This document shows, piece after piece, positions 1 to 64,000 of a stretch of DNA of 64,000 nt. The translations under genes and the position numbers were made by a program. Position 1 is the first letter of the stretch. Each line of letters begins with the position of its first letter. Source of the DNA: Phoenix dactylifera (taxonomy: Eukaryota > Streptophyta > Magnoliopsida > Arecales > Arecaceae); assembly GCF_009389715.1 (NCBI RefSeq), contig NC_052399.1, positions 4,728,938 to 4,792,937 on the forward strand, written 5' to 3'. The notes beneath the pieces were generated by a model. It had not been told where the DNA came from. It worked only from the letters and a program-made list of their open reading frames with translations, and ran no database searches.

Positions 1-64
1 CCTTATATTGCATTTAAGGCCCGTAAGTGGATTTTACTGTTTGCTATTTTTCTCTATTTTCCAG

Positions 65-2506
65 TCAAATGCAGAAGCAGATAGCTTTTTCTGTTTTGTT
101 AGAGTGATGAGTGATTCTGTGGACCATTTCTGTCAACAATTAGATAATAGCTCTGTGGGAATTCACTCTACGCTTTCACGTTTATCTGAACTCTTAAAAG
201 GTAATGATGAAGAGCTATGGCGACATCTTGAGAACTTGAAGGTTAGTTGATGGAACTACATTCATGAATTTTCATATGCTGACACATTTAACAGCTGTGT
301 GCGCGTGTGCGTGTGTGCATGTGTCTATATATACAATCATCTCTTGTCCTTTTGATTCTTTAGCTCATTGTTTATTTTCCTTTTTTTCTTTATTAATTGA
401 CATTTTTCCTTGTACTTTTCTGCTTGCATGGGGGCCTGTTACACACACACACACACACAGAGGATTCGCCTGAATATGTATTTTGTCAAAGTCCATGGAT
501 TCATATTTCTGTTATATCATGTCAAGACAACTGCAGAGATTGTAGAGAATAAAGTTAGGATCTTCTGAAGATGCATTGAAACCAAAATAGGTATTTGACT
601 TGTTTCTATGTGGTCAACTTCATCTTTTTTATGTTTAGCATTTCCAATGTCTGTTAAAGATACCCTGCTTTTCATTAAGGATCCAGTTTCATGCTTGTTA
701 ATGGACTCTTCTTTAATTCTCTTTTTTCCCGGGTGGTAACTGCATGAATTAATAAGTTGTGGGCATATTGCTACAAGCCTATTGTTTGCTTTTACTGAGA
801 CCTCGTGTTTGTTTATTTCCATCTGTTCTCTCATGCTTCTCCCTTGGTAGGGAAACTGGAGAAACATGGTCACATTTATCTGCAATTAGAGTATACAGAA
901 TTAATGTTAAAATCTATCAATCAGTCAAACTGAAGTACAAATCACAAATATTTCTAACTCTCTTGTTGGCCACATACGTTTTTAACTCCCTTTTATGCTA
1001 CTCTCTTGTTAAGAATTTTGGGAAAATCATGGTTGCTTTCAGTTGCCATCATAGTACACACCATAGAGGATAAATGTCGATGTTGGTCACTCTTTATTGA
1101 CGTCAATTGGTTTTACTTATACAATACTCACCCTCAGTAGTAAAAATGATGCTTCTTTATTTGTGGTTGTTTACAAGAATTATTTTATCACGATGCTAGC
1201 CATATGGTGTTTTATATTTTGTTGGTTTTGTTATGTTTTAAGTGTAGATGACAAAAGTAATTCCCTGCTATTATTTAATACTTGGATGGTTCATTTATTA
1301 TTACTTTATGTATTTTTTTTTATTTTACATTTTGTAATATAACACTTCTTTATCCTTGATTTTAATTGAAGACAGTGTAATATTTTTTGTTTTCCTAAAT
1401 AATATATGGATATTTGTTGTCTGATACCCCCCCCCCCCCTCCTCCTCCTCCCTACCCGTGCTCCACAAAAAAGAAAGAGTCATTTCTGATGTTCATACCT
1501 TGACTAATGGAGAATATGAACATGTTCTTATAGATGCTACTGGTGGATGTTTTTTGCATCAACATACCCGCAGAGATGGTTCCTTGACTGCTCCATTGTC
1601 CTCAAGGGGAATGGTTCTTTGATTGCTACATATATAGGCATCTCAGTATCCGCTCACATACACTATTAGCTACTAATAGTCCCTCTGTCCTTGTTAATCT
1701 AGTAAATAGTTTTTGATTATAGGGCATTGGACCATGCTGGCGTGGCTTAATAAAGCCGACTGACTGTAGGTTTGCTTTATTTCTTATTAATTTTTCTGAA
1801 GTACCTGCAAATTTATAATATCATCATTTCCCAATAAATCATTTGATTCTGAAGTACACGGCAGAAGCACCAAAAAATAAATTGACGTGTCCTTCAGAAT
1901 CAAATGATTTAATATTTGTTCCAAATCTATGCATGGTATAGCATAGGACAATCAATAAACTTCATGGTAGCATGCAGGACTAGTATCGTAAACTGATGGA
2001 CTAAAAGCAAACTGATGTTTCCATTTGTCCTCCCATAGATATCTTACAATCTCTTACAGAGCCAGGTGTAATTCACTCCATTATACAGGTGAACCCACAG
2101 TTCTATGCATTCAGGTGGATCACCTTGCTATTAACTCAGGAATTTGAGTTTCATTGTATCATGAGGATATGGGATTGCCTCCTCAGCAATCCCTTGGGTG
2201 TGCAGGTAGCTTTATCTGGCCTTTCACCTGATGTGTTTTCTATGACATTGTTGGTGCTCTTAAAAATATTTACCCTGCACTGCTGTATAATGCATAATGC
2301 AGATCTATGAAGCAATATTTTGATAGGTGCAATTTTGAGTGGTGCAGGAGATGCTGCTGAGAGTCTGCTGTGCCATGCTGGTCTGTGCGAGGCATGAGCT
2401 TTTGAAAGGCGACTTCACATCAAATTTGAAACTTCTCCAACATTACCCTGAAATCGACCTAGATTATCTACTAGATACAGCTCATCATCTGACTCCCATT
2501 TCATAA
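65..2506 (+). CDS. TBC1 domain family member 13-like Rab GTPase-activating protein, 3' part (exons 65-241, 2089-2205, 2348-2506)
   Basis: The three exons join in phase 0 and encode the C-terminal half of a TBC (Tre2/Bub2/Cdc16) domain. The first exon follows a CAG acceptor and reads NAEADSFFCFV, then CQQLDNS and DEELWRHLE. The second begins VNPQFYAFRW and contains LLTQEFEF. The third contains RVCCAMLV and GDFTSNLKLLQHYP and ends at TAA 2504-2506. These blocks match, from memory, the end of plant TBC1D13-like proteins, which stimulate GTP hydrolysis by Rab GTPases in membrane traffic. The catalytic Arg and Gln fingers would lie upstream of the window. The intron 242-2088 is long; 2206-2347 is short. 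The usual SDPEGPQ turn reads SNPLGVQ here. The gene looks intact in the visible part, with a 3' UTR running to roughly 2.75 kb. Recognition of the family is firm; the exact Rab partner cannot be told. Confidence 0.88.
1836..1910. repeat. 25-bp inverted repeat (hairpin) inside the TBC gene intron
   Basis: The arm at 1836-1860 and the arm at 1886-1910 are reverse complements at 24 of 25 positions, separated by a 25-base loop. It lies in the 1.85-kb intron. It may be the core of a decayed MITE or a small-RNA foldback; no terminal repeats or target duplication were identified. Confidence 0.7.
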
Positions 2507-4555
2507 TCTCATTCACTTGACTGCTTTTTGATGACAGATGGACCATAAAATGGTCAAAAGATTTGCGTAAATAGTTGGACCACTCAAGAACTATATTGTG
2601 GGATGTGGGTACTGTGCATGCATGAGTACTTTGTACTTATGCTGGTTGGTTTGGATGTTCCAATAATTATAATGCCTTTAGCAGATTCTGTGAATGATGA
2701 TTAGCTAAAAAAAAAAAGGTTAAGAACTAGTATAAATAGAGATTCTATAGCTCAGTTTTATGATTCATTCATGAAAAAATGGATCTAGTTCTTACTTTCA
2801 TCAATTTCTTTATTTTTCTATTTTTTTTCTATTTTTTTTCTAAGAATCAAGTTGAAGGAGTTGAAGGAAAAAGTAGCACCAATTATTAGATGAATCAAGG
2901 CTATATAATTAATGAACGGAATTCTATTTCTATTTTCTTTTCTTTTCTGTTTTGCTTTTATTTTTTACTATTTCGTCGTCGTCGTCATCATTATCGTTTT
3001 TGCAACTGTGGTGGATCAACCGGAGCAGCCCAAAGGCTCGGAGTTGCAACAAATTTCAGCACCAAGTACCTTTGAGAGGAGCTAAACAAGATAGAGTGGG
3101 AAGCCTTGGCCAGCTATTCTTCTTTTTCTAAGCAAGGCTTTTGTGTTCGACGCACGCTGCTTAAAACTCAAGACCAAGCAAGCATGCGCATCAATAACTC
3201 CCGTATGTTTGAACTATGGTCCCAACCATGTACCAAGAAAAGTTTGACGGCGTGTGGCATGAAGGCATTGGTCCAATTCAGGGTTTTGGCATGTGGAGTA
3301 CTGATTCCTGCATGGTACGTGGCAGTGGAGATTGCCCCCTTCTGGTACCGGGTTCGGCAGGCCTCCATAGCTAAATTTTTTTCTTAAACTATTGAAGAAT
3401 TCAGGGACACTTCAGCCCACGCTATGACACTAATGTTAAAGGAAGAATTTTTGATAGGTTAACACAAGCTGGCGAAAAGAATTAAAGAATTCCTTGATAA
3501 CTGGCGATGACTACTGGGATCTACTAATGGCAAATGGACCATCCTTCCTTACATCCATGCATTAATGCATACTTTATGCCATCTAAAATAGACCTCCAAC
3601 CTAATCTTGAGCATTTAATGGCCTCAATCTTCCGAGCTACCAATTCCAAGTAGAATGTCCTCAGATGGGTACATAATTCTTTTCTCTAATCTTTCAAAGT
3701 TGAATCTGGCATCAAGATCCTTTATATATAATGGAATTATTGATGTAGATACGTTGGATAACTGATTCGATTAATTAGCGATATATTTCACTATCTACAA
3801 ATATATCAACGTCTAGAAAGTAGTTTTTGTCCGTTTTAAACTTTCTACCCATATTTTTATTGATAAAATTTATATATATAAAATATTTATATTTTTTATT
3901 TGATAATTAGCAATTCTATCTAATCGGTTACCAGAAAGATTGGTGAATCAAATAATAATATCTGTGTGCAGAAGCAAGATAGGTTTTGAGGACCAACCAA
4001 GTATAATGAAAGGGACACACGCTCACGCTACCTGTCCTATCCTATGTGCCCCCACATCACGATCGAGAGAAGGGATAAGAGAGGGAGAAGAGAAATGAAA
4101 ATCCATATTCGGGAGAAAGGGGTACGTCGTTGTGAAGAAATCCAAATCGGCGTTTTTGCTCAGGCGTCTCCTGACGCTAATACGAATACATAAAAAATTA
4201 TTAGCTTACTCCTCAAGGTACATCAAGCGAATCGGGTTTCCCGGCAGGGCATTGGCCTACTTGCTCCTAAGATGATCGTAAAGACCGTCACGTCCGATTG
4301 CCCTGACAGTATTTATTATTTTCTTATTAATTCGTTATATATAGCGCGTGCGAGAGAGCGTGTGGGGGTGTGCTCCGATAGAAACGAGCGCGGACCGGGG
4401 CCTGCCAGGGTCGCGCTTCCCGCAGTCTAGAAGCAAACAAACATTGAATAATATGTACAGATTTTTATTTATGAGATTGATTTGATTTGATCAGCATTCA
4501 GAAAAGTAAAGGAAGAAAGGAAGCATGGAATGACTTTTGGTTTGGCGGTGCCGAT
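2507..4555. other. Intergenic: TBC 3' UTR, then no recognisable gene
   Basis: The first ~250 bases are probably the 3' UTR of the TBC gene. The rest is AT-rich with short random ORFs. The piece 3080-3390 has a somewhat higher GC content and an open frame of about 90 codons that I do not recognise. No RNA gene was seen. Confidence 0.5.
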
Positions 4556-4561
4556 TGTCCG

Positions 4562-5335
4562 ATTGCTATATATATTTATATATATATTTAGATTTCATTC
4601 TAATCATACGTATTTCACTTCACCCTGCCCCTTCCCATCATTTCATATACATGTTCCCTTCCCCGCTCTCTCCGGGCTTTTGAGCTCCTCTTTCGGATCT
4701 CTCCTCCGGTCTCCCTTTCTCTGTGCGACGGTGGGTGGGTGCGTGCAGAGACCTCTCCCTTCTCTCTCAAACCACCAGAGAGCGCGCGAGTGATTCCGTC
4801 GGTACATCAATCCTCCGAATCTCCCGATCCATCAGTAAGTCTCTGGCCAGATGATCGCCTGCTTCTGTTTTCGTTTCTCAGTTCGCTGGTAGATCAAGAT
4901 TCGCTCGCACATTCGATTTTTCTCGCTAGTCCAAGATACATAGGCAAAATGTTAAATCTATGGCTCGTTTTCCGAGTTTGGATCTATTACTTCTTTTTTT
5001 TTTAAATAAAAAAATATTCTTAAAGTCGGCCGTTTCTTTGTCCGAGTCCGGATCTCGAGTTCCGCGTTGCAACTCCTACAAATTAAAAACAGGCTTTGGG
5101 ACTTGCTTTGCTATGTGATCTAGCTTTTTTCGGCTCTTCTTCCAGATCGAGTGCCAGCTTGTGAATTTTTGTGTTTTTTTTTTAAAAAAAAAGGTTATAC
5201 GCTCTTCTTTGCATCAAGCTGTTCTGCTTGGTAAGTTAATCCCATCAACTTCGATTTGGCTTAGATCCATGTCGGTCTCATCAGAATTTCTTTTCTTCTT
5301 CTCTTATTTCCTATTTAGCAGCATACAGGTGAGGA
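4562..5335 (+). promoter_or_regulatory. Promoter and intron-containing 5' leader of the phospholipase D gene
   Basis: A TATA-like AT run (4566-4590) is followed by a pyrimidine-rich leader ending at a strong donor, ATCA|GTAAGT, at 4834/4835. A leader intron then runs to a CATACAG acceptor at about 5328, seven bases before the ATG at 5336. A leader intron just upstream of the start codon is a known feature of plant PLD alpha 1 genes and often raises expression. The transcription start is inferred, not mapped. Confidence 0.6.
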
Positions 5336-8300
5336 ATGGCCCAGATTTTACTCCACGGAACGTTGCATGCTACCATCTTTGAGGCAGACTCGCTCTCCAA
5401 TCCAAACAGATCTTCTGGCGGTGCTCCCAAATTTTTCCGCCAGGTAGATTGTCCTTCTCACCGTTAATTGTCCTTCAATCTGTTTTGCATCATCCATGTT
5501 TGCTTTTGCGACATATCTCTAATATTTCCTTCTCATCTGTTGAGTGTGGACATCTACTTCAATGAATGTTGTGCTGTGGGGATTGCATTTCTTTTACAGA
5601 ATCAGAGCGGTTATATGAGTAGATTTTACGACCTTGTTTTAATAGGCAAGTCTAAAGCAAACCAGCCTCAGAAGGTTGAATTTTTATAGAAAATCCTATC
5701 AATGTTGTAGAAATTTCTTCTAACAGCTTACTGTGAGACAAGCGTTTAGGGTATGATTGAGCTTCCTCTTGCTGAAGATTTTCGAGTGGCCATCGTATTT
5801 TGCAGTTTGGGTGTTCATTAATCATCTTCAAAAGTCTGTCATGGGTGTTATATGATGAGAAAAAGTGGATATTCACAGGAGCAAATGAAGAAACTAGCCA
5901 ACTAACCAAACAGAACCATCCATATCACAGATCAAAGGCTTTGTAATCTTATCAAGATCAGGGAAAGTAACATAGCTCATTTTTTTTTTCATTCTTTTTG
6001 TGATCCCAAATGTTGGTGTGCTTGCTTTATCCTGTCCATGATGCTATAGAGGTAAGGACCTCTCTTTTCCATTTTAACTTTATAATTGCATAATAAAAGG
6101 AGATGAGAGATTGATGGTTTGTCTCTGCATTATGTTGTGGATGAATATATGAGAGTTGAAGTTTCTTATGCCTTTTGTATAACTTGCAGTTGATTTATGT
6201 TTTCAGTATTGGAAGACGTTGAAGTTGAAAGGAAAAAACTGTTGCAAACACCTTTTGTTACTCATTGAAATGGTTGAATTTCTATATGCTTTTCCTTAAC
6301 AGGGAGGGGAAAAAATTATTTTCTCATCTTGGAGGCTGAATCTCTTGTATTTATGTATATGCACCAAAATATAAAGAAAATTCTTATAATTGCTTTCTTT
6401 TTTGATTGAAGCCGCTGGTTTATTTGCCGATGCTTTTTTCATACCAAAGTACTTTCATGAAACTTCATCTCATTTTGGAAGATAGTCATCGAATGCTCTA
6501 AGTATCACTTTTCATGCTTGGAAATCATCATCTGCAAGTTTCTTGTTTCATTACCAATACACGTCAGCCCCTACTATCCTACAATCTTCAGCTGATGGTT
6601 TAGTTTCATTTATCTGTTTATTATGTTTTCTTCCACTATGCTTTTGACTTGTGTTTACATTACTGGGTCCTTGTTTGTAGCTTGTTGAAGGAATTGAAGA
6701 CACCATTGGTCTTGGCAAGGGGTCTTCCAAACTCTATGCAACTATTGATTTAGGGAAGGCTCGAGTTGGGCGAACCAGATTGATAACCAAGGAACCTGTC
6801 AATCCACGTTGGTATGAGTCTTTTCACATCTACTGCGCCCACATGGCTGCCAATGTCATCTTCACTGTCAAGTTTGACAACCCCATTGGGGCATCACTGA
6901 TAGGAAGGGCTTACTTGCCTGTCACTGAGATCCTATATGGTCAGGAAGTGGATAAATGGATTGAAATTTGTGATGAAGACCGGAATCCTCTTGATGGAGG
7001 AGCCAAGATCCATGTGAAAGTTCAATATTTTGATATTTCAAAAGATCGCAACTGGGCAAGGGGTATCCGGAGTGCAAAATACCCTGGTGTTCCGTATACC
7101 TTTTTCTCTCAAAGACAGGGTTGCAAAGTAACGCTTTACCAAGATGCACATGTCCCTGACAACTTCATTCCCAAAATTCCTCTTGCTGATGGGAAATACT
7201 ATGAACCGCACAGATGCTGGGAGGACATCTTTGATGCAATCAGCAATGCCCAACATCTGATTTACATCACTGGATGGTCGGTATACACTGAAATCACCTT
7301 GGTGAGGGACTCCAAGAGGCAAAAGCCAGGTGGAGATGTTACCCTTGGAGAGCTACTCAAGAGGAAGGCCAGTGAAGGTGTTCGAGTCCTTATGCTTGTT
7401 TGGGATGATAGGACCTCAGTGGGGTTGCTAAAGAAAGATGGTCTGATGGCCACCCATGATGAGGAAACTGCTAACTATTTTCAGGACACGGATGTGCAGT
7501 GCGTTTTGTGCCCCCGGAATCCTGATGATGGAGGGAGCTTTGTTCAGGACCTGCAGATTTCTACCATGTTCACTCATCATCAGAAGATTGTTGTTGTAGA
7601 CCATGAGATGCCTAATAAGAGTTCTCAACAGCGGAGGATTGTGAGCTTTGTTGGAGGCATTGACCTTTGTGACGGAAGATATGATACACAGTTTCATTCT
7701 CTTTTCAGGATCTTGGACACAGCTCATCATGATGATTTCCATCAGCCAAATTTTGCAGATGCGTCGATCAAGAAAGGTGGACCTAGAGAACCTTGGCATG
7801 ACATTCATGCACGGCTAGAAGGACCTATTGCTTGGGATGTGTTGTACAATTTTGAGCAGAGATGGAGAAAGCAAGGGGGTAAAGATCTTCTGGTGCAGCT
7901 TAGGGATCTGGCTGACATTATCATTCCACCTTCTCCTGTCATGTTCCCGGAGGATAGAGAGACATGGAATGTTCAGCTGTTCAGATCCATCGATGGTGGT
8001 GCTGCCTTTGGCTTTCCTGAGACTCCAGAGGATGCTGCTAGAGCTGGGCTTGTCAGCGGAAAGGATAACATCATTGACAGAAGCATTCAGGATGCTTACG
8101 TAAATGCCATCCGCAGGGCAAAGAACTTCATCTATATTGAAAACCAGTACTTTCTTGGCAGCTGTTTTGGGTGGAGAGCAGATGATATCAAGCCTGAGGA
8201 TATTGGGGCATTACACCTGATTCCCAAGGAGCTGTCACTGAAGATTGTGAGCAAGATTGAAGCTGGGGAGCGGTTTACTGTTTATGTTGTTGTGCCTATG

Positions 8301-10224
8301 TGGCCTGAGGGTGTTCCAGAAAGTGGATCAGTCCAGGCAATCTTGGATTGGCAACGAAGGACAATGGAAATGATGTATACTGACATCATTCAAGCCCTCC
8401 AGGCGAAAGGTATTGAAGCAAACCCTAAGGACTATCTCACCTTCTTTTGCTTAGGTAATCGGGAGGTAAAGAAGAGTGGAGAATACGAACCTGAGGAGCA
8501 ACCTGAACCAGACACTGACTATAGCAGGGCTCAGCAGGCCAGGCGGTTCATGATCTATGTTCATACGAAGATGATGATTGGTACTTATTTGTCCGCAAAT
8601 GCTCAAAATTTGTTTTAAATTTTTATTCTGCTTTTGAATTAATTTTTTAATTTTACTGTTATTCTGACTTGCTATTTAAAACTCTTACGACTTCAATGGA
8701 ATGGCCATTTATTTTCGAACGAGATGAGGCATGCATAGCTTGGGCCGTGCACCAGCTGGAAGTCTGAACTTGAAATCCGTTAATGCTAGGAACTGCAGTA
8801 TCTAGTTTTTGTAGGGACAATGCAAACCAAACTAAGGAGTTAGTTGGAAGTATTGTAGGGCTGCGTCTGGAGATATTTAACTTACAAGATAAGGATTTGT
8901 CTTTCCCATAGCTCCGAACAAATTAAAAGCTATTTTTTTTTTTAAAGTTATCTTTTTAAGGAAGAGATTTTTGTTGTTAAATAGGTGAAAAATTAAGAAG
9001 GCAGGATATAAACTGGGAGGAAGGGTGTGAACTGTGAACCCATGAATATTTGCAATTCCATGTCTCGAGGGGTTTACCATAACTTGGAGAATATAAAAGA
9101 CATGCTAAATCGTAAATTATCTTCTGCACTGTCCAAAATGTATTCTAATCTGAGTTCAAGTTGTGATAATGTAATAACTGGGAATTTCCAGTTATGAGCT
9201 GTCTATTAGTCCTTACATGATAATTTGAGCTTTTTTTTCTTTCTCTATGCTCATTAAAACTTAAGCTTTTCCTGTGATTTTTATTTAAAGTCTATGCTGA
9301 TATATTAGCATGGGGAGTAACTATAGAATAGCCTGAAAGACATGTTCTTTGAGTAATTCATATAGAACTAGCAAGTTCATTTGCTGACATCAAGTTACAG
9401 AAAATCAGAGAAGAAGAATGTTTCTTAACGCAGATTCATCTCTTCCAGCAAGCAGTAGAAACTGTGTTGCATAATTTTAGTCATATCTACAAGTTACTAC
9501 GGTGCTAACTCTTTTCAGAAGGTTTATTGCATGGCATACAGGTATTTTTGATTCAGAATCATTTCATCTTTTAGTACGAGTGCAATTTTCTTTTTGTCAT
9601 GTCACGCACCTCGCCACCTTGCCTAATATCGCTGGGGGCATTGCTGAATTCATGTTCGAGCATTTCTTCTTCAAGCCCTGGGGCTTCCATTTTTAATCTG
9701 ATCTGGTTCTTTGTGGATACTGATGGAATATGAGTTCATCACCATTTACTCATTCTTGAGTTGCTGATTATTTTAAACTCGTTGTTTCAGTTGATGATGA
9801 GTATATTATCATCGGGTCGGCCAACATCAATCAGAGGTCCATGGATGGAGCCCGGGACTCTGAGATTGCCATGGGCGCTTACCAGCCTTGCTATCTGTCC
9901 ACCAGGGAACCAGCGAGGGGACGGATCCACGGTTTCCGGCTGGCTCTTTGGTACGAGCACCTTGGGATGCTTGATGACGTCTTCCGCCACCCGGAGAGCG
10001 TGGAGTGCGTGCAGAAGGTGAACAGGACTGCTGATAAGTACTGGGACCTCTACTCAAGTGATAATCTTGACCGTGACCTCCCGGGACATCTGCTCAGCTA
10101 CCCAATCGGAGTCAGCAGCGATGGCGCCATCACAGAGCTGCCAGGAATGGAGTATTTCCCCGATACTCGGGCCCGTGTCCTCGGCACCAAGACGGACTAC
10201 CTTCCTCCCATCCTCACCACATAA
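5336..10224 (+). CDS. PLDA1: Phospholipase D alpha 1-type (exons 5336-5443, 6681-8580, 9791-10224)
   Basis: The joined exons give 813 residues, the usual length for plant PLD alpha (about 808-812). The enzyme hydrolyses phosphatidylcholine and related lipids to phosphatidic acid and acts in stress, ABA and wound signalling. The protein starts [20 protein letters not shown], the start of the N-terminal C2 Ca2+/lipid-binding domain (residues ~1-130). The first HKD motif is H336-x-K338-x4-D343 (HQKIVVVD) and the second is H664-x-K666-x4-D671 (HTKMMIVD). Between them is [12 protein letters not shown], also typical. It ends YLPPILTT. The second intron splits the second HKD motif between I669 and V670, so the long exon alone runs into a stop at 8616-8618 in intron sequence. 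Both catalytic motifs are intact. The + strand upstream leader and intron fit PLDA1. I am confident of the class; PLDA1 rather than another alpha paralogue is inference. Confidence 0.95.
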
Positions 10225-12180
10225 AAATAGCGGTCCAGTGCCCTTTAGCCCGTCTTCTTGCTTGCCTACCTTCTTTCTTTTTTGTTACAATAACAGCAGT
10301 CATGGTCTCGGTGAAGGACTAATGTGATGTACTTGAATTGGTGACTGGTTTTCAGTTGATGCTTTTGCGAGATCGCGTATGCGGTGTTTGTTGATTATCC
10401 GTTCCGGATGCTTGTTACCGCTCTTGTGTGTTTATTTACAAGCTTTCCATCTTGCCGCAGGTACGTGCATCACGAGTATTGTTCCGCTTAAATTGCTTTC
10501 TTGCATCATTACAAAAACCCAGCGACTGTGGCCTCTTCACCCTTGCTTTTGGCAGGTGGATGATCTTTAGGAAGATGGGTATTATTGTCGGTTAAGCAGC
10601 TTCTTTTTTTTTTTTTTCTTTTGTCTGAAATAGAAAAGCAAAAAATATCAGTCGCCGATTTTTATCCATGAATATTAAATAATGTGCTGTAATTAGCCGC
10701 ATGGCAGGCTCGGGAGGACTGCCAATTGTTCCTAGGAGCTCCAGATTGCATCGGCCTGGCCTTAGAAATGGTGTTGGTTGATCCCTGGGGCTGATCAATA
10801 TTATTTATTTACTTTAAGCCCAAATAAATGGATTGTTATTATTGGAAGAAAGATTGCACGGGGACTGGCTGTTTGCACCTAAATTAATAGAACCTGCCCA
10901 TACTATTGTACTCCTAACTTAATTAGTGTCTGCCACATGCTTTCGTGTATTGCTGCCAGTATATGAGCATCGTCTAGGATTGAATTTTGTCATCTTTCTA
11001 CTGGCTTCATTGGTATACGAAGATCGTGCACGGATCTATCGAGAGCTTCAGCCCAAGGAAGAGGGATTCCTGATCTCACATGTGAGAAATGTGTCTCCCC
11101 GTACTGATCTGAGCTTCAGCCAAAGGAAGGGGGATTCCTGATCTCACACGTGAGAAATGTTTCTCCCCGAACTCATCTGTGCTTCAGCCCAAGGAAGAGG
11201 GATTCCTGATCTCACATGTGAGAAATGTGTCTCCCCGAACTGATCTGAATTCAACAGGAGATGAAAGCCTTCAGGATTTCTGTTGTGAGAGAACTAGAGA
11301 GGTGGGAAGTTGATGCTTGTGGAAGATCCCGTAGGACCAAATTTGTGTAAAGAAGACATTTTATATCGGGAATTAGAGCTACATGTTAGATGTCGATCAT
11401 AGAGAGAACAAGTAAAAAAAAGGTGAATTAGTATAATTAGAAAACACATATTTGAAAAGACTAAGCAAGAGATTTCCAAGTCTTTGGTTGAAACGTGTGT
11501 TCAATGCTTCGCGGTCTACCATTTGAACCTTTGAAATTGTTCAAAGTTATAGAGATGATGGTAAGCGGACGCTTGATTCTTGTTGACAAAAGGATCTAAT
11601 TGCAAAAGCAAAAAGTGGGAAAGGCGGGTTTTTAATTATGTATTTATGTTTTAATTAGAGAGAGAGAGAGTAACGACAGATGCCTCATCAGAAACAATTC
11701 ATTGACAAATAAAGTGCTTCCATTCGATGAATTACAGCATCATGGCATTAAGATGGTTCTTAGCTCACGCTTGCTGGTTGCCTCCAACCACTTCAAATAA
11801 CCTTAATGCACCAGTAACATTCCCGTGTCTTCAAGAGACCCACAAATTCTGAACAAACACAGCTCAGTTTGGATGTAAATTAAATTCAGTAAAATCAGTT
11901 CAAGAGCTTTTATTTATTTTATTTAATTTTATTCTGTTTTTCCAGAAGAACGTGGTGGCGACCAGCTTTTTTTCTCCAAAAACTCACGCTACATCAGATA
12001 TCTCGGAGGAATATGCCGTTGCCCGACCCTTTTGTTTAATTTTTTTCGTGTCAAGGCCCTCATCGTCTCATCCCCCTCTTTTCACGGTTCTCCCTCACCA
12101 CGGCCGTCCTGCACCCCCATCACTACCCCCACCCTCAAACCAAAAAATCTCCTCTATATGTATATTTTCTTGGAGTGGGG
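10225..12180. other. Intergenic: PLD 3' UTR, minisatellite, no gene seen
   Basis: The PLD 3' UTR probably ends between 10.3 and 10.6 kb. A three-copy minisatellite lies at 11041-11248 and a short GA run at 11657-11670. The open frames here are short and unlike any family I know. The last few hundred bases are CT-rich and form the promoter of the carrier gene. Confidence 0.5.
11041..11248. repeat. Three-copy tandem repeat, ~69-bp unit
   Basis: Three near-identical units each begin with AGCTTCAGCC or GTGCTTCAGCC, run through GGGATTCCTGATCTCACA, and end with TCTCCCCGAACTGATCT. Each unit contains the palindrome CTCACATGTGAG (one copy has CTCACACGTGAG). No coding meaning is apparent. Confidence 0.9.
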
Positions 12181-12557
12181 GAAAAGGATATGAGCCCAGG
12201 AATGCGCTCCTTCGACGACGACCGGGGTCTCCCCCTCCTTTGACCTCCGGCCGATTCCGCCGTCGGATCTCCGCATCCAGCCCTTCCGCTTTCTGTCCTG
12301 TCTCGCTTTCTCCCCAGATTCCTCCGAAATTCCTCTGCTTGAAGCTTCTTGGTTAGGTCTAAGGAAGAAGGACGACAAGAAGGAGAACCCCCTCCTCCTC
12401 ATCGTCCTCGCGAGGAATAGAATTCCGATTCATCGCTACCCCCCTAAATTGGTGGTTGTTTGCTTTGTCTCGATCTCCAGGTCTCGTCCCCCCTAAATCT
12501 GGTGAATCGGGGGATGGTGGTGTTCGCCATCCGTTTCGGATCGGCCTGAGGAGAAGG

Positions 12558-15500
12558 ATGTCGGGCGCGGGCCAGGCGGCGGTGGAGCAGCACGTCGGCT
12601 TCCCCGCGAAGATGGCCGCCGAGGGCGAGCAGCAGCAGCGGCGGTCGGTCGGCGGGTGCAACCCGGTGCGGAAGCCGGGCCCCGTCTCCATGGACCACGT
12701 CCTCCTCGCCCTGCACGAGACCAAGGAAGAGCGGGAGGTCCGGATCCGGAGCCTCTTCAACTTCTTCGACGCGGCGGGCCTCGGCCACCTCGACTACGCC
12801 CAAATCGAGGCCGGCCTGTTGGCGCTCCGCATCCCCGCCGAGTACAAGTACGCCAGGGATCTCCTCAAGGTCTGCGACGCCAATCGGGACGGCCGGGTCG
12901 ACTACCAGGAGTTCCGCCGCTACATGGACGACAAGGAGCTCGAGCTCTATCGCATCTTCCAGGCCATCGATGTCGAGCACAACGGATGCATCTTGCCCGA
13001 GGAGCTCTGGGACGCGCTCGTCCAGGCAGGTAAGACATCTCTTCTCTTTCTGCGATTAAGCCAGAAACACACACAAAAGCTAAATAAAATAAATAAATAA
13101 ATAAATAAAAGGGAATGATTGTCGATGTTGAATCTTGAGGACCAACCATGGATGCCTGGACACCTGAAATTTCATGGCAGTCGACTGATTAATACCTTTC
13201 ACAAAAAGAGGAGCGGTTCGCATTCACTAATTTTCAGGGATCTTTTGAAACCACGAGCTAAGGTAATGTTAGGGAGTAACAAATGTAAATGCTGGAGACT
13301 AAAACTCATGAAGCTCTTCGGCCTTCAACTCAACTGCGAAGATTTTAAGCCATGTTGCTCTTCCTTGTGCTCCTCCTAAATTGCAGAGAACACTTATTTT
13401 CTTCCCCTTAATGTAGTCTTATGCAATTGGAAGCACCTGTTGAATCCACTGAGTCAAATTAGAATGCAGTAATATAAAAGCATGAAATGTTGATATGGAA
13501 AATGCTGTAAAATGATATACAAATCATCGGGCACTTTTACGTTAAATACTTTGTAATATGACTTTTTTCTATACTCTAAATTGTTATTCATTGTTTCCAT
13601 AAAGTAATGTTATGAACATGTTGCAATGCAAGCATGAGGAGCCAAACACAAATTATAACTTTCATAGCAGATTGTGAAGAGTTATTGTTACACCTCAAAC
13701 CCATCACCTGGGTCGGCCCTGTGACACGACCATATGAACCTTAGAGGAGCGATGCCTTAGAGATTATGCAAGACCTAAGATAAGCAATTTCCAAATAATT
13801 TTAGAAATTTAAATCAACAACGAATAGCCGAATAATCTAACTAAATAAATTCGCTACAATCAAATAATCAACTTTTCAATTACAAACTTACAAACATTCA
13901 TCAGTATCAGAAAATAAACTAAGTAACTCATAACTCTAATGCTCGAACTCCACACCCAACCCATCCGAAGCTATACATCCTGAAACTCTGGAAGAAAAAG
14001 AAAAGAGGTGGTGTGAGCTTTACAGCTCAGTAAGAACCTCCCATACTCACACCAATATAGACGAAATAAATATAAAATAAAGATTAACTATAAACCACAT
14101 AAAAATACGGTAAAATTTATAAAATATCATACCTATTATTCAATATAGCTTGATAAAACCCAAATAAATATGCATCCATAAATATATGTTATCAAACATA
14201 TAACTCATTCTAGAAAACATGTAAGATATTATCATATTGTGGTTTTATAATTTTAATCTTTCATTTTTATCTAAATTTTCAATCAACCATTATCTTTTTG
14301 ACTTGGACTATTCATGGTCACGCTTCGGCCTGTGACTAGCAAACCATAATTCCACGTTTCAGTCCGTGGTGGAAAATCAAAATATTCGTATTTCGGCCCG
14401 CGATGGTAAACTAAGATAACTGCGCTTCGACTCACGGTGTTAAACTAGAATATCCGCACTTCAACTTGCGATGGCAAACCAAAAATATCTGTGCTTTGGC
14501 CCACGGCGGCAAACCAATGTGTGACGATTCGACCCATGACTAACAATCCATGATATGTTTAGTCCAAAACCTTTTGTTCAGCAAACAAATCATTCAATTT
14601 CATTCATACCAGAGAAAATATAATTTTTTATTATGTTTCATACCCAAATTTCAAAATTATCAGCATCATATTCCAAACAATTAAAACCATAATTACCGAT
14701 ATTTGATATGTCTATAATATATATATATACACACACACACACTAATGTTAGAAATCAACAAGCAATCACACAGCAATGATGCAAATCCCAAAGGCATCGA
14801 TATATGTTACTAAATACATATTATCCATATAAATGATTATGTATCAAACTTTTTATCTCTACCGATGACAGACTCAAACACTGGGTACACCGATCCTTTT
14901 CTCGATCTATGAACTCGAGGACAAAATAGTCTGCCCAACACCTTCTTACCCAGATGATTGTCCCACTACAAGATTGGGCCTAATTATCAGAGTGACCATA
15001 ACAACCATGATCAATGGTATGATATTATAGAAAGAATGGTATTAAATTTTAACTTTGCTTGCCTAAAGCTTTGGTCGTGCAATGCCAGCTTGAGCCCCCT
15101 TCTAGGGTCTATCTGGTTAACCTGGGTTTACCTAGATATCTGAACCCTTCATTGGTCTATAAAATATCTAGAGAGAGTGATAAAGAGAAAGAAACAGAGG
15201 AGAGAGAGAGGGCAAGAGAGAGAAAGAGGGAGAAGGCAAGAGAGAAGAGAGAGAGGGAGAGAGAGAAGATCCATGGTCGTCCACCCCCCTATGGCGGCGA
15301 CCTCAACAACAGTGGCAGCGACAACAGCAACGGCCACGACTCTTGGCGGTGGTGGTCGATCGGAAAGGAAGAAGGAGAAGAAAAGAATAGGGGAGGTGAA
15401 CACGAATCCGGCGACTGCCGAAGACAGCCAGGCTGTCGGCGATGGTTGAGGGACTCGGAAATCTTCATAGTAGTTTCATTACTTAATTGCATGAAACAGG

Positions 15501-18013
15501 AGAGGCAACGAAGTAGGAACATTCTTTTCATTCAAGTGTTTTAGCACTGAAGAAATGTTAATTCATCATATTCAAATTCACTTGTGCACTTATGCATATG
15601 AAACTTGGTAGTTGGGTCAGTCATGGTGGTTTATAAGTGAATTTAATAATTGGATTCGTAGAAGGATCCATGGTGAATGATATCATGACTTATTTCAACT
15701 TAGATGGTGTAAGTTTAGATTATGTTGTCAGAATGCATTTGTGGAGAAAGATTATGTGATCATGTATCTTAAATCCTGTGCTGGATTCAGATATCAAGTG
15801 TCATCAGAAATGTGTTATTCGTGATTAATGTTCTGAGACAGCTTTCTCAACATATCTTGCCTGAACGAAGAGAAACTTCTAAAAGAACTCGTTCAGGTAA
15901 ATAGGATTTTTATTTTTTTATCATTCAAACCTTACTGAAGGATAATCCTCCAGTGATATGACGTTGGCTGGATTTATATGTTTGAATTTTGCTAGAGTGG
16001 TCAATGAAGCTAGAGAATTAGCAATCTTTTAGCTGCTATCTTATTGTTCCTAGCTGCAAATTATCGAGATGATTACCAGTAAATATAGGGCTTCAGGAAC
16101 CATGGATGTTTTCTTTATTGTCCTCCCTTTACTTTTGGTATAGTTGATTGTTTATTTCTTTTAGCCATAACTAGTATTAATGGAATAACCACGTTTGCAG
16201 AGCTAAATTTATAGGAAAGTGAAGTGTGAAAGTGCAAGAGATGAGGTGATTGAAGACCATGCTAAATATTATACATGTTTAATTGTTTAGTACCAGGCAT
16301 GGGTGATGCACGTGGTTGGTTCAGGAGCAAGGATCATATTATGGATCTATGTTATCCCCTCAGTCATGATTATTTAGAATTCTGATTTGCTAAATATACC
16401 TTATCTAGATTATCTACTTCTTTTGCTTTCTTGGTTATTTTATCAGAGAGCAAAAATGGATGAGTTTTTATACTCAAAGAAGAGTTATTTTTAGATGGGA
16501 AGCCAGCAGTCACACATGCAAATTATTTAGCTACACTAGGCTTTTGCATTTTATGCAGTAAAGATCTCTTTTACAGTTTCTGTAAACAAGTTCATCCTTT
16601 GTTTCACTTTTACACATATGGAGAGAAAAAAGAAAGGATCCCTATTTTGACGTTTCTTCTTGTTTGTGGATTTCATCTCATAAGCCAAACCAGTTTTCCT
16701 TTTGCAGGAATTGAAATTGATGATGAGGAGCTTGCTCGTTTCGTAGAGCATGTTGATAAGGATAACAATGGGATTATAACTTTTGAAGAATGGAGAGATT
16801 TCCTTTTACTTTATCCCCATGAAGCAACCATCGAGAACATTTATCAGTACTGGGAGAGAGTATGCCTTGTTGATATAGGTGAACAGGCTGTTATTCCTGA
16901 AGGTATAAGTAAGCATGTGAATGCAAGCAAGTACTTGATTGCAGGAGGAGTAGCTGGAGCAGCTTCTCGTACAGCTACTGCTCCTCTTGATCGTCTTAAA
17001 GTGGTTATGCAAGTGCAGACAAACCGTGCACACATTAGTTCAGCAATAAAGGACATATGGAGAGAGGGCCATTTCTTGGGATTTTTTAGGGGGAATGCCT
17101 TAAATGTGATGAAGGTTGCACCTGAAAGTGCAATAAAATTTTACACATATGAGATGCTAAAAGATTTGATTGTCAAAGCCAAAGGAGAAGATGAGAGTGG
17201 CATTGGTGCTTCTGGGCGTCTTATTGCTGGTGGTTTAGCAGGTGCGGTGGCACAAACGGCAATTTATCCCATGGATCTTGTGAAAACACGACTGCAGACT
17301 TATGCATGTGAAGGTGGAAAAGTTCCTAATCTTGGTACACTGTCAAAAGATATATGGGTGCATGAAGGGCCCCGAGCTTTCTATAGGGGCATCATCCCAT
17401 CTCTTCTTGGAATTATCCCATATGCTGGCATAGATCTTGCAGCATATGAGACCTTGAAAGATATGTCTAAAACATATATTCTTAAAGATAGTGGTAAGTT
17501 TGTCCATATATTACTATTCATAATGCTTTTATTACTCATCATTTCTCTTTCATAATGCCTTTCCTCTATTAGATGATATGTCATATTCTGAAAGTTTTGC
17601 ATTTCATGTAGAACCTGGCCCACTAGTGCAACTGGGTTGTGGTACTATTTCAGGAGCTCTTGGAGCAACGTGCGTTTATCCCTTGCAGGTTATAAGAACA
17701 AGGTAAGTCATGTTAAAGTTATGCATTTTGATTGCAGATTTGGCATCTTGTGTTTATAGTTAATACTATGGCATTCCTCTCTGAACTTTTGTAATGGTTT
17801 ACTGTATTGTCAATGTGCAGAATGCAAGCCCAGCGTTCTAACTCAACCACTGCATATCAAGGAATGTCTGATGTGTTTTGGAGAACCCTTCAGCATGAAG
17901 GTTTTTCAGGATTCTATAAAGGAATTTTTCCAAATCTGCTCAAAGTGGTTCCATCTGCAAGTATTACTTATCTTGTTTATGAGACCATGAAAAAAAACCT
18001 CTTTCTTGATTAA
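12558..18013 (+). CDS. Calcium-dependent mitochondrial solute carrier (SCaMC / ATP-Mg-Pi carrier type; exons 12558-13029, 16708-17493, 17612-17702, 17821-18013)
   Basis: Four exons (phases 1, 1, 2) encode 513 residues. The N-terminal half has four EF-hand-like loops: 71-82 and 138-149 degenerate, 107-118 ([12 protein letters not shown]) and 174-185 ([12 protein letters not shown]) canonical. The C-terminal half is a three-repeat mitochondrial carrier, with the signature helices [20 protein letters not shown] and [10 protein letters not shown]; the third has Gln in place of the acidic residue, as in plant relatives from memory. Known members exchange ATP-Mg or ADP for phosphate across the inner mitochondrial membrane under cytosolic Ca2+ control. 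I took the ATG at 12558 because MSGAGQA and [21 protein letters not shown] match the start of rice-type homologues; an in-frame ATG at 12456 would add 34 residues. The 3.7-kb first intron holds retrotransposon sequence. No defect is visible in the coding exons. Confidence 0.93.
14318..14550. repeat. Degenerate ~34-35-bp tandem repeat within the LTR
   Basis: About six diverged units carry a core like CGCTTCGGCCCGCGGTGGCAAAC. The TTC/TTT anchors fall at about 14323, 14357, 14391, 14426, 14460 and 14495. Repeats of this sort often sit in LTR U3 regions. Confidence 0.75.
15167..15270 (+). repeat. Purine-rich GA tract
   Basis: A nearly pure AG stretch of about 100 bases made of GAGA and AAGAGAG units, in the carrier gene's first intron. 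The ORFs crossing it are low-complexity artefacts. Confidence 0.85.
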
Positions 18014-21000
18014 AGGAATCTATAATTTTGGCTAGTAGCCACCATTATTGACATGGCTGACTATAGAGTTTATGATGACGATTACGAGGATAAGGTTACT
18101 GATTAAGTAGGTGATATGATTGTTTCAGTTATGTGATGGTATTTTTCCTTCAGAGTATGATGTAAAGGTCATTTTAGCAACCCTCTTGGCAAAGCTATTT
18201 GGAAATAACATTAGGGTTATCTTCAAGGCCTGACATTGGACTTTGAGGTAATGTCCCCCTTCTTTTAGGTTGCACTCCCACATATTAATAACTATAAATT
18301 TTTCTTAAATTTTTCTCTGCATATAAGCTCTAAGTGTATCTATATCTTTGACCAGATACATGAAGTTTTATTTATTTCTAGAATCATTGTTCTTCAGGTC
18401 ATGCTTTGTTAGTAATGTGCGTCGCAATTAGAACTTCTGCAGAAGGAAAAGAGGGAGGAGACAAAAAATATTACAGCTTTAGAAGCAATTCATATATAGC
18501 CTTGCTTTGTAGATCAAAAATATATGTTCAGGGCATAGCTATTCCTTAATATTGGTGTGTGCTTTAGATTTTCCCCCTTTCCTGCACATTAATTAGCTTT
18601 TCAGCATCACAATAATCTGATTTCATGCATGGAAACATGTTACTATAGGCCATATGCCATGTCATTGTGGACAGAGGTCTTCATTAGCTTTTCTTGCAAA
18701 CAAACGTATTTGAAGGTTTTGGGTGCAACTTGAGTCTCCCATTTAGGGTATTCTTAATATAAATATGGGTGTTGATGTTCGAAAATAGTGCAAGGTGTGA
18801 TTCTCTACTTCCAAATTATGTGCATGCATGTATTTATATGTGTATGCGGAACTTTATTTTCTATTAATTTCTAAAAGCCAAAATGGAAAATACTTGGGCT
18901 AAACAAAGAAGGATTCAAAAGGAGAAAGGAAAATCTCTATTCAAAAATCAAAACACTCGAATGCATATGATCTGGAGGATGAAGACATGTATGTTATATA
19001 ACCATGTCTCTGGAGTTCCTGAAGCATTTCTCAGTGTTTCTTTGTAAGCTTTATTAATATACTGTTAGAGATTGGAACTAAGTAGAATTCTTGAAAGTTC
19101 TGCATTCTAAAATTCTAACTTTCTTCTATATAAATCCAAGACGTTTTGTTTAGAAAGATCTAGAATATTATAAAGTATAAATTTCGATGCATGTGCCAAT
19201 GCGTTGCCAACACCATGTAGCCAGGTAGAATCCGGGCAGTATGTTCATCACGTCCATATAATATTCATGATTAGGCTTATGATGTGAAAAAACTTGATGC
19301 TTGATTTAATGGTTGGAAGATTGGAAGGCAAAACTTAGTATTATTCTTAGGAGAAAGGTATCTCTACAAAAATTTCATGCATATCTTTCATGATTCTAGT
19401 TCTTCTTTTGTTTGGCTCCAATTGGATGGAGAATGAGAGATTTGTGCTTTGCTCTCCAAAGAATCTTCATTGTTGATAGATTTGGGAAAACCATATCTAT
19501 AAGCTCTGTAGTGATTGTTAATGTGATCCTTTTCGTAGAGCACAAGAGGCACTAGAAGTGAAGTTCCAAGGGCAACTTCAATGCTCTCTGTTGCAAAGAA
19601 GTCACTTTGATGGTAGGGATTGAGTGAATCAGCATACTTGACCTCTATTATACTCCATGGGAAAGTGCATACGGAGGGAGGGCAAGCTCTTAGAGTGTGT
19701 TGGTTTGCATTTGGTCCGGAATTTATGATTCCGCAAAATGTATTAGTGTGAGGACTGGGTTCCCTAACTGTTTACAGGAACTTTTCAGATTAAGAAATTA
19801 AGGAACTTGGATTCTTGATCTCTTTGACTATTATATGTTCTCTTTTATGGGACTGAAGATTTGAATGATGAAAATGCAAGGATAGGTTCTTGGAGAAATC
19901 TATCCATATCATATTTGCTTGATGGTGGGCATGAATTTGAATTATACAATTTATCTGAAGATTTTGTCTATAAAAGAATCAAGCTTTAGTTTTATTTAAA
20001 TTGGATTAGACACTTACATGGGACAATCTTCCAAAGAGGGGTTGAGATATTTATTGGAGACAACAAAATATGTTGGGAGACGAAAATGAAAGTAAACCTT
20101 GTTTGGTTCAAATTTTCTGAAGACATTTGGGTTGGCATTTTTTGTTTTTAGAAATTCTTAGTCTGATTTTGATTCCATACCCATGCTGATGGCGAAGTGG
20201 AATTGTATCCAGTTTGTTGGCCATCCAAAAATGTTGGCCTTCTTTTTGTTTGTTGTGCTACATCATAGCACATGTATGCATGCATGTGCAGACACACCCG
20301 CACCCATACCCACATACACACAGATAGAGAGAGTGCTTAAATAATTTGTCACAGTTCTTATTTTGTCAGATATCAGAGAGATTAGTGGAGCCAAAAGAAT
20401 AGCATTCATATTTCATTCCTTGGTTGTATTCTTGCAAGCATATGCTTATGCTGATTTTTATTTCTGCAATTGCTGCATGTTAAATTTATTGAGTTTTCAA
20501 ACTCCAATTCATTCTCCGGAGTCTTCAGGAGCTGACATTCCTTGATCCAATTTTTGGAATTTAATAAAAAAAGTGATGCTAGGCAAATCTTGATTAAGAA
20601 TTCGAGATGCTAACATAAATGATATGCATGAATTCATTCCTTTACTGCTTGTAGCATCTAAATATTGCTCCTTGTAGACATGAAATAATTAAAAGCACTT
20701 TGTATGGAACAAGAATGTTATTTTAATATTAAAAATCTGTTACAGATTTGTCATTTCAGTCATGGACCACTTTAGTTTTTATCTTTGAGATTATAACTGC
20801 AATTCTCCAATTGCCTGCCTTGGAGATTTTTGAAAGGATGCGCGCACTGTCAGTAGCTGGTGACAGCAAGAAATGTTGGCTGGTTAGCCTTGTCAGGAGT
20901 CTCTATAAGATTGTTATGGATATTTTCATGGATTCATCTTCAGCTACAATCGTCTTCCTGTTCCAATTAGCTTTCTTTGTTTATCATAGTTTTTTGAGAG

Positions 21001-22545
21001 CTTTATTATTGGCTTTTAAACACTAGTTCTTGATGTCTGAATAATAAGCTTGACTTGCAATATTTATTTTGATAGGCATATGATGGTATTGATAAAATTT
21101 TCTTGCTTCCATTATGAGGAAAATGGTTCATGGCTTTAAACACTAGTTCTTGACGTCTGAAGAATAAGCTTGACATGTAATACTGAAATTTTTCTTGCTT
21201 CCATCATGTGGAAAATGGTTTCGGAGTGAACTGATAGGGTTGATACCAAACCATGTCTCCCTTATTTGTTAATTGATGATCAGTTCTGTATGGTAATGTT
21301 TACCGTCCATGCAAGACAACTGCAGGTTGCTATAGGTTACCAAGTCACAATCCCCTCCCCCACGGCTACGTGATGCGGCTCTTTTAGCTTGAACTGATGG
21401 CACTTGGAACAATTTTGAACAAGGAGGGTCAACCTTGCCCATTGGTGCCACTACGAGTAATACAGCAGCAGCTGACTATACTTGTGTATTATTTTGAATT
21501 CAAAAAAAAAAAAAAAGTTCCTGCTGTATAATTTGAATATGGAGAGCTTATCATGTTTCAGAGAATACTTCCCACTGGATTCTATTTGTTTGAATTTAAC
21601 TATTTCTGATTCACAAGTTTAAACATTGAAGCTTCCATCTTTGATTTTCGTTCTTACGGTGAATGGCCTTGCTAGAATTGTTGAGTTCAATCAGATCATC
21701 CACGACGATTTGGCTTCCAAGAGCATATTTAATAATACTACCGTAGGATGCGTGCATAGAGGCTATTTTGACTTACATTTCAAGTTGCAATATTCTACGT
21801 CCGCAACTTAGTTAGGGGCCAGCCGGCTCCATGCATAACATGCATGTTTTTCTCGGGAACAAATGCTTATGGGCTGGTATTTGGATGTCCGAGGGGTTAA
21901 TTCGGATTATTGTTTTTCCCTTTGTAGTTTGTACATAACAATAAAGCCATCGTTTTTAAGAAGTTTTGCCCAAGACAATTTAGCTGAATCTGATTACATT
22001 AATTAATATCAGCTGAATCTAATTTCATTATTTAATATCAATTGGTTTTTTTTTTTTTTTTTGCTTAAGATATCAATTGGTTCTATTATGAAAATATACA
22101 AGACTAACTCAAAACTGCTAGGTTTTGGCAATTTTGATGGATAGGAAGGAGTAAGTTGGATATGTGAGTAAAACTTTTGCCAACTAACGACAGCTATGAT
22201 TACCGTTCACTGAAAAGCTTGTCAAGTCTCCCCTTAACATGTTCCAGGTTTATCTTTGGAGACTGACCTGTGAGTTCGAAGGATGCTTACAAACAGTGAG
22301 CGATGACGATTTTCTTTATTGTTTATTTGTTTAGTTACTATGTGGGTGGGGCTGCGTTTCTTCTTTCTTGTAACTTTTTTTTACGCAGATAAAGACACTG
22401 CGAAAGCACAATTAAGGAAATGGCAGAAAAGAATTATCGATCTTTGTTAAGAGCGTCTCTCTCTCTCTCTTACCGAGTTACCGTCTCTCCACCATTTTCA
22501 TGGATCCGGTTGGTCACCTTCCTTCGACGCGAATCCACCGTTGGA
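18014..22545. other. Intergenic: carrier 3' UTR and unidentified AT-rich sequence
   Basis: The first few hundred bases are likely 3' UTR of the carrier gene. The remainder is AT-rich with no open frame I recognise. It contains one tandem duplication near 21.1 kb and short CA/GA runs near 20.3 and 22.4 kb. Confidence 0.5.
21012..21225. repeat. Tandem duplication of a ~100-120-bp segment
   Basis: The block TTTAAACACTAGTTCTTGA followed by GTCTGAATAATAAGCTTGAC and then TTTCTTGCTTCCAT occurs at about 21015-21130 and again at about 21135-21222. The second copy lacks roughly 30 bases in the middle. It is non-coding. Confidence 0.8.
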
Positions 22546-23250
22546 TTATCCCTTGTCGCTTTGAGAGCTGTGCAATTGGATGATAGAGTTTGAAGAGCAG
22601 CACGTGGGGGGTGCACCGATGGTGGATCGGTGTGAAAGTGCATCCTTCCTTTTTCTTTTTCTTTGGTACATCAACGGCTCACATCCATTGGTGTGGATAC
22701 AACCAACAAAATCAGAGAAAAAAATACTGTGCAAAGGTATTGGCACAGTCCTGTAATTTGTCCAGAAGCAATCTACAAAGTGATGAGCCGCGAAGAAAGC
22801 AACTTAGTCTACAGCATCGTTTGCCTCTTGATATACGTGTGTAGTCTGGTAGGAATCAGCCTCTTCCAGTGCTCTGTGAATGTCGTGGAGCAGCGGCCGA
22901 TCCTCGACTGAGCATCCCTGTCCCCAGATCCACTCAATCACTGTGATCGAATTTCCCTCGAGAAGAAGGCGACCAATGCCTAGTATCTGCCTTGCGTAGA
23001 AAACACCCTCCCAGGCCGCCCTAAACTCCACACACACTACTGACGAGTCGAAGATCTGCCGTCCTCCCGCTGCCATTAGTCTGGCGTCATAGTCCTTGAT
23101 GATGAATCCCACACTTCCGCATCTCCCGTCCTCTGCTACGCTCCCATCAAAGTTCACCTTGAGGAAGCCAGGGGTAGGATCACCCAGAACCTGTCTGGGC
23201 CTAAAATGTTCTATCGGGCCTGAATGTGCTTCATGGTTGGACCAAGCCTA
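22546..23250 (-). pseudogene. RNase H-like domain pseudogene of a plant non-LTR (LINE-type) retroelement
   Basis: The minus strand reads GFLKVNFDGSVAEDG, then FRAAWEGVFYARQILG, then HVYQEANDAVD, an in-frame TAA at 22804-22806, and then continues in the same frame with VAFFAAHHFVDCFW and IFFSDFVGCIHTNG. This is the layout of the RNase H domain (RVT_3 type) at the 3' end of plant LINEs and of the related plant 'putative ribonuclease H' ORFs. The catalytic Asp usually found in EGDS is Asn here (LLEGNS), so the domain would be dead even without the stop. An upstream stop lies near 23253, and no reverse transcriptase part is attached, as expected for a 5'-truncated copy. Confidence 0.8.
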
Positions 23251-23492
23251 GCCCAAGCTCGGCCCATGGCCCATTAGTCCCTTGAAAATCAAACTCATTA
23301 CTCGCCGATCCCTTCCCTTCTTCGAGTCATGGAACCACCAGACGACGACATGGCGATGGTGGTGGGTGGTGGGGGCTGGCTTCCTAAGAAAAATATAGGG
23401 CTAGGGTCAGGATTCTTAGTGAGTTGAGATGGGTTGGGCTAGGGTTAGGTTTCTTCGTCATGATGCTTTCCTCTATGACTTTTGCCTTACAG

Positions 23493-23971
23493 GGCTCGTT
23501 TGGTTCGCAGGAAAAGAAGAGGGAAAAGTGTGGTCAACGGGAAAGTAATGAGATGCCTCTTGTTTGGTTGGAGTTTTCAAAGGAGAGAGAAGGGAAAGTT
23601 ATATTCCCATGGGAATGTGATTCCCACATTTCATGGAAAAGTCTTTCCCATGAGAAACATGGGAAAGTTACTTTCCCATGAGGCGGGAATCACTCCATTT
23701 TTACTTTTTCCCAAAAAGTCCTTTCAGCATTAAAGAAGCATTAAAGAGGCATTAAAAACCTAATTTTTATTAAGGGCATAATAGAAATTATATATAACTT
23801 TCCTAGGAAAGTGGATGGCCAACCAAACATAAGCACCTTGGAAATTTGTCACTTTTCCATGGTCAACCAAACATGCCAAAAGTACTTTCCTAGGCATCCT
23901 CTTTCTAGGAATTTGTTTCTCAGGAATCATATTCCTAGAAAGGAAAATGCTTTCCGCGAACCAAACGAGCC
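23493..23971. mobile_element. MITE, 479 bp, with GGCTCGTTTGGTTCGC terminal inverted repeats
   Basis: The left end GGCTCGTTTGGTTCGC and the right end GCGAACCAAACGAGCC are perfect inverted repeats, and subterminal sequence (GGAAA / TTTCC) extends them. The element is flanked by a direct repeat TACAG (23488-23492 and 23972-23976). The inside is rich in CTTTCCCATG- and CCTAGGAAAG-type short palindromes and has no transposase. GGCTCGTTTGG-like ends are common in plant DNA-transposon MITEs; the superfamily is not settled by a 5-base duplication. Confidence 0.88.
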
Positions 23972-23976
23972 TACAG

Positions 23977-26261
23977 TGACGGAAAGATCATGTACACCTT
24001 TTGCTCAGTCCGTGATTGGAGGCTGCGCCTAGCCGTTATAATGATTCTGAACGGGCCTGGTCCTGGGCTGTGCCGCTTCATTGTTTGGCCGGGCCTGAGT
24101 TTGTGGTGGGGTGGCCCAAGCCTGTTTCATTAACAACTCCAGTTCGATGCCCGCATATTTTTCCCTCCTCCTCTCTCATATTGTTTCATACATCATCCGA
24201 GCGAGCGTTTCTATTCTCAACAAGTTTCCAGAAAGGAATTAGAAAGCCCAGTCCTATCGTCAATGACAATGCCAGAAAGATAGCATATGTAGATTGCGTG
24301 CAAATAACAAGAAATGGCCCCGATGACGAGAGTGCTTGTTCTTTATAATCCTATATTCCTACAATCGACGCGTGTGATATATTTCTATTTACAATGATAT
24401 TTGGGACTGCATCCAACTTACTGGAGTCGTTGACGAAATGCAACTAAAGGTTTTGTAGGGTCTCTCCGAGCCTAGCTGATAGGAGTCCGTATGACCACAT
24501 TTAGTTCCATTATAAATGCGTCACTCGTGCGAAAATAGGGATCGGAAAGGATCCATTGCACGGGGGCGATATTTTGCAAGGAAACCAGCGATTCCCTGGG
24601 CAGCTTCTGGATTGCCAACTCTAGCGACACTAAGGTTTACCACTTGGACGTTGCCAATGGACGACAAGTGTCCAAAGAGCGACGCCTATTTCCCATTATT
24701 GAAAGACCTCGGCGCCAACCCCTCCGCAACAAGTCCAACATCTTTGCCTTTATTAAAAGGTTAAAACCCTTGAATTGTCAGCGATCCACATATATTATAT
24801 TATGCCATGCGCGGAAAGGACGACACAAAAAGCCGTATTAGGTGAGAGGGAGAGGGAGAGGGAGAGGGGGCCACTTGCTTTAAGCATAAAGAGAGCCACC
24901 CCTGCCCTGTCATTCTATAATAAAAATAATCTCTATCTTTGTAATTTGTATGCATATATTATCTAAAGAGGGGGTGAAGGCCTTCGGACCAGGCAACCAA
25001 TGATACCGCATTGATCACCTCATCAAGCTCCTCTTACTTCAATCTTCTCCTTTCCCATCTTGTACCGAATGCTGAAGGATAACTGTCATTTGTTTTTCTT
25101 TTTCTTTTCGTATGGGCAGATAAGTCCGGTCCTATCTGGAAATTCCCAGAATATTCTTCGCCAGATTCTTCGCAATGATCAATGTCGGGTACCCTGCTCT
25201 GATTTGTCCAGGAATGGGGATGCCAATCGCCATCCTTGCTTGGCAGCATTCATTCAGCTATATTATCATATCACCTTCTCGAAGAGTCTCGGTCGCTTTA
25301 CTCACTTATTAAACGTCTTAACCTACCTTCACCACAAACTAAAACCAACCTCGTTTGTGTTATTTATATTGTTGTTGGTAAGGTTAGTCTTTGGCTCATA
25401 TGTTAGATACAAGTTGTGACAAATGTGTACTAGATTATTATTTTTTTTTTTTTTGGCTAAGAGTTTCCACTATCATAATTATAATTTTAAACCTAGAGGC
25501 TATGATGAATTATTTTTAAATCATTTCGAACTTTCTTCCAACATAGAACTGCTTTTAAGACGATAGTACGATAGCTGAGCCATACCAAATACAAATGGTA
25601 TGCTATCTTGCTGAAGCATGCTGTTGTGGTGAATTATTACCGTCCCAATCATTTTTCTACTGTGCCATGTCCTGCATAAGATGAAGACGGGCACCCCCTT
25701 CTGCAAGTTCCAAAACTAAATTGGTGAAAGAAGCTATGCCTGGCTAGCTAGCTGATAGAAAAATTATTATGTAGATTTAGAATGGCATAAAATTATATAA
25801 TAATCTCATCCGAGAAATAAAGCTATCTAGATTCACAATCTAATGGTTTTATTGTATGGTTGAATGAATCTATTTAGATTCACAATGGATATGATCCATC
25901 TAATAATTATTTTGAAAGAAGATGAATTCTTTTGAAATTGGGATGGTGGCGTCTCTTTCTCCCCCTTTTCTCTAATAAGAGGCTGACCGCACCCAACCCT
26001 CCACTGCCCAATCTCTCCCTTTTCTGTAACAAGAGGCTGGCCGCACCCAAACCTCACTGCCGTGCCAAACCCAAACCCCAGATGCTGACGCCAATAAATT
26101 CACAGACGTAATCCCTCGCCCTACATCCATCCAATGGAAATAGTTCATGCTGACGCCCCTCCATTTATAAATATGTGCTCTTGACATCATCACATGCCAT
26201 CCATCCATCCATCCATCCTTCCTCCACCTGCAACAAGTAGAAGGGAAGGAAGGGACGCAAA
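23977..26261. other. Intergenic, no gene recognised; small repeats only
   Basis: Short open frames here do not resemble known proteins. There is a GAGAGG run at 24843-24870. Two diverged copies of a ~55-bp unit (TAATAAGAGGCTGACCGCAC and GTAACAAGAGGCTGGCCGCAC) lie at about 25951-26063. The last ~150 bases are the promoter and leader of the small gene that follows. Confidence 0.5.
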
Positions 26262-26815
26262 ATGAGGTCTTCTCTGATGGGGTCTCACGGGGTGGCCTTG
26301 GCCACCGCCATGGCGGTCTCCGGCACCGTAATTCTCCTCGCCCTCTGCCGGCAATGGTCCTTCCCGGCCCGGCAGTGCAATCTTCGCTCCTGCATCTCCT
26401 CTGGTTCTTTCCCTTCTCAGAGTCTTCCCTGATTTTCTTCTTTCCTTTCAATTCGCTCTCAAAACCAACAGAAAACCCAGATTCCTCCTCCCTTCTATTG
26501 TATCGATTATTCGTTATTAACTATTAATTATGACGACGATGTGCTGCAGAGGAGAGGAAAAGGGACAGAGCGAGCAGCAAGAAGAAGAAGAGGGTCCACT
26601 TCGCGGCGCAGGTGGAGGAGCTCCTTGGGGAGACCAGCGGCAGCAGCGACGAGGAGGAGGAGGAGGAGGAGGAGGAGGATATGGCCACCCTGCCACCGGC
26701 GTCGGCGCGGTCGGAGGAGGAGGTCCGACGGGTCCGGGGAATGCCGGCGAACCGGGTGGCCCTGTACAACGGAATTCTCCAAGATCGCTTGCACCGAATG
26801 ACCTGTTCCTATTGA
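26262..26815 (+). CDS. Plant-specific small membrane protein with conserved C-terminal MPANRVALYNGIL motif (exons 26262-26403, 26550-26815)
   Basis: The first exon begins MRSSLMGSHGVALATAMAVS and ends in phase 1 at a GTTCTT donor; a 146-bp intron ends GCTGCAG, and the second exon continues ERKRDRASSKKKKRVHFAAQ. The product is 135 residues. Residues ~11-28 form one hydrophobic helix (signal anchor). A basic patch with KKKKRVHFA follows, then an acidic run of nine Glu, then a C-terminus with MPANRVALYNGIL (112-124) and DRLHRMTCSY. I recall small uncharacterised plant proteins with the same order: hydrophobic N-terminus, KKRVHFA, and MPANR-ALY-GIL near the end. No biochemical function is known to me. 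The two-exon join restores a continuous frame exactly, which is the main support. The donor is non-optimal. Confidence 0.78.
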
Positions 26816-26874
26816 TTCCTTCTCTTCCTTCCTTTCTTTAGCGTACCAAAAGTTTAACCCCCAATTCTTTGTAT

Positions 26875-26886
26875 AGAGAGAGAGAG

Positions 26887-26939
<53 letters not shown>
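26875..26939. repeat. Compound microsatellite (GA)n(TG)n(AG)n
   Basis: Perfect AG, then TG, then AG dinucleotide runs over 65 bases, just 60 bases after the stop codon of the small membrane-protein gene and so probably in its 3' UTR. Confidence 0.95.
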
Positions 26940-27215
26940 TTGGAGAATCTGCTGACCGTGCTCGGACTGGATGCAGGGAGAAGCACATGTGTGCCTAAGC
27001 TGCTTGCCATTTACCGAACGAACGCTTCCTTTGTACCGTGAATTTCTGTTTCACAAAACCAAGTTGGGCGGTCGAGTATGATGATGATGAGGCATGTGGA
27101 TATGTTGTGGCTGCTTTTGCGGTGACCGACAAATTGTTGGAGTCGAACAGCCTTTGGAAATTTGGAGGGGGCAAGGCGGGGACCGAGGAGGGCCCGGTAG
27201 TTTGACCGAGCATCG

Positions 27216-27310
27216 TTAGGCCAAGAGATTCCCACACCGATCTTTTTTCTGATAAAGCAGCCCTCCATCTTGAACAGTTCTAGTACACATACGTCCACTG
27301 AAATCACAAT
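27216..27310 (-). repeat. Dispersed repeat, copy 1 (copy 2 at 31375-31470)
   Basis: The stretch CCAAGAGATTCCCACACC, TCTGATAAAGCAGCCCTCC, ATCTTGAACAGTTCTAGTAC and CCACTGAAATCACAAT is repeated at 31375-31470 with few changes. The minus strand of both copies reads FKMEGCFIRK in one frame. Because copy 1 directly abuts an RNase H fragment, both may be pieces of the same LINE family, but the peptide itself is not recognised. Confidence 0.75.
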
Positions 27311-27354
27311 ATATGACATTGGAACCGAGGAGATGGAGTCCCAGAGTACATGGC

Positions 27355-27620
27355 TCGCATGATTAGCCCCATAAAAAAGCTATCTTATCCACAGCATCAT
27401 TAGTCTCTCTGTGGATCTGGACAGCTTCGGATAGGACAAGGGTGAAACTGATCCTCTAAATTTCGGAAGATGATAATCACCTTCAATCCGGGTTGCTGGT
27501 TTCATTATCCAATTGATCAGCATCCTTTAAGTCCCCTTCCAGCACAATGTTAGCTCCTCCAAGCATAGTAGCGGCACCGATAACTCCCTCCCCTGCCAAC
27601 GGGACGTGACATGACATTAA
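27355..27620 (-). pseudogene. Second RNase H / LINE fragment, broken
   Basis: On the minus strand one frame reads GEGVIGAATMLGGANIVLEGD and hits stops near 27485; another frame then reads VQIHRETNDAVDKIAFLWG. These are the EG-x-x-A, LEGD and H-RE-NDAVD blocks of the RNase H domain also seen at 22546-23250, but separated by stops and at least one frameshift. It is a different, more damaged copy. Here the EGD aspartate is kept. Confidence 0.6.
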
Positions 27621-28820
27621 TCTTCGGAATGCAACGCGCGCGCGCGCACAAAAACCAAAAACAAAAAAAAGGGCCACCCCATGTCGCATGATGCAACTCC
27701 CTGCCGTTCCTGTGCGCGAGTGTGTGGATCACGCTCGCTCGTGGCCGTCCCTATCCATCGTAATGGCTGGCGTCAGGCTGAGGGTCAGCCCATGGCAGGG
27801 GGCCAAGTGCTCGCCCACTCCCTCGGTCTGGGGCAAGCAGTAGTGTTTCTGCTCATCGATGGGCGACGATTGGCCCTCCCACCGGATGGAGAAGCCATAG
27901 AATACAGGCAATATTTGGTCTCCGGCCCCACCTGCTGCTGGAAGCCTGATTTTGAAAATATCGCGCTTTTTTTTTTTTAATGATTTGGCTGGTTGCACTT
28001 ATGCTAGAGTAATTTAAATTACCATTTATACCATGAAAATTATCGAGCCAGGATTTTGTCCGTACCGCTGTTTCATGTTATAAGCAAGCCGTGGGTCGTC
28101 TGCCGGTGGGACAGGACCGGATCTTGCTGGTTTTTCCGACAGAAGAGGGATCGAACTTATTGGATGGCGGAGCTAGCGCATCTCTACTGATGGATCCGGA
28201 GCAGGAGAGCGTCAAGGGACTTTCAACAAAAGGCCAAAGACCGTCCGTGATTGCATTGGTTAATTAATTTCCTGCTCTTCTATTACGTCCGATATGCGCT
28301 CCTCTCGACAATTCTAGAATGCATCGTGGACAAAATTTGGATGATAGCGTAGCACAAGACATTTCACTACACTTGTTTAGATGACTTTGTGTACATAAAA
28401 CCGCTTCATGGAATAAAAATACAAACCAAAGCATCACAGGAGCCCTGCCTTATCAGAAGTCGCTCCTTTAGTTCCCCAACATTAGTGCTAGGGTGGCAAA
28501 AAAGAAAAGCAGAATTTCTATCATGTTAATTAAGAAAAAAAACGAGAAGTCTCTGGTCCGAGTCTGGATGTAATATCATCCCTCAAAACTTTTGGAACCT
28601 CACCCTCCAATTTTTTTGTGTAGCCAACAAAAAAGAGAAAGAAAAAACATTAAAAAATGAAAAAAATTCTCGGACCAGGATTGTGGAAAGAAGGATTCGC
28701 CTACCTTCGCGCCCATCCACGTTGCAATAATCCACTGCTTGCTTCGAGATATATGCATGTCGGGATGAATGAGGGAGTTCGGATCGCTTCGAGATATGTG
28801 ACTTGGGTGATTCAACGATG
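27621..28820. other. No gene seen
   Basis: This stretch contains a (CG)n run at 27637-27648, poly-T tracts and random short ORFs. No coding block, RNA gene or complete repeat was recognised. Confidence 0.4.
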
Positions 28821-28821
28821 G

Positions 28822-29215
28822 ACGGGCGCAAATAAAGGTTCAAATGGGTCATGTTAGATCGGGGTCACTCATGATCCAATCTAACTTGATTTTTTGTTCG
28901 GGTTCTAATTTTGGACTCAGACCTGATCCGATAAAAGATCGAGTCGGGTCGGCTCCATATATAACTCAGATCCAATCCAAAAAATTCGAATCCGATTTCA
29001 GTTTGATTTGGGTCCGAGTTGGATCCGATGCAGATCGATCCATCCATGACTTTAGAATTTGTGTTTGCACCTCCGCGGGCTGCAGCCCACATGTCTAAAT
29101 AATTTTACAGATTCAGATCGGATCGGATATAAATTTAGTAAATCTAGATCCAATCCGAAAATAGAACAGGTTCAATTTTAGAATCCGATCCGGCTCTACA
29201 AGACCTCTAAAATGG
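28822..29215. repeat. GGGTC/GATCC-rich dispersed repeat, related to 34560-34735
   Basis: The sequence starts GGGCGCAAAT and is dense in GGTCC-, GGATCC- and GATCCGA-like words. A similar block occurs in opposite orientation at 34560-34735; both contain GTTCGGGTTCTA followed by TTTTGGAC. It is likely a MITE-like or other non-coding family; ends were not resolved. Confidence 0.55.
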
Positions 29216-29277
29216 ACTGGGTTGAATCAAATCATGAGTCAACGCACGAGCCAACAATGAATTCCGTCGGAATTCAT

Positions 29278-29480
29278 TTACGTGGGACACACACCCGCCG
29301 GATCATCCTTTGGTGCCGGCATACCAAAACTCAAGCTGGCTGTCCTCTCCACCTCTTTCAACCCTTGATGAGGAGGCGGAATGATCAAATCTGTCTCCCG
29401 GTCAATGAGGAAGTTGTACACGGAACCATTGATCAAATACGCGAACACGTCAAAGTGGTTCTCATCGTCCGTCCGAACTT
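29278..29480 (-). pseudogene. Unrecognised coding-like fragment (C-terminal, minus strand)
   Basis: The minus strand carries an open frame of about 66 codons reading DENHFDVFAYLINGSVYNF, DLIIPPPHQGLKEVE and LSFGMPAPKDDPAGVCPT before a stop at 29278-29280. Its composition looks like a real protein end rather than noise. In the next ~500 bases upstream on the minus strand other frames give coding-like pieces (DFAVFLIERN, GAVLLVGTTGQGK) but with stops between them. I do not recognise the family; it is either a decayed gene or the 3' exon of an unseen gene. Confidence 0.35.
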
Positions 29481-32400
29481 TTCTGCAGCATGGTAATCGT
29501 AAGCGCGCTGGTCAGGCAACCATCTCGATGCCGCTGAGCATGACCCATACCAAAATCCAGCAGGATAAGCATTTTTCATGGATGGATAGATGCATGCATT
29601 TCAATCTCACATACCGCCGTACTTCATTCGCTGAAGCCATGAGCTGACAGAGAATCGGAAGACGTCTGCTTTCCCTGGCCCGTAGTGCCGACCAGCAGGA
29701 CTGCCCCAATCATCAGCTCCTTCCATGCATCAAAGATTCCTCTCGATCAGGAAGACAGCAAAATCCTGAGATGACGATGATGCGGTCTGTGCCACGGCTC
29801 TGACCTGGTCCGGGGGACCTACAGGTCTCTCTCATAGACCACGGAAGCCAATTCGAGGAGCGCCAGGGAAGAGTGCGTGCAAAGAGGCAGATGCCCGCGT
29901 GAGACGCAACCACTTTTCTTTCTATTCGCATTTGCCCATTTCCCCAATGTGAAGGCAATGGTGCCGTACGACGAATAAAGTTCCCAGCGTACACCATTTT
30001 ATATTGCTGCACAGAGCAAAAAAAAGAAGAAAAAAAAAAAAGCGCGAAGAAAAGAAAAACGACGCATGCAGAGAGGAAAGTCAGCGACCTACATCATCAG
30101 AGTATGTAGGTTGCATATCCTGAGGTCGATAGATTTGATAAATGTCATACCCAAAAATGAACAATCCTGATTCGAGACTTATAGAAAATGAGGTTCTAAT
30201 ATCAAATAACCTACAGTGTCGGGAAAGTAAATGGGAATGCTATTTCCACAGACTTACATCCTAATTACATCAGCAGCCAGCAGGGTTGATGAATAAACAG
30301 ACGCAAATAGAATTTGGCGAGAGGATGATCGAGTGACTAGGGAAGCAAATCAGGGGTCAGTTTTGAGCTTCCGTCCCCTGGAACTGGCAAGATTTGCTGC
30401 TCGATTTGAAAAAGAAATTCCTTTGTGCTCCTCGGTCGCAGATCATGCAGCGATGACCAGACTAGTTCATGAACAGCTGATTTCTTTGCAACTAAGGGGC
30501 GTCCAGTCCCGAGGAATGTTCAAATTAATCTCAACCAAACTAATCCTTGGAATTCAATTTTAGTGGCTATAATTGGAGATGAGGCTCCGGTACAATGATC
30601 TTCCATGCAGTTGCTATATATGACTTTTCTGTGGATGAAGAAGATGACATGGCTTAGGGTGCTATATCTGACGAGTTTAAGAGCAGGGACAGCCAAACTG
30701 TATGGATTGACATGCAGTGCAATTAGTGAAGCCGCATGAAAAGGTTGACAAGGATGCTTGAAGTATGACTAGCAAGTGATGCGCAAATACTTGAACTCTG
30801 TTTAAAGATGGTAAATGATTTCTATAGGCTGAACAAACTTCTTGAAATTTCTGAAGGAAGGAAGGACAAAACTGAAAAGAAGATTCTGCTTCCAGGACAA
30901 AGAGGTGCAGCAAATAGCATGAAATATGGATTGCTGCACTGACTTCGGTATCGAGTTTAGTCCTGAAATAGCTGTTTTGTCCCAAATTCTATGGCAGATG
31001 GCTCAACTAACTACAAATGCAGCTCAAGAAACATTGCTAAACAAGACGTATCACTTATTTAGTGGTGTTTCTCGAGCCGCATCCCTGTGGTTATATACGA
31101 TGTATCATTAACTTGCTAACAACTATTAGCTCATTTGAGCGGCACCTTCCAGGGTTCAGCTCCTCGGTGTTGCATTTGAAAAATTTTATAATGAAAAGAA
31201 GAAGAAGACAATCTTTATTAAGATGGCATGCTGCTTCAAGTACAACAATATTTGTTAGAAAGTGTGAACAAAGGAAAGAAAAAAAAAAAGCTTTCGCTAT
31301 GTCATGATTGATAGCAATCCAAAAAAGTTATTAAAAATATGAACCGCTCACCAAGCAACAAGGCGAACAAAGTCCAAGAGATTCCCATACCCATCCCTTT
31401 TCTGATAAAGCAGCCCTCCATCTTAAACAGTTCTAGTACACAAACATCCACTGAAATCACAATTAGAACATCCATATATTTTATGTAAACCATCTGTTTC
31501 TTCCAAAGTCTCCAAACTAAAACCATCAAGTTTATGAATTATTAAAGCTAGACCATGTCCAATAAGATAATCAATGACGGAGACTGAAACTTTAATACAT
31601 TAGAAAAAATGGAGAATAGATTTCCTAATCCTAATAGAACAAACCAGGTTCGCTCCAAACTCAGAAAGTTTTGTGAACAAAAAACAATATGTATACAATC
31701 AATATAAATCAAGTATTAACCACAATGCTAATTTATACATGCACATTATCAGAAGAATCAGAACATTAGCAAGGCAGAGCATGCTTTGAGCAGCCAAAGC
31801 AGTCCTTAGTTCATTCTTGCTTCAGATTAAAGCTAGGAGTCTGATGCAAATAGCAGCGTTGACATGGAGCTAATCCTTGTTTCTATCAGAACCACCTAGA
31901 GATTGGAATCCAGGATATGACCATTACACCACTCACTCCAGCTACTCATCTTTTGCTCCAGCAACTCAACTAAAAGGATCTTGATGTGTTTGCTACTATA
32001 AGTATAGAGACAAAGTAGTAATTCAATTGGCATGTTTTAGCATTTTCAGTCCAACTAAGCATCAATCAAGATCTCACAAAGATAACTCCAGCAAAATTAA
32101 AATATAGCACACAACATATGTATAATTTAGTGGTACAATAATCCATTTTACACCATTAATTAAACATTCTGGCAAAAATTTCAAGATGGATAATCTGAGC
32201 TTTGCAGCATGACCTATCGCTGATACATCTGCATCAAGTATGCCACTTAGTTGCCAGAATCAAGAGTAGGTGCGGAAGCAGGTACAGGTGCAGTGAAGCG
32301 GATATTATAAAAATGCTTGAAGGAAGCACTTAGGAGCAGGTACAGGTCTGAGTTTCAGGAGAGTTTCAAAGCTGGTAGATTGCCTCAGCTAGAAGTTCTA

Positions 32401-34559
32401 TGCTACTAGGCATATGCCATGAGTATAGCGTGCAGAATACACCTATCAATAATCTAATATGTGTGTATGTGTCGGTCAGAAAAAGGCAATGGAGTGCATC
32501 AATGTGACACAGAACAGACACCAGCAACAAATGTTGTTAACCATAGAAAAATGAAGGTTTTATTGATAGAAAACTAAGACAAGACCTGGAGATATCTGCT
32601 TTCAATCCATGTTCAACGATTCCTTGATACACCTCTGTCTTAATAGTGTCCATATTAAGTTGCAACGGCTTTAGTTCTTCCTTTTCAAGGATTATTTAGG
32701 AACTGTCAAATAAACCACAATTCCCTATACTGATCAGGTATAAGGTTGTCACTATGTCATGTTATTTTTTGGTCTCAATCTCAGTTGAGAGATTCAAAGA
32801 AAAGGCAACTTATCATTCAGCTTGGTCCATGTATATACATAGCAATCCTGTGAAGAACTTTGAACAATAATAATGAACTCATATGTTATACATGTGAAAG
32901 ATATTCAATTGTAATTCATAAAACTAATAGAGCAAGTCAGAATGGAACAAGAAACTCAGGAATAAGATTCTCTCGCTCACACGAAATGGTTAACTTAGAA
33001 GGAACTTCTTGACAATGCAATTTTTTTTGAAGACTGCAACAGAACGAAGCAATAATAGAATATGGTATGCTAAAAAGAATGCATCAAATGAGAGAAAGCA
33101 AGATGTGAAGCTCAAACTGCCAGGAGACATAATCTCAAATAGGAATACAAGAAGTTTAAATGATCCTACAGCTCATCTAGCACACGAGAACAATGCAACT
33201 TTCTGTTCATGGAACATGTCCCACCTAACCCATGATATGAATACTAAACAAGAAAACTGAACTAAAATGAGTGTAGCAAGAGGAATATGCCAAGAAAGCT
33301 TTGTTAATAACTGATTAGGTTAGAGATAGTAAGAAGTACTCTCCGAGGAAATGGAGAAGTAGCGAAGATAAAAACATTGAACTAAATCAAATGAGACGGA
33401 ATCAATCATGAGCAACACCAAACAAAATAGGAAAGAAACATTTCCTACTTGGATTTATGCTGAAAAGTTTGACACGGGTAAATGTACTTTAAAAATCCTT
33501 GATGAAAGTGGTGACTTGACTTTGTTTACTATTTAATTGTAGCATCATGATGGCCATTAGGTATGAGAAATTTATAAGATTCATTCTTCTTGTTTTTTCC
33601 AACAAGGTAAGGAAAAACATATGAATGAAGGAGCTCTCCTATAACTTCAGAATATGATTGGCAAATTTCATATTCCAGCTGGTTACCAATGGATCAGAAC
33701 ACTGTACAGCTCAATCCCAAGATAATCATATGGAAGATTTTTCCGTTAAATGTGTTATAATGTTCGATGTCTACAATGCATACGGCAGTTGCGGATGCAA
33801 TACACATCCACAATCCATATAGATATTCGAACAAAAGGAATGCAATTTCCGTAATCAGGGATCCCTCTCATCCCTATGACGCTCGGACAAACTTTGCGAT
33901 ACCTTTAAGCTCTCTTCCGTATGTAAGTGGCATATGACAGTCTTATCTATTCGACGTCGGGAAGTTTAAGAAAAACAAAAACGAGCCTTTTAAGTAGAGG
34001 GAGCCTTATAAGGCGTTTTGATTAGGGATGAAGAGCGAGCATCACATGATAGCTGGAAGCCTGGAATAAAATGGATAAATCAAAGCATGTAGAAGATCAA
34101 TTCGACTATGAAATTAACAGAGATAAAGTAGTTAAAATGGATTCCTGCCGTGTAATAAAGAAAGTGAATCGCACCAGTCTCAGGGCGCGCAGAGGCGTGC
34201 GGTTGCTGAGGCTGCAGAAAGAATGAACTGGGCATGGGCATTGCAAGCCCTTCAGGGTGCCGATATTTGAAGCAACAAGTAATCGTGGCATGCAGCACTC
34301 CGGAATGTGCACCGATCGAAAGAGGAAAAGAAAAGACGTTAGAGAAGACGAGGGAGATGAGGCCTAACCCGCGGCCAATCAAATATATCGATATTAATAT
34401 ACGGTGATAAGTGAGTGCAAAAAATGAAATCGAAGAAGAAGCGAGCGAACGGAACGGCAGAAACCCTTTACCTGGAGCACGAGGGAAGTTCCTTTCGAGC
34501 TGCCCTGAGAGGGCGAAGAGGAGTACGAAGGCCCAGTCTATTGATCGGCCCGCACTTGC
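29481..34559. other. Gene-poor AT-rich stretch; nothing firmly identified
   Basis: Possible coding remnants on the + strand near 30780-30930 (MVNDFYRLNKLLEISEGR in one frame) are surrounded by stops. Copy 2 of the dispersed repeat lies at 31375-31470. From 31.5 to 34.0 kb I see neither sustained coding sequence nor clear transposon ends. The 34080-34619 minus open frame is discussed under rejected items. Confidence 0.4.
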
Positions 34560-34735
34560 TTTGGGCCTGTGGGCCGATCCGAAAAAACTAGGCCCAGGAC
34601 CATTGTGGACCTGATCCAATCCGATTTTTTATTAGGTTGAACCTAGGTCCAAAAGTAGAACCCGAACATGAAACCGGATTTGGTTGGGCCACTCATGACC
34701 CGGTCCAACCCAATCTATTTGCACGCCTACTGAAA
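34560..34735. repeat. GGGTC/GATCC-rich dispersed repeat, second copy
   Basis: In reverse complement this begins GGCGTGCAAAT and contains GTTCGGGTTCTA and TTTTGGAC, matching the 28822-29215 block. It is non-coding. Confidence 0.5.
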
Positions 34736-34916
34736 CTTCCATTGTTAAACTATGTTGATTAACCTCAGCTCTGATTGAGTCCTTGCCCTATAATTTATTG
34801 ATTGAATAGCTTAGGCCTGACCCATCCGGAACCGCCAAACACTGTCACTCGACCAACCGTCTCCTTCCTTATTATTTAAATTCGAATAAAAATTAATCTC
34901 GCTTTTAATGTCTTAA

Positions 34917-36675
34917 AATAGGTCTAGCGAAGTCGCCTAGCGAAGTCTGATAGTCTAAAATAAAAGAGATAAGTAAATCTTATACTCTTTACTAGTTTTC
35001 GAACTTGTAAGTAGATCATGCACTCTTTATGATCATATTTTTCGTGCATAAAATTTGCTTGTGGGGGAATGTCATGCTTTTTCTTAAAACTATAGATCAA
35101 CATATGCAGTATAAAAATCATGCTTTATTATGAAAAATAGTTCTCCAAATTTTTTAATAAAAATAACTTTGTTATGAAATATAAATTTGATCGTGTCATT
35201 TAGTATTTTTCATCTATTTATATGTATATTTTATGAAAAAAATATAAGCTTTCTAAAGGCTCACATATAGGTATATATGAACCATTGAATTAGGAAAATC
35301 GGTACCCGGAGCTAGTATTCAACGAAAATAGCTCTCTGCCAATGGGTAAAAGTTGGAAACGAATACGAACTATAATATCATATCGATTATGAACACAAGC
35401 CCTGTTACGGGTATAAAGTGACCATAGCACGAATATTTATGAGTAATATTTTGAACTATAATATGGCTAGATGGCAAAAAAATTATTTATGCATTTATTT
35501 GCAAAATAAATTTAGAGCTATGTTTATCAAATATGAATGATTTATGCACCCATGATTAGCTATATGACTTGTTTTATATACTATAGTATGAAATGTTTAT
35601 TTTGAAATATATATATATTATTTTTTTAAATGATGCATTAAAATAAAAAATTTATCCTTGATCCGGTAAAGTATTAAAAAGTTTAGTTACTGAGCTGTGT
35701 CGAGCGAGAAGCCGCCGGCCGGGACGAAGAGGGAGCAACTTCCAGTGCACAGGTGTACCTGCACAAAGCTTTGGCCAGGGATTCCGGCGAAGGCCCTCCG
35801 ATGGCTAGGTTAAAGTTGATTCAGAGTTTTGGGAAAGATTTCTGAGTGTTTTCTTATGGCTTTTTATGGTTTATTGAGGGCCTTTCCCTATCCCTTTTTA
35901 TAGGGCGAGGGTCTCGGTCATTACCTGAAATCTTGGGCCGAGCTATGATCAGCTGGCTATTAGCCGTTACCTGAAATCTCGGGCCGAGCTGTGATCAGCT
36001 GGCCATTAGCTGGAGGCGACGCGAATCACGGAGATCAATCTCGCAGGCAGAGGATTCAAGAGATATTTTTCCAGATTTGTTTGAATATGGATTCTGAAGA
36101 TCCGCGGGATCTTCAACGGGATCAAGGTTGACAGGACCGAGGTCGGCTCGGCCTTCGGCAGGGTCCAAGGTCAGCCTGGTTCTTAGCATGATCGAGGTCT
36201 GGCCTGCTCAGCTCTGAGGTTTGCTCGGTCGAAATTGGGTTGCTCCACGCTGGAGTAGGACAATCCATTTTGCCTCCCATCAATTCTATTTTTATTTTTT
36301 TCTCTTTCCAGACAAATAAGATTCATAGGAATGAAGGATGGTCCAAACTTGGAGTTTGTGCTAGTAAGTTTGGCGATTTATATAGCAGAGTACAACTTTA
36401 ATTCTTCAGTTGATTATAACGTTGTAGTTAGTGAGTTTCTGAATAATAAAGATTATGGGTTTAGTTTTTATTTTTGAATATAGACACTCTGAAATAATAT
36501 TGATTTTATTTAATGGATGATGGCATTGGATTCCTATTTATTTATTATATTCATGATTGATTTGAAAGCCAAATATAACGCTGGCTTCATGTATTATTAT
36601 GGGTTGTATCCCTCCATATCATGCTTTAGATCTGAGGTGTGACGAATTATGCTCTAAATTTGGGGCGTGATAAGA
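34917..36675 (-). mobile_element. LTR of the same family as 13687-15470, minus strand, interrupted by another LTR
   Basis: Read on the minus strand it begins TATCACGCCCCAAATTTAGAG near 36675, a plant gypsy-LTR-like start. It continues to GTCTGGAAAGAGAAAAAAAT near 36300, is interrupted, and resumes with ACAGCTCAGTAAC near 35697. The same two blocks are contiguous in the copy at 13987-14036, which shows that 35698-36282 is a later insertion. The far end near 34917 is an estimate. No protein-coding part is present. Confidence 0.6.
35698..36282 (-). mobile_element. Nested solo-LTR-like insertion with a TATA box
   Basis: Read on the minus strand the segment starts TGATGGGAGGCAAAATGG (TG at 36282) and ends CTCGCTCGACA (CA at 35698), the TG...CA form of an LTR. 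It contains CCCTATAAAAAGGG near 35893-35906, a good TATA box, and just upstream of it two copies of a ~40-bp unit with GGGCCGAGCT-ATGATCAGCTGG (plus-strand 35932-36010). It is 585 bp. A clean target-site duplication was not found. Confidence 0.6.
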
Positions 36676-36756
36676 AAAAAAATCCCTCGCTCGGATAGGA
36701 TATATCGGATGCCGGCCGCAACCTGAAGACATGAGAGACAGAGGCGACGGCCGGCC

Positions 36757-37125
36757 ACCAAGGTGGTAGCCCAGTTGGAACGGGGCGTTTACTTCCAACC
36801 AAGTGGTTTCAGGTTCGAAACGCGCAGGCGTCGATTAAATTTGGGGACCGGATGCCCCACGCCTGGATACGGGGTCTGGAAGCGCTATTGGTCGGCTGGT
36901 AGCTTGGGTGGTGCCAGGTGTGACGTACTCACACGGAGGGTCGGGTAATCGAGCCGGCCCACGGGTGGGGAGGATATGAGTAAAATAGGTCGGGGTGCCC
37001 AACACACGACTCGGTCTACCCGCATCGAACATTCTCCTGGCGGGGTGAGGGCCCAGTGGTCGGGGCTGCTATGCGGGGGTGGGCTTGTCCCTTCCTCCCT
37101 CTTTTTCCTTTTTTAGCGAAAAAAA
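36757..37125 (+). mobile_element. tRNA-derived SINE
   Basis: A Pol III A box (GGTGGTAGCCCAGTTGG, 36762-36778) and B box (GGTTCGAAACG, 36812-36822) lie at tRNA-like spacing near the 5' end, followed by a GC-rich tRNA-unrelated body and a T-rich tail ending in A-run sequence at 37119-37125. Flanking direct repeats are AGGCGACGGCCGGC (36742-36755) and AGGCGATGGCCGCCGGC (37126-37142), an imperfect target-site duplication. The length, about 370 bp, is plausible for a plant SINE. It is not a functional tRNA because no cloverleaf 3' half is present. Confidence 0.85.
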
Positions 37126-38455
37126 AGGCGATGGCCGCCGGCACAGAGAAATAATAGAATATAAAGAAATAAAATAAAGCCGCCCATTGAAGTCTGGCTA
37201 GGTTTGAGTCGGGTACAGCCGGACAGAAACGCGCCTCAGCTGGACTGACCTGGGACCTGGGTTGAGATAGGGTGCTGTGCCTATCGAAGTTTTGTAAATT
37301 TCATAGAGAGGAAGATACAACCATTAATATTTAAAAAAGAAAAACTTCAATTAAACAACCATTGCATGCATGCGAAAAGTTTGTCGGATCCACAAATAAA
37401 CTTATCCACAATTCGTAGTCAACTCTCGCGGGTGCGGATTTGATAACCTACGCGATATGCAGTGCGTCAAAAGCCTTAAATTATTGGATGCCCTTTTTTT
37501 TAAAAAAAAAAAACCGACAGGTGAAGACTCCATCCGCTAGCTCCATCAATGAATGAACCCTACGGCACAAAAGCGCTTAAGAGACAAGTCCTGAAATTAT
37601 GACAGGAGTGTAGAGATTACGTACGAGCATAAGGTAATAAAAAAAAGGGAAAATTAATCACCCACCCTCTTTTAGACCACGCTATAACAAAAAGTCCCCG
37701 TTGACCCGGTCTTAAAATTTTTCGTCCATTATCTCTTTTAAGTTTAATTCCCGGTCCTTCAGCCCCTTTTGTTTTTTCAAAAAATACCGAAAATGCCCCT
37801 ACCCCTTTTGATCTCCCATTCCCAGAAGAAGAAGAAGAAACAGGGACAGCCGCCACCGACCACGGCCCATCCCCGCCCGAGCTCCCTCCCGTGGCTGCCA
37901 TTGGCGCCGTCTCGCTTCCTACCGAGCCCCATCCCGCGGCACCGCCACCTCCCGTGCTCCTTCCCCTCCTAATCTTTCGATCTCAGCAGAAAAAGAAGAA
38001 GAAGAAGGCCCGGCCGCCGCCGACCATGGCGCGCCTCCGCCCGAGCTCCCTCCTGTGGCCACGGCCGGCCCCTGCTCGCCCCCTCCCTAGCCCCCTCCTG
38101 CGGCCTCGCCCCCTCCCACGGCCCCCGCCCGAGCTCCCTCCCGCGGCCGCCGTCGGCCCCGGCTCGCCGTCGACGGCGGCCCCGCCCCCTCCAACGGCCG
38201 CCACGGCCCGGCCCCCTCCGGCGCCGCCGGCTCGCAGGAGGAGAAGAAAGAAGAAAGAAGAAGAAGGGAAGAAGAGAAGAAAAAGAAAAAAAAAAAGAAA
38301 AGGAAAGAAAAAGAAAGAAAAAAAGAAAAAAAATAAATAATTAAATAAATGCATAAATAAATAAATCAATAAATATAAATAAACAAATAAATAAAATAAA
38401 TAAATAAATAATATATTCTAATAAAATAAAATAATTATAAATAAATAAATAAATA

Positions 38456-38757
38456 AAGAAAAAGGAAGAAAAGGAAAGAAAAAGAAAAAAGAAGAAAAGG
38501 AAAGGAAAAGAAAAAAGAAAAGAAGAAAAAAAAGAAAAGAAAAGAAAAAAAAACAGAAGAAAAGGAAAGAAAAAGAAGAGAGGGAAAGAAAAAGAAAAAA
38601 AGGAAAGAAAAAGAAGAAAAGGAAAGAAGAAGAAAAAAAGAAAGAAAAAGAAGAAAAAGAAAGAAAAGAAAAAAAAGAAAAGAAAAAGGAAGAAAATGAA
38701 AGAAAAAGAAGAAAAAGGAAAGAAAGAAGAAAAAGAAAAGAAAAAGAAGAAAAGGAT
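38456..38757 (+). repeat. ~300-bp almost pure polypurine tract
   Basis: The + strand is A/G only apart from two or three bases, built from AAGAAAAGGAAAG-like words. Long open frames across it on either strand encode only Lys/Arg/Glu or Phe/Leu/Ser runs and are artefacts. Confidence 0.95.
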
Positions 38758-38779
38758 TATTTCTACAAAAAGCAGAAAA

Positions 38780-39788
38780 CTCAGTTAAGTTCAGCATTCT
38801 GCTCTATGCACACAATTTATTGTTTATTGCACACAGATATGTGTCATTTGCACACACTTATTGTTGTAAGCCTAGAGCATGGCACAAACTCAGTTAACCT
38901 GGAAACATACTTAATTAACGTTGGCACACACTAAATTTACCCCCGAACATACTTAATTAACGTTGGCACACACTAAATTTACCCCCGAACACAGTTTTGT
39001 GCTTTTTGCACACAGTTTTCTGCTTTTTGCACACAGTTAATCGACTACTGCACACAGATATGTGCCATGTGCACACAGTTAAGCATTCTGCTCTGTGCAC
39101 ACAATTACCCGAACACAGTTTTATGCTTTTTGCACAGTTTTCTGCTTTTTGCACACAGTTTATCGATTACTGCACACAGATATGTGCCATGTGCACACAG
39201 TTAAGTTCAGCATTCTGCTCTGTGCACACAATTTATTGTTTACTGCACACAGATATGTGTCATTTGTACACACTTATTGTTGTAAGCCTAGAGCATGGCA
39301 CAAACTCAATTAACCTGGAAACATACTTAATTAACGTTGGCACGCACTAAATTTACCCCCGAACACAGTTTTGTGCTTTTTGCACACAGTTTTCTGCTTT
39401 TTGCACACAGTTAATCGACTACTGCACACAGATATGTGCCATGTGCACACAGTTAAGTTAAGCATTCTGCTCCATGCACACAATTTCCCGAACACAGTTT
39501 TATGCTTTTTGCACACAGTTTTCTGCTTTTTGCACACAGTTTATCGATTACTGCACACAGATATGTGCCATGTGCACACAGTTAAGTTCAGCATTCTGCT
39601 CTGTGCACACAATTTATTGTTTACTGCACACAGATATGTGTCATTTGCACACACTTATTGTTGTAAGCCTAGAGCATGTAACCTGGAAACATACTTAATT
39701 AACGTTGGCACACACTAAATTTACCCCCGAACACAGTTTTGTGCTTTTTGCACACAGTTTTCTGCTTTTTGCACACAGTTAATCGACA
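38780..39788. repeat. ~370-bp tandem repeat built from CACACAGTT sub-repeats
   Basis: The anchor GAACACAGTTTTGTGC occurs at about 38987, 39361 and 39729, giving a period of 374 and 368 bases with two full units and a partial third. Within units the short words TTTTGCACACAGTT and GCACACAGATATGTG recur many times. All reading frames across it are repeat translations. Confidence 0.9.
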
Positions 39789-39950
39789 ATTTTTTTTCTT
39801 TTCTTTTCTTTTTTTCTTTTTTCCTTTTCTTCTTTTTCTTTCCTTTTTCCTCTTTTTCTTTCCTTTTTCTTCTTTTTCTTTCCTTTTTCTTCTTTTTTTC
39901 TTTTTCTTTCCTTCTTTTTTTTCTTTTATTTTTCTTTTTCTTTCCTTCTC
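39788..39950. repeat. Polypyrimidine tract, first
   Basis: The + strand is nearly all C/T in TTTTTCTTTCC-like words, the mirror composition of the purine tract at 38456-38757. Confidence 0.95.
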
Positions 39951-40107
39951 TACACACAATTAAGTCTTCTGTGCACACACTTAAATCTTCTCTCAACACA
40001 GTTAAGTATTCTATACATCACACAGTTAAGTTAAATATTCTCTATACACAATTAAGTCTTATATGCACACATTTAAATTTTCTCTGCACACAGTTAAGTG
40101 TTCTACG

Positions 40108-40173
40108 CATCACACAGTTAAGTGTGTGCAGAGAAGACTTAATTGTGTACAGAGAACACTTAACTGTGTGATG
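40108..40173. repeat. Perfect 18-bp hairpin in the element core
   Basis: CATCACACAGTTAAGTGT at 40108-40125 is the exact reverse complement of the bases at 40156-40173, with a 30-base loop. It marks an inversion of the CACACAGTTAAG sub-repeat near the centre of the fold-back element. Confidence 0.9.
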
Positions 40174-40227
40174 CACACAGTTAAATGTTCTCTGTACACA
40201 ATTAAGTATTCTCTGCACATACATGAA

Positions 40228-40632
40228 TCTTCTTTTTCTTTCTTTTCTTCTATTTTTTTCTTTTCTTTTCTTTTCTTTTTTCTTTTTTTCTTTTTTCTTT
40301 TTCTTTTTCTTTCCTTCTCTTCTTTTTCTTTCCTTTTTCTTCTTCTTTTTTTCTTTTCTTTTTTTCTTTTTTTCCTTTTCTTCTTTTCTTTTCTTTTTCT
40401 TCTTTTTCTTTTCTTTCTTTCCTTTTCTTCTTTTTCTTTCCTTTTCTTCCTTTTTCTTTTCTTTTTTTCTTTTTTTCCTTTTCTTCTTTTTCTTTCCTTT
40501 TTTTCTTCTTCTTTCCTTTTCTTCTTTTTCTTTCCTTTTTTCTTTTTCTTTCCCTCTCTTCTTTCTCTTTCCTTTTTTCCCTTCTTTTTCCTTTTTTTCT
40601 CTTCTTCCTTTCTTCTTCTTTCTTCTCCTCCC
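40228..40632. repeat. Polypyrimidine tract, second (~400 bp)
   Basis: The + strand is almost purely C/T. It forms the counterpart, toward the right arm, of the purine tract that joins the left arm, so the inverted arrangement continues in composition though not base for base. Confidence 0.95.
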
Positions 40633-41565
40633 GCAGGCCGGCGCCACCGGAGGCCGGGGGAGAGGGCCCGGCCATGGCGGCCGCAGAAGGGGGCCGCAGG
40701 AGAGGGCCCGGCCGTGGCGGCTTTATTTATTTATTTATAATTATTTTATTTTATTATAGAATATATTATTTATTTATTTATTTATTTATTTTATTTATTT
40801 TATTTGTTCATTTATATTTATTGATTTATTTATTTATGCATTTATTTATTTATTTATTTTTTTTCCTTCTTTTTCTTTTCTTTTCCTTTTTTTTCTTTTC
40901 TTTTTCTTCTCTTCTTCCCTTCTTCTTCTTTCTTCTTTCTTCTCCTCCTGCGAGCCGGCGGCGCCGGAGGGGGCCGGGCCGTGGCGGCCGTTGGAGGGGG
41001 CGGGGCCGCCGTCGACGGCGAGCCGGGGCCGACGGCGGCCGCGGGAGGGAGCTCGGGCGGGGGCCGTGAGAGGGAGCTCGGACGGGGGCGGGCCATGGGA
41101 GGGGGCTCGGGAGGGAAGAGGCCGCGAGAGGGGGCGAGCAGGGGCCGGGGACGGCCGCAGGAGGGAGCTCGGGCAGAGGCGAGCTGTGGTCGGCGGCGGC
41201 CGGGCCTTCTTCTTCTTCTTTTTCTTCTGAGAACGGGAGATTAGGAAGGGAAGGGGCACGGGAGGTGGCGGGGCCGCGGGATGGGGCTCGGTAGGGAGCG
41301 AGACGGCGCCGGTGGCGACCGCGGGAGGGAGCTCGGGCGGGGACGGGCCGTGGTCGGTGGCGGCTGCCCCTGTTTCTTCTTCTTCTTTTGGGAATGGGAG
41401 ATCAAAAGGGGCAGGGGCATTTTAATATTCTTAGGGGGCGTTTTCGTCTCATAATAAAGTATTGAAATATGGCTGGACTGATCGTTAAACAACCAGTCAA
41501 CAGGGATTAAACGTTAAAGACCGGTCAATAAATGTACCGGTGATTAATTTCCCCTAAAAAAAAAA

Positions 41566-42909
41566 GCTGAAAAAAATATTTTTCTGAAAATTGTAGTTAC
41601 CTTCATATATTTTAGATTATCATACTACCAAAACTACATATTGCACATATTTTTCGACCAAACATAGCTGCGAGCAAGTGAGCCGCCGCTAACTCCCAAC
41701 TAGTAGTGCTCTACAATCAACAACCTTTTTGTGGGCACTTGCTAATTGCTACCATAGTTGATTATTGGATCTGCACTACGTAGCATTTAAGTATGGAGCA
41801 ATTAGAGTCGGCCACTAGCGGGGCCCTCATCATCCACATTGTAGCCTCCAAGGCTATCTATTACAAACCCTCCGACTTGACTCTCTGGCCTTTATCCTTC
41901 CTAACTGGATCCCACATGCTTTCTCCTCCCTCATCAACTATACTAGATGATTGTTGCTATCGCTGCTGGCACCGACACTCGAAGAAAGAGGAAAAGGCTT
42001 CCACCATCCAATTAATTCATCATCTCATTAGCTGCACCAATGCTATCCCGCACCACCTCCATCACTAGATCTATAAATATAATTTTTCTATAAATTTATT
42101 TTTTAAAATTTTATCATTTTTTGACAATATAAATTATATAAAAAATAACCAAACAACCATTATGATAAAATATATTCGATTTAAATTTAGAGTAAATTTG
42201 TCACTAAATAAAATATGACAACTACAGTCTCTTGACATTACCGCCCTCATTTATTTCTCTGGTAAACATCCTCGCCTACCTCCCCCCCGCCGCGACGCCG
42301 TCCCCTTCTCACCCCAACCGCAATCGCAGCCCACTCCCCATCTCCCGCCGGGGTCCCCTCCCCATTTTAAAGAAAGAGAAGACAGCTAGGATGTCAAGCG
42401 TGTCGGTTGGCAATGACGTCCGTGGAATCCATTTGCCTGCCTGGTGATCTAGTCCTGGCTATACTCATCTTCAACGGTGGCCAAAAGCCCAAGCCATGCA
42501 ACAACTTGTATAAGGCGGTGGTGTTGGTATCGTTAGTTGTGGCCGCGGCGGCGGCTGTGGTGGTTACGGTAATTGCAGCGGCGGTGGCTAATTTCATCTT
42601 CTAAACACCGAGTTATCACCTACTTGCCTGTAAATATTTTTTTATGGTGCCACTTCATTCCCTATTCAGCACACCAAAGCCGGCCATGGATTTTATACCG
42701 GAACAAATTTATAGATGAGCGATTGAATGAATAAAGGTTTTTTCTTTAGATATAAAAAAAGTTATAACATTAAGCTACAAAAGCTAAAGCCGTTAAAGAT
42801 GGGGTTGAGAAATTTGGTAACCCAAGCTGACATTATTTAACGACAGGTTTTATCAACTCATTTTGCGACAGAAATCAATGTTTCTAAAATTAATAATTAT
42901 TATATTTTT

Positions 42910-42957
<48 letters not shown>

Positions 42958-43012
42958 TCAAAAATTTTATGTCGTCCCCCCGAAAAAATTCCCTGTACTG
43001 GAGCAACGGCGG
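41566..43012. other. Spacer between the two fold-back elements
   Basis: Mostly AT-rich. A 65-codon frame at 42407-42604 ends in a ~30-residue hydrophobic Ala/Val helix (LYKAVVLVSLVVAAAAAVVV); it could be a small membrane protein but is GC-repeat-driven and I do not recognise it. An (AT)n microsatellite lies at 42914-42953. Confidence 0.4.
42914..42953. repeat. (AT)n microsatellite
   Basis: About twenty uninterrupted AT dinucleotides. Confidence 0.95.
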
Positions 43013-43021
43013 GTCTGGAAA

Positions 43022-43931
43022 GGGTGGTTCTATATACACCCCCCCCTATTGCTCAGGACACCCCCCAAAAATTAAAAAAAAATTAAATACTCTCTACACC
43101 CCCCCATTTGCTAAGGACACCCCTAAAAAATTAAAAATTTCTAAATTACCCCCCACCCTCCCCACCCCCTCACCTAAATTGCTCTCTACACCCCCCAAAC
43201 CCCCCCACCCCGCTCTTCCCCTCCAAAACACCTCGCCAACGCCCAAAACCCCCCCGTTCCCCCTTCTCCCTCTCGTCGCCGGCATTCTCCCGATCTCCGA
43301 CCACCTCGCCGGCTTCTCTCGGAACCACCTCGCCGGCTTCTCCCGAAATTTTTTTTTTCACGGTTCGTGCTCCGTTCGGCACTGGATCGCCGAACAAAAG
43401 GTTTCTGTTCGGCTGAACAGTGCCGGACAGAAGCCTTCTGTTCGGCACTGTGCAGCCGAACAGATCTGTTCGGCACTGTGCAGCCGAACAGATCTGTTCG
43501 GCACTGTGCAGCCGAACAGATCTGTTCGGTTGAGGGTTGCCGAACAGAAGGCTTCTGTTCGGCACTGTTCAGCCGAACAGAAGCCTTTTGTTCGGCGATC
43601 CAGTGCCGAACGGAGCACGAACCGTGAAAAAAAAAAATTTCGGGAGAAGCCGGCGAGGTGGTTCCGGGAGAAGCCGGCGAGGTGGTCGGAGATCGGGAGA
43701 ATGCCGGCGACGAGAGGGAGAAGGGGGAACGGGGGAGGAGGGGTTTAAGGGTGGTTTGAGGGGTGTTTTTTTTTTTTTCTTTTCAAAACGAAACGGAGGA
43801 GGAGGAAGGGGGGGTGTATGAGAAAATTTTAAGGGCAATATGGTAATTACACTAAAGGTTAGATTGGGTATTTTTTTTTTGGTTTTTGGGGGGTGTCCTG
43901 AGCAATAGGGGGGGTGTATATAGAACTACCC
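43022..43931. mobile_element. 910-bp fold-back MULE-type MITE with perfect 9-bp target duplication
   Basis: The ends GGGTGGTTCTATATACACC and, in reverse complement, GGGTAGTTCTATATACACC begin inverted arms that also share CCTATTGCTCAGGACACCCC. Inner blocks such as CACCTCGCCGGCTTCTC and CACGGTTCGTGCTCCGTTCG are mirrored on the right as well, so nearly the whole element folds back on itself. The flanks carry the exact 9-base repeat GTCTGGAAA at 43013-43021 and 43932-43940, the duplication size of Mutator transposons. No transposase is present. ORFs inside are translations of the repeats. Confidence 0.93.
43376..43612. repeat. ~28-bp palindromic tandem repeat at the hairpin centre
   Basis: GCCGAACAGATCTGTTCGGC, itself a perfect 20-base palindrome, is repeated three times in a row (with CACTGTGCA between), flanked by GCCGAACAGAAGCCTTCTG-like variants. 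The array sits at the apex of the 910-bp fold-back element. Confidence 0.92.
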
Positions 43932-44456
43932 GTCTGGAAAGGGTCCTGCGCTCCGCGGGCCAACCTAACAACCAATAGTTGGTTCACACGTCAACTGAGC
44001 CGCTAAAAATATTTTTTCTATTTCAAAAATATTTGCTCTAAAAAAAGGAAAATATTTGTGGCGACAACGATTTGGAAAAAAAGAAAACAGACAAATAAAT
44101 AGGGCAGGGCCAAGCCCAAATCGAAGAACTAGCGCGGGCAAAGGGAAGGAAGGCGGGAGCAATTATCCTCTTTGTTCGTTTCCCTTCCTTCGTTACTTTG
44201 GAATTATCTGAGTTTTTTTTTTTAATTAAAGCTCTGGATACCGGGGTTCAGTTACCGCCGACATATTCCCCCTTGCCCTAAATGTAGATCTAAATCCTTT
44301 CCTGGATCCGATCGCAGGACCAACCAATCTTCCCCTGCCGGACCTGGAATGATGGGCGGAGATCCGGCGGTGGTCGTGGACGGTGGGTCTCGGGCCGGAT
44401 GCTAGATGCTTCTCAGCAGATCCGTCTGTTCTTGGGTCGCCCAGCTTCTCGCCTGC

Positions 44457-47400
44457 ATGGGGTAAGTAGGATCGTCTCCTCTTCTCTCTCACCCGATCTC
44501 TTCCGTTTTCTTCTTCTTCTTCTTCTTCTTTCCTTTGCCTCTGGATCTCGGCTTTCTTGGCTTCGAAGCGAAACGCCAAGAATCTTCGTAGTTTCCGTGC
44601 CTTCCTTTTTCACGAAAAGATAAACCAAAAAATAAATTCTGTGCTTTTGTTGAAACCTTCTTCAGTAGAACTTGGTTTATCTTCCTGGACGATTGTGGCA
44701 TATATGCTGACGGGGAGGAGGACTTGGTCTGGAATGAAGTCGATTTCCTCGTTTTTTGGGGTGCGGGTTTTCATGGAGAGTCTCGGGGCAAGATGGGTCT
44801 CTGTTCTCAGTTTAAGATGGATCGATAGGTTCTTCGTTGCAACTCTTTTAAGCTCGGTCATGAAATTAGTGAAATCCTATATTAAACATGTAACGAGAAG
44901 CAGTTACAGATTGCTATCAAAGGTTGCGTCGTGCATCCTATAATATATATCTTGTACCAGATCAGATCATCTTTGATGATTTCAGTATTCATTTAGACGT
45001 AGAAGCATACTCCGAGATAGTATTTTTTTCATAGCATATGCCACGTTTCATCCACTTGACTATGATCATGCACGCCAGATGAAAAAGAGCATCATCACAA
45101 TATTCTGGACGGATTTAATCAAATCCCGTTCTGGGTTCAGGAAATTAGGTTTTTTCTGTTCCTGGCGCTTGTTTAGATGTTAGTAAAATATATGTTCTAA
45201 TTTCATGTTCATGGGAGGTGTTTGGTTTTAAATCGATACTGAGGACTCCAAGTAGAGGTTTTATAGTTAATGCATGCTATTGGTAATCTCTATGCAACTT
45301 CTCCCAGTGTACCAATGATTTTCTTTCAACATTTTTTTACAGATCATTTTGTTTGTGTTATTGTTCATACCATTGCTTTGAATAGTATCTCAGGAGTTCA
45401 TAATACCTTATATAATGTCATTAATGATTCTTTATACTTGTACCCATGGCAACATACTTTCTATTATCAACAAAAAATTGTACTCACAACATCCTTTGGG
45501 GGGATATGGGGAGAATAGAAAACTCTCGTTCAATGATTTTCTATCATCTATCATCATAGTCATATGCAATCACATAAAAATTGATTGGAGGGTCAGGTAT
45601 TCTATGCCATATGCTTCGACATGCTGGCAATATGCAATTTTCTGAGCAATTAAAGTCTTTGTGGTGGCCCATGCGAAACATTGGAATGTGTCATGATGAA
45701 AATCTCACATAAATTTGACAAGCTTTCTTAGGCTTGCTTAATACCTTACAACCTTTCAGAATGGCTCATATTATTCCTTTATTATTTGCATTTTGCAAAA
45801 ATCAGTTCGGTCTCCAGAATATTGTGTTAGGGATGTTGGAACAGTTTGATATATTTTGGACTCCGGTCTTTTAAGGTGAACAAGTGATGGGTGGTGCTTG
45901 CTTGATTTCAAATTTCCATATCATGGGATTTCATAAGGTGCCACTTCTTGTTTGCCTTCTAGGATAAAGATAGTGTGATACTCCATGAGCGAATTACATT
46001 CTTTATATTCTCATTTTTTTGAAATTAAGGGCAACTAAGTTTTTTTTCCCACTGATTTGAGTAAGAGTTTGAGGTGTAGAGGCAGGCCGCTTGGCACAGG
46101 AAAACTCAGACCAGGATTTTCTTATTTCTTTAATCTTGACACTTCTTCTATGATATGAGTCATATAAAGATAGTTAAGGACTATGTAAAAAATGCTTATT
46201 TTAGAAACTCAGGAAGAAAATGCCTCTATGATGTTTCTTTCCTTTCTGTTATATATTTTATCTCTATGAATTTTGTTTCTTGAAACTGATTCTAATTGTT
46301 TACATGGTTAAACCTGATTTGTAACAGAGCAGAGGTTGTCTTGGATGCTGTGCTAAGCCCACTCCAATTATTGCAGTGGATGAGCCCTCAAAGGGTTTGA
46401 AAATCCAAGGCCGGACTATTAAAAAAACCAGCGTGTCTGAGGATTTTTGGAGTACGAGCACACATGAGATGGAAAACAGTGGAGTGCAGTCTCAGAGGAG
46501 CATATCTTCAATTAGCACATCAGTGCAAAACCTTGATCACCATGGAGCAGGAAGCGCCAGCAACGCTTCTGAATTTGTGAATCATGGTAAATGAAAATTT
46601 AATCTTTAGATCTTGTATTGCTAATTTTACTTGGTGTAGCAGGCTGTGCTACCTAGGCACTCGTGTTCAGCTCTAAAAACCCATGCTCGGATGCTTATAA
46701 AGTTCTATGATTGCCACTTTTAAAGAGACTTGAACTCTTCCAACGATAAATTTGACCCTCCATTTTCATGCTATAAGTGAGTATTTTTTTTTGGGTCATT
46801 GGTCAAGGATCATTTTTCTTATATTCTTAGGTTAATTGGAAAGTCCGAATGAGAAACATGTATATTGAAAGACCTTAACAAATAATATCTTCTTAATATT
46901 TACTTTTGATGTTTGAGTAAAGAAGATTAAAAATATAATTTAGTTAACATTATAATTTATCCTATATATCCCTATCTCCTTTTTTTTTTCCCTTCTTGCC
47001 AAGTCAGATACTTGGATATGTGCCCGAATCTGATTCTCGTATCCGTATCTATGCAACATTTGTAGCAAGGGTACTTAGTCATTACCTGTTCGCTTTGCTC
47101 TTCGCATCCTTTTTCTGTCCTAGAATTTTGAAGTTATTGGCATGTTGAATGGAATTAATGTGAAGAGTAATCAAGGGAAAGGTTAATCATGGTAAATAAA
47201 TAAAGAATACCAATAGAAATTCCTCTAAGAGGAATTGGTGCTTGTCATTCATTCTAAATTCTGTGTTGTTGGTATCTTGATGACCAATATAAAATAAATA
47301 TCAGCGGAAAGCTAGAGTCCTTTTTATCTGACTAGAAAAGATTACAATCTGTTATCACTGAAAAACATGGTCATGTTCTTTAAAGTTTCTTGTAGTTTTT

Positions 47401-49222
47401 GTGTTTACATGCTTCGCCTCCTCATTTTATAGTCTATGAACTGTCATTGTATATCTTTCCCTCAGCATTATTGAATTAAATGTTTGCAGATGGAGAGGGA
47501 AGCATCAAAGTGTAAGGTAACCAAATGAGATGTGTTACATGAACTTCTCTGGCAAATTTTAGGCTAAATTTGTTGCCGAAATAATGTTAGTTTGGGTTAA
47601 AAATCGCGCAAGCAAATGGCATGATTTTTTGTTATAAATGCTACTCAAGAAGCAGGGAAGATATTATGTGCTTGCTGACACTATGGAAATAGATGTATCT
47701 ATGCTTTGTATGTTTAGCATTTGGAACATGTATATTGCAGGTCTTCTTCTCTGGAATCAAACCAGACAGCAATGGACTGGAAATAGAAGGCCTGAGACCC
47801 GGCCGCAACAGGTCCGGGAACCCAGATTAAGGTATGTGTCAATACTCTATATTCATGCTAGATTAAGTACTTTTGTACGATTATCTGCATCATATTATTT
47901 CTTGCTCAGCAGATCTAGAGTAAATAAGCTGGCAGCCACAATAGTTTTCTGAAATTTATTCATATCCCTGCATATCTTTACTTGTAGTACCCTAGAGCCA
48001 ATACTGATTTGAGACTGCTTTGGCGATGTTCGCTATAATTTTTTAACTTATATTACTTAAGCCAGAAACAATTATCGGAGGTTTTTCCGGTAAAAACAAA
48101 ATTTATTGCTAGTGAACTTGCTGATATCACTTGACGTGTGTTTATTTTTTGCTCTTTTCGGGTTTTTAATGCGCTCTCCCTGAGGAGACATAAGCATGCT
48201 AATTTGTTCAAGGATTTTATTTGGTCCTTTTGTTGATGATCACTAATGAAGGTTAAGGAGGCTTTGCCAAATTAGTTGCATGCTGCTCTTTACTGCAGTG
48301 ATTACCCCAGAGCACCTATGCCTGTAATAAACGCTTATCAATCCCTTGCATGTTATATAAGAGAGTTGAAGCCAGCAAAGTACACTCAATTCACACGTCA
48401 TTTTTTCAATCATTCCACCATATGTTTATTCCTCCCATCAGCATCACATATTGACCTGTTCAGCGAATGCTGTCTTCAGTTACATGTTAACAAAAAATAA
48501 TTGTAAAAATTGTTGTTCTCATGCTAGCTTAACATGAAAACCAAAATGCAATGTCTTTTATGCGTTTATAGTTGACCTACGATCTGGGCAATAAGGCCTG
48601 CTCTGAGAGATCTAAGAAAGCTATTTTGTTGTTGTGTATCAGCTAGGTGACGCCATTAGTACCCTGTAGTTTGATTTGGTAATATTATTGGTGGTCGCCA
48701 ACTTCCTTGGTGTATAGTGCCCTGCCAACTTTAGACAATCTGGAAGAGCTCCTTGATTCCTGTCTAAGCAAGACTACATCTGTAAAATTGGCTGCATTTT
48801 ACTGATCCTATATCATACAGATCATTTGATCATTAGCTGTTGTCTTGAATTATGATCACGAGCTGCTAAAGATCAGGAAGATTTCCTGGAACCGGAAAAA
48901 AAGAGAGAGAGTATACTGCCAATTTCTCAGCTCCATTTTAGATTTCTTATACTTGTACCAAATTCTTCAACATCTGTGACTGCAGTTGGGATGCGACATA
49001 TGACAATTTGCTGGGGACCAACAAGCCATTTCCACAGCCCATCCCTCTATCTGTAAGACGTTCAATTTGCGATGCATTAGGTTGTAGAACTGGATAGCAT
49101 TTCCAGAGTCTGATTTTTTTTTTTTTTGGGGGGGGGTGGGGGGGGGGGCTTGCTTCTTGTGGTGGCAGGAGATGGTAGATTTCCTTGTGGACGTCTGGGA
49201 GCAGGAGGGTATGTATGATTAG
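44457..49222 (+). CDS. Gag1-clamp / DUF4050-type plant protein, probably N-myristoylated (exons 44457-44461, 46333-46586, 47741-47831, 48986-49052, 49169-49222)
   Basis: The start codon lies on a five-base coding end of the leader exon (ATGGG before GTAAGT), which joins exon 2 to give MGGCLGCCAKPTPIIAVDEP. All later junctions keep phase (2, 1, 2, 0), giving 156 residues. Conserved blocks are SEDFWSTSTHEMENS, VQSQRSISSISTS, LLLWNQTRQQW, RPQQVREPRLSWDATYDNLL, NKPFPQPIPL and EMVDFLVDVWEQEGMYD. I recall this set from plant proteins annotated DUF4050, a domain now linked to fungal Gag1; the biochemical role in plants is unknown to me. MGGCLGCC fits Gly2 myristoylation with nearby Cys palmitoylation, so membrane attachment is inferred. 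Introns are long (1.87 kb first). A 35-base G/T-rich run sits just before the last exon. Confidence 0.85.
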
Positions 49223-50070
49223 GCAAAACAAGTTTCTTTAGATGTTGTGTGGACCGTCAAGCAGATGGGGACTCCTGGAGATGGACTTCGATAGTGCTAC
49301 GGACGAAGGGTATCCCTTCCACATCAATTGTTATATGTATGCTACCGCTGATATCTTTATAGTTATTCTCTTCTTAATGTCCTCCATCCTCTTGTAGCAA
49401 GTTATCTCTTCAGCATTGTCGTGAGCCTTAGAGCAGGGCTTCGCCCTGCTTAGCCTTATTGTATGTTTCACCGATTGACAAGTTGCTAGACTGGTGTCAT
49501 CACCTTCTGCTCGGCACAAAGCTATTTCATGGCATGCACGTAGAAATCACTTTGCTGATGCTGAATCTATGATCCACGTTGCCGTCCAACCAGTGATGTG
49601 TGCCCCAGTATTGTCGTGCCAGAGTGTCGGAAGGAGATTTGGCTTCTGCTAGAAATTCTGATGCGGGTGTCCATAGTTTTCCACTATGGTCGACGATGTT
49701 GGACTCAGAATCCTGTGATGGCATACCCAGCTTTTTGCCAGGTCGGGTCGGGTTAATGTTGGTTCAATTGGAGAATGCGATATACTGGAGAATGCCTGCT
49801 GCCATTGGCAGGCCTGTTTGGATGGAATGCAATAGGGAGAGGGAAGCTGGAATGGGCAAGAGAAAAGTTCATTCTCTCTTGTTTGGTCAGAAATTGAATA
49901 GAAGATAAAAAAAAAAGGGGCTAATATCGTTGGCAAGTCAAGAGAGAGAAAAAGGTACGGGAGATGAAGGGATTTCTCTCCAAACTTTTTTTTTTCTACC
50001 CATCTCTCTAAAGATAGGGAAATTTTTCTTTTTTATTCTTTTCGAGAATTTTTTTTTCTTCCTCTTCGGC
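49223..50070. other. 3' UTR of the preceding gene, then unassigned sequence
   Basis: About the first 500 bases are likely 3' UTR and downstream sequence. 49800-50070 is rich in GGGAGAGGG and T-runs. No further gene was seen. Confidence 0.45.
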
Positions 50071-50513
50071 ATTCTTGGATGGAAGGGATTCTTCCTTTCT
50101 CTTATCTTCGCATTTCTTTTCTTTTTCTCCTATCCCTTATTCTACCTGCCGGGATAGAGTGTGTTGGTGTTAATTGGTGCGATGTATCAAAGTTTGGTCT
50201 GATTTGTCTACAACCGTTATTCTTGGATGGAAGGGATTCTTCCTTTCTCTTATCTTCGCATTCCTTTTCTTTTTCTCCTATCCCTTGTCCTAACTGTCGG
50301 GATAGAGTGTGTTGGCGTTAATTGGTGCGATGTATCAAAGTTTGGTCTGATTTATCTACAACCGTTATTCTTGGATGGAAGGGATTCTTCCTTTCTCTTA
50401 TCTTCGCATTCCTTTTCTTTTTCTCCTATCCCTTGTCCTAACTGTCGGGATAGAGTGTGTTGGCGTTAATTGGTGCGATGTATGAAAGGTTGGTCTGATT
50501 TGTCTACAACCAC
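50071..50513. repeat. Three-copy tandem repeat, 148-bp unit
   Basis: ATTCTTGGATGGAAGGGATT begins units at 50071, 50219 and 50367, an exact 148-base period, and the third unit ends near 50513 at TTTGTCTACAACCACGAG. Each unit contains a pyrimidine-rich middle and GGGATAGAGTGTGTTGG. Copies 2 and 3 are the most alike. The array lies ~300-750 bases upstream of the small heat-shock gene's TATA box. Confidence 0.95.
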
Positions 50514-50655
50514 GAGAGAGAGAAAATTAAGGAAGTATTTATTTATTGAATCAGTCGGGTCAAGGCGAACCGGCAGCGCTAATCTAAAAACCGTCGAAAC
50601 GGATGAGCTTATCAAGACGATGCGATACGAGACGCTTGCTGCGGGCATGATGCCT

Positions 50656-50798
50656 ATTCTGGTTCGTTCCAGAACGCTCTGCATGTAGCTCCCGTTGTGC
50701 TGGACCTTTTTGCTCTCTTAAGTTCTCAATAATTGATGATGACGATGATTGAGGGGTCCTCCATCATCTTCAATGCTGAGAAAGTTCCGGGCCCTTCT
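50656..50798 (+). promoter_or_regulatory. Heat-shock elements upstream of the small HSP gene
   Basis: At 50779-50798 the sequence AGAAAGTTCCGGGCCCTTCT gives the units nGAAn-nTTCn-(mismatch)-nTTCn in register, about 75 bases before the TATA-like box. At 50666-50675 GTTCCAGAAC is a perfect two-unit nTTCnnGAAn. These are the binding pattern of heat-shock factors; binding is inferred. Confidence 0.6.
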
Positions 50799-50872
50799 CT
50801 TCTCTTCTCTTCCCTTCTGGATCCCTCTCTTACTCTCTACTCCATGCTTCCCCCAACCCTTTTCCTGCTGCG

Positions 50873-50880
50873 TTATATAT
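50873..50880 (+). promoter_or_regulatory. TATA box of the small HSP gene
   Basis: TTATATAT lies 163 bases before the ATG at 51044, downstream of the heat-shock elements and upstream of a CT-rich leader. Confidence 0.55.
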
Positions 50881-51043
50881 TTGGGCGGCTCTCAGCCTCA
50901 CCTCGCAACAAGCAGCAGCAAAGCATCAGGAATCGCTTGTGTCCGTCCCCTCCTCCCTTCTCATCTTGTTCTGCCGCCGAGGGAGTCCGAGCGAGCTACA
51001 GCTTCTTCGGCTTGAAACTTCTTGGTGCTGTTGTGTTGCACGA

Positions 51044-52494
51044 ATGGCTCTGGCTCGTATGTGTCTGAGTAGCACCCCTCTCCTCCGCGGCCGGCGCTCC
51101 TTCCCATTGTCTGCGGTTAGTACCGCTCGGGGAGGCAGCATGGATATTGATTTCGGAGCGCCTTCCTCGTATTCTGCTGTCCCCGATCATCCCTCTTCTC
51201 CAAAACGGGAAGACGAGAAGAAAGGCGGGGAGGTCGCGCCGGCGGAGTCATCATCGGCTCCTGCTCGTCGCAGAAGTGGGCTGCTCTCGAGCCAGCCCTG
51301 GGACCTCATTCCCTTCCGTTTCCACAACATTGGTATATCTTCTGTATGCATGTCTGCTTACACCTCGCTTTTTGTGCTTTGGTAATTTTAGCGGCATATC
51401 CATATAGCATCACTACTGCATTGACATCCTGGGAGCGTGTTACGAGAGTTTCAGAACTAACCCAACGGTCTCAGATCCATCGTTACTATGAGGATTAGGT
51501 CTTGGCAGCATCATTTTGTCCGGCCTTGGTTGGTGTTGCGCTGTTGCTCTAGTGTTTCTGCGTCGTATCGGACAAATTTGGACTGAGAATATAAAAATCA
51601 GAAGAACGGAGAACGAAGACCACCATAAAACTCCGTAATTGTTAAAATTATGTCTCGTACGATGCTTTGTCGACTGTGCTTCTATCAAACGAATGAATTA
51701 AAACACTTTATTACTAGGTGTAGATTGGTTTGTGTGTTGCAGCTGAGGGATGCGAAGATATGTATTTGTTTGTTTGTTTTTCTAATCTATCCTCCTCTCT
51801 TATACATTTTAAGGCAAAATCTCACACACAAAAAAATCCTGAATCCTCAACGAAATATTTGAAAAGGAACTAGAAAAAGAAAAACCCTTGCGACCCTTTT
51901 TCCAATTTTTTTTAGTTGATGGCTGAAAAAGGAAATCAGTCTTGAACCCATGACATGGACATCGTAAAGTATTAAGGCACATGCCACTATAGAAGGTTGA
52001 AAACCAATCGCTATGCTGTAATTGTTATACAATTGAATGCGCGCATACGAAATTTCTTTTAAGTTTTTTGTTTTTTTGTGAAATCTATTCTCTGTCCGGT
52101 AGGGTTGGGGAACGCACTATGGCAAGTGTCCGAGAATTTGAATAGATTATTGGAGAACTGGGCACCCTCTCGTTTCCTTGGTCGTATGAAGGAAGTCAAA
52201 GACTGCTACAAACTACGTTATGAGGTGCCGGGGCTAAGGAAGGAAGACATGAGGATCACAGTGGAAGATAGATTTCTGGTGATCACAGGAGAGCGCAAGG
52301 AGGAAGAGGATGACTCTGACGAGGAGGGTGGTTGGTACTCCAAAAGATACGGATACTACAATACTAGCTTACTGTTGCCGGATGATGCCAAAGTGGAAGA
52401 GATCAAGGCGGAGGTTAAAGATGGGATTCTCTGCATTACTATACCTAGGAACGAAGAGAAGAAACGAAATGTTAGAGAGGTCAAAATCCAGTAG
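51044..52494 (+). CDS. Organelle-targeted small heat-shock protein, HSP26.5-like (exons 51044-51332, 52103-52494)
   Basis: The two exons join in phase 1 to give 226 residues (about 26 kDa). The N-terminus MALARMCLSSTPLLRGRRSF is Arg/Ser-rich without early acids, typical of an organellar presequence. From about residue 126 there is an alpha-crystallin domain: KDCYKLRYEVPGLRKEDMRI, then YYNTSLLLPDDAKVEEIKAE, then the DGILCITIPR consensus. This wording is close, as I remember it, to Arabidopsis HSP26.5 (reported as mitochondrial class MTII), which also begins MALAR. Small HSPs form oligomers that hold unfolding proteins during heat. The acidic loop EEEDDSDEEGG is an expansion in the usual loop position. 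Heat-shock elements lie upstream. Mitochondrion is favoured over plastid, but targeting is inferred. Confidence 0.9.
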
Positions 52495-53480
52495 CATCTT
52501 GTATTTGTCGCAGCAGTTCTGCGGTTGCGACATGTTACAGTACATGTTCCTCATTCCAGGCTACGTAGCAACGCTTATGTGAGAAAGTACCAACGTTTTG
52601 GGTGTTTTTGTCTTTTAAGCTGTTTCTGGCTGATGTTCTTGATAAATGAAGTGTTCGTGCTGGAGGTTCAACTGTGTCCTTATTTCGTTTCTCATAATTT
52701 TCCTTTTATAGCGTTTCCCTGGAAATAATGCCCTGTTTTGCTCCACGGAACATCTCCTTTGTCTTCTAGTAGGGATTTGTGGCCAATAAATTGTCTGGCG
52801 ACGCGAGGAAGGTGTAGGTTTTTTATTTCTCATTTTTTAAAAGTTTATTTTTTCATTCCTATTTTTTTTTCTCTATAGATCCGGAGAGCTAATTCTACCT
52901 TTTATTCTGTACCACCTCGCCTCTTGAGGGTTGATTTTGACCCGGCCCGAACCTCCGTCTACATTCGGGCAAATTTTAAATAGTCCATTGGATTCCAGGA
53001 GAGAGAGGGATCATCAATGATTTCGGATTTGAATCTTGGCTGTTCATCCCTAGATACTGGGATCCAAATAATTATAGCGCATGCGGGTTTCCCTCTCTTT
53101 GCCTCAGAAAGAAGGCAGGCAGGCAGGCAGGCGTGCATGAATGGAAATAATGTTTTGAGTTAGGGCTCTCTCTAAATCTGGGAGATTCCAATCTTGCAAT
53201 CATAACCGTCCAAAGATAAATGTATCGCACGTATGTATGGGGTTTTCATGATCATGGACGCAATGGTTGTGCGGACGGTTGTGATTACAATAATGGACCG
53301 CTCTGCTTGGTCCTCAAATGTTGGCTCCATTGATTGGAGGACCTAGATAATTCTCATTCAGAAGGAGAATTCTGCAAAGATATTTTGCAACCTTGGATGC
53401 GCGGCCAGTTTTGGTTTACCAGCGCGCATGGGTATATGGTCGATCCCATAACTAAACGAGCTTAGTTTACCTCCATAAGA
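52495..53480. other. 3' UTR and unassigned sequence
   Basis: The HSP 3' UTR probably ends near 52.7-52.9 kb. A (CAGG)n run lies at 53112-53132. No gene was recognised up to the Helitron remnant. Confidence 0.45.
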
Positions 53481-53559
53481 CAAATTCATGTGTGACAAAT
53501 AAAGGTTGCTACAAAAATCATTACCCACGTCCTTATTCTGAATACACAAAAAAGGAGAA

Positions 53560-54540
53560 AATTCTTATCCCATTTACAAGCGTCACAATGCAGGATTTGA
53601 TCAGGCGGAACGTATGCAAGGCTATGTTAGTTAATCGAGTCGCTTCTTGTTCAGTGAGAGAGGTGAGATTGATGAAATTGAACAATTTCGAGCTGGAAGA
53701 TGGATATCGGCACCAGAAGCAATGCAATGCAGAGAATACATAGGTTTTGCTCGAGTAGTGAAATCTATCCATCCATGATAACATTAGGGTTTCCATTTGC
53801 CTAGCACGCAGATGGTGGGATTCCTCGAAGATCAAGATTTACGAGGCGTTCTCACAAATGACAATGCCTCGAGTAGTCAGATTGACGATGAGGCAAGGCA
53901 GCATCTATAAGAGAACTTCCTGAGCACCGTGTGCGGCATGACAAGGATGGATTTTGGATTTGGAGAAAGTCGAAGGATGCAATTGGATGAATTATTGTTG
54001 CAAAATCTCTGTCATGGTGAAAGATATTATTTGCCGGCATTGCTCGATTACTGGCACTAGATATCCAAGTTTTCGCCATTCTGCTCGACAATGCGTGATC
54101 TCTTGGAACTCGATGATAGCATTTTAGAATGTCTAGAAGAGGCATCATTATATCGAATAATGGCGCACGCATTAAGGCGACACGGTGCTACACTACTGGT
54201 GTATTGTGAACCAACAACTGCAGGCTATTGCAGGAGCAATATTATGATGCTATGGCTGAAGATTTCCAGCAAGCAGAATGTAAAGACAACAAAGAGGCGT
54301 TCATAAATGTCTTGCTAAGTATTGCTTCTTTTGCACCAAAAAAAAGTGCTGCTTCTTTCTTCCAAGCAATGGAGCCTATGCAATTTAGATCCTTCCTCTG
54401 GATTATCTATCGAATACGTCTACTTCGTAGGGATCTCCAAAACAGCATATTTGATGCTGAAGTAGCAGCTGGACTGCATAAAGGAAAAAAGGGTATTTCT
54501 TCCATGTATACTATTGCTGCCTGCGGAGAATAAAAATTTC
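53560..54540 (+). pseudogene. Decayed Helitron helicase (Rep/Pif1 ORF) fragment
   Basis: Scattered over several frames of the + strand are blocks that appear in this order in plant Helitron helicases: EIYPSM and EDQDLRGVLTND, then DKDGFWIWRKSKDAIG, GERYYLPALLDY, then LLELDDSILECLEEASLYRI with LRRHGATLLVYCEP, then QEQYYDAMAEDFQQ. The family versions are, from memory, WxRRK-x-IGR, GERYYLRxLL, SLxECLxEASLF-x-LRRLFATILVxC and HYDAMSEDY. Stops and frameshifts separate the blocks, so no product is possible. The part lies between the Helitron-like N domain and the Pif1 ATPase; the ATPase itself (Walker A) is not present in the window. Confidence 0.75.
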
Positions 54541-54816
54541 CAATCCACTTTTAAAAAGAAAACAAGTCCCTGTCCAGTGACACACTGACACCTAACCATG
54601 CACAAGGGCAGACCCTTTACTCACATAAACCAGTATTTTCTCATGGGCAATTATATTGTTGCGCTGTCAAGAGGAACTAGCAGAGCATCAACAAGAGTTC
54701 TAATAAAACCTATATATTGGCAGAGAAACTACTTACAAATCTATTACACGAAATGTTATCGATAAACAGTTACCATAGAAATCTGCTTATTACTAATAAT
54801 TTCCAAGATAGGTGCT

Positions 54817-54820
<4 letters not shown>

Positions 54821-54856
<36 letters not shown>
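54821..54856. repeat. (AT)n microsatellite
   Basis: About eighteen AT dinucleotides, between the Helitron remnant and a possible downstream fragment. Confidence 0.95.
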
Positions 54857-54861
<5 letters not shown>

Positions 54862-54938
54862 GAAATGAAAAAAAAAATCTTTTTCTTGAATTTTGTCATC
54901 CGATACTAATTTCTTTTATTTTCTATGATTATCTTGCA

Positions 54939-55081
54939 GGCAGATGGAAATGAAAAGGCATCAAGAACTTTCTGAGATCAAACCAGGAGGAAGTTATACC
55001 TTAAAACTAAGATTGTTATATGAAGCTCGCCAAATTTATCTGAAGATGGTCTATGCAAATTACAAGACTGATTTTTGGTGA
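54939..55081 (+). pseudogene. Possible RPA-like OB-fold fragment
   Basis: Following a TTGCAG acceptor-like site, one frame stays open for ~43 codons: MEMKRHQELSEIKPGGSYTL, KLRLLYEARQIYLKMVYANY, ending at TGA. The IKPG-x-TxKxRLL pattern vaguely resembles the start of replication protein A OB folds carried by some plant Helitrons. The resemblance is weak and the identification tentative. Confidence 0.25.
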
Positions 55082-55089
55082 TGAACATG

Positions 55090-55985
55090 CAGGCGTTGAA
55101 ATTACAAATTTTCTTTATGGTTTAATTAGCAAAAATTAGCAGTGTTTCACCTGATACGGCATAGGGAAAGCAAATTCAGGAAACAATTTTAGGCAAAGAT
55201 ATATATATATAGTCGATCATTGCGCAGGGTTCCTTTTTTACTATATGTCAAATGCAGCCGTTACTCTTATTCCACCAACATTTCAGATAGTTGAAAATAA
55301 ATATCCAATGACATCAATTTGGAAAAAAGAAAAAGATTGGAGAAATATCAGACAAACACGAGCATTATGCAATAGCCCACAGCATACAACCAGAATTTTG
55401 TAGAGCTAGCAAGCCAACAGCATACAATCAGAATAATATGACCTTAGGTAATTTTTGATATCTTCCACCTTGTTTCAAATTTATTAATTTCATCAAAATT
55501 TATTAATTTCTTTGAGTAACATATCTATACTCTCAACCATGTATGCTTGTCAATATTGAACAGTTTTGTTCGAAACTAAAGAAGTTCTACCAAAAATTTC
55601 AGATGAAAATCTTGATCAATAAAATGACTGAAGCACTTCAGTTCAAGCAGAGGGAGCGAGAATAAAGTTCATTTTGAACAAATTACAAGACGATGCAGAT
55701 CTTAGGAAAGTTTACGTACTATTTTACTACTTTCTATAAATTAATAACTTACATATAACCTTGTCTATAAGCAGAATATAGCATCAGATAGAGATTCCTT
55801 TATCATAAATGAATCCAAGACGGTACATGGCATGCAATTCTTACACCAAAAAAAAAAAGAAGAAAAAATCCAGTGGAGATTATGATAGCTTTTTCACTTG
55901 AAACCATTGTGATTCCCAAAGGGCTCGAGCAATTCCAAGGTAGTTGATCAAAATACTAACTCCTAAATTTATTTTTCGTTGCTAA
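55090..55985. other. No gene seen
   Basis: AT-rich sequence with poly-A runs; no recognisable feature. Confidence 0.4.
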
Positions 55986-55989
55986 CAAT

Positions 55990-56600
55990 AAATATCATTG
56001 AAGTTTTGATAGAGATAATATTGGACACCTCAACCTCGGATCGGACCAACCTCGTTGACTTTTGTATAAACTGAGGTAAACAACTTCGGCCCCAGCTGAG
56101 GAGCAGCCAGCCGAGGTGCTGATTAGCCAAGGAGCCAATTAACAAGTGCCGACAAGGACTAACAATTCCAGCAACCAGTAGTTTTGGCAGCTCTGCATTT
56201 GATGCGCAATTAGTACCGTACGCCGCTCACACGAAATAATACCTATATCGTAAATGTATGATTGGTCGTTGTCTGGCTACTGGCGCACGTTACATCAACT
56301 CAAGTAACGACATAATATACTACCCTATATAGAAGGAAAGTCCGGGGGATCTCATGTAAGCAATATGAGATAGGTTGTTTGTTTACTTATAGAAAACTCT
56401 ATTTTGATGAAACACTCTCCTTTCCATACTATTGCTTCTCTATCCCAATTTAGGCATCAGAGAATTTCCGCTGGAAACTATCTGGCAAACAAACTTCTTG
56501 CAGGCCGTTCTCGAAGGAGACTAACTTTCTCTCACCTCAGCTAGCTAGTTCAATTCGGTTTCTGCTGATCTTAGGGTCATCCAAGCTGCGCTCCAACTGC
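55990..56600 (+). mobile_element. Possible solo LTR
   Basis: A segment with a base composition unlike its surroundings contains CACCTCAACCTCGGATCGG near its start, a TATA-like CCCTATATAGAAGG at 56320-56333, and a leader-like region with CTTTCTCACCTCAGCTAGC near 56530. This layout (U3 with TATA, then R/U5) resembles the LTR at 35698-36282, including GGCCCCAGCTGAGG / CGGCCCGAGC-like words. Ends and target duplication were not determined. Confidence 0.35.
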
Positions 56601-59320
56601 GATCCGAAATTCAGTCGAATAGGTTTGCTATCAAAATTGGCCAAGCGGATGAAATAAGAATGGTACCTCTTACCATATTCGGATAAGTAGAAGAACAAAA
56701 TCTTGATGCGTACAACAAAAGATTTCATGTCATTAAGTTTGAAGGTCAGATCTGTTTTTAATCATTTATGCTCGTTCGACAATCCTTGACGAGTATGCAC
56801 ACAAATATATGCCATAATAAGGAAACATAACGAGCATTTAATACTATCTCAAGAAGCTACGAAGCACTGAGTACTATTTTTATATGAAATTATTTGACAG
56901 GCGTGTAAATCTGACTGCAGTTCAAACTCTTCCAGCAGAACGGTAGAAGCCAAGAGGCAAGAGCTGAATTATGCGATATGAGCATGTACATATTTAATGT
57001 CAATACATTTCTAATGCCAAGAGTAATGTGATATGAACTTCTACTATTTTGATACATAATTAAAAGGCAACTTAAGTGTTTTATATAATTTAAGGCGTAA
57101 ACCTAACACCCCCAATGTAAGGATTACCATATGTTTTCATTCTACCTTTTGATGAATGAAAACCAGAAGTCTTGATACATTTTACTGGAGTAGTAATTCT
57201 AGTATACCAGCAGTTTGTAGTTGCCTCAAAAGAAAAAAAGATATTGCAATTTGTGTTCAGAACATGAAAAAAAAAAAGAGAAAAATTCGGATCCTTCAAA
57301 GTGAAGCCAGAACTCTTTTCTGCATGGCCAATAGAATTAGAGGTTTGTATGATTTTTATGTTACTACCAAAACCTGGTCTGCCTATTTGGAGATGTGGAG
57401 GGTATTGATCAATCTGCTACAATGAAAAAAGAAGAGCTGATCTGCACACAAAGTGAAGGAGGCTTGATGATATGACGATGTTGAGGGTGTCGATCGATTT
57501 GTTGTGATGGAAGACAAAGCACCAATTTGCACACAAAGAGGAGAATAAGGAGGTCATCAGAGATAATCCGGCCAGGGATCCACCGATACTTAAGTCAGAT
57601 GGAAAATACAAGATATGGAAAAGACAAAGGAGGAGAGAAAGTGGAGAGCTTGCTGTTTATGTTCGTACCTATAGTTTTGAGCCTTTTTTTATAGCTGAGG
57701 AGCTCTGATCTGCTCGAGTTGGGCTCTTTAGAAATTAGAATCTCAAGTTAAGTGGAGAACTGTCTCTTGGCTTTCCTTATATAGAGTTTTTAAGTGCTAA
57801 CTTGTGATCGGCATGTTGGATTTAGACCATATCATTTAGGTTACATTTTTCCACCATGTCATGAGGACTTCAAATTTATCGTCCGGTGTTTTTATTGTTC
57901 TATACAAAATATTCTTGGTATAAATTAGTAGGCATGCTGGAGTTGGCGGCTTTCCCCTCCATTTACTTTTTGTTTGGTACATAAGCAGCGACCAGTTGAA
58001 ACTAAAAGAAAGCGAAAAAAGCTACTACATCGCATCAGAGTACACTAGTCCCTTAACCCCCTCCATATACATCAGCAATGAGGCCAGAGATGGCCACAGA
58101 TAGTCGATCTCCTTGTTTGAGCAGAAAGTCAGCACGAATTGTATTGCCTAGCAAGCCATTTTGCAGGCTGATTCCCTGTGAGAGGAATACGAGCACAGCT
58201 ACCAAAACTGTTGCCGGTAGCATCTCTCTCTCATCATAAGGTGCAAATTATGCTATCGTTACTAGTGGACTGTATATATATAAACATATAAAAAGGAGTC
58301 ATCTGTGCTTACGTAGACGCATGGACGTGCCAGTATCATAGACGAGAAGAAAGAAAAAAAAAACACGAGGTCCATCGCCATTCAAATACCCCCCAGATGA
58401 TACATTAAACTAAACTAAAAGCTTGGTCCAGCAACGCAACGCAGCGCAACAAACCGCGTGTAGAGGAAGACCCGGGTGCTCGCTCTCCAATTGCTCCAGT
58501 TTTCCACCATGTGGAGGGAGTCGTCGTCTCGCAGTCTTATATGGCAAAACGAAATGGTGATTTGAAGGCTATCACCTTCCATCCTCCCTGCCAACTTTGA
58601 ATTCTTTGAACCTGGAAGCCAGTTGGGAGCCCAGATTCCTCCCCCCGCGGGCGCTCTGGCCATAGAAAAATAAAATGGATAGAGAGAGGGGAAAAAGAAA
58701 TCTCGCCCCTGTTTCACTCTCTTTTTTTCATCGGATGACTCCGCAGAGACTTTCGCCGCTGCGCGAGTTCTGCGACCGACCAGTAGGAGTCCTGGGATCC
58801 ACCTGCTCCACGAGGGGAAAGAGGCCACGTCAATCATTTTGGGACACCGAGGACCAAAACGGGGGACGAGGCAGCTGGGAGAGAAACAACGAGGAGAGCG
58901 GGGGCCAGAAAGGAACGGAATGGAATTAAAAAAAAAAAGAAAAGGGAAAAACGGAATATCGAATGGCTCAGCATGGGGGGGACGAACCAACCGGATGAGG
59001 GGGAATAGAAAGAGCGCTGGTTAGGTGGTGCGTGAGAGAGAGAGAGAGAGAGAGAGAGAAGGAGGAGGAAACGGTGGTTTCGGAACGGATGCGATGCACC
59101 TGGGCGATTACGTGGTGACTATCATTTGTGCCCATCTCTCTCTCTCTCGTCGGGCGGGCGGCCACTTGTACACAACATCACTCTCTCTTTCTCTCTCCTG
59201 TACTCTCTACTGTACTCTTCTACGCCCTAGAAATCGAATCCGTCCGTTCCTCGTCCCTTCCTGTCGCCATCTCAATCTCATCTCATCCTATCAATCCATC
59301 CCCCCTCAACCCTCCCCGCT
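56601..59320. other. Intergenic; no gene recognised, last part is EBF promoter
   Basis: 57.0-58.3 kb is AT-rich with short ORFs of no known family. 58.4-59.3 kb is richer in G and C, carries the GA microsatellite and is upstream sequence of the EBF gene. TTTTGATAAAAAG near 59321 is a possible TATA region. Confidence 0.45.
59034..59060. repeat. (GA)n microsatellite upstream of the EBF gene
   Basis: A perfect GA run of ~13 units, 550 bases before the EBF start codon; a matching CT-rich stretch lies at 59136-59212. GA/CT runs are common in plant promoters. Confidence 0.9.
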
Positions 59321-59452
59321 TTTGATAAAAAGAAAAATAAAGCAGCAAGGGGAGAGCCGGTAGACCATCAAACCTCTTCCTCCTCCTCGGATCGTGATTT
59401 TTTTTTTTTCCGATTTTTGCCCTGTCTATCCTATCGGACTAGGGTTTCTTCG

Positions 59453-60927
59453 ATGAGAGCGGGGATTCTTGCCGTGTGATGCATTCAGCGGCCGAAGGAT
59501 TGGCGGATCCTGTGGTGGCGGTGTCCTTCCTCCTGATCTTCCTCTTTCTTCTTGATCTTTTCTTGTTTTCGTCGGTGGTTGGTTCCGGCTCCTCCTCGGG
59601 GGTGCAGCGATGCCGGCGCTCGTCAACTATGGAGGTATTCCCCGGATGTTCCCTTCCTCCTCTCGCTTCCTTGTTGATGGGGCTTTGGATCCAGAACTAG
59701 ATCTGTTTCTTTGCTTGACCTGAGGCCTTCAAAGGAGTTTCTGCCTGCTTATCGGACGAGCTTACATCCGATTTTCAAGTTCTTGCTCGAATATTTGTTC
59801 TGACAATATCTATCCCTCTTTTCTTTCCCTTTTTCCGCGCTCTCAGTTTCATTTATCTTATTTTATTTTAGATTTTTCGTTTTTTCGCCCTCTCTCTCTC
59901 CATATGTTTCTTTTGTTTTTTTGTTTTTTTTGTTTTGAAATTCAAGATGGATGGGCCGATCTGTCGATTTGTTCTCCTCTACGACTTCGTTGTTTTTCTC
60001 TTTGCACTTGGTTTAGGCTGTATACCTCTGGATTGATATTAGGGTTCTGATTTAAGATTGTTCTTCACCTTCTGATGATTTAATTGTTTCTCTACGCCTT
60101 TGGTGCGGACCGGCTTGGGATTCTCGTAATTTTTGACGTTTCTGGTTTTGATTGAAGTTTGTTCTTCTGATGATTTAGTTGTTTTGTTGCCTGCGCTTGC
60201 TTTTGGTGCAGATCGGCTTGGCATTTTCGAGATTGTTTGACGATTCTGGACCGTAGATCGATACTTGTTTTCTTTATGCGGTTTTGCAGATCTGGAATTT
60301 GTAGGTCTAGTATTCGTGGCTTTTGATTATTAGCTTTCAAACATGCCGATCTCTTCTTCTCCAGGAGTTGTTTTATCAAGTAGAGAATCACCTAAAATTG
60401 TAGGTCAAGGTCCTTCTTCCTCTGTGATGGATCTATAGTTTTTGTGTGTGTGTGTGTTTTTTTTTTCTTTGTTGGGAGGAAGGGGAGGGGCGGGGGGATT
60501 GGGAGGGAGTTACGGTTTTCATCATCATCTTCCTCCTTCCTGTTGTTCTGTTATTTAAAGCCCGGTAGCAAACGTTAGAGGTACACGGATATTCATGGAA
60601 CTCACCGTTCTTTTTCCTTTTTCTTATTCTCAGGAACCGATGATCTCTGCTCTGAGGGACCTCTCATCTCGAACCTCATGGATTCGAGCTGCCTCTTGTC
60701 TATCGCTTCTAACGTTGATGTCTTCTTCCCGCCTCGCAAGAGGTCACGGATCACGGCTCCTTTCATCTTTAAAGGAGGAGAGAAGGGCGCTGAGAAGCAA
60801 AAGCAGCAGCCCTGCTCCATCGATGTTCTTCCTGACGAGTGCCTCTTCGAGATCCTCCGGCGGTTGCCAGGAAATAAGGAGAGGAGCAACTCTGCTTGTG
60901 TATCCAAGCGTTGGCTTATGCTCCTGA
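59453..60927 (+). promoter_or_regulatory. Two upstream ORFs in the EBF leader, the second overlapping the EBF start
   Basis: uORF1 (59453-59479) is eight codons, MRAGILAV, ending TGA. uORF2 starts at the ATG at 59479, whose A is the last base of that TGA (TGATG). Because its 156 bases to the splice donor at 59634 are a whole number of codons, it continues after splicing from 60634 to a TGA at 60925-60927: about 149 codons in a different frame from EBF and passing through its ATG at 59610. Both count only if transcription starts upstream of 59453, which is inferred from the possible TATA near 59321. Confidence 0.5.
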
Positions 60928-62594
60928 GCAGCATCCGGGCTTCTGAGATGGCTGCTCACAAGAAAAATGGCGCCAGCAGTGGTGAAACTCTGAAGAAACC
61001 TTTGCCTGATCTGAACACTTCTGCGAGTACGGACGAGGAAAAGGAATTCGAGAGCACTGGCTATCTTGCCCGGAAGTTAAAAGCAAAGGATGCCACAGAT
61101 GTTAGACTTGCGGCTATGGCTGTTGGCACCTGTGGCCATGGTGGGCTGGGTAAGCTTTACATTGAAGGAAGCAATGCAACTCGTCCGGTCACCGATATTG
61201 GACTATCTGCTGTAGCCCGTGGTTGCCCTTCCCTACGGGTTCTGTCGATGTGGAATGTTCCCTTCATCAGTGACATCGGCCTATCTGAGATTGGGAGTGG
61301 ATGTCCTATGCTGGAAAAGCTTGACCTCTGCCGGTGTCCTTTAATCTCAGATAAGGGTTTGATAGCTGTTGCTCAGAAGTGTCCCAACTTGACATCTCTA
61401 ATGATAGAATCTTGCTTGAGCATAGGGAATGAGTGCCTGCAGGCTATGGGCCGCTGCTGCCCAAAGCTGAAGTCCATTGTTATCAAGGACTGCCCACTTG
61501 TTGGTGACCAAGGAGTTGCAAGCCTGGTCTCTGCAGCTTCATCTTTCCTGGCCAGGATAAGGCTTGAGAATGTGAATATCACTGATGTGTCTCTTGCTGT
61601 CATTGGGCACTATGGGAAGGCTGTTGCTGATCTAGCACTTACGGGTCTCCAGTGCGTGAGCGAGAGGGGTTTCTGGGTCATGGGCAATGCTTTTGGCTTG
61701 GAGAACATGAAGTCCATCTTGATCAACTCTTGCCGTGGGGTTACTGATCTGGGCCTTGAGGCCATTGCAAAGAGTTGCCCGAATCTGAAGCAGCTGTGTC
61801 TCCGCAGGTGCTGCCATCTGTCAGATGCTGGCCTGAAAGCTTTTGCCATGACAGCTAGGGCACTGGAGAATCTGCATGTGGAGGAGTGTAACCGGATCAG
61901 TCTAATTGGTGTTCTTGGCTGTCTTCTGAACTGCAATGAAAAGTTAAGGGCACTATCCTTGGTGAAATGCTTGGGGGTTAAGGATATAAGTTTTTGCACA
62001 GCTCCACTCCCCTCATGCATGTCTCTTCGATCCTTGACCATCCGTGACTGCCCCGGTTTCACTGGTGCTAGCTTAGCAGTGGTTGGGAAGATCTGCCCCC
62101 AGTTGCAGCATGTAGATTTGAGCGGCCTAGTTGGTGCCACTGATGCAGGCCTTTTGCCTCTGATTGAGAGTTCAGAGGCGGGATTAGTTACAGTCAATTT
62201 GAGTGGCTGTGTTGATCTGACGGATGCTGTTGTTACTGCACTAGTGAAGGCACATGGAACTACTCTCCAGATGCTTAATCTTGAAGGCTGTAAGAAGGTT
62301 ACTGATAAGAGCCTCTTGGTGATTGCTGACAGTTGTTCTTTGCTCGATGATCTTGATATGTCAAGGTGCATGATTGGGGATTATGGTGTTGCAATCTTGG
62401 CATCTGCAAGTCAGCTTAAGCTGCGAGTCCTCTCTCTGGCCGGCTGTTCTAAGCTGACCCAAAAGAGTCTGCCGCTCTTGGGAAACATGGGCAGATCCTT
62501 GGTCGGGCTGAACCTCCAAAACTGTAAGCTGATCAGTACTCAAGGGATTGGAGCGCTGGAGGAGAAACTCTGGTGGTGCGATATCCTTTACTAG
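59610..62594 (+). CDS. EBF1: EIN3-binding F-box protein (EBF1/EBF2 type; exons 59610-59634, 60634-62594)
   Basis: A short first exon (MPALVNYG plus one base) splices at GGAG|GTATTC to TTCTCAG|GA, giving 661 residues beginning MPALVNYGGTDDLCSEGPL. The F-box is at about 71-111 (IDVLPDECLFEILRRLPGNK then ACVSKRWL). From about residue 155 to the end are leucine-rich repeats of the Cys-containing type, with recurring CPxL, LDLCRCPLISDKGL and LNLEGCKKVTDKSL patterns. It ends EEKLWWCDILY. EBF proteins are the substrate-recognition part of an SCF ubiquitin ligase that degrades EIN3/EIL factors in the nucleus and so damps ethylene responses. PPRKRSRITAPFIF near residue 41 fits a nuclear signal. The one intron placed after MPALVNYGG is usual for the family. 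EBF1 versus EBF2 cannot be separated here; the symbol is a class label. Confidence 0.96.
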
Positions 62595-63620
62595 TACAAA
62601 GGAGAGATGGGTTGCAGGAGATTCTTTGGTCAGTCGGTTGATGGGGGTCTCCAGCACCAGATGACAGATAAAAGCAGCGGTAGTATCAGCAGTTTTAAAA
62701 TTCCGGTTGGTTCTTGGCTCGTGTCATAGGCAGTGGGCTTTCTTCTGTCACAGGACTAGGTTGTTTTCCAGGGACCTTTGGCCAGTATTGATTTTTTGCA
62801 GGGTCTCCTCTTTTACAGGGGAAGCCTGTTTCAGAGGTGTTTGGCTGCCACTGATTGGCTACAGCTTTCCTCTAGCCTGGTCTCGGTTCTTGAGATTACA
62901 ACTTTGCCTAGCCCTGGTTCATAGTGCTTGGAATCTCTGCTTGTTTTTGCCATTTCTAGGTGCCCCTTTTTAGAGGGTCCTGGTTATGTATCGCTGGGGC
63001 AGTGGCATCTGTGGCTGCTCTGTCTGGTGTTTTAGCCGGTCCTCATTGGTAGTACACGCTCGTGTCTGAAGTTTCAATCAGGTCTTCTAGGTGTTGTTCC
63101 AGGTTGGGCTCATGTCCTCTGGGTAGGATCTGTTTGGTTCTGTTAGTGTTGGACTTGTCTGGTTGCTTTTGCACAGTTCTTTTTGGTTGCCTGAGGTTTA
63201 TGGGGCTTCGGTTATTTGGCAGCACATACTTGGAGCGTGCCATGACAGCCTTGTTTGGTTGTTTTTTTCCCGGAGCTCTACTTTTGCAGGCTGATGGTTG
63301 AGGACTGTAATCTTTGCAATCTTTCTTAAAGTGAGTAATTCTTATGTTGTATGTCCAGTGTTTAGTGTTTTCAGAGACTGGTTCGGAAGTTTATGTTTTC
63401 TGGTCCTGCTTTTTATGAATGTGAAGTTCTGCTCTTGCATCCGGTTTGGAATACCTTACAGTGCGACTTGGGGATTTTTGCACCGTTATTCTGGTTTACA
63501 TTGGGAGACATTCAAAGAATGATCGGAATGTTGTTCAGTGATACTTGCTGCTCGCGGTGGCAGGAAACTGTGATAAAATTCTGGTTCTTTTATGTGACAT
63601 AAGTATGGTATTTTTTATGA
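62595..63620 (+). promoter_or_regulatory. Long 3' UTR of the EBF gene with several U runs
   Basis: About 1 kb without a gene follows the EBF stop codon. T runs of five or more lie at 62792-62797, 62944-62948, 62967-62971, 63180-63184, 63262-63268, 63475-63479 and 63611-63616. In Arabidopsis the EBF1/EBF2 3' UTRs carry poly-U elements through which EIN2 represses their translation. The UTR end is estimated. Confidence 0.5.
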
Positions 63621-64000
63621 ACTAAAGCAACTTAAGTTGCAGTCCGGTGTATGATTTTGGGTTCTCTCTTCTTTCCAACGTCCGGAGGGCAGTCTACGGT
63701 ATGTTGTGACTCGCTGGTTATCTCATGTTTTTAATGACAGCAAGGATTCTCTTATGTTTTGGACGGAACGAGTATTGAGTAGATACTAGAACCCAACTTG
63801 TTAGGCTTTTTAGCTACTCTTCATTAGAGGTTATGCAAAGAAGGGAATTAGTTTCTTTTGTTGATGGTGCGACTGTTATGGACACCGAGCCATGTTTCCT
63901 CTCATTTTCAATTTTCAGTTGTAAATGTGTTCGCCAGCGGAAACTGACGTTGTATTTGGCTAACGCTTAAATCTTGCTGTATCCGCATTATGCTAGGTAT
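63621..64000. other. Downstream sequence, no gene seen
   Basis: AT-rich sequence after the likely end of the EBF transcript; only short ORFs. Confidence 0.4.

Follow-up and report, generated by a model that had tools for sequence, protein, structure and literature searches.

The element at positions 37647-41554 of the window (the whole 64-kb stretch of DNA analysed here) is a mobile unit. It has inverted 16-bp tips, is flanked by a 9-bp target duplication and combines GC-rich arms with a core of tandem repeats; its family is young, multi-copy and non-coding. We class it with considerable confidence as a non-autonomous fold-back Mutator-like element (MULE), which fits a kind already known from MuTAnT, FARE and Tm1.

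Ends, copies and insertion sites

MULE-like tips and a 9-base flanking repeat were part of the original prediction, and both are borne out. The two tips differ by one mismatch and have the GGG...CCC form typical of MULEs, with exact copies of TAAAAAAAA on both sides. The features of the ends are as follows:

37638-37646, no strand: left 9-bp target-site duplication TAAAAAAAA, exact direct repeat
37647-37662, plus strand: left tip GGGAAAATTAATCACC, terminal inverted repeat
41539-41554, minus strand: right tip GGGGAAATTAATCACC, as read on that strand
41555-41563, no strand: right 9-bp target-site duplication TAAAAAAAA, exact direct repeat

The left tip reads GGGGAAATTAATCACC in the 12 other young copies read at that end, versus GGGAAAATTAATCACC here. 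Scanning for 16-bp inverted repeats with up to two mismatches, 200-20000 bp apart and flanked by an exact 9-bp direct repeat, yielded two hits in the 64-kb window (the element and 43022-43931) and none in each of 10 shuffles of the window in 3-base blocks, and a chance origin of tips and duplication was set aside on these counts. An Rfam search of the sequence retrieved nothing at the gathering threshold.

Fourteen copies share the same right end, 13 of which were also read at the left end; together with the tips and the 9-bp duplications, they uphold the MULE-like fold-back reading. An exact duplication made only of A and T is kept in 10 of the 13 testable young copies, corresponding to nine independent sites, and agrees with the 7-12 bp (typically 9 bp) of MULE target duplications. 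All nine independent young sites are A/T-only, versus 2.7% in a genomic sample of 206,824 nine-mers, bearing in mind that a chance match is easier in runs of A or T. The low-complexity repeat flanking the element goes beyond chance, as eight other independent insertions have their own exact A/T-only 9-mers. Against the fold-back MULE reading, copies C6 and C3:18.1M show no target duplication and that of young copy C54 is conserved at 8/9. Four older relatives retain the arms, with duplications matching at 9/9 (C722 and C28), 8/9 (C1:29.18M) and 7/9 (C115); all four contain G or C, which likewise counts against the reading and limits strict A/T targeting to the young copies.

The genome-wide search for the tips that had been asked for beforehand located the right terminal 32-mer at 67 places, and its reversed-pattern control at none. 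One tip match (L023, C3:4.6M) was discarded, being a lone 16-mer without arm sequence. No empty site was found in the same assembly, where both candidates for the joined-flank query (2/2 scored) turned out to be flanks of the filled site. Likewise, among the best 150 of 452 MULE-domain matches (PF10551), no transposase was found within 20 kb of the 67 tips, the nearest scored match to any of them being at 28 kb, and the same comparison retrieved no autonomous partner; this lack of a transposase near the tips, like that of an empty site, also counts against the fold-back MULE reading.

Long low-complexity tracts, such as those in the element, are hard to assemble, and an assembly artefact had been named as a possible refutation. 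Nevertheless, the same ends and order recur in 14 copies, in at least 13 places with different flanks, which makes an artefact very unlikely; we consider this explanation, or that of a single-locus rearrangement, scarcely credible and set it aside.

Inverted arms and tandem-repeat core

The arms, of about 0.8 kb, include a 164-bp internal duplication and tracts, and are modular like those of fold-back elements:

37647-38455, plus strand: left arm, matched 15 times at 96-100% over 787 or more of its 809 bases, and in four older relatives at 82-92%
37837-38271, plus strand: GC-rich block of the left arm, in two stretches (37837-37972 and 37982-38271)
38322-38448, plus strand: AAATAAAT block of the left arm
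40636-40719, minus strand: extra GC-rich piece without a left-arm counterpart, homologous to the arm cassette
40716-41554, minus strand: right arm, with 14 full-length matches at 96-100% and four older relatives at 85-89%
40722-40863, minus strand: AAATAAAT block of the right arm
40914-41393, minus strand: GC-rich block of the right arm

The predicted 0.8-kb inverted arms are alike only inside. Their inner parts are 90-96% alike over hundreds of bases (280/307 identities for 37790-38096, 186/194 for 38097-38290 and 125/131 for 38320-38450), but the outermost 66 bp share 43/66 bases and the next stretch 25/65 aligned bases. Ends that are only about half identical over the outer 130 bp are unusual for a MULE with long terminal inverted repeats (TIRs), and weigh against the fold-back MULE reading. 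Similarity is far higher in the inner arms than at the ends, which fits an origin of the arms from a GC-rich segment duplicated in inverted orientation; as anticipated, GC-rich blocks occur in both arms, reaching 82% GC in each.

Alignment of the arms and dating by divergence, also suggested originally, indicate that this inverted duplication is older than the spread of the copies. Between copies, left arms diverge by 1.25% (13 copies, 78 pairs; C5 dropped). Left and right arms differ by 6.4% when taken from one copy (3 copies) and by 6.45% when taken from different copies (36 pairs). The right arm was sampled from 3 of 14 copies, as the other 11 gave either a partial best match or a sequence of insufficient length. 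Ongoing homogenisation of the arms was not seen, left-right divergence being equal within (3) and between (36) copies.

Alternatively, the element could be a Pack-MULE, whose GC-rich arm block was taken from an expressed gene and subsequently copied as an inverted repeat. Its high GC content and the open frames running through the arms favour this idea, as does the preference of rice and maize Pack-MULEs for GC-rich sequence, reported in the available part of PMC3310237. However, the arm frames are low-complexity Pro/Arg/Gly, and the homologue found outside the MULE family is the interior of a PIF/Harbinger-like transposon family. A Pfam scan of two arm ORFs gave no match, and the requested comparison of the GC blocks with expressed genes retrieved no gene source, with the 161-bp outer GC block matching only element arms among the best 40 of 134 candidates. 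Gene capture is, in our opinion, unlikely. Of the composite MULE proposed initially, the fold-back MULE is supported and the inverted duplication of a GC-rich segment fits, whereas the captured gene is not supported.

The core agrees with its first description as purine and pyrimidine tracts around repeats, and contains a 381-bp array:

38455-38756, plus strand: polypurine tract (purine run 38420-38779)
38946-39787, plus strand: core array in which a 381-bp unit occurs 2.3 times, with CACACAGTT sub-repeats of about 21 bp
39790-39952, plus strand: polypyrimidine tract separating the two core parts (pyrimidine run 39772-39972)
39953-40227, plus strand: second core part, in which the CACACAGTTAAG repeats have diverged; its relation to the first part is both direct and inverted
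40228-40626, minus strand: polypyrimidine tract (pyrimidine run 40207-40650), inverted partner of 38455-38756

There are further purine and pyrimidine tracts at 38219-38365 and 40824-40966, respectively. The left purine and right pyrimidine tracts are inverted copies beyond base composition (score of 354 versus 290.8 +/- 9.7 in 200 shuffles, maximum 315). The length of the element varies among copies from 3.9 to 6.6 kb, mostly by whole 381-bp core units as deduced from arm-match coordinates, with a ladder that is inexact for two copies and unit counts per copy that could be off; C3:9.2M would hold about nine units. The older relatives C722, C1:29.18M, C115 and C28 do not appear among the best 40 of 82 candidate core matches and may have a different core.

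An arm cassette shared with a PIF/Harbinger-like family

A GC block, a purine run and the AAATAAAT block make up the arm cassette. Its homologue lies inside the elements of an abundant PIF/Harbinger-like family, and the inner part of the left-arm GC-rich block belongs to the homologous sequence. PIF/Harbinger elements are defined by a 3-bp TWA duplication and short terminal inverted repeats; accordingly, one of these elements (L012, 7925-9403) has TTA on both sides and similar tips, and 4 of the 40 scored relatives, read at the right side, carry its terminal motif and, directly after it, TTA or TAA. The original prediction would have been undermined by arms existing elsewhere as separate repeats, which is partly the case for the cassette and not for the whole element.

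Every part of the cassette is compositionally extreme, so that unrelated low-complexity GC, purine and AAATAAAT tracts might be alike in look only. The AAATAAAT block exceeds its controls by a small margin (106 versus 96 for the best of 300 shuffles and 92 for the reversed control). Conversely, the scores of the GC parts exceed the reversed control and every one of the 300 shuffles by a wide margin, with 103 versus 67 (shuffle maximum) and 44 (reversed), 74 versus 43 and 30, and 52 versus 31 and 27, in comparisons that overlap in part; besides, the parts occur in the same order and direction in both families. Such convergence is thus quite improbable, and we favour homology.

The sharing implies that one family took the cassette from the other, or that both took it from a third source. 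Tentatively, the cassette might have come into both families as a repeat in its own right or as a small nested transposon, rather than passing directly between them: it has many matches of the PIF-like type (best 40 of 1098 candidates, at 81-100%), its GC part is repeated within the arms and within many PIF-like loci, and the homology looks old, the first match being of 52 nt at 84.6%. Against this, no cassette standing alone between ends of its own was encountered, five PIF-like copies having been read at an end. The shared cassette suggests that the arms of MULEs can have DNA in common with other transposons, and could mislead Pack-MULE counts that take GC-rich arm DNA as captured gene sequence.

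Proposed mobilization, related elements and a composite copy

From these data, a MULE transposase made elsewhere would bind the GGGG[A/T]AATTAATCACC tips and move the element into 9-bp A/T-rich sites, in young copies often A or T runs. The arms would have arisen before the present burst, from an inverted duplication of the cassette shared with the PIF/Harbinger-like family, perhaps when gap repair switched templates.

The available parts of the cited papers describe several comparable elements. MuTAnT, a MULE family from Medicago truncatula (PMC4486113) for which a related autonomous element is known, shares with our element GGGG/CCCC tips, modular fold-back arms, 9-nt target duplications and A/T-rich targets. 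Its copies are of about 0.2 to more than 1.6 kb and prefer (TA)n, whereas ours span 3.9-6.6 kb, often in A or T runs, and differ by the GC-rich arm cassette and the 381-bp core array. FARE1, an Arabidopsis fold-back element now classed as a MULE (as cited in PMC4486113), resembles ours, by description, in its palindromic repeats, long at both ends, and its MULE affiliation. The Mutator/Foldback element Tm1 from Meloidogyne (PMC3169594) likewise has composite inverted repeats, internal repeated motifs and mostly 9-bp duplications, but it has an animal host, asymmetric 7-bp terminal motifs and some members encoding a transposase, and no target preference is reported in the part available. The barley MULE Hvu_Abermu (PMC9168764) has 5'GGG...CCC3' tips, mostly 9-bp duplications and TA-rich targets as ours, but is 8,176 bp long, encodes a mutator transposase and has TIRs of 138-145 bp, with no fold-back cassette mentioned in that part of the paper. 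Expanding tandem repeats also occur inside the fold-back transposon Tetris from Drosophila virilis (PMC4079207), although there they lie in the TIRs and seeded satellite arrays, while here they lie in the middle, with no large array shown. Neither the element nor the cassette sharing is named in the titles and abstract openings of the top-ranked entries of the open-licence PMC literature.

Having near-identical and older copies, the family allows sequence studies of the origin of fold-back arms, of the gain of extra arms by MULEs and of the expansion of a tandem core inside a transposon. Extra arms are exemplified by the C3/C1324 composite: here the AAATAAAT block of one copy is followed by the complete left end of another, all inside a single outer target duplication (TATTTTTTT, 9/9), with the junction of this second complete left end at the place equivalent to about 38433. 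The composite might have originated by self-insertion. Since the inner insertion lacks a right-hand duplication of its own, recombination or template switching may alternatively have caused the duplication. The MULEs with several long TIRs of PMC3310237 (as far as its available part describes them) similarly contain an extra arm inside an intact outer duplication, without a recognisable duplication around the inner arm, and nested insertion is one of several possibilities given for them. Unlike in those MULEs, the extra arm here begins within a AAATAAAT block belonging to the element itself, a position that speaks for self-insertion.

More speculatively, and with little confidence, we envisage that, within one plant genome, a cassette moved from one transposon superfamily to another and became a 0.8-kb mirror-image arm; it would provide its own A/T landing pad, on which copies nest and form composites, and read-through of the arms could produce double-stranded RNA acting on both families.

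A second fold-back MULE family, unrelated to this one, sits 1.5 kb from the element.

Mobility and target sites of the fold-back element

Within the Phoenix dactylifera genome searched (773 Mb in 2391 contigs), the window occupies C8:4728938-4792937, and its protein matches comprise a phospholipase D, a mitochondrial carrier, an HSP20, an F-box/LRR and an RNase H-like (RVT_3) fragment (22804-23247, minus strand), the last perhaps a retroelement remnant. It contains two fold-back elements:

37647-41554: fold-back element with tips GGGAAAATTAATCACC and GGGGAAATTAATCACC, flanked on both sides by TAAAAAAAA
43022-43931: second, unrelated fold-back MULE with tips GGGTGGTTCTATATAC/GGGTAGTTCTATATAC and 9-bp duplication GTCTGGAAA

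In a scan of the whole window, a tip pair with an exact 9-bp direct repeat was found at these two places, and in none of 10 block shuffles of the window, bearing out the tips and 9-base flanking repeat that the original prediction ascribed to the first element. The GC-rich and purine/pyrimidine blocks it described are likewise present, and the left purine and right pyrimidine tracts are inverted copies beyond composition. The proposed inverted arms hold for the inner parts, which show identities of 280/307, 186/194 and 125/131 going inward, but the arms are not uniform, with only 43/66 identities in the outermost 66 bp and 25/65 in the next stretch. The core is an array of 2.3 units of 381 bp.

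Genome queries retrieved at least 115 matches with the core (40 of 82 candidates scored), at least 99 with the left arm (40 of 843) and at least 98 with the right arm (40 of 854). The right tip is common to 14 near-identical copies, including that of the window. Of these, 13 were also read at the left tip, the exception being the copy on contig C5, which is adjoined on its right by 34 bases of another copy's left end. Searched genome-wide, as originally advised, the right terminal 32-mer occurs in 67 places (up to three mismatches) and its reversed control in none; its GGGGAAATT form is present in exactly the 14 young copies. Exact 9-bp duplications were found in 10 of 13 testable copies, amounting to nine independent sites, and were read directly in eight copies (TAAAAAAAA, TAATTTTTA, TTAATAAAA, TTTTTTTTT twice, AAAAAAATT, AATTATTTT and TTTTATTTA); the C54 copy shows 8/9, and the C6 and C3:18.1M copies have no duplication. 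All nine independent sites are A/T-only, versus 2.7% of 206,824 sampled nine-mers, a comparison to be read knowing that in A or T runs exact borders are ambiguous and chance matching is easier. When the two flanking sequences of the window copy were joined and used to look for an empty site, the only matches were the two in-place flanks.

The element is a mobile unit, with mobile ends and 9-bp, mostly A/T targets. We class it as a probable non-autonomous fold-back MULE. A MULE transposase would move it in trans; none of 150 scored PF10551 matches (of 452 candidates) falls inside a 20-kb radius of any of the 67 tips, and the closest is 28 kb from a tip. Tips such as these, target duplications of 9 bp, A/T targets and fold-back arms built of modules are all described in one or another of the available portions of the accounts of MuTAnT (PMC4486113), Hvu_Abermu (PMC9168764) and Tm1 (PMC3169594).

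Age, core length and a composite copy

Mean divergence was 1.25% among left arms (13 copies, 78 pairs) and 2.5% among right arms (three copies, 3 pairs). Left and right arms differed from each other by 6.4% when taken from the same copy (three copies) and by 6.45% when taken from different ones (36 pairs). Dating the arms by divergence, as had been suggested, thus indicates that the inverted duplication is several times older than the spread of the copies; no arm equalisation was seen in the three copies testable. The arms might have formed by template switching. Four older relatives (C722, C1:29.18M, C115 and C28) keep both arms, with duplications of 9/9, 8/9, 7/9 and 9/9, respectively, all containing G or C.

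Tip-to-tip lengths, computed from arm-match coordinates in 13 of the 14 copies (C5 excluded), vary mostly in steps of the core unit. The shortest are 3908 bp (window), 3925 and 3926 bp; five copies have about one 381-bp unit more (4269, 4274, 4277, 4298 and 4303 bp), the C48 copy has two (4674 bp), and the inner elements of C3:9.2M and C1324 have seven (6574 and 6582 bp), while C9 (4165) and C3:18.1M (4177) do not fit whole-unit steps. The core would grow by unequal exchange or slippage; tandem repeats expand within a fold-back in the part available of the account of Tetris (PMC4079207).

Among 19 diverged core clusters, five (C254, C15, C16, C2:12.76M and C33) lie 1.1-1.9 kb from a right terminal 32-mer, with the core oriented relative to the tip opposite to that in the window, and 14 have none within 3 kb, indicating that this type of core repeat is found outside as well as inside relatives of the element. 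Related core repeats on G000:C985, C11:17.72M, C569 and C33 are arrayed at ca. 230-240 bp spacing, versus 381.

One composite, with identical flanks, is present on two contigs (G000:C1324 and G000:C3:9197229-9204592), possibly a single site retained in the assembly as two haplotypes. In both, a complete left end is joined to the AAATAAAT (AT) block of another copy, the remainder of whose left arm lies upstream, and the outer duplication is TATTTTTTT (9/9). Such a composite could have arisen by self-insertion. Ferguson and Jiang (PMC3310237), in the portion available, report MULEs with extra arms, for which nested insertion is one route, and acquired sequence that can become part of the TIR. 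A new end joined in an element's own AAATAAAT block, or a cassette shared with a PIF/Harbinger-like family, has no precedent in the available portions of these accounts (MuTAnT, Hvu_Abermu, Tm1, Tetris, and Ferguson and Jiang).

The arm cassette in a PIF/Harbinger-like family

Homologues of the arm cassette (GC block, purine run and AAATAAAT block) were sought in a 202-kb sample of 21 stretches of contig C1. Stretch L012 was the sole match to the GC block, and accounted for all the matches listed among at least 12 to the purine query. It carries:

L012 7925-9403: PIF/Harbinger-like non-coding element of 1479 bp, tips GATCC[G/T]GTTTGGG, TTA on both sides, containing the GC/purine/AAATAAAT cassette

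We take these tips and TTA flanks to be a PIF/Harbinger pattern. In alignments of the arm with L012, the GC part, GC end, AT block and an extra GC piece of the right arm each exceeded all 300 shuffles, by a wide margin for the GC parts and a small one for the AT block (106 versus 96; reversed control, 92). The L012 cassette has at least 40 matches in the genome at 81-100% (40 of 1098 candidates scored), with no MULE copies among those 40 in a by-eye comparison; right ends, read in four of them, all show the same closing motif followed by TTA or TAA. The GC-rich segment originally regarded as captured is therefore a cassette common to two superfamilies. A gene source for it was not seen with the 161-bp outer block (40 of 134 candidates scored) or with two arm ORFs against Pfam.

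The neighbouring fold-back family

In the element at 43022-43931, the inner arms are GC-rich and nearly identical to each other, and the core consists of palindromic TCTGTTCGGCACTGTGCAGCCGAACAGA repeats of 28 bp. With 40 of 919 candidates scored, its family comprises at least 22 matches including itself, each spanning 901 or more of the 910 bases at 89-100%. Several copies lie head-to-tail in clusters at G000:C626:98721-102162 and G000:C7:5071485-5075041. A MULE transposase domain at G000:C18:6066007-6066294 lies ca. 3.1 kb from the copy at C18:6069429, and could be a partner of this family or be close to it by chance.
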